DNA from: Sulfolobus sp. A20
Lineage (GTDB): Archaea > Thermoproteota > Thermoprotei_A > Sulfolobales > Sulfolobaceae
Direction of reading: 5' to 3'
Assembly: GCF_001719125.1 (NCBI RefSeq)
Contig: NZ_CP017006.1
Coordinates: forward strand, 248,001 to 312,000
Length of the DNA stretch: 64,000 nucleotides
Position 1 is the first letter of the stretch, and each line of letters starts with the position of its first letter. The notes under the pieces were generated by a model that made no database searches, was not told where the DNA came from, and saw only the letters and a program-made list of their open reading frames with translations. Made by a program: the position numbers and the translations under genes. Shown here one piece after another: positions 1 through 64,000 of the stretch.

Positions 1-246
1 AGCCACAAAGTTATACATAATCTTAGCAATTCAATTTTTTATTACAATTAAAGATTTGAGATTTCACTAATTAAGTTAATGAGAAATTTCTCTCTACTAT
101 TTAAGTAATTCTATTCACCCTACTAAAAATTTTCGAAAAATTCAGTATACAAAAATGGAATTCTATAATTTTTCAAGATTAAGAAATATGTATTTTTTAT
201 GGTAATAATAATAAAAATTTAAACTCCTTTTTATCCCTTCTATTTT

Positions 247-372
247 GTGAGTAGGAGAGTTGAAACGAACTATAGGAACGAAATCAAGACTATTGTAAGC
301 TTTATGATTCCCCCTCTCTTACTCAGCATTATAATGGTTTTATTATTTAAGGCTATAAAGAGCTTATTCTAA
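247..372 (+). CDS. possible 41-residue single-span membrane peptide
   Basis: A short open frame starts at GTG (247-249) and ends at TAA (370-372). The product has a charged, soluble first half (MSRRVETNYRNEIK) and one hydrophobic stretch (IPPLLLSIIMVLLF) before a basic end, as expected of a small membrane peptide. An A/T-rich box near 217-224 (AATTTAAA) lies about 26 nt before the GTG, where Sulfolobales place the TATA box of leaderless genes. I recognise no family. The rest of positions 1-505 holds no other frame I can support. It could be a chance ORF. Confidence 0.35.
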   Translation: MSRRVETNYRNEIKTIVSFMIPPLLLSIIMVLLFKAIKSLF

Positions 373-574
373 AAGTATGGGATTACTGTCAATGTAAATA
401 TGAGTGAAATAGTTATTGGTTACCATGCATAAAATTCCTTAGATAAGTTTTTAACACTTGATAAAAAATATGGTTTAAGATGATGATCGATGGGCGGCAA
501 GAATTATGATGAGCCATTGTAGCACTGATAGAATATTAGTTAAGTTTTTTGTTTTGAATGTTAGATATTTAATT

Positions 575-994
575 ATGATGCTAACTAACAAGTATTCAGA
601 GATTTGGGATCTAATAGTAGGATTAACTAGAAAGGTCAATAAAGAGGCAGATAAAGCTCTAGAAGAGCTAGGTTTATCTTATTTTGAATACAAGGTTATG
701 TGCGCACTAGAGGAAGAAGGTAAGGTTCCTATGAGTAGAGTCGCTGAGAAATACATGCTAACTAAAGCAGGACTTACTAGTATTATAGATAGACTTGAGG
801 AGAAGAATTACGTAACTAGGATAAGAAGTGAGGAAGACCGAAGAGTTATATATGTGGAGCTTACTGATAAGGGACGAGAGAAATTAGCACAAAGCAGAAA
901 AATCTTTGGTGAAGTTATAGAAAGATTTATGAAAAAATTGGATAATAATGAGCTAGATAACTTAGAGAAAATACTTACTAAATTAATTGGGTAA
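575..994 (+). CDS. MarR-family transcriptional regulator
   Basis: A 139-residue winged-helix DNA-binding protein of the MarR family, expected to act as a dimer on promoter palindromes. The fold is visible: an N-terminal dimerisation helix, recognition-helix region MLTKAGLTSIIDRLEEKNY, then the wing with the typical RSEEDRRVIYVELTDKG signature and a C-terminal helix. The frame is open from 506, but the first 23 residues are not MarR-like. ATG 575 (or 578) gives the usual family length. A TATA-like TTTAAG near 474-480 would instead suit a start at 506, so the start is uncertain. Its ligand and targets are unknown. The Amt gene converges 22 nt downstream. Confidence 0.83.
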   Translation: MMLTNKYSEIWDLIVGLTRKVNKEADKALEELGLSYFEYKVMCALEEEGKVPMSRVAEKYMLTKAGLTSIIDRLEEKNYVTRIRSEEDRRVIYVELTDKGREKLAQSRKIFGEVIERFMKKLDNNELDNLEKILTKLIG

Positions 995-1016
995 CAAGAA
1001 TTAAAAATTTTTATTA

Positions 1017-2618
1017 TTAATCTTTTCCTTTTTCCTTTGTTTCTTCATCCATAGCCTTAGCTTCTTCAACAGCCTCTTTAGGCTTAACGCTTTCAGGGAT
1101 TGCTGCTAATAACTCAGAATACGCAACTTCTCCATGTACTGCATAATCACCAATTGCCAATACTTGAGGTGGAGATTGCAAAGGAATAAATAGTCCAATT
1201 AATTTTAGCAAGCCAAAAGTTATTGCAAAATCATATACAAATACTATGACCGCAGCTAAAGCTTGAATACCTAATTGATACCAATTACCGTATAATGCTC
1301 CTCTTAATCCAGGGGCAATAAACTGAGTTACAGCAGGATTTGCAAAAACTCCGGTTAGCAAACCACCTACAATTCCAGCTATTCCATGAGTAGAAAAGAC
1401 ACCTAAGGTATCGTCCACCTTTAATTTTGGCTCTAACCAATATAAGGCCATCCATGGTATACTACCAGAAGCTATACCGATTAACATTGCCTCCCAACCA
1501 TTAACGTAACCAGCAGCTGGTGTAATTGCTACTAGACCAGTTATAGCACCACTTGTGGCACCTACAAGAGTAGGCTTTCCGAAAAACTTCATATCCATTA
1601 GCATCCAAACTACTGCACTTACTGCAGTAGCAATATTGGTATTAAGCACAGCAATGGCAGCATCAATGGTCGCACCACCTGGATCGCCTCCATTAAATCC
1701 GTCCCAACCTAACCATATAAGCCCCGCACCTGCTAATATTAATGGAAGACTATGTGCTTCTAATTTTCTTTCTGAAGCTAGTCTAGGACCTATGGCTAAT
1801 GCTGCTGCTAATGCACCCACACCCGCATCTACGTGTATCACGTAACCTCCAGAGAAATCTACAGCCCCTAATTGGTTTAACCAACCACCCGCAAATAACC
1901 AATACGCTACTGGACTATAAACTAATAAGGACCAGAAAGGAACGAAAACCATCCAGGCTTTAAAGTTCATCCTCTCCAATACTCCACCTGCTAACAATAC
2001 CGGTGTTATGGCCGCAAATACGAACTGGAAGAATATGTATGTAGAAGTAGGTATGTCCAGTGGTGTACCACTTGGACCGTAAATAGTTTGGGAGGCTTCA
2101 TATAATCCTTTCCAAGCTGGTAATGGATAACCAAAAATACCGTAGCCATTTATACTTAATAGAGCTGGATGACCAAAACCAAAGTTGTATCCCGCTATAA
2201 TCCAAACTACTAATACTATTGCAAAAGCATAAAACACCATTAGGGCAGAATTTACCGCATATTTCTTTTTAGATAAACCAGCGTAGTATAGTGCAACACC
2301 GGGAACACTTTGTAATCCTACAAATGTAGCAGCAGTAAGCATCCACGCATTACTTCCAGTATCGAGCCAAGATGGAACAGATGCAGGGGGGTAATCTGCA
2401 GTTCTATTTAGTATAGACTGAACTGTCTGATTTAATTGTTGTATCTCTGTAGTAGTATTTGTAGAAGTGGAGGAATGACTTATTAATGTAAAAACTAAAA
2501 TACTGATTAAAGGTATTATTACGAAATATTTTACTCTTTTATCTACCATTCTTCTCGGAGATAATGAGGTAGGAAATCGTTTTAAATATTTCTCATAATA
2601 TGCATTAAAAGTAGCCAT
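1017..2618 (-). CDS. amt: Amt-family ammonium transporter
   Basis: A 533-residue polytopic membrane protein of the Amt/MEP/Rh family that takes up ammonium. An N-terminal hydrophobic segment (residues about 30-48) is followed by a Ser/Thr-rich linker and then the 11-helix Amt core. The core shows the family landmarks: [30 protein letters not shown] with the first pore His, [10 protein letters not shown], and [14 protein letters not shown] with the second pore His. The C-terminal tail is charged ([15 protein letters not shown]). No glnB/glnK gene is adjacent. A TATA-like AATATTTT about 25 nt upstream of ATG 2618 suggests a leaderless transcript, and a palindrome lies just beyond it. ATG at residue 24 is an alternative start. 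Confidence 0.95.
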
Positions 2619-2651
2619 CTATATAGATCTGTTTTTAAAATATTTTTATTG

Positions 2652-2667
2652 ACATTTCCTGAAATGT
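2652..2667. promoter_or_regulatory. palindrome upstream of amt, candidate operator
   Basis: Arms ACATTTC and GAAATGT are perfectly complementary with a 2-bp spacer. The site lies 33-49 nt before the amt start, immediately upstream of its TATA-like sequence. That is where an archaeal activator or repressor would contact the basal promoter. Nitrogen control is an inference from the neighbouring gene only. Confidence 0.3.
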
Positions 2668-2994
2668 AGTTCTTGTTTTTAAAATCTTTTCATTTTACTT
2701 CCTTAGAAATGTTAATCTTACTTAAAAATTTCTACTTCAGTAAATATCTATATTAATTTATTCACTATATCTTTAATAACTATATTAATTAAACAAGCCA
2801 TATCTTCTCTAATCTCTGATAAATTTATGTGAAACTCTGTAGGTATTTAGAATCTTGACTAAGAAGATTTTTCTCAGATAAATTTAGCATAAAATTAAAA
2901 AACAGTAAACTCAAATTATCTTTAACATTTCTTATACTTAGCCGAAGAGAATAATTGAATATCAAATAAGGCTCACTAGCCATGTAAAGTAAGC
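2668..2994. other. A/T-rich spacer
   Basis: This spacer between the amt promoter and the tRNA-Ile promoter is very A/T-rich. I see no open frame, repeat or structured RNA in it. Confidence 0.5.
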
Positions 2995-3002
2995 TTTAAA
3001 TT
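2995..3002 (+). promoter_or_regulatory. TATA box of tRNA-Ile
   Basis: TTTAAATT is centred about 28 nt upstream of the first base of the tRNA, the standard archaeal TATA position. Confidence 0.6.
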
Positions 3003-3025
3003 ATGAGAAAAGAATAATCAAAGGA

Positions 3026-3112
<87 letters not shown>

Positions 3113-3239
3113 TGTTGACCACTTTTATCTAAAACCTTATTTAAGTTAAAGATATTTAATGGTCGTATAAACTCCTCTTTAACGTGAAAACAACATATAA
3201 AGTAGTTTTCTCGAAGTTATGCTGAGCAAACCTTTTAAC

Positions 3240-5231
3240 TTATTTATTAAGGTAAGTTATAGTAAAATTTTGATTAATAATACGGATAAAAATTGGTATT
3301 CCGTCAAATTCATAGTATTTGTGAAATACAATATCCTCTCTCAAGGTAGGAACAGGGATAAAAGCAGGAAAGTTATTGATTTTTAATAAATTATAGTCAT
3401 TTGATGAAATGTTGTTATAGAACCAACTTGTAATCTCTAATGATCCGATGTTATAAAGTAAATATGAGGTATTAGTGTAGTTTAAAACGAAGTAAGGTAA
3501 AATAGTTTTATTTCCAAGATAATATGGAGGAATGTTAAATCCAGTAAATAATCCGTATTCCCAAGAATACCATTTATTAACCAGATAATATGACCCATTA
3601 TAAATACTATACCAGATATTCCATGACACTATAAACACCAGTTGCATAAAAGCTTGGTATTCACTACCCTCCTTAGAAATTAAGGCAGTGGTATAGTTTA
3701 AGGCTGTACTATTACTAACCATTTGCATAGATATTTCGGACGATAATAGTAATAATTCCCAATTTGAGTACCTTTCATCTGTGATATTCGTTGTAAAGTT
3801 ATAAATTATTGAGTTCAATAACCTATTTAATCCATAATAATATCCTATACACTGTAAATATTTGTTAGCATAATTATTTTTATAAATATAATTAGATGGT
3901 ACATGATTAAAAACCCAATTAGGTGGAGATTTTAAAATGTGATCTTGTATCGTGAAATTTAGTAAACACTCTATATCTATTACATTGCCCTCGGTTCTCA
4001 TAATATAATAAGACGATGGAACTATCATTATATAACCTGGATCCCACTGCCTAACCAATTTATTTTCTCCAATATTTATAATATCCTTAGTAGCAACACT
4101 GACGTTTATATCGTAAGGAGAATAACTCCACATGGAGAACTGTACATCCCTTGAAAAATTTCTGGCATTCGTAGAGTAAATTATTGAATTATTCGAAATG
4201 ATAAAGGTTGTAGGCGAAGTGCCATTGAATACAGAAATATTGATAGGGAGGGAAATATCATAGTCGTAAAAAGTATATTTATAATATGTAATCTGCACAT
4301 TTGGTGGAAAGGTAGGGGAAAAGATAGTAGTATTTCCACGATGTGCTATATTTTCACCAGCACTCAAATTAATTATTATGGGGAGATACAATACCCTTCC
4401 ATGAAATGGATATTTAATGTTGACTGTTATACTACTAGGTGATACACCATTCACTGTCACACAAATGATATAAGCTGTATATCCTTGATAATAGAATTGT
4501 CCATTAACTTCAACGAAAGCTAATACATTAAATATTGCAGAATAACACCATTCTATAGCTCTTGGTGGTTGAGTAAAGAACCACTCAACAGATGAAAGCC
4601 AAGCTATGGCGAAGCTCTGAACATAGGTTAGGTTAGAAACGTTATACTCAAACGAATAGTTTAATTGATCATTAGGAGGGTAGGTAACTATAAACGGACT
4701 TGCATAAACATCAGATATGTTCAAGTATATCTCACTAACGTTAGGCTGTCCACTGTAGTTATCATAATAATACGGTGTAAGATAATACACTGAAAAATTC
4801 TTTCCAATAGTATAATTAGAAAAGAAGCCGGCAAGATTTGCTATAGTCCAGTAAGCAGACGGCGATATTAAACTGGCATTCAAGGAAAGTAAGTGTAAGA
4901 TCTCATCCTCAATAGGCTTACCTGAAGAGTTATAAATAAAGATGTAATAAGGGTTACTAGATGTTAAGGAACTTTCATTAATCGAAACTGGAAAATCTTT
5001 AGCATAAACTAAAGGATCAAATTTGTAAATAGGACCTGACGAGAGAGAAATATAAACTGGAAGAGGAAAGTCAGTAAAAGGTGAATAAATAAGGAAATAT
5101 ATCATGAGAATGTCAATAAGAATTATTGTAATGCCGAATAGAACGCCGTTTCTGATCATCGTCCCCAACTTATAACTATCATTAAAAATAGTTCTCTCTT
5201 CAACAAAAGTATTTATAATCACATAAGGCAT
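3240..5231 (-). CDS. large sequon-rich membrane-anchored surface protein, unknown function
   Basis: I do not recognise a family for this 663-residue protein. A hydrophobic helix near residues 26-50 (GVLFGITIILIDILMIYFLI) would anchor it with the bulk outside the cell. The remainder is rich in Tyr, Ser and Asn and carries a very high number of N-X-S/T sequons, typical of Sulfolobales exoproteins. No second strong membrane segment is visible. It lies back to back with aglB, the enzyme that would glycosylate it; this is context, not evidence of a shared role. ATG 5231 is the longest start; ATG 5159, just before the membrane helix, is a real alternative. Confidence 0.7.
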   Translation of the reverse strand: MPYVIINTFVEERTIFNDSYKLGTMIRNGVLFGITIILIDILMIYFLIYSPFTDFPLPVYISLSSGPIYKFDPLVYAKDFPVSINESSLTSSNPYYIFIYNSSGKPIEDEILHLLSLNASLISPSAYWTIANLAGFFSNYTIGKNFSVYYLTPYYYDNYSGQPNVSEIYLNISDVYASPFIVTYPPNDQLNYSFEYNVSNLTYVQSFAIAWLSSVEWFFTQPPRAIEWCYSAIFNVLAFVEVNGQFYYQGYTAYIICVTVNGVSPSSITVNIKYPFHGRVLYLPIIINLSAGENIAHRGNTTIFSPTFPPNVQITYYKYTFYDYDISLPINISVFNGTSPTTFIISNNSIIYSTNARNFSRDVQFSMWSYSPYDINVSVATKDIINIGENKLVRQWDPGYIMIVPSSYYIMRTEGNVIDIECLLNFTIQDHILKSPPNWVFNHVPSNYIYKNNYANKYLQCIGYYYGLNRLLNSIIYNFTTNITDERYSNWELLLLSSEISMQMVSNSTALNYTTALISKEGSEYQAFMQLVFIVSWNIWYSIYNGSYYLVNKWYSWEYGLFTGFNIPPYYLGNKTILPYFVLNYTNTSYLLYNIGSLEITSWFYNNISSNDYNLLKINNFPAFIPVPTLREDIVFHKYYEFDGIPIFIRIINQNFTITYLNK

Positions 5232-5333
5232 AAATTAAGTCATGCTTGTCTAGGACGTTGAGAAATTAGGTATCAGTAACAGACTCTAAGCTTTATACAT
5301 AAAAAACGTCGATATAAAACTATACTTCACTTT

Positions 5334-5361
5334 CTGACTTCCTCTCGCCATAAATGGCGAG
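5334..5361 (-). mobile_element. solo IS200/IS605-like right-end motif
   Basis: On the minus strand a perfect 7-bp hairpin (CTCGCCA/TGGCGAG, 4-nt loop, 5344-5361) is followed directly by AGGAAGTCAG (5343-5334). The same arrangement of hairpin plus AGGARGTCAG recurs at 26.6, 39.7 and 63.3 kb and resembles the right ends of archaeal tnpB-carrying elements. No transposase frame remains here. The other parts of 5232-5505 hold only the aglB upstream region. Confidence 0.45.
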
Positions 5362-5505
5362 GCTATCATCACTTTGCAACACATAGATAGTCTGAAAAAG
5401 GCAATTTAGGTAGAATTTAAAAACTAAAGGTTTAATAAAAACAATGTAGATATATCCAAATACTTTATTTTATGAATGCTTTAACTAATAATCTTTGCTA
5501 TTAAC

Positions 5506-7860
5506 ATGATAGTGATTTGGAATAAGCTTAATAATATTATAAGTGTATTACTCTTCTCAGTTATGCAATCAGCTAAACAAGTGAGAAGATACCTACCTAA
5601 AACTACGATTATCGATTTACCTCTAATTCTAGGACTATCATTAATATCAATCTTAATTAGAGTACTAAGTGCTAACTGGCCATTAGCGGTTAATGAATTT
5701 GACCCATGGTATCTATTTTATAATGCTTTACTAATAGCACAAGCACATGGCAACTGGTATGCAGTACCTCCAGACGTGTTAGGATGGTGGCCTTGGGGAT
5801 ATTTTATTGAATTAGGGAATACTATTGGGTTACCTTTCCTTGTAGCCTTAGCTTCCTTACCATTTTATCCAGCTTATGGTGTTAATGCCGTCTATACTGT
5901 TGCAATATTTTCTGATGTTTTGTTAGCTGGATTGGGAGTTGTAGCGTCTTTCTTGGCCGTAGAATCCCTTACTAATAGCAGATTAGCGGGATATATGGCA
6001 GGGGCTATAATAGCAGTGTCTCCTGCATTAACCTATAAGAATTTGTTAGGGGGTCTACCAAAGACATCGTGGGGAGCTGTATTTATACTATTTACAATAT
6101 TTCTGTTTAACCAGGGTCTAAAGAAGAAGAATATTTGGTACGGAATTCCAGCAGGTGTATTACTATTCTTGGCCGAGATATCTTGGGGAGGATATACTTA
6201 TATTGACCTTAGTTTATTGGTAGCCGCATTTCTCTTAATTTTGTTAAATAGAAATGACGATATTACCGCAAACCTATATACAGTAACAGTAGCGGTTACA
6301 GCGTTTTTAACATCATTAGCCCCCAACAATATAGGGTTCATGTCAGGGTTAGCTCATGGTTTATCAATGCTCTTAATATCAGTAATGCTTTACTTAGACC
6401 TCTATCTAAGTAAGGTATTGCCAAAAGATATAGTGGAGTCAAGAAACATAATCGTAATAGCCGTTTTAGCCTTAATCTTTGTATTAGGAATAGCCGGCTT
6501 AGTATTAGTCAGACCTTCAGCTCTGCCGATACCGCCTAGATATTACGCTATTATAAATCCATTTTACCAAGTCACTGTGCCTATAGATAAAACGGTAGCA
6601 GAATATATACCACAACCAATAACGGCTATGATAGAAGATTTTGGCATAGCTCTATTTATGTCAATTATAGGAATGTATTATTTGATTAGAAAAAGTAACT
6701 TAATGGGACTATGGCTACTAATTTTAGGTGTCGCAAGTATATTTGGAACTTCTGAACAGCCATACTTATTTAACTATACTGCATATGTAGTAGCTGCATT
6801 AGGTGGACTAGGAATATATTATGTAGTTGATGGCTTGCTAAAGGGGATCAAAAACGGAAATGGTGGAAAAATATTAGCAATAACTATTTTAGCAATAGTA
6901 GGTATCTCATTAGTTGCTGATGCAGGATTTGCAACCCTAGCTAGTAATGAGCCCCCTGCAATTACAAACGCAGCCACAAGCTTTTTGACGACCAACTACT
7001 CTTGGGTTAGCGCGGTAAATTGGATAAGAACACATTCTCCACAAAACGCTTATATTTTAAGCTGGTGGGATTACGGTTATTGGCTAGAAGTACTAACTAA
7101 TAAGAGTGTAATAGATGAAAATAATACGCTAAATGGCACTCAAATCAGGTTAATGGCTGAGATGTTCTTAAACAACGAAACGTTTGCAGCGACTGTTTTA
7201 GAAAAGGACTTTCACATCTACCCATATGGCAGTCCAAATTATACAATCCCAACTTATATAGTAGCTTACGACGCAGTAACATCTGTAATATCGGGAGGTC
7301 AATTACAGTGGTATATAGGCTATCCACCAGATCTTCCAGGACCATTCTTAGGATATACGACTAGTCTCGGAGATATAGGTAAGGCTATGGGAGCTATGAC
7401 CACTATAGCTGGTTACCCGCTAAATGAATACGTGAACCTAACCGAAATAAATGACAGTATAACCCAAATAATAAACACATATGCCTCAACAGATCCAACA
7501 TTTGCTCAAGAGTTAGCAAATCAAATATCTCAAGCTGAACCATTTGCTTGGACACCTAAGGCTTATAACTCATTAATAGTACAAATGTTCACTGAAGCGT
7601 TATATCAAACTGGCTATGGAATACCCATAGCACCATTTACAACCCAAATAGTTCCGACTTCAAGCAGCGGCTATGCTATAACTGGGGAACCATTACCTCA
7701 TGTACAATTACTTTATTTCCAACCTGCTTATATTGCATTATTCCCGGTGACTAATGGTGGTTCAGGAAGTGTATTTTACACAGTTTACATAATGGTAGTA
7801 GTATATCAATTCGTACAACCTGGAGTAATATTAAAGCCTACAGTAGTTATTAACAGTTAA
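5506..7860 (+). CDS. aglB: oligosaccharyltransferase AglB (STT3 family)
   Basis: The catalytic subunit of archaeal N-glycosylation: it moves a lipid-linked oligosaccharide onto Asn of N-X-S/T sequons outside the membrane. The N-terminal half is a multi-span membrane domain with the first acidic metal/catalytic motif in [13 protein letters not shown] soluble domain follows with the hallmark WWDYG at residues 520-524. Length (784) suits crenarchaeal AglB. ATG 5506 is the longest start. ATG 5563, preceded at about 26 nt by ATATTATAAG, may be the true leaderless start. The 3' end overlaps convergent nop10 by 11 bp, and a run of seven T lies just downstream. Confidence 0.96.
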
Positions 7861-8020
7861 GTTTAATTCCTTTTTTTAGTTCTATCCTATATTTTACATA
7901 TTTATCTTGGGGAGAAAATCTTGGAGGGTGAGGAAAAATTGTTTTAGAACCACAAATCGGGCAATTCTCTTTTAAAGTATATATGTTATCTTTCTCACAT
8001 TTTCTCATTTTCCACTTCAT
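7850..8020 (-). CDS. nop10: H/ACA RNP protein Nop10
   Basis: A 56-residue protein that structures the Cbf5 catalytic site in H/ACA RNPs for RNA-guided pseudouridylation. The sequence opens [10 protein letters not shown], has the second zinc pair in NCPICGSKT, and continues with the linker [15 protein letters not shown], all diagnostic of Nop10. Its ATG overlaps the aIF2-alpha stop (ATGA), so the two are translationally coupled. The same aIF2-alpha/nop10 pairing is common in archaea. The 3' end overlaps the 3' end of aglB by 11 bp. Confidence 0.93.
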
Positions 8021-8823
8021 TTCTTAATCACGCTTATCTCAACTTTTTCCTCTTTGCCTATTTTAATCAAGTTAGATATAAGCTCATTTAGAGCTTGACT
8101 TGACTCTTTAGGATCAGTACCTATCACATCCACTCTATACCTAGGAGCTCCTATAGTATAGATTTTTATACTTAATATATTATTATAATTACTATCCCCC
8201 TTAATTGTTTCTAGAGCTTTTGTTATCACCTCTTTAATTCTGTTAACTCCTAACGAATCAAGTGTTCTAACCGTTATAACTTCGGAAACTTTTACTCTCT
8301 TTTCTTCAACATGCTTTGACGCCTCTTCTAATAATGGCTTAATCCACATCTCTTGAACTCCAGCTTCAATGAGAACTTTTTCTCCCTCTTTTACAGCCTT
8401 ATCTATAGCTAACATGGGATCTCCGTATTTGGAAGCTAACTTCCAAGCAACTTGTTCCCATGCCTCCTTTTCATTAACTTTTAGTTTTTGTGATACTATT
8501 TCTAATATTTTATCTAGCCTCTGAATTCTTTTCCACTGTATCATTTTCTTCTTTCTTTCGTCATCATTAACTTTTTTCAATGACACGTCTACAGTGTTTT
8601 TCCTTCTATCAACTCTTATTACCTTTACTACTACTTTCATATTCTCCTTGAGTACATCATTTATGTTCTTTACCCACTTACTACTAACTTCACTCCAAGG
8701 CAAATAGGCTTGCATATTTCCATATTCGTCCAAAGACAAATAACTACCGTAATCAAAAACCTGCTTAACTGTACCTATTACAATTTCTCCTTCCGATGGG
8801 AGTTTATTCCTGTTATAAATCAT
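8017..8823 (-). CDS. eif2a: translation initiation factor aIF2 alpha subunit
   Basis: The 268-residue alpha subunit of aIF2, which with the gamma and beta subunits delivers Met-tRNAi to the ribosome. Residues about 12-85 form an S1 OB-fold ([21 protein letters not shown]). A helical middle domain and a C-terminal alpha-beta domain that contacts the gamma subunit follow. There is no phosphorylatable Ser of the eukaryotic type in the S1 loop. It lies 5 bp after rps27e and overlaps nop10, within the L44e-S27e-aIF2a-Nop10 cluster. Confidence 0.96.
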
Positions 8824-8828
8824 TTCCT

Positions 8829-9026
8829 TTAACCCATTATTCTAACTACTTCTCCGGCTATTTTTGCTTTACCACCTTGTGGATAAACTAGTTGAGTTCC
8901 ACAACTCAAACATCTAACGGGAAAAGTGGCATTAGAAAATATAGTTTGCTCATTTTCACAATTTGGACATTTCACTCTTACGAACTTACTCTTAGGTTCT
9001 GGAATTAGAATCTTAAATTTTTTCAT
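8829..9026 (-). CDS. rps27e: 30S ribosomal protein S27e
   Basis: A 65-residue zinc-ribbon ribosomal protein. The ligands are visible as CPNCENEQ and CLSCGTQL, and the family motif VRVKCPNCENEQTIFS is intact. ATG 9026 is chosen over GTG 9029 because it overlaps the L44e TGA by one base (TGATG), the usual coupling. Confidence 0.95.
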   Translation of the reverse strand: MKKFKILIPEPKSKFVRVKCPNCENEQTIFSNATFPVRCLSCGTQLVYPQGGKAKIAGEVVRIMG

Positions 9027-9313
9027 CACTTAGCCACCTCTACTAATTCAAGCTTCTTAACTCTTATTCCCTCTTTTACAATCGTGTAACCACATTTACT
9101 ACACTTCAACAATAACGTTTGCTTTTTAGTAGTCTTAGCGAACCTCTTTTGCTCTGGCTTCCTCTTACTTCCATAACCTACATTTTTCCTCTCATATCTC
9201 CTCTGCCCCTCAGCTAAACTTCTTCTCTTACCGCTCTTATAAAGAGATACTGAATGCTGAGTCTGAGTCTTACATTTGGGGCAATACGTGTTGATGACCT
9301 TAGGGACTTTCAT
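9026..9313 (-). CDS. rpl44e: 50S ribosomal protein L44e
   Basis: A 95-residue basic zinc-ribbon protein of the large subunit, near the E site. [10 protein letters not shown] and CSKCGY supply the zinc ligands, and the Arg/Lys-rich central region ([14 protein letters not shown]) is typical. It starts 2 bp after the gins23 stop, so it is co-transcribed with the replication genes. Confidence 0.95.
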
Positions 9314-9315
9314 TA

Positions 9316-9765
9316 TTACCCACCATTATCTATTTTAAATGGAGTTAAATAACTTGCTATAATCAATGGTAAGGCTTCCTTTATGCTTAAGAAAACTATA
9401 TCACCCTCTTCTAGCTTATAATCATCTATCATAACGTTCTTTACAACCTTACAATATATTTTATCATTATAAACTATATACTGACCCGTAAATAAAAAAA
9501 TGTAGAATTGTTTAATTAAATTAACTACACTAATTATATCTGCATCAAAGCCCTTAGCTACCTTACCTTCAAGGACCTTAGATAATCTAACTTCAAACAA
9601 CGACTCTGCTAATTCTGACAATAATTTTAATTCCTCTTCTCTTATATCTCTGTCAACTAATATACTAGATTTCTTTATTAGTAGAATATATTTTTTGAAC
9701 TCTTCTTCGCTAATTTCTGTAATGTCCTCTTGAGATAATTCTCTTCTCAAGATTTCATCTAACAT
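9316..9765 (-). CDS. gins23: GINS complex subunit Gins23
   Basis: A 149-residue subunit of the archaeal GINS complex, which joins MCM and a Cdc45/RecJ-like protein in the replicative CMG helicase. The sequence has the acidic helical A domain followed by a small C-terminal beta domain ([20 protein letters not shown]). Identification rests partly on gene order: Gins23 next to PriS is characteristic of Sulfolobales. The start overlaps the priS stop by 11 bp. Confidence 0.88.
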
Positions 9766-10726
9766 ATCCCTTCACCTCACCTAAACTTTTCAAATGTAAA
9801 TAAACTCCTACACCTGCCTCGAGCTTTATAGGAATACCTCTTTGTAACTTAATAACCCTACCCAATGCTTCTGTCTCAATATTAATATAAGGCAAAAAAA
9901 CAACAAACCCGCTGAAAGGAGATAAGCTTTCATCTAAACTGAATCTATCCAGCGATTTCAACTCTTTCACAATAAGTCCAGATTTACCATGAATGGAATT
10001 TGGAATTCTTACTAACCTCTTAGTATCTATCGTCACTTGCTCATCTATTGAGATTACCTTCTTTTCCCTGCCAGCCCATCCCGGACCCTCATCATATTCA
10101 GGCAAATCTACTCCCATCACGTATTCAGCTATTTGTCTTCTATCTTCAGAGTCTAGTAAAGCACAATCATCATAACATTCAACATGAACGTGAAAACCCC
10201 TATTACCAGAAAAATAAACTTTAGGTTTAAAGCTGAAATCGTTCTCTAGAACATTGACTAACCTTCTAGCTTCCTCCAGACCCCTGCTAATACATTCATT
10301 AGTCATTTCAACATACTCTAAAGCCTCAACGTTATCCCTCTCGCACCTATCTCCTTCAACAAGGTTACCACAAACTGGACAGAACTTAACTCTTCTTAAA
10401 TTACATAGATGATCTGCATCTATATCGAATAGCAAATCTGATCCCATCCAACCTTTTTCATCCATGTTTTTCGCACTGGGCAATTGATATCTAGCTGAGG
10501 AATAAAATAAGTGAAGAGGAACATTAACGTTTGTAATATATTCCCTTAATTCTTCAACGTTGTTAAAAGATAAATGCCTAATATAAGTGTCAATTCCGAA
10601 GGGCTGTAAAGCGAATTCCCTCAATTCTATATCATTAGGCAATTCAAGCTTAGCGTTTAAATAGTATTGCCTAAAAAGTGACTTGACTAAATTACTCTGC
10701 CCTTGGTGCAATATAGAAATCCCCAT
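9755..10726 (-). CDS. priS: DNA primase catalytic small subunit PriS
   Basis: A 323-residue catalytic subunit of the archaeal/eukaryotic primase; it makes RNA/DNA primers together with PriL (not in this window). The catalytic motif DIDADH places the metal-binding Asp at residues 101 and 103. The zinc motif [19 protein letters not shown] and the [11 protein letters not shown] motif follow. Start ATG 10726 ([10 protein letters not shown]) gives the family N-terminus; seven extra codons upstream are not family-like. It overlaps the PCNA 3' end by 35 bp. Confidence 0.96.
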
Positions 10727-11429
10727 GACCGCCTTGAGGTAATTCAAAGTGTAACTTCAATGGTATTTGTGAACCAAAGGCCAATTCCATGGTATCTGAT
10801 GCTCTTCTCATCTTAGTGGTATTGCTCACATATTCCATTCCATATACACTAGAGGAATCAGCTCCAGAAGCTTCTAGTAGTGTGCCACCTTCTGTTGATA
10901 ACTCAACTTTAGATGTTGCTATATCTCCAGTGACTTCAAAATATAATTTATTATCTTTAGAACTAATCGTAATTGTTTCTCCTAAGTCACTGAGCTCCTC
11001 AATAATATCAGCAAAGGTTATAGTGAGTAACTTTGCCTTAAAGGGAAACTCCAAGTTAACTGATGGAGGTTGAGATGTCTCAACTTTTATTAGAGGCAAT
11101 TCGAAAACCCTTTTAAAATCTCCTTCTAGAGATAACAGTAACTTTGACTCAGTTGATGAAACAATTAATGACTCATCCTTCTGAACTCTCCTCAAAATGT
11201 CATTTAAGTCGTCTAACTTAAATCCCAAAGTTTCACTTTCATTATCTAACTTAAAATCTTCAAAGTAGCTCGACGGCAAAAAGATGTCTAAAAAGACAAC
11301 CCTCGACGGGTCTATTCCGCTTACTCTCATACCCTCCTTATTTACTATAAAATTAGCTTCGTCTAGGAAATCCCCTACTGTTCTGATTATGTAGGAAAAG
11401 GCTGATGCATCAATTACTTTAGCATACAT
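10692..11429 (-). CDS. pcn: DNA sliding clamp PCNA subunit (PCNA2-type)
   Basis: A 245-residue sliding clamp. Sulfolobales clamps are heterotrimers of three PCNAs; the link to priS/gins23 points to the PCNA2 subunit. Two clamp domains are visible, with [18 protein letters not shown] in the first and [22 protein letters not shown] in the second, ending [12 protein letters not shown] 11429 (MYAKVIDA) gives the family start; eight further codons upstream are not conserved. It lies 33 bp after the GPN GTPase gene. Confidence 0.95.
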
Positions 11430-11462
11430 AACAATATTAAAAACGAAAAACAACTAATAAAG

Positions 11463-12230
11463 CTATAATCTAGGATTTGGTTCTTCTGTCAAGTAATCTT
11501 CTCCTCCAGCAACTACTCTCTGAATACTGGCATATAATTCATCATATCCTTTACCTTCTTCTGAAGAAACTGGTATAATAGGCGATGATAAGTTCTCTAA
11601 AAGTAAGTTTACCAACTCTATTGAGTATTCATCAATTTTTCCTAACTCGTCTATTAAATTTTCTGCATTCTCACTCCAGCTCAAGATTTTATTCAACTCA
11701 TCATCCTTTAATAGATCCGCTTTACTTAACACGTTTATTATTGGTATATTAAGCCTAAATTTTATAGAACTGGATAGAAGTAATAAGGATATAAAGCTTC
11801 TAGCCTCTTTAGCAAGATAAGAGTCGAATAAAAATAGACCTAGAGACTTATTGTTTCCCGTTATAAGTTGCGAAACTATTCTCCCGGTATCCCTATAAGC
11901 GAACAATTCAATTTGACCAGGTGTATCAACAATAACGTAATTTGCCTCAATTTGGTCTATTTCAGATTTTATTTCAGATGCCCTAGTCAATATTAAATCG
12001 ACTGATGCTATTAAGGCTGAATTAGGTCCTAAATTATATCTCTCCATGACCTCAAACGCGTCAACGTAATCTCTCACATCGAAGTCTGGTCTATAAGGCA
12101 AGGATTCCACAGCGGGGTCTAAATTTATAACTGCTGTATCCATTTCATTATCAAGCAAATACTCTTGAAGAGTTTTAGTTAAGATAGTCTTTCCAGATCC
12201 TGCTGTTCCAAGTATAAATATGAAATACAT
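11463..12230 (-). CDS. GPN-loop GTPase
   Basis: A 255-residue homodimeric GTPase of the GPN-loop family (archaeal ATP/GTP-binding protein). Eukaryotic relatives assist RNA polymerase II assembly and nuclear import; the archaeal role is not settled. Visible motifs are the Walker A loop GTAGSGKT, the defining insert LGPNSAL, switch II DTPGQIELF, and NVLSKADLL for guanine. ATG 12230 begins directly at the first beta strand (MYFIFILGTAGSGK); upstream in-frame codons cover the divergent promoter. It may be the first gene of the replication/translation operon. Confidence 0.93.
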   Translation of the reverse strand: MYFIFILGTAGSGKTILTKTLQEYLLDNEMDTAVINLDPAVESLPYRPDFDVRDYVDAFEVMERYNLGPNSALIASVDLILTRASEIKSEIDQIEANYVIVDTPGQIELFAYRDTGRIVSQLITGNNKSLGLFLFDSYLAKEARSFISLLLLSSSIKFRLNIPIINVLSKADLLKDDELNKILSWSENAENLIDELGKIDEYSIELVNLLLENLSSPIIPVSSEEGKGYDELYASIQRVVAGGEDYLTEEPNPRL

Positions 12231-12283
12231 CCTTTTACACTCCAGTTTTAATCTTAAAAACTTCTCCCTCAACATAAATAATA

Positions 12284-13155
<872 letters not shown>

Positions 13156-13159
<4 letters not shown>

Positions 13160-14094
13160 CAAAAAGTTATGCGGTACTAAAGGGTAATAATTATTTTCTA
13201 TCCTTAGCTGAGTTACAGGCATTAATTGGAACCAATAATATTGAATATCTTACTGGTGTTGCCATTTTTGAAAGTGATCAAGAGAAGATTTCAAGCAGGT
13301 CAGCTAGAATAAAGAGAAACGGAGATCTATTATTAATCAGCGATAGTCCGGAGGAAATTAATGAAATGATAAAAGACGGTTGTTATTCTGTGAAGGAAGA
13401 CATAATATTGGGATCCCAAAGAAACGAGTTTAATTCAATCATGACTGAAATTTTAAAGGGCGTAAAGGTTTCAAAAAGGTGTGATAAAATAGACCTAATA
13501 TTTACAGATGGAATAATACTACTAGGCAAGATAAGAGACGAAATAGACTCTAAGAGTATGATAATCCACTCTAAGAAGAAACCTTATTCTCAGTCTGGTA
13601 CAATGAACGCGGAAACTTCCAGATTACTGGTAAACTTATCTAGACCAAAAAACACTGTTTTAGATCCATTTACGGGTACGGGCTCGATTCTCATTGAGGC
13701 CAAGTGGCTAAACTATAATTGTATAGGTGTCGATTTAGATGGGAAAATACTAGAAAAAGCCAAAGTAAATTTGAAATTTTTTGGTTATGATTGCGATTTA
13801 ATATTAGCATCAGCTACCAAATTACCAATTATCTCTGTCGATTCTATAGCTACAGACCCACCATACGGGAGATCAACGAAAGAAAAAGGTGAAGAGTTAT
13901 TTAAATTATATGAGAATTTCTTTATCTCAGCCTCAGAAGTATTAAAAAAGGGAAGTTTTCTAGTATTCGCAACTGACTCTAAGTTTGACTTCACCGATAA
14001 GTTAAAGGAAAACAGTTTTATGCTTAAGGAGATACATTTCTTATATTCTCATAAGAGTCTAACTAGAGCAATTTATGTGGTGCAGAAAAGGTGA
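13156..14094 (+). CDS. tRNA/RNA methyltransferase, Trm11/Trm-G10-like
   Basis: A 312-residue SAM-dependent RNA methyltransferase. The C-terminal Rossmann domain shows motif I DPFTGTGSILIEA and the amino-methylating catalytic motif ATDPPYGRS. The N-terminal half, with LSLAELQALIG, looks like the degenerate THUMP region of the tRNA guanine-10 N2-methyltransferase family. The exact target (G10 of tRNA) is inferred from family resemblance. It overlaps prs and RNase Z by 4 bp each, forming a tight operon. Confidence 0.85.
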
Positions 14095-14966
14095 TCCAAG
14101 TATATTTTTTAGGCACTAGTGGAGGATCTCCATCTAAAAGAAGAAGACTACCCGCTTTTTTAGTCAAGAGAGAGAGAAATACTATACTACTGGATTGTGG
14201 AGAGGGTACTCAATATACCTTAATGCAATACAAACTTGGAATAAATTCAATAAAAATAGTTGGAATATCACATATGCATGGAGACCACGTATTCGGATTA
14301 TTGGGATTAATAGCGACTATGGGATTATTAGATAGAAGAGATCCATTATACCTTATAGGACCTAAAGAACTCAAGGAGTTCTTATATAATTCCTTTGAAT
14401 ACTCAAAATTTTATCCACCTTTCAAATTAGAATTTATAGATAGTTATGAAGACTCAGATATAAAAATATCAACATTCAAGACCTGCCACACGATTAAGTC
14501 CCAGGGATTCTTTATAAGCGAGAAAGATAGGGTAAAGATAGATAATGAAAAATTAGTTAAAGAAGGGATAAAAGACTGGAGAGTAATTAGACAATTAAAG
14601 GAAGGTAATATAGTAAATTACAACGGTAAGATATTGAAACCAGATGATTACTTAACCATAAAGAGGGGTATAAAAGTAGCATATACGGGAGATACAACAC
14701 CTTGCCAATCAGTAATTGATTCCGTAAAAGGTGTTGATTTATTAATACATGACTCGACCTTTCTTTACGAACCGTCAGCTTATACGTATGGTCATTCAAA
14801 CGCAATCGATGCAGCTAAAGTAGCATTAGAAGCTAACGTAAAACTATTAGCATTGACTCATATTAGTGCCAGATATGAAGATACTACAATGTTCCTAAAA
14901 GAAACTAAGAGAATATTCAATAATACAATTTTACCTGATGATCTATCATACATTTCTATAAAATAA
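14091..14966 (+). CDS. rnz: ribonuclease Z
   Basis: A 291-residue tRNA 3'-endonuclease of the metallo-beta-lactamase fold that trims pre-tRNA 3' trailers before CCA addition. Motifs: FLGTSGGSPSKRR, the metal site SHMHGDHVFG, YTGDT, and the late His in LTHISAR. It starts at GTG overlapping the preceding stop (GTGA). The cca gene 1.6 kb downstream acts at the next step of the same pathway. Confidence 0.95.
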   Translation: MIQVYFLGTSGGSPSKRRRLPAFLVKRERNTILLDCGEGTQYTLMQYKLGINSIKIVGISHMHGDHVFGLLGLIATMGLLDRRDPLYLIGPKELKEFLYNSFEYSKFYPPFKLEFIDSYEDSDIKISTFKTCHTIKSQGFFISEKDRVKIDNEKLVKEGIKDWRVIRQLKEGNIVNYNGKILKPDDYLTIKRGIKVAYTGDTTPCQSVIDSVKGVDLLIHDSTFLYEPSAYTYGHSNAIDAAKVALEANVKLLALTHISARYEDTTMFLKETKRIFNNTILPDDLSYISIK

Positions 14967-14969
14967 ATG

Positions 14970-15404
14970 TTAGTCTGGAGGAATAGGATTATCCCATAAT
15001 GGAACTCCATGTGCAGTTTTAGGAGCCAGCCAGTCGATCACTGCTTTTGGGTCAGAGTGTTCTATGTAAAATTTTATGGCTCCTAAGGGAGATTCATTAT
15101 CACTATCGACAAAGCTTAAAACTCCAACTGATGCAGCCTGCTTATGAATCATAAAACTTATTGAATTACCCATAATTCCCTTCATTAAATATCTTCTAGC
15201 TGAGTCTAAGATTCTCTCATTTCTTAACGCTCTGTGAAACTTCGTTAAGCTCTTTAGTGTATTAGACTCTAAGACTAGAATCTTTCTTATTCCCTCTTCT
15301 CTTACGTTCATCTTATCGTAATTGAAGAAATTAATAATTGCACTTAAGACCTTACTTAAATCTTCTGATGGTCTAACTTCACATTCTACAACAACTCTAG
15401 TCAT
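14970..15404 (-). CDS. UPF0201 family protein (COG1325), RNA-binding-like
   Basis: A 144-residue protein of the archaeal UPF0201 family, thought from its fold (related to ribosomal L5) to bind RNA; function unknown. Typical features are the N-terminal beta strand [13 protein letters not shown], the helical middle, and the C-terminal signature [18 protein letters not shown]. It is convergent with RNase Z (3-bp gap) and its start overlaps the UPF0200 gene end by 8 bp, a conserved archaeal pair. Confidence 0.85.
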
Positions 15405-15942
15405 TCTTTAACACTTTATCTATTACTTCATTAGCCCTTCTTTTAAACTCGTCATAAGATGAGTCATTAATTATCATATAATCTGCCATTGCTATAACAC
15501 TGCCTATGCCTAAGCCTAGCTCTTCTCTATCCCTTCTTAAAAGATCTGAAAGATTTCTTGAATCGTCCATTCTTGACCTATCCATCATCCTCTTATATCT
15601 AATATTAGGTGGTGAATGAATAGCTACAATATATGTCTTACTGCCTAAGAGCCTCTTAAACTCCTCAACTTCATCAAGACTTCTGACACCATCAAAGCCT
15701 ACCAACTCATACTTGCTACTATCGAGTTCCTCAACGCTAAGCCTTGCTACCACACCCTCTCCATAAATTTGCCTTAATCTCTTAGCAAAATCCATTAAAC
15801 TTTCTCCTATCTTAGCCTCTTTTTCATATCTCTTCTTCACCACATCACTCATGATTATGACTTTAGCCCCTCTCTCCCTTAAGATCTTCGAGAATTCACT
15901 TTTCCCAGAACCAGGCATACCAGTTACTAAAATGACTTTAAT
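15397..15942 (-). CDS. UPF0200 family P-loop kinase-like protein, probable ATT start
   Basis: A 181-residue P-loop protein related to dephospho-CoA kinase and adenylate kinase (COG1936-like, UPF0200). The Walker A motif is TGMPGSGKS. If translation began at the first ATG (15918) the protein would lose its first beta strand and the first Gly of the P-loop. In frame upstream lie codons for KVILVTG but no ATG, GTG or TTG before a stop. An ATT at 15942 is preceded, with a 7-nt gap after GGTG, by GGTGGTC (15953-15947), which can pair fully with the 16S 3' end allowing one G-U pair. I therefore place the start at ATT. Confidence 0.85.
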
Positions 15943-15946
15943 TTTT

Positions 15947-15953
15947 GACCACC
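15947..15953 (-). promoter_or_regulatory. Shine-Dalgarno sequence before an ATT start
   Basis: GGTGGTC on the minus strand is complementary to GATCACC at the 3' end of the 16S rRNA in this same window, with one G-U wobble. It decides the start of the UPF0200 gene at ATT 15942. A T/A-rich box (15980-15971) upstream may be its TATA box, though the spacing would give only a very short leader. Confidence 0.55.
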
Positions 15954-15982
15954 AGATAACTTAAAGTAGAGGTTTAAAAATT

Positions 15983-16567
15983 ATGAGGCTCTTCATAGGT
16001 ATTGAAATACCAGACATGCCTAAAATAGTTGAATTTTTAGAATTGCTAAAAAATACTGGAGCCAGTATCAAATTGGTAGAGCCTTATAATATTCATATAA
16101 CATTACTATTCCTCGGAGAAGTTGACAATAATAGACTAGAAGACGTGAAGGATTCAATGAAAGGATTAAAGTTCGGTAAATTTAATGTAACGTTAAAGGG
16201 ACTAGGAGCCTTCCCTAGCATAACCAAACCAAGAGTAGTCTGGTTAGGTATAACAGAAGGTAAAGAACAATTAAGACAAATAAGAGAAACAATATACAAC
16301 GAGTTGCTGAAGAGAAAAATAAGACCAGAAGACGAAAAAGATTTCGTACCTCACTTAACGTTAGGTAGAATTAAAGATTTCAGATCAATAACAAATTTGA
16401 TAGATCTTATCAAAGACAATGCTACTACAGAAGTTGGAAAGTTTGAAGTGAATAGTGTTATATTATTCAAAAGTACGTTAACTCCAAAAGGGCCTATTTA
16501 TGATAAACTATTTGAAGTGAAATCAATTGATAGAGGAGGAAGTATTAACACAAATCAAACCATCTAA
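15983..16567 (+). CDS. thpR: RNA 2',3'-cyclic phosphodiesterase ThpR (2'-5' RNA ligase family)
   Basis: A 194-residue 2H-phosphoesterase. Two catalytic HxT motifs are visible, HITLLFLG and HLTLGRI, at the expected spacing. Family enzymes open 2',3'-cyclic phosphates on RNA and can run the reverse ligation; the in vivo substrate in archaea is unclear. The N-terminal [10 protein letters not shown] is typical. The 3' end overlaps the cca gene by 41 bp. Being beside cca and near rnz suggests a role in RNA end processing. Confidence 0.92.
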
Positions 16568-17771
16568 AGAAGATGAGGAAAAGATCAAAGAAAGCTTGAG
16601 AATAATAGAAGAAAGATTAAAAGGGTTAGATTTCGAGATAGAAGGGTCATTTAGAAAAGGAACTTGGCTAAAACAAGATACAGACATAGATTTATTCGTA
16701 TTTTACCCTAAAGAGTTAGGAAAACATTACTTAGAGAATCAAGCATTAAAAGATATAATAAATAGAATAAAAGATTTAAACTACGTATTGGCATACGCTG
16801 AACATCCTTATGTAATAGTTAATGTAAATGGAATAGAAGTAGATATAGTCCCAGCATTAAGAGTGGAGAGAGGAGATCAAGCTATTACTGCAGTGGATAG
16901 AACACCATTTCATACACAATACGTTATATCACACCTAGACAATAATGGTAAAGATGAAGTGAGACTACTCAAGAGATTTATGAAAGGAATAGGAGTGTAT
17001 GGGGCGGAAATAAAAGTACAAGGGTTTTCCGGATATTCAGCAGAACTTCTAGTAATTTATTTCAAATCCTTTAGAAAAGTACTAGAGAATGCCTCTAAAT
17101 GGAGACCCAAAACCTTAATAGAAATCGTAAAACCAGCCAAAATCTTTAATGAACCATTAATATTACCAGATCCAGTAGACCCTAAGAGGAACGTTACAGC
17201 TGCAGTATCGCTTAAGAACCTTGCAACATTCTCGTTGGCTTCTAGGCAATATCTTAAAAACCCGTCGATAGAGTTTTTCTTCCCTAGCAAAATAAATTAC
17301 TCCAGAATTAAAGGAGATGTATTAATCATAAACTTATTAATCCACGAAAAAATAACGGAGGATATAGTTTGGGGGCAAATAAAGAGAAGTATGAATAAAA
17401 TTAGAACTGTATTAGAGATAAATGGATTTAAAGTTATCGATATTCAAGCTTGGAATAATTCTGAAAAGATAACAATTGCAATACAGCTAGAAAGCAAGGA
17501 GATTGGCAAATATTACTTAAACGCGGGACCACCGTACTATTCTGAATCGGCAATAGACTTTATAGAAAAAAATGAAAACATTTGGATAGGGGATGATGGC
17601 AGACTATATTCTATAAAGGAAAGAAAATTGTATAACGTGGAGGAAATCGTAAAAAATAATATAATTTTAAAGCCAAAATTCTCTATTGAAACACATTGGC
17701 TGAGTCAAGGAGAGAATATGGACGAAAACTTGATGAGATTCTTGAGAAAGACCCCACCTTGGTTGAAATAA
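16527..17771 (+). CDS. cca: CCA-adding enzyme (class I tRNA nucleotidyltransferase)
   Basis: A 414-residue archaeal class I enzyme that adds CCA to tRNA 3' ends without a template. The nucleotidyltransferase signature [19 protein letters not shown] carries the catalytic carboxylates, with the third in VDIVPA. Neither tRNA in this window encodes CCA, so the enzyme is needed for both. TTG 16527 matches the family N-terminus (IEEEVL). It overlaps thpR upstream and the kinase gene downstream. Confidence 0.95.
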
Positions 17772-18358
17772 GGCATTTCATTTATCCCTATTACTCAGCA
17801 GAGATAGAAAGAGAACTAGTTCAAGCTGGGTTTACGTACGCTTACTCATATGGAAAGACCATTATAGGAAGGCTAAGGGTTATAGGTAAAGGAAAAACCG
17901 GGATTATTGCACTTGTTGAGCCAAATAAGGTATTAAAGATAAGACGGACTGATTCCCCGAAAGAAAGTTTAGAAATGGAAGCTAAGATGCAAATGAGAGC
18001 TGGAGAAGAGATAGCTCCTAAGGTATATGATTACGGTAAGAATTACATTTTAATGGAATATATAAAGGGAAGAGAATTAAGTAAAAATGAGAGAAAGGAA
18101 ATAATATTTGACCTACTAATGAGGGCAAAATTGTTAGAAGATAAAAAAATAGAACACGAGGAATTATCAAGACCTTGGAAGAACGTCCTTATTAGTAACG
18201 AGAGAACATATATAATTGACTATGATTCTGCTTCTATTAAAGAGAAGCCTAGAAACGTTTCTAAAATACTATCAGCATATTTAAAGAAAAATGACTTAGC
18301 CATAAAATATATAAAACATGAATTGACATTAGAAGAAATAATTAAACTAATACTCTAG
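17759..18358 (+). CDS. predicted Ser/Thr protein kinase (COG2112-like)
   Basis: A small protein-kinase-like domain of about 199 residues. Visible elements: a nucleotide-binding strand with [18 protein letters not shown] (the Lys of the VAIK type), the hinge MEYIKGREL, a catalytic loop RPWKNVLI lacking the usual HRD Asp, and IDYDSAS in place of DFG. It resembles the short archaeal kinases of COG2112 more than Bud32. TTG 17759 limits overlap with cca to 13 bp; the frame is open from TTG 17696. The 3' end overlaps the convergent zinc-ribbon gene. Confidence 0.75.
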
Positions 18359-18565
18359 AATCACCGGTTTCGCAATCTTCTTCTTCAATATTATTTTAAT
18401 GTCCTCCAATTTAGGAACATTTAACTCATGCCCACACTTTGGGCACTTTCCTCCAAATATGGACTTTATTTCTGAAGGAGTTCTAACCCCGTAAAAGTCT
18501 TGTCCAACTTTTTCAAATCTATATAATGTATTTCCACAATTTCTGCAAACATATTTTACTGGAAT
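18347..18565 (-). CDS. small zinc-ribbon protein, probable ATT start
   Basis: A 72-residue frame with two CxxC knuckles, YVCRNCGNTLY near the N-terminus and GKCPKCGHEL in the middle, separated by about 35 residues: a single zinc ribbon. A basic tail follows ([13 protein letters not shown]). Between the upstream in-frame stop and the first Cys there is no ATG, GTG or TTG. ATT at 18565 sits 7 nt after GGTG of GGTGGTC (18576-18570), exactly the arrangement of the UPF0200 gene. Partners and function are unknown. It converges on the kinase gene with a 12-bp overlap. Confidence 0.65.
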   Translation of the reverse strand: MPVKYVCRNCGNTLYRFEKVGQDFYGVRTPSEIKSIFGGKCPKCGHELNVPKLEDIKIILKKKIAKPVILEY

Positions 18566-18569
18566 TGAT

Positions 18570-18576
18570 GACCACC
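18570..18576 (-). promoter_or_regulatory. Shine-Dalgarno sequence before an ATT start
   Basis: GGTGGTC on the minus strand, identical in sequence and spacing to the site before the UPF0200 gene, precedes ATT 18565. A TATA-like TTTATATT lies about 25 nt further upstream. The rest of 18577-18703 contains no gene I can support. Confidence 0.5.
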
Positions 18577-18703
18577 TATTAAGAAGTATGAAAAATATAA
18601 ATAAATCTCAAATTGCGGTTATACGCATCATACTTTACGCATAAATAGGGGGAGAGAGTTGACCGAAAGTAAAAAAATCACGTGTGTATTACCTATCGGT
18701 TAA

Positions 18704-18711
18704 TTTATATA
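18704..18711 (+). promoter_or_regulatory. TATA box of tRNA-Pro
   Basis: TTTATATA is centred about 27 nt upstream of the first base of the tRNA. Confidence 0.65.
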
Positions 18712-18734
18712 CCCTTTTACATATTCACTATTAA

Positions 18735-18831
18735 GGGGCCGTAGTCTAGCTTGGACTAGGATGCCAGCCTGGGGATCTATTCCCCACCACCAGAACGCTG
18801 GTGGTCCCGGGTTCAAATCCCGGCGGCCCCA
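18735..18831 (+). tRNA. tRNA-Pro (anticodon GGG) with an intron of about 21 nt
   Basis: The acceptor stem GGGGCCG pairs with CGGCCCC, discriminator A at 18831. The T arm is CCGGGTTCAAATCCCGG. The anticodon stem CCAGC/GCTGG encloses 28 nt; removing about 21 nt after position 37 leaves CTGGGGC with anticodon GGG. The intron can form a short stem with the exon (GGGGA against TCCCC), as in bulge-helix-bulge substrates. The minus-strand Kelch gene ends one base beyond the tRNA. Confidence 0.92.
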
Positions 18832-18832
18832 T

Positions 18833-20992
18833 TTACCAATCATAACTACTACCTCTTCCCCTAGTTATAATAGCGATACTAAGCAAGATCATTATCGTTA
18901 AAAGTATTATAACAATACTTTGCTCTAGACTAATACCACTTCCATCCGTAGCAGAACCAGAAACGATCTTTACAACAGATATGTTAATCACTTTCATGTG
19001 AACTATAGTAACATAATCCCCAGAATAATGAATAATTGCAATACCAGCTGGCGATCTCCCAGCTGGATTTACAGCAAATACCTTAACCAGAAAAGTTCCA
19101 TTAGATATATTAGTTACAACAGATGTACCTGGTCCTTCATACACTAAACTGCCATTAACGTAAACTAGATAACTCAATGCACCATTAACACTATTCCATT
19201 CGATGTAGAGATCATTACCCAAACCTACTAAAGAAATTTGAGGAGCTGAAGGAGGTAAATAATAGATTATTTTCTCAATAAATCTAGAAGTGCCAGCTGG
19301 ATTAGATGCAACTATAACTAGAGTATAATTTCCCTCTTCAGGTACTTTAAATAAATAGGAGTTATCCAAAGGATTCATAACACTAGATAGTAAAGTTCCG
19401 TTCGGGTAAAACAGTTGTAGAGTAACATTTGCTGGAAAGTCAACTGAGTAATTAACTAATATACCACTTTGTAATTTACTTAAGACAGCTGTTATCTTAG
19501 CTTTAGTTATAGGCGTTACAGCTATAATATAAGGACTACTATTCCCTAACTTATTATATGCGTAAACATACACATCGTAAGTCACATTAGGCACTAAATT
19601 GGTTATAGTTAAACTAGTAGAATTAGTGTAGTAAGATGAAACTACATTACTACCATTCTTAACTACTAAGTAATAGCCCAAAATCGGATAACCTCCAGAA
19701 AATGAGGGAGGAGACCATGATAACGTGACGTTGCCATTACCGTATTTTATAGAATTTATATTAGGTGAATTGGGAACTGAAGCAGGAATAAGCTCAACTA
19801 GATTAGATGGTGAAGAATAACCGATGGAGTTGTAAGCCAAAACCTCAAAGAAATAAGGAACACCATCTTGAAGACCATTTATCGTATAACTAGTCGAATT
19901 CCCAACGTTAACTGAAGTATTAAAGCCATCATTAGACCAGTACATTATCTCATAACCGCTAGCTAAACTGACAGGTGTCCACGATAAACTAACACTCTCG
20001 TTTCCTGAGGCATAGGAAGTTATTTTAGGCGGTAACGGGGGAAACATAAATATAACATCCTGAAATGTAGATACATCAGTAAAACTATTACTCTCCCCGC
20101 CAGCTAGATATAAAACATTACCAACTTGAGTATAACCAAAATCAAAAGCAGGATTAACCAAATAACCAACCCGTCGGAGATTATTATTATAGTAGGCATA
20201 TATCGCATTATTTACCCCTCCAGAACTTGCGGTGAACGTGTAACCTCCTACAATGAAAATTACACCCCTATAATAAGCTAAAGCCCCACCCTTTATCCAG
20301 AAGGGTAAAACACCATTCAATACTGTCCAATGATTACTCTGGGGATTATAAATTAAAATATCATTAGTATAAGCCCCGTAACCGATATATCCTCCCGCTA
20401 TAATCAGATCAGAACCATTAAATACATAAGCCCCATGAGCAGTAGGAACTGGCATATAGCCAATAATAGACCAACTATCATTATTTGGATAAAACACCCT
20501 CACCTCATTAGCAGGGGGAAAATAAATACCGATTAAACCAGTAGTATTCTCTCCACCTACCACGAAGATTTTATTATCATAAACGAAAGCCATTACATCA
20601 TAAGCTGGATCTGGCATATTATTACTTACTACAACCCATTTACCTCCATTAAGCATAAGTACATAAGGAATAGTACCAGAACTATTATACCCCCCTAACA
20701 AATAGATCGTATTATTAAAGACTACAGCTGTACCTCCTATTATATTAAATGGTAAGCTAGGTCCTTGGTACCATGTTCCATTAGAATAAATCCAAACTTG
20801 CCTTGGTGTATTATCTCCACCTATAACATATAATTTGCCATCATAATAAACTAAGGCTGAGTTAGAATCTTGATAAGGTAACGAAGAGACATAATTAGAT
20901 GATACCTTAAAATTTGTTGATGTAGCATGAACAGATATAATAGGCAATAGAGATAAAATCAGTAACACCAATAACAAACTCCGCTTCTTCAT
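18833..20992 (-). CDS. Kelch-propeller and fibronectin-III membrane-anchored surface protein
   Basis: A 719-residue exported protein. A signal peptide (MKKRSLLLVLLILSLLPIIS) is followed by six Kelch-like repeats, each with a GG doublet (LYVIGG, IYLLGG, IFVVGG, LIIAGG, IFIVGG, LYLAGG), enough for a six-bladed beta-propeller. From about residue 325 come fibronectin-III-like domains (VSLSWTPVSLASGYEIMYW; VTLSWSPP) and two more Ig-like units. A C-terminal membrane anchor (SIVIILLTIMILLSIAII) ends the protein. There are many N-X-S/T sequons. It lies 79 bp after the ABC permease gene on the same strand. Adhesion or substrate capture is possible; the function is unknown. Confidence 0.85.
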   Translation of the reverse strand: MKKRSLLLVLLILSLLPIISVHATSTNFKVSSNYVSSLPYQDSNSALVYYDGKLYVIGGDNTPRQVWIYSNGTWYQGPSLPFNIIGGTAVVFNNTIYLLGGYNSSGTIPYVLMLNGGKWVVVSNNMPDPAYDVMAFVYDNKIFVVGGENTTGLIGIYFPPANEVRVFYPNNDSWSIIGYMPVPTAHGAYVFNGSDLIIAGGYIGYGAYTNDILIYNPQSNHWTVLNGVLPFWIKGGALAYYRGVIFIVGGYTFTASSGGVNNAIYAYYNNNLRRVGYLVNPAFDFGYTQVGNVLYLAGGESNSFTDVSTFQDVIFMFPPLPPKITSYASGNESVSLSWTPVSLASGYEIMYWSNDGFNTSVNVGNSTSYTINGLQDGVPYFFEVLAYNSIGYSSPSNLVELIPASVPNSPNINSIKYGNGNVTLSWSPPSFSGGYPILGYYLVVKNGSNVVSSYYTNSTSLTITNLVPNVTYDVYVYAYNKLGNSSPYIIAVTPITKAKITAVLSKLQSGILVNYSVDFPANVTLQLFYPNGTLLSSVMNPLDNSYLFKVPEEGNYTLVIVASNPAGTSRFIEKIIYYLPPSAPQISLVGLGNDLYIEWNSVNGALSYLVYVNGSLVYEGPGTSVVTNISNGTFLVKVFAVNPAGRSPAGIAIIHYSGDYVTIVHMKVINISVVKIVSGSATDGSGISLEQSIVIILLTIMILLSIAIITRGRGSSYDW

Positions 20993-21071
20993 ATTACCTT
21001 TACTTAAGATAAAAAAATTTAAAAACATTTACTATCCTTTCAAGGTAAATCTTGATTACAAGAAAAACTAT

Positions 21072-21863
21072 TTACCTCAAATAATGATTTATAATTCTAA
21101 TTACTACAATAAGAATTATTGAAAAAAGCAGCAAGGAAGCTGAGGCAGTAATTGATGCATTAAAGTAAGTTAGATATTGATTATAAATGTATACTGAAGC
21201 AACGTAGTCTCCATTAAACAACCAACCGGAGACGTATGGCGCTATTATTACGACAGAACCAAATTCACTTATAGCCCTAGCTACAGAAGTTAAGCCGGCT
21301 GAAATTACACCCTTTATGGACAACGGGAAAACTACAGATACGAAAACCCTAAACTCTGACGCACCTAAACCCATCGCATATATCTCATATGAAGTTGGCA
21401 AAGACTCAAAGAAATTTTGAACAGATCTAATGTAAATGGGGGAAGACACTATAATCAATGCTAGTATCAAACCTAGGTAAGAATAATAAAAAATTATGCC
21501 ATGAGAATATAGAAACTTTCCCAAAGGATTTACAGGACTATCGATGAAAACAAGTGCAATACCTACTAGCGGATGAGGTATGGATGCAGGAACGTCAACT
21601 ATAGTCTCTATAACTGGGTTTTTATGCCTAGCCAAATAATAAGCTAAAGGTGTGAAAACAATTACTATGATAGTTACAGCTACTGCAGAGGAGAAGAAGG
21701 TCAAAGCTATAGATGATAAAAGTGATCTACTAAATGCAACAGACTTAATGAAAAACGGACCAAAACCATAAAACAACAAATAGAATATTGGGATAACTAA
21801 AAGAAGGGATAAAAAAATCGATACTACCTTTAATATGTCAAACCGCAGAGAAGTTCCCCGCAT
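21072..21863 (-). CDS. ABC transporter permease, molybdate/tungstate type
   Basis: A 263-residue inner-membrane permease with about six spans and the EAA-type cytoplasmic loop (EIYAMGLGASEFRVFVSVVF) that docks the ATPase. It is similar to ModB/WtpB-type permeases. It overlaps the binding-protein gene by 26 bp. No ABC ATPase gene is present within 15 kb on either side, so the transporter must borrow an ATPase encoded elsewhere. Confidence 0.85.
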   Translation of the reverse strand: MRGTSLRFDILKVVSIFLSLLLVIPIFYLLFYGFGPFFIKSVAFSRSLLSSIALTFFSSAVAVTIIVIVFTPLAYYLARHKNPVIETIVDVPASIPHPLVGIALVFIDSPVNPLGKFLYSHGIIFYYSYLGLILALIIVSSPIYIRSVQNFFESLPTSYEIYAMGLGASEFRVFVSVVFPLSIKGVISAGLTSVARAISEFGSVVIIAPYVSGWLFNGDYVASVYIYNQYLTYFNASITASASLLLFSIILIVVIRIINHYLR

Positions 21864-22983
21864 ACTTCAAAACACCACTATTTAACAAACTCATTATTGG
21901 TTGTGGAACATCAGAAGGACTCTCATAGAATAGTAAAGCTGGGCTAACTGGTGTTACGTGGAACATCGTTAACTCGCTTTCATGAGATAAAATGAACTTT
22001 ATGAACTCATAAGCAGCTTGAGTATTCGACGCGTTTAATGGTACTGTAATATATAGATATACTGAGTTTCCATGAATAGTAAGCGTCTTCCCAGATACAG
22101 TTATATTAAAAGCAAACTGACTATACCAGCTAGTCTCATTTGGATAGTAACCAAAACTTAACCATGGCGGTAATTGAATATACTCTAAATCTTGTGAAAC
22201 GGCATATGATACGTAAGAGAAGGTGAAATCTAACTCTCCAGCCTTCAATGGAGCAACATAATCAGCTGTTGTAGGGGCAACTTTCACGTTAGGATTTTCC
22301 TTAACTAAATCCACAAAGTAACTAATATTATGATTAGCATATAAATATCCCGCCATTTCCAGTATTAGATACGCATATAATCCCTCTGGGTCAGAACTTG
22401 GATTAGCTATACCTAAACTGAACTTAGTCGATAACAAATAGAAGAAATTATACCAATATTTACTCTCATTGGTTTGCATTGCCATAGTGTAATTAGAATA
22501 TAATTCGTTCCAATATGGTGCATTAGTAGTGTAGTTAGAATACACAATGGACATTTGATCTGATAAGAAAGCTATAGCCCAACCAGGATTCCTGCTTCCC
22601 TCAAGCTCTACAGCTTGAATATAAGCTACTGGAATAAACACATTAGCTGGGACAGGCGTCTGTGATGCTATTTGACTTGCTAAAGCGAATGAACCGCCTG
22701 GAACCACGTGAACTTGAATACCAGTAGCATTCTCAAATTGCTTAGCCAAATAATTCAATATCGCAACATAAGCTCCAGCTACATAAACAGTTACGGAACC
22801 CGTAACCGGTGTAGTGGTAGTTGTACTAGGTACAGTTGTAGTTGAGGTAGTTGTGGTTATGGTAACCACGTGAGAAGGTCTAATCGTTATAAAGTACACG
22901 GCAACAGCAATTACAGCTATTATAACAATTACAGCTATTATTATACCTTGAAGTCTGGTGATTGCCTTATTCTTACTCGACAT
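21838..22983 (-). CDS. ABC transporter substrate-binding protein, molybdate/tungstate type
   Basis: A 381-residue exoprotein. An N-terminal membrane segment (IIIAVIVIIAVIAVAVYFIT) leads into a Thr-rich linker (residues about 40-65) that lifts the binding domain off the membrane, as is usual in Sulfolobales. The domain begins VTVYVAGAYVAILNYLAKQF and contains GGSFALASQI and TPVPANVFIPV, resembling the ModA/WtpA oxyanion-binding fold. The substrate (tungstate, molybdate or another oxyanion) cannot be fixed by eye. It is first in an operon with the permease and probably the Kelch protein. Confidence 0.82.
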   Translation of the reverse strand: MSSKNKAITRLQGIIIAVIVIIAVIAVAVYFITIRPSHVVTITTTTSTTTVPSTTTTTPVTGSVTVYVAGAYVAILNYLAKQFENATGIQVHVVPGGSFALASQIASQTPVPANVFIPVAYIQAVELEGSRNPGWAIAFLSDQMSIVYSNYTTNAPYWNELYSNYTMAMQTNESKYWYNFFYLLSTKFSLGIANPSSDPEGLYAYLILEMAGYLYANHNISYFVDLVKENPNVKVAPTTADYVAPLKAGELDFTFSYVSYAVSQDLEYIQLPPWLSFGYYPNETSWYSQFAFNITVSGKTLTIHGNSVYLYITVPLNASNTQAAYEFIKFILSHESELTMFHVTPVSPALLFYESPSDVPQPIMSLLNSGVLKYAGNFSAV

Positions 22984-23590
22984 ATTTACTTATAGTAATA
23001 TTTCCCTTAAAAAATTTTTCCGATAGAACATATTAGAAAGGACATAATTATTTTTATTTTTATGTGCAATTAGGTTTTTAAAATGCTAGGTATTAAAAGA
23101 AAAATAATAAAAATCAGCGTTAATCATGAGTAATACTAAAACGTCCTAATTTGTATATCTGCTGAACCCTCTATGACACATGATTTATCAATTAAAGCTC
23201 GAATAACAAAGAGAGGATAAAGCCTAACCTTTTACTGTTAGTCGTGCATTGTTCTCAATCGAGTCGTCTTATAGTGAGGAGTTTTTTATCCACTCCCTTA
23301 TTTCCTTTAAGGTTTAATAATCAAATTAATTTATTAACCTGTTTTTTAATGAAGGAAATTATAATGCCGTTCTTAAGGTATAAAATAAACTATAAAATGT
23401 GTTGATAGAGTGTGGTCATGAGGATTTAAACTTAGCAGAATCTAATTAACATGAATAGGCTAATTAAGATTTATTTTTTATACCCATATAACGGCACTCT
23501 AAGGGAAATGCTCATTTTCTCAGTAGATATATAAAAAATAAAGTAATTTCTCTCTACATTAATAATTTTACTAATTTTTCTCACGATTTT
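22984..23590. other. long intergenic region
   Basis: About 600 A/T-rich bases without a frame I can support. The only element I can name is a 17-bp sequence at 23419-23435 (TGAGGATTTAAACTTAG) that recurs inverted at 38300-38316 upstream of the ATPase gene. Confidence 0.4.
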
Positions 23591-23627
23591 GAGTCTACCG
23601 TCTGTGACGTGATCAGAAGGTAGATTC
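23591..23627. repeat. inverted repeat / hairpin
   Basis: GAGTCTACC (23591-23599) pairs with GGTAGATTC (23619-23627) with one wobble, and inside it TCTG pairs with CAGA, leaving a 9-nt loop TGACGTGAT. It lies about 70 bp before the next gene. It could be a structured leader, an operator or debris of a small mobile element. Confidence 0.4.
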
Positions 23628-23695
23628 AAAAAAGCAATAGAATATTACTGTATTAGCCCTCTTAAAAACCTAACCTCTCAGAAAAAATATATGAG

Positions 23696-24100
23696 ATGCT
23701 AGGAAAAATCATCGTAGTCCTCATAATAATCCTAATAGGAGCGTTCCTAATAACACACCTAAACTTATTTTATCATCCCCAGATAACATCAACTAAAGCT
23801 GAAGAAATTACCAGAACCTCAATCCTTAGGTCTATCACAATGTATCAGTTCTCCATCTCAACCAATTCCACTTTAGCATATATATTTCCTCTTAAACTAA
23901 ATGGTACACATAACGTAACAATAAACATTATTACGACAAAACCGATAAACCTGACAGTTTTAGACAACTCTAACGTAGTATCTACAACTATTATCCATCC
24001 TTCAGAGTTCCAAAAGAGCTTCCTATTAAACGGTACAGTAGAATTCAAATTTCTAGGGGAAGGAGAAGTAAACGCTAACGTTTCGATACAAGTCGAATAA
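23696..24100 (+). CDS. small membrane-anchored exoprotein, unknown function
   Basis: A 134-residue protein with an N-terminal membrane helix (IIVVLIIILIGAFLITHLNLF) and a beta-rich exterior domain with several sequons (NSTL, NGTH, NVTI, NGTV). It looks like the short N-anchored proteins common in Sulfolobales. I recognise no family. A TATA-like CTTAAAAA lies about 32 nt upstream of the ATG. It shares its strand with the TatD gene 33 bp downstream. Confidence 0.6.
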   Translation: MLGKIIVVLIIILIGAFLITHLNLFYHPQITSTKAEEITRTSILRSITMYQFSISTNSTLAYIFPLKLNGTHNVTINIITTKPINLTVLDNSNVVSTTIIHPSEFQKSFLLNGTVEFKFLGEGEVNANVSIQVE

Positions 24101-24133
24101 GCGTTTTTATTTCTTAAATCAAAACCCTTTTTT

Positions 24134-24820
24134 ATGATCAAATATTTTGACGCTCATTGTCACTACTCTTATTTGAAGAAAAATTATGAAGAGTACTTTA
24201 TATCTGCAGTATCAATGGATTACGAATCTGCAATTGACACGTTATCCCTAAAGAGAATAAACATCTTAACGGGAGTAGGAATCCATCCATGGAAGGTTCA
24301 TGAGGAAAAACTTGAAAAAATAATCCCTTTAATAGATAAGGCGGACTTCGTAGGCGAGGTAGGATTAGACTATCGCTTCGCTAAGGCTCCTAAAGAAGTT
24401 CAAATAAAATACTTCATAGAACAAATAGAAAGAGGAAAGGAAAAACTAATAAACGTACACGCATTAGACGCTTGGAAAGATGTTCTTGAAATCTTGATTA
24501 GACACGATATTAAAAAGGCAATAATTCATTGGTATACTGGACCAGTAGACTTGTTAAAGGATATAGAGGGAATGGGATACTTCATTACGATAAATCCATC
24601 AGTTACATTTCAGAAAAAACATCGAATTATTTTAGAGAAAGCGGACCCAAAAATCCTATTGACTGAAAGCGATGGAGGATATGAGTATAGGGGTAAGTTA
24701 CTTGAACCAACCGATATACCAAATGCAATATCTTTCATAGGAAAAACCCTTAACCTAGACGAAAACCAAGTAATGAAAATAGTTGAGGAAAACTTCAAAA
24801 AAGCATTTTCAATTAAATAA
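24134..24820 (+). CDS. TatD-family metal-dependent hydrolase
   Basis: A 228-residue TIM-barrel hydrolase of the TatD family; relatives are metal-dependent deoxyribonucleases. Metal ligands are visible in order: FDAHCHY (HxH at residues 8 and 10), GEVGLDY (Glu), NVHAL (His), IIHWY (His) and TESDG (Asp). A TATA-like GTTTTTAT centred about 27 nt before the ATG indicates a leaderless mRNA. The substrate is not known from sequence. Confidence 0.88.
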   Translation: MIKYFDAHCHYSYLKKNYEEYFISAVSMDYESAIDTLSLKRINILTGVGIHPWKVHEEKLEKIIPLIDKADFVGEVGLDYRFAKAPKEVQIKYFIEQIERGKEKLINVHALDAWKDVLEILIRHDIKKAIIHWYTGPVDLLKDIEGMGYFITINPSVTFQKKHRIILEKADPKILLTESDGGYEYRGKLLEPTDIPNAISFIGKTLNLDENQVMKIVEENFKKAFSIK

Positions 24821-24833
24821 CTTAGGTCATTTT

Positions 24834-25085
24834 ATGGAAGATTTAAGAAAAAATGCGTTAGAACTAATTGAGCGATCAAAGGCATTGCTAAAGGAAGGAA
24901 AGAGAGAAGAAGCAATTAATTTAGCTAAGGAAGCTTTTAACGTGTTTATCATTTATTTAACGTATAAAGTAAATAAATCAACAGAAATTCCTACCATCCC
25001 CCCAAAAGTTGAGATAGTAAATGAAAACGATATAGAATTAATTGAAAGAATATTGAAATCAGCTATCAAAAATAACTCTAAATAG
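24834..25085 (+). CDS. small helical protein, unknown function
   Basis: An 83-residue, mostly helical protein with the pattern LELIERSKALLKEGKREEA followed by LAKEAFNVF, which resembles a single TPR or HEPN-like helical pair. ATG 24834, 13 bp after the TatD stop, is chosen because the frame upstream of it overlaps TatD coding sequence. It may be in an operon with TatD. I cannot assign a function. Confidence 0.6.
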   Translation: MEDLRKNALELIERSKALLKEGKREEAINLAKEAFNVFIIYLTYKVNKSTEIPTIPPKVEIVNENDIELIERILKSAIKNNSK

Positions 25086-25112
25086 CTCGTAAAATTCATC
25101 CCATCATATATT

Positions 25113-25660
25113 TTACATATTCTCGAGGTTAAAGATGAGACGCAAAACTAAGTTTTTGTCTCCTACTCCTAGGAAGTCGTAAAGTAGTCCTATCTCAGAT
25201 AATATGAAAGTTTTTTGTAGTCATAAGCATGAGCTATTGCATTTTTCAGTTGATAAAAGCCCACGTAGTCTCTGTGCTTCATCGATTACAATAATTAGTC
25301 TTTTCTCGTTTAAGTGGTCAAACAAATCTGCTAACGATAGCGAGTCCCTTCCTTTCCATTTAAACTCTATTGAGTTTCCTAGTATTCTAACTCCCCTTAC
25401 TATTGATATCACGCCTTTTATCTTGTCTAGGACTGATAAGAAGCTGTTTGAGAATAGGCTGTATAAGTCCTTTCTGCCGTTTTAACTTTCTACAGTCTAT
25501 TAAGACTTCCCTTAACTCTTTTAGTGCGGTAGAGTGTTGATGTTTTGCCTATTCTTCTTATGCCTAATAGTGTTAGGAGGGGTCTGTTTACATTTTATAT
25601 CCTTTTTTCCCTGTCAAATAGACCATGTCTGTTCGTTTTTGGACTTTCATCTAGTAACAA
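25113..25660 (-). pseudogene. 5' fragment of an archaeal ATPase gene (fragment A)
   Basis: This stretch matches residues 1 to about 182 of the intact ATPase at 38431-39486. Matching pieces are GIRRIGKTSTL (Walker A), LIDCRKLK, DLYSLFSNSF, VRILGNSIEFKWKGR, LADLFDHLNEK, LIIVIDEAQRLRG (Walker B) and SEIGLLYDFLG. At least three frameshifts and a short deletion break the frame. Homology stops near 25153, just after residue 182. The next part of the protein is found at 29182-29311 on the other strand. Confidence 0.85.
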
Positions 25661-25661
25661 C

Positions 25662-25693
25662 TTCTCCCCCAGAATATATATTCTCCCCCAGAA
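25662..25693 (-). promoter_or_regulatory. duplicated operator-like motif of the ATPase fragment
   Basis: Two perfect copies of TTCTGGGGGAGAA (minus strand) flank TATATA, with a 19-bp period, directly before the TTG start of ATPase fragment A. Each unit is itself a small inverted repeat (TTCT...AGAA). The same arrangement precedes the intact ATPase at 38398-38429. Confidence 0.6.
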
Positions 25694-25791
25694 GTCATAA
25701 ACCTTCAAGTGAGTTATTTAATCTCTTTAATCATATTTGGAAAAGATTATATCATTTTATATAACAACTTCTCTCCGAAAAAAGTTTTTCA

Positions 25792-26334
25792 CTACGCACT
25801 ACTAAATTTGCCCAACAGCTGATTTAAGCCCATGTTAACTAGTATAGTCCCTATTAAACCTAATATAATTCCGTAGTAGGGAATAACCGTGAATATTGAC
25901 AAAACAGCTCCTAAAGCCATAAGCGTATTATTGTACAGAGTACCTACTTTCGCTAATCCAGAGCCAATAAAAGCTATGCCTATAACCATAAGCAAAATTA
26001 CCGCTAGATATAAAAAACCCAACATTGTTACACTCTCCGAAATCGGCAACATCCTTAGAACTAACAATACAAAACTAGCTATAATCATGTATCCACCAAA
26101 AATTCCAATAGTAAAACCCTTCCCCAACTGCTTGAACGACCTCACAAACCTGGGTACTGATAAGAAGATGAAAACAGCAAATAACCCTAAAGCCACACCT
26201 AAGACTACTATGCCTTCAACAGTGGTTCCACTTATCTCGCCATAGCTGGGAATAAGGTAAATTAAAATTAGCGAAATTGGTAATCCTATATAGTATTTTG
26301 CCCCCTTTTTCAGAGTTATTAGACTCTGAGCCAT
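25792..26334 (-). CDS. polytopic membrane protein, DUF973-like
   Basis: A 180-residue protein with about five hydrophobic spans (IGLPISLILIYLIP; GIVVLGVALGLFAVFIFL; GIFGGYMIIASFVLLVL; FLYLAVILLMVIGIAFI; IIPYYG-like end). It resembles the Sulfolobales-specific DUF973 membrane proteins, of unknown role. ATG 26334 is chosen because ATTTAAATA lies about 27 nt upstream; the frame is open to 26442 but the extra residues are not membrane-like. It is inside the segment proposed to have been inverted. Confidence 0.6.
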   Translation of the reverse strand: MAQSLITLKKGAKYYIGLPISLILIYLIPSYGEISGTTVEGIVVLGVALGLFAVFIFLSVPRFVRSFKQLGKGFTIGIFGGYMIIASFVLLVLRMLPISESVTMLGFLYLAVILLMVIGIAFIGSGLAKVGTLYNNTLMALGAVLSIFTVIPYYGIILGLIGTILVNMGLNQLLGKFSSA

Positions 26335-26611
26335 TAATACAATATTGCTAAACTTTTTATTTAAATTTTTCTTTCCCTTCTTTAATGTACGCCCAATCAT
26401 TATGGTTATTAATTTAAATTGAACTTGATACGCAACGAACAATCACGTAAGAACACCTCCTTAACCATGGTACTCACGCTTCAATCCTTCTCAGATGACT
26501 GCCTAGATGCATATTATTCCATTATCCGCTCAATTCCTAAGCCGAGCGTATTCCTATATAAATGCCAACCAGCATCTCCTCTATTAAAGGACTGAAGACA
26601 CTACATAGGAT

Positions 26612-26923
26612 ATGCTGACCTCCTGCCCGCCTAAAGGTTCCCTTAGGGCGGTTCACAAGTTTACCGCCTTCATAACTAGTGGGCTTTAGAGCCCCTCCGT
26701 TCATCCAGCAGTAGACCAATGACTGGATCTTCAGCCAAATTACCCCTATCCCTTTTCCCTCACTCCACCCTCCTTAGGACTCAAGAATAAGTATTATTGA
26801 AGAGGGACACATACACATATTTAACCCCTTTTGGGGCTTCCCTCCACTTCAACAACAATCGTTATATTGAAAAAACTTTTATTCCGCTTAAAACGCGAGG
26901 CTTGTCTCCCGTTTTGTCAGCAT
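26612..26923 (-). mobile_element. IS200/IS605-derived remnant with right end and probable omega-RNA scaffold
   Basis: The minus strand ends with a GC-rich hairpin (GGCGG/CCGCC, 26627-26651) followed by AGGAGGTCAG (26624-26615), the right-end pattern of archaeal tnpB elements. The stretch 26640-26715 also reads as a TnpB-like C-terminus (MNGGALKPTSYEGG), the region that overlaps the omega RNA in such elements. No transposase core remains. The element is bounded by an 8-bp inverted repeat, ATGCTGAC (26612-26619) and GTCAGCAT (26916-26923), making a 312-bp non-autonomous unit. Positions 26335-26611 and 26924-27065 hold no supported gene. Confidence 0.5.
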
Positions 26924-27065
26924 CAAGTTATTATAAACACTAACCATAGAGGATAAGGGCTGAAAATACTTCTGCCTTATTTCCATCCTTCACCAGTGCT
27001 TTAGTAGTTTGGAGAATGTTATAGACCCTTAATTGCTCTGAATAGACCAAAGATAAGCATATAAC

Positions 27066-27755
27066 TTAATATTGAACTACTCTAGCTACCCTGTTTGCGA
27101 AAAGCGCTGAAATAACCCCAATTATTATATCTCCCGGCACGTAAGTGATGAATAGGAACAATATTCTTTGAGCATTCGGAGCGAAGCCGAAAATTAAGGG
27201 GGCGAAGAAACCATAAGTGAAGAAGGGATGAACAAAGGAGAAGAAGAATCCTAATATAGCCCCCTCTACTATTGCAAGTAAGGCAGATAGTTTACCTGCA
27301 CCTATGCCAAAGATCTTTCTGTTCGTTAAGAATATTGTTATATCAGCCATTAGACCGTAGGTTAGTATATCTTCTATTAGCCATAATGGTTCGCCTCCAA
27401 ATCCGAAGTGAAGGAGGTCACTAGTTATGTCATATATTCCCATAGCGAACATTCCAGAGCCTATTTTTCTAATTAATCCTACAGTCACGAAGAAGGCTAC
27501 TATCCTTAACCAAACTGGTGGGTTAACTATGGGGTAAATTGGAGATGGCAAGTAGATTATATCGCCAATTACATGATCAGCTACAGCTACTACTGCGCCA
27601 CCGATAGCAGCATAAACGAAGTCGATGGTTGTCATTCTCTCACTACTCTTCTTAATGATTATTACGGCTATGATACTAGCTATAACAAAGTAGGCTACAA
27701 CTACTTCCCAAGGCGTCATTCCAGGTTTTAGGGTATACGCTCCGTAACTTGCCAT
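27066..27755 (-). CDS. polytopic membrane protein, ECF-transporter S-component-like
   Basis: A 229-residue protein with six to seven hydrophobic segments. The order of short loops and Gly-rich helices (GGAVVAVADHVIGDIIY; EDILTYGLMADITIFL; YVPGDIIIGVISALFANRV) resembles substrate-binding S components of energy-coupling-factor transporters, including YkoE-like thiamine-precursor carriers. The vitamin cannot be named, and no ECF ATPase or T component is nearby. A TTTAAATA box centred about 25 nt before ATG 27755 supports a leaderless start. Confidence 0.55.
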   Translation of the reverse strand: MASYGAYTLKPGMTPWEVVVAYFVIASIIAVIIIKKSSERMTTIDFVYAAIGGAVVAVADHVIGDIIYLPSPIYPIVNPPVWLRIVAFFVTVGLIRKIGSGMFAMGIYDITSDLLHFGFGGEPLWLIEDILTYGLMADITIFLTNRKIFGIGAGKLSALLAIVEGAILGFFFSFVHPFFTYGFFAPLIFGFAPNAQRILFLFITYVPGDIIIGVISALFANRVARVVQY

Positions 27756-28380
27756 GTAAAAATATGAACTATTAGTAATATTTAAACTTAATCCTGTTTT
27801 TTTAGCAATAATTCTTCGCGAGTGTGTTTACTAATAAAAAGATTTAGAAATAACTAAGAATTCTATGAAGTATTGGAGTTAAAAATACTCATTGTGCTGT
27901 TATTTTTTTCATGAGAGATAATTATCTCTTATTGTTTTATAATCTAGTGTAAATAGTATTATTGCCTTTTTGTAAATTGCTAGGGGTATGGAAAACGAGG
28001 GTTTATCAATTTGATCACCTTTTTATTTTAAAAACATTTTGTTATAATATCGGTTGGTAAATCTTTTGTGAACTCCTTATGGTGTTGTTATGAAGGGTTG
28101 AATTTGGGCAAAACTATTGTATCAGGAATGCACTTCTGCACCATATAATATGAACCCGCTTAATGGTTATTTTATTTCTTACGTATACGTACGAGATATT
28201 TTTATGCATATTAAAACTGAACTTAAGTATACTTAGATAAAAACATATTATTTTTCATAATGCGTATACGATTTATCAGATAACTTCTTTCTAATTAAAA
28301 ACTTAATATACTAAGCAAAATCGTGGTCACTTTAAAAATCTGGGAAAAATAATATACTCCTCCATTTTTTACTAAATGTT
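27756..28380. other. long intergenic region with palindromes
   Basis: No frame is supported here. It holds a perfect 16-bp palindrome AGAGATAATTATCTCT (27914-27929), a 12-bp palindrome TACGTATACGTA (28180-28191) and a further CGTATACG (28263-28270), about 80 bp apart and upstream of the SDR gene. These could be regulator sites. Confidence 0.4.
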
Positions 28381-29118
28381 ATGATAGCCATAATTACTGG
28401 TGCATCTAAAGGGATTGGAAGGGCTACCGCTGAATTGTTAAAGAATAATGGATATACTGTTATATCAATCTCGAGGACTAAGCCTGATATTGGTGATGTA
28501 ACATATACTGTTGATGTTAGTGATAAGGAGAATGTGTTTTCAGTCGTGAAGAATGTATTATCTAAATTTGGGAAGATAGACGTACTGGTAAATAATGCAG
28601 GATTCGGAATCTATGGTTCTTTTTTAGAAACAGATTTAAGTGAAGAAGAGTATATGATTAAGACGAATTTGTTAGGTCCGATATACTTCATGAAGGCTGT
28701 TCTTCCTCACATGGTATCGAGAAGAAGTGGCAGTATAGTTAATATTATTTCTGAGGCCGCTTACGTAAGTACTCCTAAGCTTTTAGTTTACTCAGCTACT
28801 AAATCAGCGTTAAGTAGTATAACAAATGGTTTATGGGCTGAGATGAGAAAGTATAACGTTAAGGTTAGTGGGATCTACCCTGGTCCAGTGAAGACTAATT
28901 TCTCTTCCCATCCGTCCTTTAAGAAGGCAGGAAGCGATCCTTTTGCTAAATACGCAGTAGAGCCGGAGCATGTTGCTAGGGCAGTTTTAAAGGCTATAAA
29001 GACTGGAAAGAGGGAAATATATGTTCCTTCTAAGCTTAAACTTGATCCTTATTTCCTAAAATTAAGTAACCTATTTCAGAGTTTGACTTATGGTTTTATA
29101 AGCAAATACTTTGCTTAA
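28381..29118 (+). CDS. short-chain dehydrogenase/reductase
   Basis: A 245-residue classical SDR enzyme. The cofactor site is TGASKGIGRA with NNAGFG after the fourth strand; the catalytic Ser lies in VNIISEAA and the Tyr/Lys pair in YSATKSA. NAD(P)H-dependent oxidoreduction is certain for the family; the substrate is unknown. Arg in SISRTKPD after the second strand is compatible with NADP use. It is alone on its strand between decayed sequences. Confidence 0.9.
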   Translation: MIAIITGASKGIGRATAELLKNNGYTVISISRTKPDIGDVTYTVDVSDKENVFSVVKNVLSKFGKIDVLVNNAGFGIYGSFLETDLSEEEYMIKTNLLGPIYFMKAVLPHMVSRRSGSIVNIISEAAYVSTPKLLVYSATKSALSSITNGLWAEMRKYNVKVSGIYPGPVKTNFSSHPSFKKAGSDPFAKYAVEPEHVARAVLKAIKTGKREIYVPSKLKLDPYFLKLSNLFQSLTYGFISKYFA

Positions 29119-29181
29119 CATATGCTTAGCTATAGTCCTATCTTTGTTTATTTCTAGGCTTACTTGCCTTAGCCAAAAATT

Positions 29182-29311
29182 GTAGAGTCATCTTACCACT
29201 TTATGGAAGATACTACTACACCTTGGAGAAGGCAATAGAGAAGGTGGTTTAAAGAGAAATCAGTAGAAGACGATATAGAGAAGTCGAATGGAATACCGTG
29301 CTGGCTCATTG
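29182..29311 (+). pseudogene. internal fragment of the archaeal ATPase gene (fragment B)
   Basis: This plus-strand stretch matches residues about 184-241 of the intact ATPase: PLYGRYYYTLEKAIEK, and after a deletion DIEKSNGIPCWLI against the intact DGIPGWLT. It begins where fragment A stops and ends where fragment C begins. Joining 29309 to the minus strand at 32440 restores TGG CTC ATA TTC GGG GCT GGC AGA (WLIFGAGR), matching WLTFGANR in the intact gene. Confidence 0.75.
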
Positions 29312-29460
29312 TAAAGTACTTTAAGTTATAAATTTAAGGAGTCAACAATAGAGCGATTTCCACTCCCGTCACTTCAAACATTCACGCTTTAAGGTTAAGC
29401 AATGTCTCTTCCTAAAAGCTGGTTCAAATTTAGAAGAATCCTTAAACTCACTTTTTTCAG

Positions 29461-29724
29461 TTGGTGCCTTTTGCCTCAGTTTTCGTCTTTATACTTATGT
29501 TTTTAGTAACTTTTCTTGCTCTTTTGGATAACATATTATACGCCAGTTTACGTTATAGTTTATTAGTTGCATTCTTATGCACTTTTCTTGACTCTCTATA
29601 TAATGTAGAGGAGACTGACCTTATATTATGGGAGGATAGATGTCTAGCTAGGACGTTATGGGTTAATGTGGTGAACAGATACAAGGTTGTCCAAGACGCT
29701 ATTTTGAGGTTGATGAAATTGTGA
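29461..29724 (+). CDS. doubtful 87-residue ORF
   Basis: An open frame from TTG 29461 with a hydrophobic N-terminal half (VFVFILMFLVTFLALLDNIL) and a soluble end (LARTLWVNVVNRYKVVQDAIL). I recognise no family and see no good TATA box or Shine-Dalgarno sequence. It lies in a decayed zone just before the orphan gene and may be debris. Confidence 0.25.
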   Translation: MVPFASVFVFILMFLVTFLALLDNILYASLRYSLLVAFLCTFLDSLYNVEETDLILWEDRCLARTLWVNVVNRYKVVQDAILRLMKL

Positions 29725-29776
29725 GTGGTGAGTTGTTATTATTACATAAAACTTTTAATTTAGAAGGAAAAATAGT

Positions 29777-31195
29777 ATGGGAGGGAGAAGGGGTTTGGAA
29801 AGCACCTCGAATCCCCCATTACCTATATCTGCGAGTGATGTATCAGCCCTAGGTGCAATGATACAATTTACCCTAGACTATACCACAATAAGAGATCAAG
29901 GTGTTTGTACTGGGAGAGGATTAAAGAAAGTATTAGAAAGTGAGGCTAAATATGAGGTATACCCGGCTTTAACAGTCTCTGGTAGAGTGTCCACTAGTAC
30001 TACAAACATTTTTCAGATATTAAGGCATGGGATAATAATAAGGACGGCTGAGGGGAATTACTATTATATAGGAGGGAAGTCTAACTATTGGATACAGGAT
30101 AGGGCGTTACATGCTTATCAAGGGGGTACTGAGTTCGTCTTAAGCTCTGAATCGGGTAGTAGGCTCTTCAAGGAGATAAGGGACTCACCATCTAATATTG
30201 TAGTGTTACAAGTGAGGGGGATAAGGATATCGGGTACGTGGTATCAACCTAGCCAGTTAGAAGGATGTCAAACCCCAGTATTAGGTTGGATAATGGAATG
30301 GATACAATCTACTAGTGGCGTAGGTGCTGGAGTAATAATGAACTATGTAGCACAGTTTACTGATTTACGGAAGGACTTTATCGAAGTTCCTGGAAATCTG
30401 GTCTACGAGTCTGGTGGACATTACACTACTGACCCGTTACAAGCGATTCTTAGGTCTTTTTCAACGAAGCCGCCTTTCCCATATTTTATGATACTAACGA
30501 AGATAGTCTCTCAGCTGGAGAGCTCTTTAGGTATACCTTTACAGATTCCATACTCGTTTGGATTTGTTCTGTTCCCTGCTAGTGTTATGAAGGACTTCTG
30601 TGAGTTCTTTTTAGTTGGTAAACCTCAAGAATACTGTAATTATTTAGTCAGTGATACTACATATAATGAGTCAATAATTGGGGCTCCAATATTTTCCTCA
30701 ATTATATGCCCTAGTGGCTGTAAGAGGTTAGGTTTAGCAGGCCTAGTGTATAAAGGCCAAATGGTGGGTGACTTTTTAGGTTTAGCCTATGTGAAGCCTC
30801 CTACAGATTACACCGATGCCGGTATTCAAGCTTATGCTCAAGAATTGGGTGTTTCTAATGCTCTTCAGATTAGTAAATCGCTAGTGGGTGGTGCTAGTAG
30901 GGCTGAGGCGGAGCTCATTTCAGTTTTTGGTCTTTCAGCTACTGTTGCTAGTGCTATAATAAATGTTTTAGTGACATGGTATGAGGACTGGCAGAGGGTG
31001 TTTGAGGAGGCTAAGCCTTATGCTGAAGAAGCTAGGAATGTTGTAAACGAGGTCAGGGATTTCTTGAATAAGATTAGGGAGTATAGGTTGTTAAGTTATG
31101 TTGATGAATGCTTAGCTGAGACTATTATTAGCAATGAGCCATTAGAATATTGGTATGATGCTACGAAGGGGTGTGTGACAAGTAAATTAGGTTAG
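29777..31195 (+). CDS. orphan 472-residue protein, unknown function
   Basis: A long, intact frame that I cannot match to any family. It has no signal peptide. It begins with a Pro/Ser-rich segment; the middle is mixed alpha/beta with Trp-rich patches (GTWYQPSQLEGC, WIMEWIQS). A hydrophobic stretch near residue 395 (ATVASAIINVLVTW) precedes a charged, probably coiled-coil region (VFEEAKPYAEEARNVVNEV). Eight Cys are spread through the chain (C44, GCQ, FCE, YCN, ICPSGC, ECL, GCV), allowing disulfides. TTTTAATTT lies about 20-27 nt before ATG 29777. It sits within a proposed inverted segment and ends exactly where ATPase fragment D begins. Confidence 0.7.
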   Translation: MGGRRGLESTSNPPLPISASDVSALGAMIQFTLDYTTIRDQGVCTGRGLKKVLESEAKYEVYPALTVSGRVSTSTTNIFQILRHGIIIRTAEGNYYYIGGKSNYWIQDRALHAYQGGTEFVLSSESGSRLFKEIRDSPSNIVVLQVRGIRISGTWYQPSQLEGCQTPVLGWIMEWIQSTSGVGAGVIMNYVAQFTDLRKDFIEVPGNLVYESGGHYTTDPLQAILRSFSTKPPFPYFMILTKIVSQLESSLGIPLQIPYSFGFVLFPASVMKDFCEFFLVGKPQEYCNYLVSDTTYNESIIGAPIFSSIICPSGCKRLGLAGLVYKGQMVGDFLGLAYVKPPTDYTDAGIQAYAQELGVSNALQISKSLVGGASRAEAELISVFGLSATVASAIINVLVTWYEDWQRVFEEAKPYAEEARNVVNEVRDFLNKIREYRLLSYVDECLAETIISNEPLEYWYDATKGCVTSKLG

Positions 31196-31331
31196 CCTCC
31201 TTATATGTCTGGGAACTCGTAGCCTTTTATCATACTACTCTTCTTGAAGGCATTCAAGTAGTTTGCTCCAGCTGTTCTCACCTTGGGCTATACACTTTAA
31301 AGCGTTCTTATACCTAACTACCTCTGCCTTT
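31196..31331 (-). pseudogene. 3' fragment of the archaeal ATPase gene (fragment D)
   Basis: On the minus strand this matches residues about 284-347 of the intact ATPase: RYKNALKC, GENSWSKLLECLQ and, after a deletion of about 20 codons, KSSMIKGYEF. It is frameshifted. In the gene it would follow fragment C directly; the two are separated only by the insertion at 31339-32332. Confidence 0.8.
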
Positions 31332-31338
31332 ATGCCTT

Positions 31339-32332
31339 ATCGTGTAACTTTATCCCTCCAATTTTCCAGCTTAATTTAACATCACGTAGACGTGGAAACC
31401 ACTCCTAAGGCATCAAGAATACAACCAGACTCGTAATACCTAACAACCCATCTCATCATTATCCCTCATCAACGAGCAAATAATCCCTATCCTTAATATC
31501 AAGCTTAAGCTCATAATTAACGCTAGGTAACTTGTGAAAAGCAAGTGAGGTAGTAAAGTCCTTTAGCCCAGCAAGTAAAAGGCTAATACAAGGAGTGAAA
31601 CCTAGGCTTAAAAGGACAATTTGGGAAATCAAACCTATTCTCGCCCTCACTCTAAAAATACTTTTCCACAGTAAAGAAAATTCAATTCATATCAACCAAA
31701 TTGTTATCCATACACAAGCTTTCCTCACTTTGTAAAAGTAATTTTCTATCAAGTCTGAATTAAATTATTTTGACAAACTTTTTATGCATTTACATCAGAT
31801 TAAAATCAGATTAAAACACATGAACAAGACTTTATTGATAATTGGAGTTGTACTAATAGTGCTTGCAATTGTAATATTTTTTATAAGTAGTTATCTTACA
31901 GCCTCTTCTATATCCCATTCCTTCCACTTCACTACAATATATTTGACTCCAGGTGAGACTTACAACATTACAATCGATAAGACGTCAATTCTCTTTTACA
32001 ACACAACTCTTCCTGTAGCCTTTTACGGCTCTTCATTAACAATCCTCACTCGCTCATCTGAAAACGGATGCAATACACTAGTCCTAGAGCCAACGTCCAC
32101 TCCTGCAGTATTTTACATACATAATAACAACCAAGCGTGTGTGGATAACAATTTCATCCAACCCCATATTCCACCTTATGCCAATAGATTTCGAGTAAAT
32201 TGTATTGAAGAATATTTTTAGTCATTATTGTGTTTCTTGTTAAGTTCTATCTGAAGTCTATGCTTGCTAGTTTTAGGCTTCTTACTAAGCTTCTCTTGTC
32301 AAAAGTTTCAACACCATGTTTTAACCAAGAGA
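31339..32332. mobile_element. insertion of about 994 bp flanked by a 7-bp direct repeat
   Basis: ATGCCTT occurs at 31332-31338 and 32333-32339, exactly 1001 bp apart. Removing one copy plus the sequence between them rejoins ATPase fragments C and D at the position, within one base, predicted by the intact gene. The insert carries a 133-residue membrane protein gene and, on minus at 31459-31650, a 63-codon frame (VNYELKLDIKDRDYLLVDEG) of unknown origin. I see no terminal inverted repeats and no recognisable transposase, so its class is unknown. Confidence 0.5.
31820..32221 (+). CDS. membrane-anchored exoprotein, possibly truncated
   Basis: A 133-residue protein with one N-terminal span (LLIIGVVLIVLAIVIFFISSYL) and an exterior beta-rich domain with sequons (NITI, NTTL). 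It resembles Sulfolobales proteins that usually carry a second span at the C-terminus. Here the end (YANRFRVNCIEEYF) looks unrelated, so the gene may be truncated or frameshifted after residue about 105. ATG 31820 is preferred to ATG 31784 because it starts directly before the span. Confidence 0.5.
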   Translation: MNKTLLIIGVVLIVLAIVIFFISSYLTASSISHSFHFTTIYLTPGETYNITIDKTSILFYNTTLPVAFYGSSLTILTRSSENGCNTLVLEPTSTPAVFYIHNNNQACVDNNFIQPHIPPYANRFRVNCIEEYF

Positions 32333-32339
32333 ATGCCTT

Positions 32340-32443
32340 GTAAACTGAGCCTCTATTAGGTTCTCTAATTCGTTTAATGCCAAGTTTATCGCGATCTCTT
32401 TAACCTCTTCCATCCCTTTAATAGTCTGCCAGCCCCGAATATG
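32340..32443 (-). pseudogene. internal fragment of the archaeal ATPase gene (fragment C)
   Basis: On the minus strand this matches residues about 241-276 of the intact ATPase: IFGAGRLLKG, then after a frameshift EEVKEIAINLALNELENLI against EEVRDIAINVALNELENLI. It starts exactly where fragment B ends and runs into the insertion that separates it from fragment D. Positions 32444-32772 hold only degenerate frames. Confidence 0.8.
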
Positions 32444-32772
32444 CTTTTACTATTGCTAACTCGTAGTATATGGCTTTTTCCTTCTAAATCATGGGTTTGC
32501 AAAGCCTTATACAGGGAAAATAGTTTAACGGTTTTTATAAGGATTTTGCCCACCCTGGTAAGATATTTGCCTATAATGAGGACAAGGAGAGTATGCACAA
32601 GTATGTTAATGTAGAAATATACTTACTACTGCTTGATGTGGTTTTGTATTATACATTCTCTTTAACTTCAGCCGTATGGAAAAGTGCATGAGCACACTTA
32701 TGAATCCTCAAACATACTAACCACTACACACATAAAATCTGTTATAACTGGCTATTATAGGTAGCGTAAGAC

Positions 32773-32828
32773 AATTATAACGTTAGAGAATAAATAAACT
32801 AATTATAACGTTAGAGAATAAATAAACT
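32773..32828. repeat. perfect tandem repeat, 2 x 28 bp, beyond the 23S 3' end
   Basis: Two identical, directly adjacent 28-bp units (32773-32800 and 32801-32828), each beginning AATTATAACGTTAGAG and ending AATAAACT. They lie 49-104 nt past the 23S processing stem, in the trailer of the rRNA transcript. On the transcribed strand each unit contains T-rich runs (AGTTTATTTATT), as in archaeal terminators. Confidence 0.75.
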
Positions 32829-32876
32829 ATAGAAAGGAGATCACAATAAGGCCCTCAGCTGGCCTAGGATTTACCG

Positions 32877-32898
32877 GGCTGTCTAGAATCGGCAGCAT
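32877..32898. other. pre-23S rRNA processing stem (3' arm; 5' arm at 35943-35964)
   Basis: A 22-bp perfect inverted repeat brackets the 23S gene: 32877-32898 against 35943-35964. In archaeal pre-rRNA such stems carry the bulge-helix-bulge cut by the splicing endonuclease, releasing pre-23S. Confidence 0.8.
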
Positions 32899-32899
32899 A

Positions 32900-35942
<3,043 letters not shown>

Positions 35943-36063
35943 ATGCTGCCGATTCTAGACAGCCTTTCGGTCCTAAGCCAGCTTCATTGAGCCTTAAGGG
36001 TTAACCTTAAGGCCCTTTGCTCTTAGTTTCCCTCTTGGCCAAGAGGGAAACCGCATTAATAAA

Positions 36064-36099
36064 GGGAACCAAGGGTTTTATGGACCTCTAGCCCCCTAA
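36064..36099. other. pre-16S rRNA processing stem (3' arm; 5' arm at 37616-37651)
   Basis: GGGAACCAAGGG (36064-36075) pairs with 37640-37651 and CCTCTAGCCCCCTAA (36085-36099) with 37616-37630. The two helices are separated by a 9-nt internal loop, the expected form of the 16S bulge-helix-bulge precursor. The 16S-23S spacer (35943-36123) contains no tRNA, as is normal in crenarchaea. Confidence 0.8.
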
Positions 36100-36121
36100 T
36101 TGATGCAGGGGAGCTTAGTGA

Positions 36122-37616
<1,495 letters not shown>

Positions 37617-37779
37617 TAGGGGGCTAGAGGCTAACCACACCCTTGGTTCCCTTGTCAGAGGTAAGCTTTCCTGAGCTTAAGGAGCTCAGGGGGCTTACCC
37701 CTCCATGATAAGCGTTATCTTCCCCGGCGGGAGTGTTTGTCCCGCGGGGGCATCTGCATTATACATATTGTCATGAAAT

Positions 37780-37789
37780 CCCATATAAA
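37780..37789 (-). promoter_or_regulatory. rRNA operon promoter (TATA box)
   Basis: TTTATATGGG on the minus strand lies about 164 nt upstream of the 16S 5' end. It resembles the box A reported for Sulfolobus rRNA promoters, followed by an A/T-rich stretch and an expected start near 37757. The leader between has two hairpins, including GTAAGC/GCTTAC around 37662-37699. Confidence 0.75.
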
Positions 37790-37799
37790 TCTAACTTCT

Positions 37800-38389
37800 A
37801 TATATTCCATCACTAATACGTGCGTTTTAGGATGGTTAATCATTTAAGGTAATTTGTTTTTCTTTGGTCTACTACTTTGTCTAAAAATTTTTTATTAGAC
37901 TCCCTACTAAGAATTAAATAATTTTAAAATTTTCCCTCATTATACTTTAATATAGAAAAAAATTAAGGAAAAATATTGAAAACTTTCTAAGATGCAATAC
38001 TTTATCTTTATTCTCTGTTTTTTATAGTTGGAGTAAAAAATCTGGTACTAGAATGAATTTGCTTAATGCTCGTAATGTCATACATTGTAGTAGGAAATAT
38101 TGCTCGCAAGTTGACGTAATAAACTTTATAATTAAGACTTCATGACGATATTAGGATATTAATTCATTTATTTTAATATAAATTAAAACATTATGAATTA
38201 GAGGAGAATAAATTAGTAAGATAAGGACTCATTTTTAGTAAAATTGTTATTTATTTGGTGTAGAGAATATCACTTACAACTAGATTGCTGATGATTTTCC
38301 TAAGTTTAAATCCTCACGATGAATCACTCAGAGAGAAGGTCTGAATTATTAAATGACTAAAAACGTAAAGAATAAGCGAGGTGTAATAG
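37800..38389. other. A/T-rich intergenic region
   Basis: About 590 bp between the divergent rRNA and ATPase promoters, with no supported frame. It contains the inverted copy (38300-38316) of the 17-bp sequence seen at 23419-23435. Confidence 0.4.
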
Positions 38390-38429
38390 TTTATAACTTC
38401 TGGGGGAGAATATGTATTCTGGGGGTGAA
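38390..38429 (+). promoter_or_regulatory. ATPase promoter with duplicated operator-like motif
   Basis: TTTATAA (38390-38396) is a TATA box. TTCTGGGGGAGAA (38398-38410) and TTCTGGGGGTGAA (38417-38429) follow, separated by TATGTA, a 19-bp period. The expected transcription start (about 38420) falls inside the second unit, so a bound protein would block transcription. The arrangement is conserved in ATPase fragment A, where the rest of the gene has decayed. Confidence 0.55.
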
Positions 38430-38430
38430 G

Positions 38431-39486
38431 TTGTTATTTGATGAAAGACCTAAAACGAGAAGACAAGAGCTATTCGATAGGGATATAGAAATAGAGGAGA
38501 TAAAGAGTAGCATAAATAGACCTCTCCTAGTAATATCTGGAATCAGAAGAATAGGTAAAACGTCTACACTTTTAGTAGCATTAAACGAGCTAGGAAGAGA
38601 TTACGTATTAATAGACTGTAGAAAGTTAAAGGAGAATTATGGTAGACAAGATTTGTATAATCTCTTCTCAAGTAGTTTTTCTACAATTATTGATAAGATA
38701 AAGGATTTACTCTCAAGGGTGAGAGGGGTAAGCATATTAGGAAATTCAATAGAATTTAGATGGAAAGGTAGAAATTCAGTCTCCTTAGCTGACTTGTTTG
38801 ATCATCTAAACGAGAAAAAACTAATTATAGCAATAGATGAGTCACAAAAGTTAAGAGGACCATTATCAAATGAGGTAAGGGAAGCGATAGCTCACGCATA
38901 TGATTATGACAGAAACTTAACCTTTATTTTGACCGGCTCTGAAATTGGCTTACTCTACGATTTTCTAGGCATAGAAGATAGAGAATCTCCGCTTTACGGA
39001 AGATACTATTATTCAATAAATCTTGACAGATTTAGGAGGGGGAAAGCAATCGAGTTCTTAAGAAAAGGTTTTGACGAAATATCTATGAAAGTTAATGATG
39101 AGATAATAGAGAAATTAGTAGAATTCTTTGACGGAATACCGGGTTGGCTTACCTTTGGGGCTAACAGATTTTTAGAGGGGAGAAAGATAGAAGAAGTAAG
39201 AGATATTGCAATTAATGTAGCCTTAAATGAGTTAGAGAACTTAATAGGAGCTAAGAGAAGGGTGTCGGAGATAGCAGGTAGAAGATATAAAAACACGTTA
39301 AAGTGCTTAGCATTGGGAGAGAATAGTTGGAGCAAATTACTCAATTGCTTGCAAAGAGCTGAAGGAAGCACTATATCTAGTAGTGTAATGGACAACATAA
39401 TAACTAATCTAGAGAAAAGTAGTATAATAAAGGATTACGAATTCTTAGATCCAATATATAAGGAGGCAAGCAAAAAATTAAACTGA
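38431..39486 (+). CDS. archaeal P-loop ATPase (PF01637-type)
   Basis: A 351-residue STAND/AAA-like ATPase of the predominantly archaeal ATPase_2 family. The N-terminal signature LFDERPKTRRQELFDRD is followed by Walker A GIRRIGKTS (residues 37-45), Walker B LIIAIDESQ (about 131-139) and the sensor FILTGSEIG. A winged-helix-like C-terminus follows. The family is numerous in Sulfolobales and its cellular role is mostly unknown. TTG 38431 matches the family N-terminus and fragment A; GTG 38425 is an alternative. Remnants of a close paralogue are scattered over 25.1-32.5 kb. Confidence 0.88.
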   Translation: MLFDERPKTRRQELFDRDIEIEEIKSSINRPLLVISGIRRIGKTSTLLVALNELGRDYVLIDCRKLKENYGRQDLYNLFSSSFSTIIDKIKDLLSRVRGVSILGNSIEFRWKGRNSVSLADLFDHLNEKKLIIAIDESQKLRGPLSNEVREAIAHAYDYDRNLTFILTGSEIGLLYDFLGIEDRESPLYGRYYYSINLDRFRRGKAIEFLRKGFDEISMKVNDEIIEKLVEFFDGIPGWLTFGANRFLEGRKIEEVRDIAINVALNELENLIGAKRRVSEIAGRRYKNTLKCLALGENSWSKLLNCLQRAEGSTISSSVMDNIITNLEKSSIIKDYEFLDPIYKEASKKLN

Positions 39487-39704
39487 GTATGAAAATCACT
39501 TCTCATAAACCTCTAAAGAAGTCAGTATACTGCACGTAGTATGTGCTTAAAGTGAATATATAACGGAATGAATTTTCCTAATAAAGCTTTATGGTGGTAA
39601 AAACGTAAGTGTGTGAAGATACTGTAGTTATTAAGGTTAAGACGTTAAGGAGGAGTAAACAAAACCAGAGCTTTAAAAAGTAACTTGTCTATAACGTTAA
39701 GTGG

Positions 39705-39726
39705 CTGACCTCCTCCTACTAAAAGG
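39705..39726 (-). mobile_element. weak IS200/IS605-like right-end motif
   Basis: On the minus strand a short hairpin (CCT/AGG around TTTAGT) is followed directly by AGGAGGTCAG (39714-39705), as at the other three sites in this window, but the stem is only 3 bp. The surroundings (39487-39864) hold no supported gene. Confidence 0.25.
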
Positions 39727-39864
39727 CTAAGTTTGCCGTTCTTTTTATCATTTTTTACACGAATATCTACGCTTGTGAAACAAGAATTAAGAAGATTAAT
39801 GAGCAATCTCATGAATTTATTGGAAAGTTACTGTCAATAGACTTCCCTAAGATTAAAACTCATT

Positions 39865-40083
39865 TTATACTTCGTTAACACTTAGAGTTACATGGGTATA
39901 AAAATCAGTCTCTACCAACTTATGAACTAATTTTCTTAAATTTACAATATACACACTTTGTAGCTTATTATATGCCTTCAAAAGTGTGCTAAATATTAAG
40001 TATAAAGTTGAATAAAACGTATTTTTCTGAAGTTCATCAACACTTAAGATAAACCATTTTAATAAGCTTGTATGCAGTTTCAT
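39865..40083 (-). CDS. doubtful 72-residue ORF
   Basis: A frame from ATG 40083 just beyond the NRAMP stop on the same strand (LLKWFILSVDELQKN; LVHKLVETDFYTHVTL). It has no recognisable motif or ribosome-binding site. It could be a small gene co-transcribed with the transporter or decayed sequence. Confidence 0.2.
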   Translation of the reverse strand: MKLHTSLLKWFILSVDELQKNTFYSTLYLIFSTLLKAYNKLQSVYIVNLRKLVHKLVETDFYTHVTLSVNEV

Positions 40084-40097
40084 ATTGCGTTCCACTT

Positions 40098-41288
40098 CTA
40101 GGTTATGCTGATTACTCCAATGATTCCACCTATGAAAATTAGCGCTACAGTTAAGAAGTAAATAGACATTCTAAGTCTCGAGTATGCGTGTTCTTTCATG
40201 ATGTTCTTATTCGAGACAAGTATTCCTAAGATTGTTGCAATAACTGTGAAAACTATAGGAGCTAAAGTCAAAAGGGTTGTGGCGAACTGTAAGACCTCAG
40301 AATAGTTGTAGCTATACAAATAAACTACTATGATAGCTGGAATTGACTCTAAAGAGTATATTTTCAGCAAATTTCTTATGTGATTGTCCTTTCCTAGAGC
40401 CTCTAATACGCCCCAAGCACTACTTAATGATACTACTATTAGAGCTAGGAAACCGGCACTTAATATGAGTATCCCAAAGATCATAGGCAGGACGCTGAAG
40501 ATTGATCTTAAGACGGATGAAAGTTGAAAAGTGTTAGTTGGATCTACGTTGTTTAATCCAGTTCCTATCGCCTCGGCGAAGACGATTACTAGTTCGGTGC
40601 TTATTGCACCTAATGCTGTTTCTCTAGTTATCCATGATAGTTTGTATTTAACTGTTATCTCGTTTATTCTGTTATATTTTAACGATGTAGCAGAGGATTG
40701 GTAAATTAACATGCAAGGTGGAGTCACTACTGCACCTATGTTAATTGCTAAATATGTTAGAAAATTGTTTGAAGTAGATATATATGCTGAAAAGTGTAGT
40801 TGAGGAGATTTTGGGATTATAGCTACAATAGACGACAATATTAGCAAAAACGAGATGAATATTAGTGTCTTCTCTGTTTTCTCATAATTTTTAGTTATTA
40901 TGACGAGAAGATGGAGGATGAAGAATGTTATCAAGCCTATGAATGGGGGAATTCCTATTAGGTAACTCCCTAAAGCTATTCCAATGTATTCGCTAATGTA
41001 AGTAAAAACGTCTATGGAAAATATGGGAAAGGTAGCTAGTATTGCGATTTTTTTGGAGTAGTGAGTTCTAATTATCTCTCCTAAACTTTTACCAGTAATT
41101 GCTGATACTCTTCCTGCAGCTTCTTGGACGATGAATAGAGGAAGTGCGAGGAGTAGGACAAACCACACGAGACCTAAACCATATTGTTTTCCCGTAATTA
41201 GACCTCCTATTATGCTAGCAGCATCTGCATCAGCAAGTAATGCTATCCATGCAGGACCAAATAGTCGTGCGACTTCCCTTCTACTCAT
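40098..41288 (-). CDS. NRAMP-like divalent metal transporter
   Basis: A 396-residue, about 11-span LeuT-fold protein of the NRAMP family, which imports divalent metal ions with protons. The start MSRREVARLFGPAWIALLAD fits NRAMP helix 1, but the metal-binding DPGN motif is replaced by DADA (residues 20-23). The MPH-type motif of helix 6 reads TPPCML. Substrate selectivity may thus differ from classical Mn/Fe carriers. It lies 82 bp downstream of the Dps-like gene on the same strand. Confidence 0.82.
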   Translation of the reverse strand: MSRREVARLFGPAWIALLADADAASIIGGLITGKQYGLGLVWFVLLLALPLFIVQEAAGRVSAITGKSLGEIIRTHYSKKIAILATFPIFSIDVFTYISEYIGIALGSYLIGIPPFIGLITFFILHLLVIITKNYEKTEKTLIFISFLLILSSIVAIIPKSPQLHFSAYISTSNNFLTYLAINIGAVVTPPCMLIYQSSATSLKYNRINEITVKYKLSWITRETALGAISTELVIVFAEAIGTGLNNVDPTNTFQLSSVLRSIFSVLPMIFGILILSAGFLALIVVSLSSAWGVLEALGKDNHIRNLLKIYSLESIPAIIVVYLYSYNYSEVLQFATTLLTLAPIVFTVIATILGILVSNKNIMKEHAYSRLRMSIYFLTVALIFIGGIIGVISIT

Positions 41289-41370
41289 GAGATAACCCTT
41301 CTTGTTAAGTTTTATAACACAAATATATAAAATACGGGAATATTAGAGTAAAAAGAAATTAAAAAATTTT

Positions 41371-41943
41371 TTACTCGAATTTAGACTTTCTGGATTGAGG
41401 ACCTTCACCAGGATATGATCTTCTGAAGTGTCCCGATGGTCTAGCGTAAAGTAGTTCTAGGAACCATGCCTCATGTTCGATCTCTTCTTGCAGTATTCTT
41501 TGGGCTAAGTCGTAAGTCCTAGGATCTTTGCCATACGTCATGTCGCATACTTCTTTCCAAGTTCTTATTGCACACTGTTCAGCTTCTAATAATACTTTTA
41601 AAATCTCTTTTGGATCTTTCCAGTTCTGTGGCAAATAAGCATCTGCACAAGCTGAAATGTCTGCTACTTCCCTTATATCTCTAGGAAGAGATCCACCTAA
41701 CTCATATATCCTTTGTGTCATTAGTTCGAAGTGAAGTCTATCTTCAAGTCTTGCATCTTCGGCTATTTCCTTTAGTCCCTCACCCTCTATTCCAGTCAGA
41801 TGCATCCTTAGTATAGTATAGTAATAGTAGGTTGTGAATTCAGCTGCTGTGGCTTTAACTAACTTATCTATTAATTTTTTCACATCTAACCCAGATTTTT
41901 CTAGGATTTCTACTCCAACTGGTTTTATTTCGTTTTGACTCAT
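41371..41943 (-). CDS. Dps-like (DPSL) ferritin-family protein
   Basis: A 190-residue four-helix protein of the Dps-like class first described in Sulfolobus: a 12-mer that uses peroxide to oxidise and store iron, protecting DNA. The bacterioferritin-like di-iron ligands are visible (LEDRLHFEL and [11 protein letters not shown], two ExxH motifs). Three Cys, in SACADAY and [12 protein letters not shown], include the thiol pair typical of DPSL. TTTATAATC lies about 39 nt before ATG 41943, so a short leader is likely. It is divergent from the Rieske gene. Confidence 0.9.
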
Positions 41944-41967
41944 TTGTTTTTCGCCTATTAAATAGAT

Positions 41968-42054
41968 TCTAGTACTAGATTATAAAGCTTTCTAATTAAA
42001 AGTTACTTTAAATTAGGAGTTAGTTCAAATGAACTGCTGTTACCACACAGTGTG
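41968..42054. promoter_or_regulatory. three palindromes between the divergent DPSL and Rieske genes
   Basis: TCTAGTACTAGA (41968-41979) lies between the DPSL TATA box and ATG. AGTTCA-AA-TGAACT (42022-42035) and CACAC-A-GTGTG (near 42044-42054) lie in the middle of the intergenic region. Oxidative-stress or metal-responsive control is an inference from the genes. Confidence 0.35.
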
Positions 42055-42129
42055 AGGGAAAATTAAAGTTAATTTTAAATAAGATACTATCTTAGTTAAA
42101 AGTTAGTCTAAGTAGAAGGTGAATATAGT

Positions 42130-42462
42130 TTGATAATATGCACTGGACTGCGTGAGATACAAGAAGGTAAAATGGAGACTATTGAAATAGGAGGAAAAGA
42201 TTTGATAATCACAAATATAAGGGGAAAGCTTAAGTGTTTTTCAAGGTGGTGTCCACATAAAGGTGGGGATCTGGCTTACGGTGATATTATTGGAGATAAT
42301 CAGATTAGATGCTATCTTCACGGTTACGTTTATGATCTGAATTCAGGGAAACCAGTGATGATACCTTACGTTAATGATTATGGGAAATGGAAGGAGACGT
42401 CTAACTTGGAAATATATGATGTAATTATAAAGGCGGGTGAAATTTGTGTGGAAATTATATAA
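42130..42462 (+). CDS. Rieske [2Fe-2S] protein, ferredoxin type
   Basis: A 110-residue soluble Rieske protein. The cluster ligands are in CPHKGGDL and CYLHGYVYDL (CxH...CxxH). It lacks a membrane anchor, so it resembles ferredoxins of oxygenases or free Rieske electron carriers, not the bc1 subunit. TTG 42130 is chosen because GGTGA (42118-42122) precedes it by 7 nt. Its neighbours (DPSL, NRAMP) suggest a redox or iron-related role. Confidence 0.85.
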   Translation: MIICTGLREIQEGKMETIEIGGKDLIITNIRGKLKCFSRWCPHKGGDLAYGDIIGDNQIRCYLHGYVYDLNSGKPVMIPYVNDYGKWKETSNLEIYDVIIKAGEICVEII

Positions 42463-42478
42463 AAACGTAAAAAGATCC

Positions 42479-44074
42479 TTATCTTTTCTTCATTACTAAA
42501 TACACGCTAAATAGGATTACTACGAAGATCACTATAATTATTATCATTAAATTATCGGTAGAATAACTACCTTTAGGTGTTTCAGCGTTTGCAACTTTAA
42601 AGAAGAGTGGAGGGCTATAGTTTCCTTTATCCATTAACTTGTACAACATTTGATACGCTGTGTAGTTATTATTTATAGTTGCTATGTACCCGTAATGTAC
42701 TGGATATTGCAATTGTAGAGGATAACTCCAGTTCTCTGGAGTTAATATTATTGGTTTTCTTGGCGTTTGAGAGAAATTAAACGCTTCAAGTATCGCTTTT
42801 GGACCAAACTCATTCACGATAGGGTTTAGATATGGCAATCGCCAGTTATAGTCTATGAAGGCTAGAATGGAGTAGCCAGAGGATGTATAATTGTCTATGA
42901 ACCCTTCTTTGGCATATGGGGATATTACTATTAATGGTATTCTTTGCCCTAATATGAAGTAATTAGGCATTTGGGGTAGAGTATCAAATTGTGCTAAACC
43001 ATTAACTATAGGAGGCGGGACTTGATCAAAATAACCTCCGCCTTCATCGAAGGTTATGAAGATTGCCGTCGAATTCCAATTAGGTCCTTCCATTATAGAA
43101 TTTATTACCGTAGTTAAAGCTAACATAGCTAAGGTAGTATTATATGGTGGATGCATGTCGTAGCCTGGTATATGAGTATCGTATCCAGCTGGTCCGGTAA
43201 ACATCACAAATGAGACAGATGGTAATTTGCCCTCCTTAGCTTGTTGTATAAAAGACGTTAAATCAAAATAATGATCGTTAAGCTCGTTTGCTCCCTTAAA
43301 TAAGCTTAGTGGTAGGGGTGCTGTATTGTTATAACCTAAATATAGATCTGGACTGAGTATTTGAAAGTCTGGGGAGTATCCATACTCATACCATCCCCAG
43401 CTAATGTTGTACTGCGACAGTTGGTATACTATTGTTTCGTTTAACGGTAGTTCATTGAACTGTGGCGAGTCGTTATTCACAAATGTTGGGAATCCGGTAA
43501 TGTAAGCTACTCTATTAGGTACTGTTACTGATAATTCTGGGCTAAAGTAATTGTCAAATAATACGTATTGTTCAGCGTAATCCCATAAAACTGGCGCTTG
43601 TTGATAAGAGATGTATGCTAATGATTGTGTACCAGACCCGTTAATGAAGCCATCCATTTTTCCGTAATTCCAATCGGTGAAGTAATTGTTGTTACCTTCA
43701 ACTGGATCTATGAGAACGGTGGTATTAGCGTAATATGGATGAAGGATTTCGCCTTTATATGGGAAGGAAATCCAGGTTATATTACCCTTAGTTTGTTGAA
43801 GAAGTTGAAGTAAGGATAGATTATAGATGTAATTTACGGGTCTCATGAGGGACAAGGTTATATTGTTCACTATTGGAGGGTATCCAAAAGGATAAGTTCC
43901 AAATATGCTGTCAAAGGCGTGGTTTTCCAGAATTATTATTACTACATGTTTTATTGGAGTCTGTGTTATCATATTAGAGGACGTTGTGGGAAGACTAGTT
44001 ATAACTGAAATAAAAATGGGTATTAGAAGTAAGAAAAATAGTCCACGGAGTTTTCTAGCTTTTCCACTTTCCAT
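42479..44074 (-). CDS. exported phosphoesterase (phospholipase C/acid phosphatase family)
   Basis: A 531-residue secreted, membrane-anchored enzyme of the PF04185 phosphoesterase family (non-haemolytic phospholipase C, AcpA). A signal segment (GLFFLLLIPIFISVIT) is followed by the metal/nucleophile motif VVIIILENHAFDSIFGTYP, then PGYDMHPP and FITFDEGGGYFDQVPPP. The C-terminus has a membrane anchor (LMIIIIVIFVVILFSVYLV) and KKR. Sequons are frequent. The substrate may be a phosphodiester or phosphomonoester. ATG 44074 is preferred to TTG 44095. Confidence 0.88.
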   Translation of the reverse strand: MESGKARKLRGLFFLLLIPIFISVITSLPTTSSNMITQTPIKHVVIIILENHAFDSIFGTYPFGYPPIVNNITLSLMRPVNYIYNLSLLQLLQQTKGNITWISFPYKGEILHPYYANTTVLIDPVEGNNNYFTDWNYGKMDGFINGSGTQSLAYISYQQAPVLWDYAEQYVLFDNYFSPELSVTVPNRVAYITGFPTFVNNDSPQFNELPLNETIVYQLSQYNISWGWYEYGYSPDFQILSPDLYLGYNNTAPLPLSLFKGANELNDHYFDLTSFIQQAKEGKLPSVSFVMFTGPAGYDTHIPGYDMHPPYNTTLAMLALTTVINSIMEGPNWNSTAIFITFDEGGGYFDQVPPPIVNGLAQFDTLPQMPNYFILGQRIPLIVISPYAKEGFIDNYTSSGYSILAFIDYNWRLPYLNPIVNEFGPKAILEAFNFSQTPRKPIILTPENWSYPLQLQYPVHYGYIATINNNYTAYQMLYKLMDKGNYSPPLFFKVANAETPKGSYSTDNLMIIIIVIFVVILFSVYLVMKKR

Positions 44075-44234
44075 GTGATGTGTATTTGTAACCAATTTTT
44101 AAGGCTTTTGTATATAAAAAATGAAAAATATATAGTACTATAGATTAATCTTAAGGGTATGTGGGGATTCTGACAGCTTAACTAGGCTAATTTAGAGGCT
44201 TTTCCATGTCATTTCAGAGGTAAATAATCTTCAT

Positions 44235-45176
44235 TTAATATCTTTCAATTAACTTAATAGTCCTCTCAAAAGCTTGTTTTGCTTTCTCAGCAATATCAGA
44301 CGGGACTCTAACTGGATATATTTCTTCCTCTAATGATCTCTTTATCTTATCAATAGTTATCATAGCCATATAAGGACATCTAGCACATGCACATGCTTCA
44401 GTAGTAACTATTGGATAGAATTTTTTGTCCGGCACTTGTAGTTGTAAAGCGTTTATCATGCCTATTTCTGTGGCAACTATGAACTCCTTATTTGAACTAT
44501 TCTTTGCAAACTCAATCATTTGATTAGTAGAGCCTACAAAATCTGCTGCTTGTAAAATCTCTAACGGGGACTCTGGATGTGCGATTAACAACGCGTTAGG
44601 ATACTTCTTTCTAGCCAATTCTACTAATTGTCTTGTGTAATTTGCGTGAACTATGCATCTGCCGTTTGGTGGAACTATTATTAAGTTTTTGCCAGTCTTA
44701 GTTTTTACGTATTTAGCTAAGTTAGCGTCTGGACCAAAGATTATTTTATCTGCGTTAAGCTTCTTTACTACTTTTATTGCAGTTGATGAGGTTACGATAT
44801 AATCAGCTAGGGCTTTAGCATATATGCTAGTGTTAATGTATAGTACGACGGGAGCATCTGGATATTCCTTTTTATATTTTTCTAATGTCTTTACATCTAA
44901 TGAGTCTGATAAGGAACAGCCTGCATTAAGATCTGGAGATAGTACTAGTTTGTCCGGATTCAATGCTGCAGCTTGTTCCGCCATAAAATAAACGCCAGCA
45001 AATACTATTATGCTTGCATTTGTATTCATAGCCTTTTTAGCTAAGTCGTAAGAGTCCCCAGTGAAGTCTGAGACTAATTGTACTGAGTAGTCCATATAAT
45101 TGTGACCTAATATTATTGCGTTCTTTTCTTTTTTTAATATTTTAATCTTATTTATTAATTCTTCTAACCTAGCCAT
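44235..45176 (-). CDS. nadA: quinolinate synthase NadA
   Basis: A 313-residue [4Fe-4S] enzyme that condenses iminoaspartate with dihydroxyacetone phosphate to quinolinate. The three cluster Cys are visible in NAGCSLSD, NGRCIVHAN and ACARCPYM; GHNYMDYSVQ and HPESP are other family landmarks. ATG 45176 (MARLEELINKI) gives the family start; codons upstream cover the promoter. A TATA-like TTTTTATAG (about 45218-45210) and an operator spanning the expected start site lie just upstream. It is divergent from nadBC. Confidence 0.95.
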   Translation of the reverse strand: MARLEELINKIKILKKEKNAIILGHNYMDYSVQLVSDFTGDSYDLAKKAMNTNASIIVFAGVYFMAEQAAALNPDKLVLSPDLNAGCSLSDSLDVKTLEKYKKEYPDAPVVLYINTSIYAKALADYIVTSSTAIKVVKKLNADKIIFGPDANLAKYVKTKTGKNLIIVPPNGRCIVHANYTRQLVELARKKYPNALLIAHPESPLEILQAADFVGSTNQMIEFAKNSSNKEFIVATEIGMINALQLQVPDKKFYPIVTTEACACARCPYMAMITIDKIKRSLEEEIYPVRVPSDIAEKAKQAFERTIKLIERY

Positions 45177-45183
45177 GTTCTCC

Positions 45184-45195
45184 GAACATGTGTTC
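45184..45195. promoter_or_regulatory. nadA operator palindrome
   Basis: GAACATGTGTTC, an inverted repeat GAACA-nn-TGTTC, overlaps the expected nadA transcription start (TATA centre about 27 nt away). It is the exact reverse complement of the site before nadB, so the two operators are identical when read relative to their genes. A half-site GAACA occurs between them at 45203-45207. Confidence 0.65.
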
Positions 45196-45229
45196 TTTAC
45201 TAGAACAGCTATAAAAACTTTTTTCATAA

Positions 45230-47543
<2,314 letters not shown>

Positions 47544-47568
47544 AAAAGTTCCATAAGTAGGTAGACCC

Positions 47569-47940
47569 ATGTTATCTTATAAGGTTTGTAATGGTACTTT
47601 TGATGATTGTGTAAAGAAAGTTAAAGAGGTTATTTCCAAGCTAGGATTGGAGATATTTGGTATAGTTGATCACGCTAATAACGCTAGGAGAGTAGGTCTT
47701 AATTTAGATCCGACAGTTGTAATATATTTCGGTAATCCTAGAGTAGGAACATTGTTAATGCAAATTAATAGAGAAATCGCATATGAATTACCATTAAGGA
47801 TACTTGTTTGGGAAAGTAATGGTGTTAATTACGTGGGCTATAAGAAACCTAGCCGAATTGCTGAAGAGTACGGTTTATCTAATAACGAAATCGCTCTTAA
47901 AATAGATGCTGTAATGGAGAATATTATTTCATCCATTTAA
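47569..47940 (+). CDS. DUF302 family protein
   Basis: A 123-residue protein of the DUF302 family (FGIVDHANNARRVGLNLDPTVVIYFGNP), a small alpha/beta fold of unknown biochemical role. It lies 25 bp after nadC on the same strand and may be co-transcribed, but no family link to NAD is known to me. The 3' end overlaps the convergent PadR gene by 12 bp. Confidence 0.8.
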   Translation: MLSYKVCNGTFDDCVKKVKEVISKLGLEIFGIVDHANNARRVGLNLDPTVVIYFGNPRVGTLLMQINREIAYELPLRILVWESNGVNYVGYKKPSRIAEEYGLSNNEIALKIDAVMENIISSI

Positions 47941-48270
47941 CTTGTTAATAGTTTCTATCAGTTCATCTATTACGTTTCTAACAGCCATTAATGGTTTTTC
48001 ATGAGATTTGAGAAAACTTATACCCTTGTCTGTTATGTAATATCTCTTTACAGTCTGTCCTTTGCTATTTTTTAACTCCTCATATTTTATTAACTGTTTT
48101 CTTGCCATATACTTTAGCAATACATATATAGATCCATCTGGTAATTCATAATTTAACTTACTATTTATAATTTTTTCCAATTCATAACCATTTTTAGGTC
48201 CATCGTTTAATGACTTTAAGATATACAACGTTATTACTCCCCTTAATATACGCTCAGTTCTTTTTCGCAT
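47929..48270 (-). CDS. PadR-family transcriptional regulator
   Basis: A 113-residue winged-helix protein. The PadR pattern is clear: RGVITLYILKSLNDGPKNGYELEKIIN, then the wing region with LPDGSIYVLLKYMARKQLIKYE and KRYYITDKGISFL, and a C-terminal dimerisation helix. It lies 30 bp after the MFS gene on the same strand and may regulate it. Confidence 0.85.
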   Translation of the reverse strand: MRKRTERILRGVITLYILKSLNDGPKNGYELEKIINSKLNYELPDGSIYVLLKYMARKQLIKYEELKNSKGQTVKRYYITDKGISFLKSHEKPLMAVRNVIDELIETINKLNG

Positions 48271-48300
48271 AAAACCATTAGATATTTACGGATAAAAAGT

Positions 48301-49479
48301 TTATCCAAACAGAGGAACTTTACCTCTCCTCGGGGGTTTTGGTATAAGTGGGATGATTACAGCTGAAAATATTCCGATCAAGCTAGTAATTTCAGTAGCA
48401 TAGATTAGGCTAGTTATTTGGGATAAGGAACCTACAATTATAGGTCCTATTACGCCTCCACCTGTAACTCCTAAACCCCAGACCAATGAATTGGCAAAAC
48501 CAGTTGAGTTCCTTGGCACGAAATCTCCTACTAACGAGAGCATTAATGGGAAAGAGCTGAAGGTGAAAAGACCAAAAATCGATAGCAACGCTATATTGGG
48601 GAACCTTAAGAACAGTATAAAAGCTATTACCGCACCTGCAGTTGAAATGCCGTAGATTAGCCTCCTTCCCACCTTATCAGATAATAAGCCTAATATTGGT
48701 TGTCCTATAATTGCAGCTGATAACGCTATACTTATTGCTTCCCCTAAATTTGCTGTATAAGTATAATTAAAGTTTTCAACCAGTAACGTAGGCAGGAATT
48801 GTGAGATGCCTTGTGTAAATACGCTCCTTAGAAACGCTGAAATTGTTAGAAGTGTTATAGCCATCATTGGAGCCTTAGTTTGGGTAGGAGTTAGTGTGTC
48901 TTCCCCTTTCTTGCCTTCTAAATTGACATTTATTACCAGAGAGGGAATTGAAGCTAATATTGAAACTATACCTAAGACTACAGAGTCTAAGAACATGTTT
49001 TTATGAAGTAAGGCAAAAATCACTAGTGTTAATGTAGGGTATAATGCTCTTCCTACGCTACCCATCGATCCATTAATCCCTAAAGCGATACCTGCATTTC
49101 CCTTATATGTTACTGACAACATTGCTGCACCTAAAGGATGATAGAAGGTAGAGGCTAAACCGGTAACAGCTACGGAAAATATTATGAATGGTAAGGAATC
49201 TAAACTAATAGAATAACCAAACAGAATTAACCCTATACCCCACAACAATATTCCTAGCCCCATAGCTTTAGAGTAAGAGTTTGTCTTGTCAACTATTCTA
49301 GTAACTAATGGTGATGTTAATGCTGATATACCGAAGAATATTCCTCCTAATATCCCTACTAAAAACTTTGAAACGCCTAAGTACTCTATCAAAAAAGTGA
49401 ATGATACTGGCAAGAACCAAGAGTTGCCATCGTTTATGAAGTGAGATATTGAAGTTAATGTGAGTATCTTGTATTTCAT
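48301..49479 (-). CDS. MFS transporter
   Basis: A 392-residue major facilitator with 12 predicted spans in two six-helix halves. The loop between helices 2 and 3 (ALTSPLVTRIVDKTNSYSKAM) and its repeat (GLLSDKVGRRLIYG) match the family signature GxxxDRxGRR. The substrate is not evident; fosmidomycin-resistance-type and sugar-type carriers both share this look. Confidence 0.85.
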   Translation of the reverse strand: MKYKILTLTSISHFINDGNSWFLPVSFTFLIEYLGVSKFLVGILGGIFFGISALTSPLVTRIVDKTNSYSKAMGLGILLWGIGLILFGYSISLDSLPFIIFSVAVTGLASTFYHPLGAAMLSVTYKGNAGIALGINGSMGSVGRALYPTLTLVIFALLHKNMFLDSVVLGIVSILASIPSLVINVNLEGKKGEDTLTPTQTKAPMMAITLLTISAFLRSVFTQGISQFLPTLLVENFNYTYTANLGEAISIALSAAIIGQPILGLLSDKVGRRLIYGISTAGAVIAFILFLRFPNIALLSIFGLFTFSSFPLMLSLVGDFVPRNSTGFANSLVWGLGVTGGGVIGPIIVGSLSQITSLIYATEITSLIGIFSAVIIPLIPKPPRRGKVPLFG

Positions 49480-49546
49480 AGGATATAGTAACTTATCTAT
49501 CCCTAAAAAATTTATCTATCAAGTTAAGCTACTTATAGTTCATATT

Positions 49547-51406
49547 TTAAATATTAGCTATCTTAACTAACATCTTGTAAACTTCGGCGTTACTCCAAGC
49601 TTGAGCTATACAACCTCTTGGCCTATAAGGGGGTATGTCTTCAAAAATCTCTGGTATAAAACCTTGATTATCTAATGCATAATTAATCAGTGGTCTAAAT
49701 TGCTCAAATAATAACTTAATTTCTATGGGATTTTTTTCAACTCTAACTTTAGCATCAATGTATTGCCCTAAAAGCCAAGGCCATATGGGTCCATTATGAT
49801 ATGCTCTATCCCTACTCCATCTATCCCCCTTATAAACTGGAATGTAATTTGGGTCATCCCTAGCTAAAGTACTTAACCCATACGGCCTTAATAATTTATT
49901 TTCTATCAGTGATAATATTTCTTTAAAGTAGCTATCATTTTCATTTATTACTGGAAACGGTAAGGATATTGCAAATATTTGATTAGGTCTTATACTCAAG
50001 TTGGGTTTAAAGTCCCAGTCTATATAGTCATAAAGACCTTTATCTGCTTTGAATTTCTCTATGAATGATTTCTTTATTTTCTCCGCTTTCTCGCTTAAAT
50101 CATCTGCTCTTTCATCTAGTTCCCTCGAGAAGAATTCAGCTATCTTTATAGCATTATACCAAAGCGCGTTAATCTCTACAGCAGCCCCCTCCCTAGGAGT
50201 TACTATTACGGTATCATATGAAGCATCCATCCATGTTCTAGGGGCACCTCTATGGAAAATCAAACCATCTACGTTATAAACTATTCCATTACCTTTACTA
50301 TACCAATCTATTATCTCTAGAACCTTAGGATAAACCTTCTGAAGGAAGGTCTTATCTTTGGAGTATATATAAGTTTTATATATTGCGTTTACCGCTAAGA
50401 GAGATATATCAACTCCTTTATACACTGGTTCACTGTTATAACTGATGAAGTGATTAGGTAACATTCCCTTATCCATTAATTCTAGATAACGAAGTATGAT
50501 GTTCTCTGCTATCTCATATAGTTTATCGAGTAGTAGTAAGCCCTCTAAAGATACGAAAGTATCCCTGCCCCACTCATCAAACCAATGATAACCTGCTATT
50601 ATATGCCAACCGTCTTTGCTCTTTATTACGAAATCTTTTCCTGCGTCTGATAGAAGAGCTAGGATATCATGAGAATCCTCAGAGGTTTCATCAGTTATAG
50701 CATGAAACTTAGGGGGTTGACCTATATATGCGTTAACGGTAATAGAATTAGATAGAGAAATAATACAAAATGGATTATAGAGGTCTTCTACATGATTATT
50801 TCCTAACTCTTGATCTTTCTTATAAAGAAAATTATAGTACCAAAAGTTTGTATTTAATAATTCGTATTTTCCTTCTATTTCAAAGTTTAATATCTTCTTC
50901 CCTTCAAGGTATATATGTATATGATTAGAAGGAGTCGTATCATAAGTGAAGAAGGTATTAGGTGATTTCCTAGCTAAGTGATGACTTCTGAATGTTATAA
51001 ATGGACATATTTTGATCTTTCCTTTCGTTACCGTGTATTTGACTGTTATTGCATCATAGCCTTTGTGAACTAAAAGTGTCTTCTTAACTTCAGAGTAACC
51101 AAAGTTATATACCCAAGTTACACTTTTACGTCCTTTTTCAAATTTTTCAAGATATTTATATCCTTGGGGATAATAAGTATCAGGTAGGTAATGGTTAGTA
51201 GTGAGAGGGTACTCTTCATTATTTAATATTATAAAATCTTCAAACTTAGATAAGACTAAATACCTTAAATGCGGAGGATTCAATGGCACTATTAGATACC
51301 CATGATAAGTCCTAGCATTAATTCCACATGGAGTAGATGAAGAATAACCACCAGTTCTAGTAGGTATTATCCACTCTCTCTCCTCGCACTGTTCTACTGT
51401 AAACAT
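49547..51406 (-). CDS. glycogen debranching enzyme (amylo-alpha-1,6-glucosidase, GH133)
   Basis: A 619-residue enzyme that removes alpha-1,6 branches from glycogen. The N-terminal sandwich domain begins [20 protein letters not shown]. The C-terminal (alpha/alpha)6 barrel carries [19 protein letters not shown] with the catalytic carboxylates, and ends with [20 protein letters not shown] and IAQAWSNAE. It lies 13 bp after the glucoamylase gene on the same strand. Confidence 0.93.
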
Positions 51407-51419
51407 GACTTAAACATAT

Positions 51420-53270
51420 TTACTCTAATAGCTTATTAACTGCTATTATAAACTCAGCATGTGACCATACTAAAGGAGTCACTGAAGTAGGTTCAAAAGT
51501 TTCTGGATCTACTTGTTCTGGCAGAAAACCGGTAGGTAATGCTCTATTTACCACCCATGATATATATTCAAGAGCTTTGTTTTTATCACCAATATCAGCA
51601 AAATATTCAGCTATCCATAAAGTCGTAATAATCCATGGATTAGGACTACTTTTTCTCCTCTGATACATATCATTTTCGTACCTAATTATACCACCATTTA
51701 CCTTTAATTTGCTCTCAATTGCTTGAATAGTGTTTTTCATGATAGGACTATTTGGTTCTATCATTCCAAAGAACATTGGAGAGTACATACTTGAATCTAT
51801 GGTAAAATCTGTATTTCCATCCTCATCTATTCTTCTAATAAATCTTCCATTATAAACCATCTTCTTTAATGTTACCTCCTTTAGCGTATTTGCTGTATCT
51901 ACAAGATCTTCACTCAAAATTTCATCACCCATGTCGTGAGCTATTTTAGAACCCTTTATCAAAGCTCCATAAACTGTTGAGACTGTATAAATGTGAACGC
52001 CATATCGCTCTTCCCATAAGTCAAAGGATGGTTTAGGTAGACCTTCTTCCATAAAATTCATCATAAATTTTAATGAGGGCTTTACAAATTTCTTATATAA
52101 TTTAGCTATCTCGTCTATATCTCCATACTTCTCATAATAGCTTCCTATCGCCCAAACTTCTAACGCTGTCTCGTCCTCTTGTATTGGATATATTCCCTTT
52201 CCCCTTAAGTACCATGGGTGCCATGAACTAGCTAGCGTTCTATTCGGATTATATTTATGGTATAAGAATCCTTCTGAACTTAACAGATCCGAAATAAAAT
52301 TGAAGTGCCTTAGAGCTAATTCCTTATAACCAGCTAACTGTAAGGCGTATGTGGAAATAGCCCCGTCCCTGGGCCAACAATATTGGTATGAATCCCCATA
52401 AAGCTTAACAAATGAGAAGTCGGAAGAGGCTATTATTGACCCATTTACATCCATGTGATTCCTAATAGTAAACACACTTACCTGATAAATTTTTCTTATG
52501 TTATCTAGTAAATGGAGGTCTCTTTGGTTTCTAAGCCAGTTTCTCCAAAACATATACGTTAATGTGAAAGAAGATTCCACGTTTGCAAAGTTAATCTTCC
52601 TCATATTACGTCTTAAGCTCTCTAAGTTTCGATCTGCTACGATAACATAGTATATCTTTGAAAACGATTTAGGATCTATCTTTATCTCGATCCCTAAAGC
52701 AGAGTTAACGTCTCCATTTTCAATGCTATTCTTACCTAAATAACCATCATAAAGATCACTAACTAAGTCACCTTTACCTACGGTATAGTCTGAAAATGAG
52801 TAGGTTGTTGTGAATGCTCTAAAACCCAGATACCTCTTGGACTTATAATGAATTAACGAATATGTGTAAGGATCATAAAATGCAGTATCCCCAAATGGGT
52901 TAGCGTACAGGTTTATATCATGAATAAAAAATAATTTAACGTTCTTCTCAGAGTTACTTTCATTTAAGATTTTTATGATTGAATAAAAAATTGGTTCATC
53001 TAAGTCTACAAAGTTGTATGATGTTATTGATAGGTTAAGTTTATCAATCGTATGCTTAATTTCCACAATATTCGTGTAATCTAGGTAAGATACTTCAGTC
53101 TTCCACTCCTCATCTAATGACAGTTTACCATCATGCCAAATAGCTAACCTAATAGGGTTCCCAGCAGTTTGATTTTCCATTCCTATGTAAGGATAATAGA
53201 GGTCTATTATCCTTCCTTTTTCATCGAAGTTTATTAAGATTCTGCCATTGCCCGCAGACGAAACTCTCAT
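51420..53270 (-). CDS. glucoamylase (GH15)
   Basis: A 616-residue intracellular glucoamylase that releases glucose from glycogen or maltodextrin ends. The N-terminal beta-sandwich starts [20 protein letters not shown]. The catalytic (alpha/alpha)6 barrel shows [19 protein letters not shown], the general acid in [17 protein letters not shown] and the second carboxylate in [11 protein letters not shown]. No signal peptide is present. It is the middle gene of the three-gene minus-strand operon. Confidence 0.94.
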
Positions 53271-53281
53271 AATTGATCGCT

Positions 53282-54547
53282 CTAGGTTAAAATAGTCTCA
53301 TGTAACTTACTACCGGCATTTATAACCTTATGAGGATAAACTTTAGAATTAATTATTTCACTGCCCTCGCCTATTATAACGTCATCAGCTATAACACTAT
53401 TTATAACTTTGACCGGTTTATCCTTTGTAGACCTCAACTCAACGTGCCTAGCTATAACTGAGTTTTCAATATATGCATAATCACCTATGAAATTCCTATC
53501 CATTATGGCACTCCTTATTATCTTCACACCCTCTCCTATAATAGTAAAGTTATCAATGTTTGACTCTTCAATATACGTTACATCTCCTATTTGACAATGC
53601 CTTCCTATCAACACACTTCCTTCTATCTTTATAGATCCCTCCTTAAATTTTCTCTGGATTATTCTTCTTCTTTTTCTCGAATCTGGACTGGTACCTTGAA
53701 CAAATATACGCCTATTCGGATCTATCCTCCTCCCTCCGATTTCATTATCTGGAAGAGAATTTAGTAGAGTCACCATGGCATCGAGGTATCTCTCAGGTGT
53801 ACCTATGTCAAACCAAATATCGTTCATAGGATATCCGTAAACTGGATAACCCTTGTTTATTAGATATGGTATTATATCCTTTCCAAAGTCCATTCTACCC
53901 ATCTTATACATTTCCATTATTTCTTGACTCTTGAAGATCTTCCTAATTTCTGGAGATAGAATATAAATTCCCGTGTTAATTAGGTCAGATGGAGCATCCT
54001 CTCTTTTCTTTGGTTTTTCAACAAACCTTTTTATACGATAGTCATCCTGGATATCAGCTACGCCAAATTCACTTAGGTCGCCTTCATGCTTCTTTAACAC
54101 TATTGTCATCGTTGCACCTCTGTCCTCATGAAACTCTAATACTTTCTTTATATCTAATTTAAATATATTATCGCCTTGAACAACAATTACTGGTTCATTT
54201 ATATCATAATATTCTATATTTATCCTAACTGAGTCGGCGTTTCCTATACTATCAACTCTGGGCTGATATTTCAAGTGTACTCTAGGCTTAATCTTATACC
54301 TTGCCGAGAAACCTATTCCCTCTTTAAAGGTATCAAATAGCGACCTATAATTTACATAACCTCTGACACCAAATATGAATTCTTTAATTCCTTGTTTAGC
54401 CAATTCTAGAATAGTATATTCAATTAGGGGTCTATTTAGGAGCCTTACAGTAGCTTTAGATGTTTCTATCGTTAATGGTCTCAATCTTGTAGCCTCTCCC
54501 CCTATTGGTATTATTACTTTAACATCCGATAGGCTCCAATTACTCAT
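53282..54547 (-). CDS. sugar-phosphate nucleotidyltransferase with left-handed beta-helix
   Basis: A 421-residue enzyme. The N-terminal Rossmann-like domain has the signature [14 protein letters not shown], with the sugar site VEKPKKRED and [14 protein letters not shown]. The C-terminal hexapeptide repeats ([19 protein letters not shown]) form a left-handed beta-helix. Such enzymes make NDP-glucose or GDP-mannose; context with glycogen synthase favours an NDP-glucose donor, but GDP-mannose is possible. TTTTATAAG centred 26 nt before ATG 54547 makes it the leaderless first gene of the operon. Confidence 0.88.
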
Positions 54548-54582
54548 AAATAATATTACCCTTTATTCACTTATAAAATGTA

Positions 54583-55917
54583 ATGAAAAGGATTATAATA
54601 GGTTTTGAAATACATCAACCATTTAGAATTAGGAGAGACTTCTTCTGGAACCCCAGATTTAGACAAAGTTTAGAGGATAGATTTTTCGATACAGAGATGA
54701 ATAGAGAAATCTTTGAAAGAATTAAGAGAAATTGTTACATTCCAGCTACTACAACTATTCTCAATTCAATAGAGCATGCTGAGGAGGAAGGAAGAGATGT
54801 GAAGTACTTCTTCTCGTTGTCTGGAACCTTTTTAGAACAAGCGGAGAGATGGGGGAAGGAGGTTATAGAATTGTTTCAACAACTAGCTTATACCCATAAG
54901 GTAGAATTTCTCTCACAAACATATTTTCACTCTGTGACTGGTTTATGGGAAGATAAAGCTGAGTGGAGAGAACAAGTAAAAATGCATAAAAAGTTAATAG
55001 AATCATATTTTAAACAGACACCAGTAACCTTTGAAAATACTGAATTAATAACCAATAAGAGTATAATAGAGGAAGCGGAGAAATTTGGCTTCAAGAACAT
55101 CGTCCTAGAGGGAACCGAAAGTAATTTGAAAGGGAGAAGCCCTAATTACATCTACAGATTGAAAGGACACGAGATATCAATTCTATTTAGAAATTATAGA
55201 TTAAGTGATGATATTGCTTTTAGATTTTCAAATAGGAAATGGGATCAGTATCCCTTAACTGCCTCTAAATTTGCTGACTGGATAAGTATGAGTGAAGGTA
55301 ACGTTGGACTAATATTTATTGATTATGAGACTTTTGGAGAGCATCACAAGGCTGATACTGGCATTCTAGAATTTTTAGAATGGCTACCTAAGGAGTTAAA
55401 TAATAGGGGAGTTGAAATGGTTCTACCTAAGGAAGTTCATAACGATGCCTATAACGAAATAGACATAACTGAAACTTCATCATGGGCTGATATTGAAAAG
55501 AACGAGAAGAGTTGGTTAGGAAATATAATGCAATGGGCTTATGACGATGCCGTAAGAAGAGCTGAAATGCCGTCTAGGGAACTGGGGAGTGATTACTTAA
55601 AGGTTTGGAGATATTTCACGACCAGTGATAACTACTATTATCTTTTCTTGGGTTCAGGAGGACCGGCAGAGGTTCATTCATATTTTAGCTCATTTGGTTC
55701 TCCTATTGACGCCTTTATAAATGAGTTTTACGCTATATTAACATTTCTCCATGAGGAATTAGCTAAGCTGAACATTAAAAATGAACCCTACATTTTTATG
55801 GTAAATGGTAAGAGGTCTTCAATAGCTTGGAATGAGAAAGAGTTCATGGAAGTAATTATGCGAGACGAGAAATTTAAGGAACATTTAAAATACTTAAAGG
55901 AGTGGTTAAGGAAATGA
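54583..55917 (+). CDS. GH57 glycoside hydrolase (alpha-amylase / glucanotransferase type)
   Basis: A 444-residue GH57 enzyme. It opens with the family motif IIGFEIHQPFRIRRD; HSVTGLW and FENTELI lie in the catalytic half, and the acid Asp is in IFIDYETFGEHH. Likely activities are alpha-amylase, 4-alpha-glucanotransferase or branching enzyme; I cannot separate these by eye. No signal peptide is present. It is the first gene of the plus-strand glycogen operon, and the next ATG overlaps its stop (ATGA). Confidence 0.9.
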   Translation: MKRIIIGFEIHQPFRIRRDFFWNPRFRQSLEDRFFDTEMNREIFERIKRNCYIPATTTILNSIEHAEEEGRDVKYFFSLSGTFLEQAERWGKEVIELFQQLAYTHKVEFLSQTYFHSVTGLWEDKAEWREQVKMHKKLIESYFKQTPVTFENTELITNKSIIEEAEKFGFKNIVLEGTESNLKGRSPNYIYRLKGHEISILFRNYRLSDDIAFRFSNRKWDQYPLTASKFADWISMSEGNVGLIFIDYETFGEHHKADTGILEFLEWLPKELNNRGVEMVLPKEVHNDAYNEIDITETSSWADIEKNEKSWLGNIMQWAYDDAVRRAEMPSRELGSDYLKVWRYFTTSDNYYYLFLGSGGPAEVHSYFSSFGSPIDAFINEFYAILTFLHEELAKLNIKNEPYIFMVNGKRSSIAWNEKEFMEVIMRDEKFKEHLKYLKEWLRK

Positions 55918-57620
55918 AGAGAATAGAATCAATATGGCTTCCAGAGAATGTCAAGAACGTATGGATGATAACTTTTGAACTACAAAAGGTCGCAAGCTTA
56001 GGTGGATTAGGTAATGCAGTATATAACATGGCTAAACATTTGGCTCAGAAAGGTTATAATGTGACTATTTTCATGCCATCCCATGGTAGGCATTTAAGCG
56101 AGTATTATAGATCAATATTAAAACTAAATTATATAGATCTTAGAGTCGAAGGATATAGAAAAGGTACTGATAATAACTACTATCCTTATAAAATAGGATT
56201 TGAAGAAGGTACCTTAGATAATTTTAAGGTTATATTAGTTAAAGGTTTAGATCAAACGACTGGCAGAATCTTAGACACGTGGAACATTTATGATAATACA
56301 CTAGAAAAATCTGCCTTATTATCTAGGGGATTAGAGGGATATATACTAAGCAAACTACCTAATGATGTACCAGATCTAATACATGCTCAAGACTGGCATG
56401 CAGTTGTACCAGCAGTAAGGATTAAACAAATATTGGAAGAGAGAAAGATCGTTGTACCATTAGTGTATACAATTCATTTGTTAAATAAAGTGGATGTTCC
56501 TTGGCATTATGCTTCTCAAGACTGGTCTGGTATTGAAGATTGTAATCATTACGTTTGGATGGTTTCTAAGCATAATCTTTACAAATATTCCTATGTCTGG
56601 GACTCATTATCTAATGGATATATTGAGAAATTTGGATGCTATGAAGCTGATGTAGTAACAACTGTAAGTTATAGTTATCTAACTTTCGACGTTTTCAATC
56701 TAGTAGGAAGCTGGATAGCTAATAAGTCTTGCATAACGTACAATGGCACTGATTGGGACGTTAATGAGATAGAAAATAAAATAATGAAATTTTATGAGAC
56801 AAAAAATAGGAGAGAGCTTAGAAGAAGGCTTCTATCTTCCTTGAATGCATTGAGGGCTATACCAGATGATTACACAACTGGAAATATTCTATGGAATAAT
56901 AAAAACAGGATTGGAATACGTGACGATTGGACTTACGACAACTTAGGAGAAGGCCCTCTGCTGTTGTTCACCGGAAGAATAGTGTATCAGAAAGGGATAG
57001 ATCTATTATTAAGAGCTATGAAGTTAGTAGTAAATGAGATCAGCAATGCTAGGCTTATTGTGCTCGGAATACCTTCCGGAGATTATAACTTATTGTGGGA
57101 CATTATAGATAGAGCGTCAGAAATTAAAGACAATGTAAGATTGATACTAGGGAGAATTGATCCAGACCTATATAAGATATATCATTATGCATCCTCAGTG
57201 TTCGTAATACCCTCAAGATGGGAACCATTCGGAATAAATGCAATAGAAGCAATGTCGTTAGGATTGCCAGTTATAGCTTATGCCGTTGGTGGTTTAAGGG
57301 AAACGGTAGTTGACATTAGAGAAGATTTAGAGCATGGAACTGGAATATTGGTGAAGCCAGAGAGCATTGACGACTTGGCCAAGGCTATAAAAGTTGCAAT
57401 ATATCTATCAGAAGCCTCGGAAAATAATAACTATGATCTTTTAACTAAAGTTCAAGACTATATACAGATAAAGGATGTGAATTATTGGAATAAGGTTAGG
57501 GAAAACTCCATTAAGAGGGTTGATAGTAAATTTAGATGGGAAGCCGTGATAAATTCCCTTACTGAATGCTACAAAAAAGCATTAGAGATGGCTAAATACA
57601 GAGCTCTGGCGTCATTTTAG
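55914..57620 (+). CDS. glgA: glycogen synthase (GT5)
   Basis: A 568-residue glucosyltransferase that elongates glycogen from NDP-glucose. The N-terminal donor/acceptor loop is KVASLGGLGNAVYNMAKHL. The C-terminal Rossmann domain has LLFTGRIVYQKGIDLLLRA and the retaining motif PSRWEPFGINAIEAMSLG (E-x7-E). HAQDWHA is the acceptor-site motif. ATG 55914 is preferred since it overlaps the GH57 stop. It is longer than many archaeal versions because of an insertion around residues 190-290. Confidence 0.95.
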   Translation: MKRIESIWLPENVKNVWMITFELQKVASLGGLGNAVYNMAKHLAQKGYNVTIFMPSHGRHLSEYYRSILKLNYIDLRVEGYRKGTDNNYYPYKIGFEEGTLDNFKVILVKGLDQTTGRILDTWNIYDNTLEKSALLSRGLEGYILSKLPNDVPDLIHAQDWHAVVPAVRIKQILEERKIVVPLVYTIHLLNKVDVPWHYASQDWSGIEDCNHYVWMVSKHNLYKYSYVWDSLSNGYIEKFGCYEADVVTTVSYSYLTFDVFNLVGSWIANKSCITYNGTDWDVNEIENKIMKFYETKNRRELRRRLLSSLNALRAIPDDYTTGNILWNNKNRIGIRDDWTYDNLGEGPLLLFTGRIVYQKGIDLLLRAMKLVVNEISNARLIVLGIPSGDYNLLWDIIDRASEIKDNVRLILGRIDPDLYKIYHYASSVFVIPSRWEPFGINAIEAMSLGLPVIAYAVGGLRETVVDIREDLEHGTGILVKPESIDDLAKAIKVAIYLSEASENNNYDLLTKVQDYIQIKDVNYWNKVRENSIKRVDSKFRWEAVINSLTECYKKALEMAKYRALASF

Positions 57621-57652
57621 GGGCCTTGATAAAAGGAGGACGAAGTTAGAGA

Positions 57653-57659
57653 GGAGGTC
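57653..57659 (+). promoter_or_regulatory. strong Shine-Dalgarno sequence of the AW-repeat gene
   Basis: GGAGGTC, within GAGGAGGTC, ends 3 nt before ATG 57663 and can pair with the 16S 3' end. It shows this gene is translated from an internal position of the glycogen operon mRNA. Confidence 0.5.
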
Positions 57660-57662
57660 AAT

Positions 57663-58352
57663 ATGAATATAGAGGAAGCTCTAGATCGAAAAGATATTTT
57701 AACACTTCTGGATTCATTGAGAGAAATCCTTAGAATGTTAAGGAGTAAAAGAAAGGAGAAAAGGGATATCGCGTGGAAATGTATAAACTTTATTATAGAG
57801 AGTGGAAATTCAAATAAATTAGAAAAATATAAGGGATATTTAAGATCATTATTATGGAATAGCTATCAAAACATTAGAGATGATGCGTGGAAAAATTTGA
57901 ATATTTATAAGGCAATTAATGTTAAAGGAATAGAGAGAGCTCTGAAAGCGAATTCTGATAAGATTAAATGGTCAGCGTGGAGTAACGTCTTAGAGCTAAT
58001 AAACTTAGGGTTAGTTGAAAGGAGTATAGTGTTATCAATCAGAAATTCGTATTGGAGATTATTAAAAAGTAGATACTCTACTGTAAGAAAGAAAGCTTGG
58101 AGAATGTTCGTTACTTTGGTTAAGGAAGGAATATTTTATTCTACGGAAGATAAAGAGAGATTTCTTAATTTTTTGAAACATAGAAAAGCCAATATAAGGA
58201 TATATGCGTGGAGAGCGGCTCTTGAATTGACTAACACTGGCTTCATATCAAAAGAAGAATTAAAGGCATACGGAAAATATCTCGAAGAGCTTACCTTAAG
58301 AAAAAGTAAAATTAAAAAGTTAGCTGAAAAATTAATTAAAGACTTAACTTGA
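57663..58352 (+). CDS. HEAT-like AW-repeat protein
   Basis: A 229-residue, all-helical basic protein made of imperfect repeats of about 35-40 residues, each with an Ala-Trp or Ser-Ala-Trp near one position: RDIAWKCINF, RDDAWKNLNI, KWSAWSNVLEL, RKKAWRMFVTL, RIYAWRAALEL. This is the layout of a HEAT/ARM-type solenoid that binds protein or polymer. It lies 42 bp after glycogen synthase and overlaps the next gene by 4 bp. A scaffold or regulator of glycogen enzymes is an inference from position. Confidence 0.75.
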   Translation: MNIEEALDRKDILTLLDSLREILRMLRSKRKEKRDIAWKCINFIIESGNSNKLEKYKGYLRSLLWNSYQNIRDDAWKNLNIYKAINVKGIERALKANSDKIKWSAWSNVLELINLGLVERSIVLSIRNSYWRLLKSRYSTVRKKAWRMFVTLVKEGIFYSTEDKERFLNFLKHRKANIRIYAWRAALELTNTGFISKEELKAYGKYLEELTLRKSKIKKLAEKLIKDLT

Positions 58353-59461
58353 AAATCGGTATTGTGGGTGGAGGAATAACCGGTTTATTCTCTGCTTATT
58401 ATCTTCTCAAAGAGGGATTAGACGATATCACTATCTACGAGAAAAATTTCTTAGGAGCTGGGTCGATACATGCTGCAGGGTTGATTGAGCCGTATAGATT
58501 TGATAGAATAAATACTACAAGTATGATTATAAAAATGATAAATTATAAAATTTATAAATCTACTGAAATAAAAGAAGTTAACAAATCATGGCTTGTAGAA
58601 TTATTAAGAAATCTGAATAAAAGCCCTCCTGACTATGTGTGGAGCGAGATTAAGAAAATGGCTGATTTTTCTCTTAAAGAGTACAAAAGGCTAGCTGAGG
58701 AGAAAAATGATTTTGATTATCACGATGATGGTTTACTAGAGGTTTATAAGAATCAAAAGGAACTTGAAAAAGGCATAGAGGATGAGAAGAGAAGCCCTTT
58801 TAAACCTAAATTTGAGGTAGCTGAAGTAGAAGGATTTGTCGGTGGAATTTTCTTCCCAGAATTAAGTAGAATTTCTACAGAGAAATTTATAGAAAGAATG
58901 AGAAGAGAACTCAAAGAAATAAGAGTAATAAATAAGGAAGTTAAGAAGGTAACGAGAAATGGATATATAGATGATGAAAAATACGATATAGTAGTTGTTT
59001 CAGCTGGAATTTGGACTAAGAACCTAAATTTACCGGTAACGGCATTTAAGGGATATGGTTATAGAATTAAAGGAGTAGCTAAAATAAGTAAAGCTTTTGT
59101 ATTAGCTGAGGAAGGAGTTGCTGTCTCTCCACTTAGCGATCACATAAAAATTACTGGAGGATTTGATGCAGATTTCTCATATAATTCTGACAGAGCAGAA
59201 TTATTTTTGAAAAGGGTAAAAAATCTGATCGATATCTCTTCCGTTATGGATCTTAAAATGGGATTTAGACCATGTTCACCGGATGGCTTTCCTATACTTG
59301 GGAAAGAAGGGAATCTTATAATAGCAACTGGAGGTTGCAGATTAGGATGGAGTTATGGACCAGCTATGGGAAGATATGTGACAGACTTAGCGTTAAATAA
59401 AATTAGTAATATAGATTATTTCTCTAGATATATAGTTAATATAAGTCAACTCTCTCTTTAA
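58349..59461 (+). CDS. FAD-dependent oxidoreductase, DAO family
   Basis: A 370-residue flavoprotein of the D-amino-acid oxidase/glycine oxidase family. The FAD loop is IGIVGGGITGLFSAYYL, and the C-terminal landmark is GFRPCSPDGFPILG followed by ATGGCRLGWSYGPAMG. Substrates could be glycine, sarcosine or another secondary amine. It starts at TTG overlapping the AW-repeat stop (TTGA). A link to glycogen is not obvious. Confidence 0.87.
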   Translation: MKIGIVGGGITGLFSAYYLLKEGLDDITIYEKNFLGAGSIHAAGLIEPYRFDRINTTSMIIKMINYKIYKSTEIKEVNKSWLVELLRNLNKSPPDYVWSEIKKMADFSLKEYKRLAEEKNDFDYHDDGLLEVYKNQKELEKGIEDEKRSPFKPKFEVAEVEGFVGGIFFPELSRISTEKFIERMRRELKEIRVINKEVKKVTRNGYIDDEKYDIVVVSAGIWTKNLNLPVTAFKGYGYRIKGVAKISKAFVLAEEGVAVSPLSDHIKITGGFDADFSYNSDRAELFLKRVKNLIDISSVMDLKMGFRPCSPDGFPILGKEGNLIIATGGCRLGWSYGPAMGRYVTDLALNKISNIDYFSRYIVNISQLSL

Positions 59462-59526
59462 TTCCAAAAAATTAGAGATCCGGTTATATGAAATAATTTA
59501 AACCATTAGAAGATAAAGTATTATTG

Positions 59527-60039
59527 ATGAGCGACTCGCAAGAACTTAGAAGAAAATTAATTGAAGCTAAGAAGTTGATTCTAGACGGATTTGTAGAACA
59601 GGGAATTGATTTATTATCTAAGACCATAACTTCAGAAAATATTAAGGAGTCTAACTGGGTTATTTGTAACATAATAGACGCGGCAGAATGTAAAGCGGTA
59701 GTGAGTGTTTTAGATTCCTTAGGGAAGATATTCAATATATCAGTTTGTGCTAATGTTAAGAGAATACCTTACTGTTACGCGATTCTGAAAAAAACAAGTG
59801 AAAACGTAGATTTAGCATTAGAGGCAATAATTTCGTCCGGAAAAAAAGATCAATTAGACAAATTGTATAGTGAGATTATAAACATGAACGTTAGTGCTGA
59901 ATTTTTAATAAAGATTGCAAATGCATATAAAAAGTTGGGAGCTATTAAAGAATCTAATGAGATAATTAAAAAGATATGTGAAAGTGGTGTAAAAGAAGCG
60001 TGTGAAAATATTAAAGATATAATAAGTAAGGTAATGTGA
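59527..60039 (+). CDS. helical repeat protein, unknown function
   Basis: A 170-residue, largely helical protein (LRRKLIEAKKLILDGFVEQ; FLIKIANAYKKLGAIKESN) reminiscent of TPR-like repeats, with six Cys. I cannot name a family. AATTTAAA centred about 27 nt before ATG 59527 indicates a leaderless transcript, and its stop overlaps the pyruvate kinase ATG (TGATG). The operon with pyk suggests a partner role, unproven. Confidence 0.7.
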   Translation: MSDSQELRRKLIEAKKLILDGFVEQGIDLLSKTITSENIKESNWVICNIIDAAECKAVVSVLDSLGKIFNISVCANVKRIPYCYAILKKTSENVDLALEAIISSGKKDQLDKLYSEIINMNVSAEFLIKIANAYKKLGAIKESNEIIKKICESGVKEACENIKDIISKVM

Positions 60040-61373
60040 TGAGAAAGACAAAAATAGTTGCCACTTTAGGACCTTCATCAGAAGATAAAATTCATGAATT
60101 GAGTGCTTTCGTTGATGTTTTCAGGATAAACTTAGCTCATGGTAATGAAGAATCTCACAAAAAGTATTTTGACCTATTAAAAGATTATGCATCTAATTCT
60201 AGCATTCTAGCTGATCTGCCTGGACCTAAATTAAGGATAGGAGATCTTAAAAAACCAATAGAATTGAAAAAAGGAGACAGAATAATATTTTCGCAAAATG
60301 AGGGAGTACCAGTTAGTGATGAACTGTTTTACTCTGCAGTAAAAGAGGGATCGTATGTACTGATAGCCGATGGTACTATAAGAGTTAAAATAATCTCAGT
60401 GAGTAAAAACAAGGTAGAGGGAATAGTAGAAGAAGAAGGAATCCTAATGCCTAGAAAGGGAATAAACATACCTAATGTGAATCTCAAATCTGGAATTACG
60501 GAAAACGATATAAAGCTACTTAAGAAAGCATTAGATTTAGGAGCTGATTACATAGGTCTGTCTTTTGTCATCAGTGAAAACGATATACAGAAGATTAAGG
60601 AGATTGTAGGGGATGATGTATGGGTAATAGCTAAGATAGAGAAGAGTGAAGCTCTGAAAAACTTAGTTAATATAACAAAGGTTTCAGATGGGATAATGGT
60701 AGCTAGAGGAGACCTAGGTGTGGAGATAGGATTAGAAAACCTACCATTAGTTCAAAGGAAGATTGTAAAAGTAGCTAGAACTTTCGGTAAACCAGTCATA
60801 TTAGCCACTCAAGTTTTGACTTCAATGATAAATAATCAACTACCAACTAGAGCGGAAATTATCGATATTTCGAATTCTATAATCCAAGGAGTAGATTCAA
60901 TTATGCTAAGCGATGAAACTGCAATTGGCAATTATCCCATAGAGAGTGTAAAAGTGTTACATAACATTATAACCAACGTGGAAAAGAGTGTAAAACATAG
61001 AGCAATAAGACCCCTAAATAATGAAGATGATGCTATTGCATTAGCAGCAGTAAATGCGTCAAAAATTTCTAAGGCTGACGCGATATTAGTTTACAGTAGA
61101 TCAGGTAACTCAATCCTACGCATATCTAGGCTGAGACCACAAAAAGAAATCATAGGCATATGCCCTAATTATAAACTAGCTAGGAGGTTTAAATTATGTT
61201 ATGCTGTAGTTCCAGCTGTAATTGATAAAAAAGTTGACACATTAGATCAAATAGTTGAAAAATCTCTTGAGACCGCTAAAAACGGTAATTATAAAAAGGT
61301 TGTAATTGTCGGTGGGGATCCTAAGCAAGAGGAAGGAAAAACTAATTTTATCATTATCAAAATTATTAGCTAA
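60039..61373 (+). CDS. pyk: pyruvate kinase
   Basis: A 444-residue enzyme making pyruvate and ATP from phosphoenolpyruvate. Motifs: KIVATLGPSS, FRINLAHG, ADLPGPKLRIG, the active-site signature VIAKIEKSEAL, VARGDLGVEI and GKPVILATQVLTSMI. The C-terminal regulatory domain is present and ends GKTNFIIIK. Length suits archaeal pyruvate kinases. ATG 60039 overlaps the preceding stop. Confidence 0.96.
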   Translation: MRKTKIVATLGPSSEDKIHELSAFVDVFRINLAHGNEESHKKYFDLLKDYASNSSILADLPGPKLRIGDLKKPIELKKGDRIIFSQNEGVPVSDELFYSAVKEGSYVLIADGTIRVKIISVSKNKVEGIVEEEGILMPRKGINIPNVNLKSGITENDIKLLKKALDLGADYIGLSFVISENDIQKIKEIVGDDVWVIAKIEKSEALKNLVNITKVSDGIMVARGDLGVEIGLENLPLVQRKIVKVARTFGKPVILATQVLTSMINNQLPTRAEIIDISNSIIQGVDSIMLSDETAIGNYPIESVKVLHNIITNVEKSVKHRAIRPLNNEDDAIALAAVNASKISKADAILVYSRSGNSILRISRLRPQKEIIGICPNYKLARRFKLCYAVVPAVIDKKVDTLDQIVEKSLETAKNGNYKKVVIVGGDPKQEEGKTNFIIIKIIS

Positions 61374-61488
61374 TTTTTTAAATGATGAACTTCCAGGCTC
61401 AGTGATTGATGAGCAAATGGTTGCAAGAACTGACAAAGTGAGGATAAGCCTTGCCCTTGTAGGGCTAGGAGAATATCAGTATGAATAA
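61374..61488 (+). ncRNA. candidate C/D-box-like small RNA or leaderless mini-ORF
   Basis: TTTTTTAAAT (61374-61383) is a TATA-like box whose start site would fall near 61402-61405. From there the sequence reads TTGATGA (C-like), 17 nt later CTGA (D'-like), then GTGAGGA (C'-like); a clear final D box is missing. The same stretch could encode 28 residues from GTG 61402 (MIDEQMVARTDKVRI...). I cannot decide between the two. Confidence 0.25.
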
Positions 61489-61527
61489 AAGTTAATAATC
61501 GGTTTTAGAGGAAAATAATGAGTAAAT

Positions 61528-61920
61528 ATGGATTATTATTTCGGAAACTTTAAGGATGTTAAAATAGAGGAAGTACAAGTAAGAGGATCAAGAGATGCAT
61601 ACATACAATGGCTCATAACAAGACAGCACGGTAACGAAAAGTATGCCGTAAGACACTTCATTATTAAGCCTAAAGGAATTATAGCCCATCATAAACATAA
61701 ATACACGGAAACTCTAGTAATTCTAAAAGGAAAAGGTAAAGTATGTGCAAACGGTGATGCGAGGGAAGTTAAATACGGAGATTTCGTCTTCATAAATTCT
61801 GATGTTCCACACGAATTAATAAATGAAAATGATGAGGATTTTGAATTCATTTGTATAATCTCTTATGAAGATGATATGAGAATAACTCCACTTCAAGATA
61901 ACTGCGGAAAGCACGCATAA
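61528..61920 (+). CDS. cupin-domain protein
   Basis: A 130-residue single cupin. Metal ligands sit in HHKHKYTETLVILKGKGKV (cupin motif 1) and FINSDVPHELIN (motif 2). Such proteins bind sugars, act as isomerases or dioxygenases, or sense ligands. The position between pyk and rpiA suggests sugar metabolism but does not prove it. Confidence 0.8.
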   Translation: MDYYFGNFKDVKIEEVQVRGSRDAYIQWLITRQHGNEKYAVRHFIIKPKGIIAHHKHKYTETLVILKGKGKVCANGDAREVKYGDFVFINSDVPHELINENDEDFEFICIISYEDDMRITPLQDNCGKHA

Positions 61921-62002
61921 CCTAATCCATTTACTGTTTCTTACTCTAATGTTTTTAACCTTTCCCTTTAGCTTTAAAATCAAATCTTATAATACACTAC
62001 CT

Positions 62003-62686
62003 ATGGATCCAAAGGAAGTTTTAACAGAATATAGTATAAAGTATGTGAAGGATATTAACATAATTGGATTAGGTACAGGTAAGACTATCAGAAAGCTAAT
62101 AGAAGTCATGAGCAAGCACGAGGATTTAAAGAAAGATAAATTATTCGTTGCTAGCTCCATCGATACTGAAATAGAATTGTCTAAAAACAATTTTAATGTA
62201 ATTACGCTCTTCTCTGGAATAAGACCCCAAGTATATATTGATAGCTTCGATACAATAACGCAAGATGGAATCTTAATTAAAGGTGGAGGAGGAGCACTAT
62301 TTAGGGAGAAACTTCTCACTTATTTTTCACAAAAGAGAATTTTTATTGGAGATTCGAATAAAATGAAAAGGAATAAATTATATGAAGTACCAGTGGAAGT
62401 TATTAGCGTGAGTATAAATTATATTATGAAATACTTAGAAGATAACGGATACGCCGTTAAGTATAGAGAAGGCTCTGGAAAGATTGGTCCGGTAATAAGC
62501 GACAACGGAAACGCAATATTAGATGTTGTAGTAAAAGCCGAAGAGTTATGTAAATTTAATGAAATAATTAAAAAGATACCGGGTATAGTTGAAACTGGAG
62601 TGTTTTGTAAAGACTTATACGATAAAGTAATAATAGCTGATGAAAATGGAAGAATAGAAGAAATAGTAAGGAGTTCAGACCTTTAA
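62003..62686 (+). CDS. rpiA: ribose-5-phosphate isomerase A
   Basis: A 227-residue enzyme interconverting ribulose-5-phosphate and ribose-5-phosphate, supplying PRPP synthetase (also in this window). Motifs: IIGLGTGKTIRKLIE, the catalytic IKGGGGALFREKLL and FIGDSNKMK. ATG 62003 is chosen because CTTTAAAAT lies about 27 nt upstream; the longer frame from 61949 reads into the promoter. Confidence 0.93.
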   Translation: MDPKEVLTEYSIKYVKDINIIGLGTGKTIRKLIEVMSKHEDLKKDKLFVASSIDTEIELSKNNFNVITLFSGIRPQVYIDSFDTITQDGILIKGGGGALFREKLLTYFSQKRIFIGDSNKMKRNKLYEVPVEVISVSINYIMKYLEDNGYAVKYREGSGKIGPVISDNGNAILDVVVKAEELCKFNEIIKKIPGIVETGVFCKDLYDKVIIADENGRIEEIVRSSDL

Positions 62687-63130
62687 CCCACTTAATCCCC
62701 CAATACCAAATCACCTCTAAATAGTTCAGCCATCTTGTTATTCAAAAATCTAATATAAATTTCACTTTAGATTTCTTTACATTTATTATTAATATAAAAA
62801 TTATTCATGAGCTAGAATCAATTTTATATTAAATTGGAAACCCATCTCCTCAATTCTTCAACAATTTCATGTGAACGGCAATTTAATTATCTTTTTGATA
62901 TAATCATAAATATAATGTATCTTCAAGAATGGGTTTATCTAGATCTAGGATAAGGCCCATTTATATATAGCCTTAAGAACCTCTGGGGCAACCTCAACAT
63001 ATAGCGAGTATAAGATATTCTAAGATGATAATAGCAGTAAATAAGGATAAGAGCTCATACATCGCTGATTCTTGATAATGCAGATTACAAAAGTGAGGAA
63101 AGCTTAATCCTTAATGACGGGAATGGAAAA
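62687..63130. other. intergenic region with degenerate sequence
   Basis: A/T-rich sequence with no intact frame. A short coding-like stretch near 63024-63075 (MIIAVNKDKSSYIAD) looks like debris of a decayed gene. Confidence 0.35.
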
Positions 63131-63279
63131 ATTCTTGAAGCCAATTCTATATGCAGACGAGAGGGATTCTCTGAGCCTCTCGACTGCCCCTCACATGAGA
63201 GATGTAATTCCGAATCAATAAGGGAACCAATGAGACGCGCTAAGGGAATCACCACCCTTTAGGGCAGGGAGGAAGTCAG
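63131..63279 (+). mobile_element. solo IS200/IS605-like right end
   Basis: The hairpin CCCTTTAGGG (63255-63264) is followed five bases later by AGGAAGTCAG (63270-63279), the same pattern as at 5.3 and 26.6 kb. CTAAGGGAATC just upstream matches CTAAGGGAACC in the 26.6-kb element. The 110 bp before are structured, as in omega-RNA scaffolds of tnpB elements. No transposase frame remains. Confidence 0.5.
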
Positions 63280-63445
63280 TTAATAGATAGTAGGTGATAC
63301 AGTAAAACTCTGTGAAGTAATGGGAAAAATTAAAAAGATTTTAGTATAAATACAATATTTATGATATCTGATATAAAAACTGATTTAGGAATATAAAGGT
63401 TTCGTAGGATACACATATTACAATAGTAATCGGCATTATTAATTG

Positions 63446-64000
63446 ATGGTATCTGAATATATAGAACTGGAATTAGAGAGACTTGAAGGCCATGCGTTAA
63501 GAAGAGTGAAAGGCATTCCAAATAATAGAAGATTATGGGTATTAACGTGCATGGATGAAAAGTTCATATAGAACAAGCTTTAGGCATACAGCCTGATAAT
63601 ACACATATCTTCAGAAACGCTGGTGGAATAGTAACTGATGACGCTATAAGATCTGTCACGTTAACTACAAATTTCTTCGGAACTAAGGAGATAATTGTAG
63701 TAACGCATACTGATTGTGGAATGTTTAGGTTTACTGGAAAAGAGGGCGATTGAATACTTTAAAGGAAAAGGAATAAAGCCCACAGAGATTCAATTAGACC
63801 CCTTATTACCTGCGTTTCGACTCTCTTCAGAAGAAGATTTCATAAAATGGTTTAAATTCTATCAGGATTTAGGTGTAAACTCTCCTGACGAAATGGCGAT
63901 TAAAAACGTGGGAATCCTAAGAAATCATCCTCTAATAACTATGGATGTTAAAATATCGGGTTATGTATATGAGGTAAAAACGCATAGGCTAAGGAAGCCT
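63446..64000 (+). pseudogene. beta-carbonic anhydrase, frameshifted, continues past the window
   Basis: Translation from ATG 63446 gives VSEYIELELERLEGHALRR and WVLTCMDE with the first zinc Cys and Asp. One base is missing in the A run near 63557; the next frame reads HIEQALGIQPDNTHIFRNAGG and VTHTDCGMFRFTGK with the second Cys and the His. A second frameshift near 63747 is needed to reach AIEYFKGKGIKPTEIQLD and EMAIKNVGILRNHP. The product would hydrate CO2 to bicarbonate. Both breaks lie at short homopolymers, so sequencing error is as likely as gene decay. Confidence 0.75.

Follow-up and report, generated by a model that had tools for sequence, protein, structure and literature searches.

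Four pieces of an ATPase gene lie in opposite orientations next to the rRNA operon of Sulfolobus sp. A20, an archaeon from Costa Rica (PMC5127849), and they raise the question of whether one gene was taken apart here and by which rearrangements. The A20 genome is one contig of 2,688,317 bases, and the window that we analysed is a stretch of 64,000 bases within it (bases 248001-312000). The rRNA operon occupies the minus strand of this window from ~32.87 kb, with the pieces, termed A, B, C and D, on its 23S side and an intact paralogue on the other side (Table 1). The best reading of the sequence is that the four pieces are one decayed copy of an ATPase_2 (PF01637) gene. It is likely, in our judgement, that this single gene was broken by an inversion of 29310-32440 and by a further rearrangement between A and B that went beyond a lone 4.0-kb inversion, that it received an ISC774 insertion, and that the joints were made by end joining.

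Table 1. Positions of the pseudogene fragments and neighbouring features in the window
Feature	Position	Strand	Description
Fragment A	25153-25660 (match from 25155)	minus	residues 1 to ~183 (184 by tblastn/blastn); frameshifted, three frames
CAAAAA at A/B joint	25153-25158	minus	inverted match to 29174-29179 plus
Upstream control region of A	25661-25705 (~45 bp)	minus	two tandem palindromes typical of the ATPase_2 family
Truncated DUF973 gene	25792-26442	minus	between A and B; Pfam PF06157, profile 58-201 of 309
g229	27066-27755	minus	unnamed protein, between A and B; 83% identical copy in G005
SDR gene	28381-29118	plus	same strand as neighbour TatD in all informative relatives
Fragment B	29180-29309	plus	~residues 184-241; internal deletions
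CAT at B/C joint	29307-29309	plus	inverted match to 32441-32443
g472	29777-31195	plus	normally just downstream of 23S, pointing away; reversed relative to 23S in A20
Fragment D	31196-31331 (match 31207-31315)	minus	~residues 284-347
ISC774-like positions 1-534	31332-31715	minus	outer end at 31715
g145	31784-32136	plus	3' end cut short by element; longer paralogue G000:C1:1140300-1141100
ISC774-like positions 529-802	32137-32352	minus	outer end at 32137
Fragment C	~32348-32440 (match from 32345)	minus	~residues 241-276
Intact ATPase_2 paralogue	38353-39486 (also given as 38431-39486)	plus	16S side of rRNA operon; used for comparison

Four fragments of an ATPase_2 gene

Searching the window with the intact gene (tblastn/blastn) recovered fragments A, C and D directly, and fragment B as short collinear pieces from 29196 on, each of them weak. 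The intact paralogue belongs to the ATPase_2 family (68.4 bits to PF01637 versus a gathering score of 33.2), and the fragments were assigned to this family through their alignment to it. Alignment scores of A, B, C and D (291, 42, 58 and 55) exceeded those of all 500 dinucleotide shuffles (maxima of 37, 37, 33 and 36), while the opposite strands of the four fragments did not rise above the 500 shuffles. In the order A-B-C-D the fragments can be aligned along the full length of the intact gene and of its homologues, without overlap and in opposite orientations, which bears out the tiling described in an earlier note on this DNA. Two boundaries given there had to be moved: fragment A ends at 25153-25159 rather than at 25113, with no match in 25113-25152, and the outer end of C, placed at 32340, belongs to a mobile element, so that the boundary lies at ~32348-32352.

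The pseudogene is ~70% identical in DNA to the intact A20 gene overall, and A is 72-73% identical to the intact gene and to a homologue at locus L009; the upstream control region of A is better conserved than its coding part. Fragment B has lost ~50 bases through internal deletions and A carries frameshifts, and the pseudogene is therefore old. It is dead, no function can be inferred for it, and nothing at the pseudogene suggests a programmed switch. Assembly errors can yield inversions at short matches, and the analysis used the published sequence alone, so the inverted order might be an error of that sequence. Frameshifts, deletions and identities of 60-73% show separate decay of each piece, only the insertion sequence recurs elsewhere, and the whole lies in a single contig; we regard an artefact as extremely improbable.

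An inversion recorded at the B/C joint

Once the inversion of 29310-32440 is undone, the joint between B and C is restored exactly, gap-free and in frame, as GGCTCAT followed by ATTCGGGG. The end of B (GGAATACCGTGCTGGCTCAT) and the start of C on the minus strand (ATTCGGGGCTGGCAGA), when joined, keep both length and frame in comparison with every homologue shown. The CAT that had been reported at both breakpoints is present, but a 3-base match alone carries no weight.

The orientation of g472 lends independent support to this inversion. An orthologue lies ~0.5-5 kb from the 3' end of the 23S gene and points away from it in five relatives (G011, G002, and copy b of each of G003, G028 and G019), and in the g472 tree the A20 copy groups with these away-pointing copies. 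G003 has one copy in each orientation, its reversed copy a being a duplicate within that genome, and the reversed copies from G028 and G019 cluster apart. The A20 gene faces 23S, and with 29310-32440 turned back it takes up the usual arrangement of the relatives. The inversion of ~3.1 kb (~29.31-32.44 kb) proposed in the earlier note is thus upheld by a base-exact joint and by gene orientation in five relatives.

Several further observations concern this region. The unnamed g472 family has members next to 23S in a number of Sulfolobaceae genera, frequently as inverted pairs, has no Pfam or NCBIfam match, and had no relatives that we could find in phages and viral contigs. A PaREP1-like peptide (EKAIYYELAIVKA, 32441-32500, minus strand) with broken frames may have been cut at the second breakpoint, and an exact tandem duplication of 28 bases (32773-32828) lies just downstream of 23S.

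A probable single gene copy and its family

Separate trees of A and of B, C and D combined placed the pseudogene at the same node, rather than with different paralogues, the outcome that the earlier note had set as a refutation. In both, it is sister to a group made up of the intact A20 gene and the copies of G010 and G003, with the G022 copy outside; support values around it were 0.96 and 0.70 in the A tree, and 0.72 and 0.94 in the tree of the other fragments. We favor a single gene copy because the fragments share this node, do not overlap, and meet exactly at the B/C joint. The alternative that they are remnants of at least two ATPase copies that decayed in complementary ways draws on the presence of other ATPase_2 copies in A20, among them a third that is truncated (L002, residues 1-126), and on the movement of the family between genomes. 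The lack of overlap, the in-frame, base-exact joint and the common tree position speak against it, and we consider it improbable.

As for the family as a whole, the intact paralogue is 84-87% identical to the G003 and G010 copies (87% to G010), while SDR and TatD of these genomes are only 52-73% identical to those of A20 (52-67% for G010). This difference suggests that the ATPase family moves between genomes by horizontal transfer. The third A20 copy (G000:C1:2641852-2645223) breaks off at residue 126, precisely where an ISC774-type element ends, and the remainder of that gene was not found. Across Sulfolobaceae (loci L009-L037), ATPase_2 genes carry two tandem palindromes over the promoter and start codon, with ACTTCTGGGGCAGAAGT occurring twice; in A20 they lie at 38388-38430 and 25661-25705 (minus). 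Both palindrome arms have changed together in L026 and L037 (CTAACAGGGTGTTAG twice) and in L035 (to TTACGTCGACGTAA). The palindromes look like an operator co-evolving with the gene, and the C-terminal winged helix of the family (PF01637 and MCM_C match) could perhaps mediate self-regulation.

Gene order around the A/B joint

The joint between A and B has 9-12 surplus bases and so is not base-exact, although CAAAAA is present at both breakpoints as originally described. The order of neighbouring genes was compared across the relatives in which TatD and SDR are seen together. The two genes share one strand in six species of the genus (G012-G017) and in G022, G023, G029, G030 and G010, either adjacent or at most ~2.3 kb apart. 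In the four members of the genus in which 23S can be placed, the run 23S, g134, TatD, SDR, sbp, permB and kelch lies entirely on the 23S strand. A20 has kept the orientation of sbp-permB-kelch relative to 23S, with g134-TatD and SDR both reversed and with A, the DUF973 gene and g229 (a 54% identical pseudogene of which lies near 23S in G016) between g134-TatD and SDR.

An inversion of 25153-29179 would be expected to leave SDR reversed with respect to TatD in comparison with the relatives, and in A20 the two genes are co-oriented as they are in the relatives. Undoing this inversion alone puts SDR tail-to-tail with TatD, an order seen in no relative. The 4.0-kb inversion is thus not the whole story, since the relatives keep TatD and SDR on one strand. 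A signed gene-order search required at least four inversions from a genus-like ancestor, at least three from a G010-like ancestor, and two from the ancestor implied by the earlier note; one inverted block transposition, counted as a single event, also fits the gene orders. On gene order, the minimum would be three to four inversions, or else a block transposition together with one inversion. Either SDR was inverted too or the A-DUF973-g229 block was transposed, and the sequence fits either path.

Of the two inversions first proposed, the one at 29.31-32.44 kb stands, and the one at 25.15-29.18 kb does not stand as a lone event. A history of exactly two simple inversions (~4.0 and ~3.1 kb) plus an insertion, and nothing else, would suffice to rejoin the fragments, and both inversions are steps in several of the shortest paths. 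Its implied ancestor, with TatD and SDR tail-to-tail, matches no relative and calls for at least one more inversion, which makes this history unlikely.

Within 18833-24820 of the window, g134-TatD is reversed relative to sbp-permB-kelch when compared with the six species of the genus. In G010, which belongs to another genus, SDR-TatD is likewise reversed relative to sbp-permB, and for this reason the wider TatD-SDR flip may predate A20 or may have happened twice. The search for a relative with an uninterrupted ATPase at the place of the pseudogene, which the earlier note had named as supporting evidence, found no intact copy there, so no intermediate state was seen among the relatives. Among the genome contigs, no closer relative of A20 exceeded 85% identity for SDR, and the locus is not in one piece in G005, whose SDR and g229 are the closest. 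Between SDR and sbp, and upstream of g134, the intergenic DNA is too diverged for breakpoints to be placed by eye.

An inside-out ISC774 copy between C and D

At the joint between C and D, ~14-17 bases are missing, and the 1.0 kb that separates the two fragments had 92 matching pieces in the A20 genome. In the other genome copies, the right part of the query runs directly into its left part. These ISC774-type copies measure ~590-800 bp, have inverted ends of 18 bp and, if intact, are flanked by target duplications of 8 bp (such as AAGGAAGG, ATTAGAAG and GATGTTAG). One 802-bp copy (L106), which the window copy matches by DNA, encodes a 199-aa transposase scoring 220.1 bits to the ISC774 model of the IS6 family (NCBIfam NF033588; cut-off of 200). 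The window copy is cut at ~position 530, inside the transposase gene, and its halves are swapped around g145, whose truncation, by comparison with its longer paralogue, falls where the element begins. The single insertion of the original proposal is accordingly present between C and D, and its content can now be identified as a gene fragment plus an ISC774 copy turned inside out.

No 8-bp target duplication was found at the outer ends of the window copy. Two shorter candidates were dropped: a 7-bp duplication (ATGCCTT), as longer ISC774 copies (L093) contain the same seven bases twice, and a 4-bp duplication (AAGC) around the outer ends, as the family makes 8-bp duplications. The A20 genome contains dozens of ISC774 copies (L093-L106 among them), including short versions of 230 bp, and the A20 genome paper listed nine IS elements, all IS200/605 or IS607 (PMC5127849).

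Proposed course of events and comparison with known systems

A well-supported step in the history of the gene is the inversion of 29310-32440, between points sharing CAT/ATG, which would have cut it after codon 241 and carried C and D away together with g472. A further rearrangement presumably cut the gene at ~codon 183 and moved A, DUF973 and g229 past SDR; the separation itself is plain, and the path may have been a flip of SDR as well or a movement of the A block as an inverted transposition. An ISC774 copy, opened inside its transposase gene, would have entered between C and D along with the g145 piece. The simplest, one-step route to this insert would be a small circle, made of the element and the g145 piece, that opened inside the element.

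Elements of the IS6 family are able to make inversions by replicative transposition within a chromosome. Copies of ISC774 are numerous in A20, one of them within the pseudogene, so such transposition might have produced the inversions. It would leave an IS at each joint, and none is present at 25153, 29179, 29309 or 32441; the only ISC774 copy in the window is the one between C and D. We consider this origin very improbable. As the joints contain neither an IS nor, within the window, a long repeat, illegitimate end joining at short stretches of matching bases is the probable origin of the inversions. Inverted matches of 3 and 6 bases are present at the joints; they could be chance, and microhomology end joining is plausible here. 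Sulfolobus islandicus has been seen to carry out alternative end joining (PMC8708640).

The locus is a real pseudogene and a well-preserved record of local genome shuffling, an event of a known and ordinary kind. A small inversion has here left its footprint in a crenarchaeon to the exact base, at a joint free of transposons and long repeats, and this bears on how such archaea mend DNA breaks when long homology is lacking. The case is also a caution for such genomes, in which gene remnants on opposite strands can all come from a single gene. A more speculative idea, which we think rather doubtful, is that small inversions in Sulfolobaceae recur at a hot spot between 23S and TatD-SDR, and that the pseudogene would record several of them exactly, made by a repair pathway for which a few matching bases suffice.

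Among known systems, the window copy resembles ISC774 (IS6) in DNA but differs in being opened inside the transposase gene, inside-out, and without an 8-bp duplication. IS26, a bacterial IS6-family element, is known to form circles that include adjacent DNA (PMC11102541). Translocatable units of the IS26 type belong to the same IS family, and the inside-out order seen here is what insertion of a circle is expected to give; the A20 case differs in that the host gene meets the IS at a point within the element and not at one of its ends, and in that the circle is putative. Inversions driven by an integrase in Thermococcales (PMC5495485) likewise occur in a hyperthermophilic archaeon, but they are large chromosomal events, whereas those in A20 span 3-4 kb and no integrase gene was recognised at the joints. 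The locus also resembles prokaryotic pseudogenes broken by inversion, in which pieces on opposite strands tile one gene and breakpoints fall inside it; the A20 pseudogene differs in combining two separate breaks in one gene with an IS insertion, all within 7 kb.
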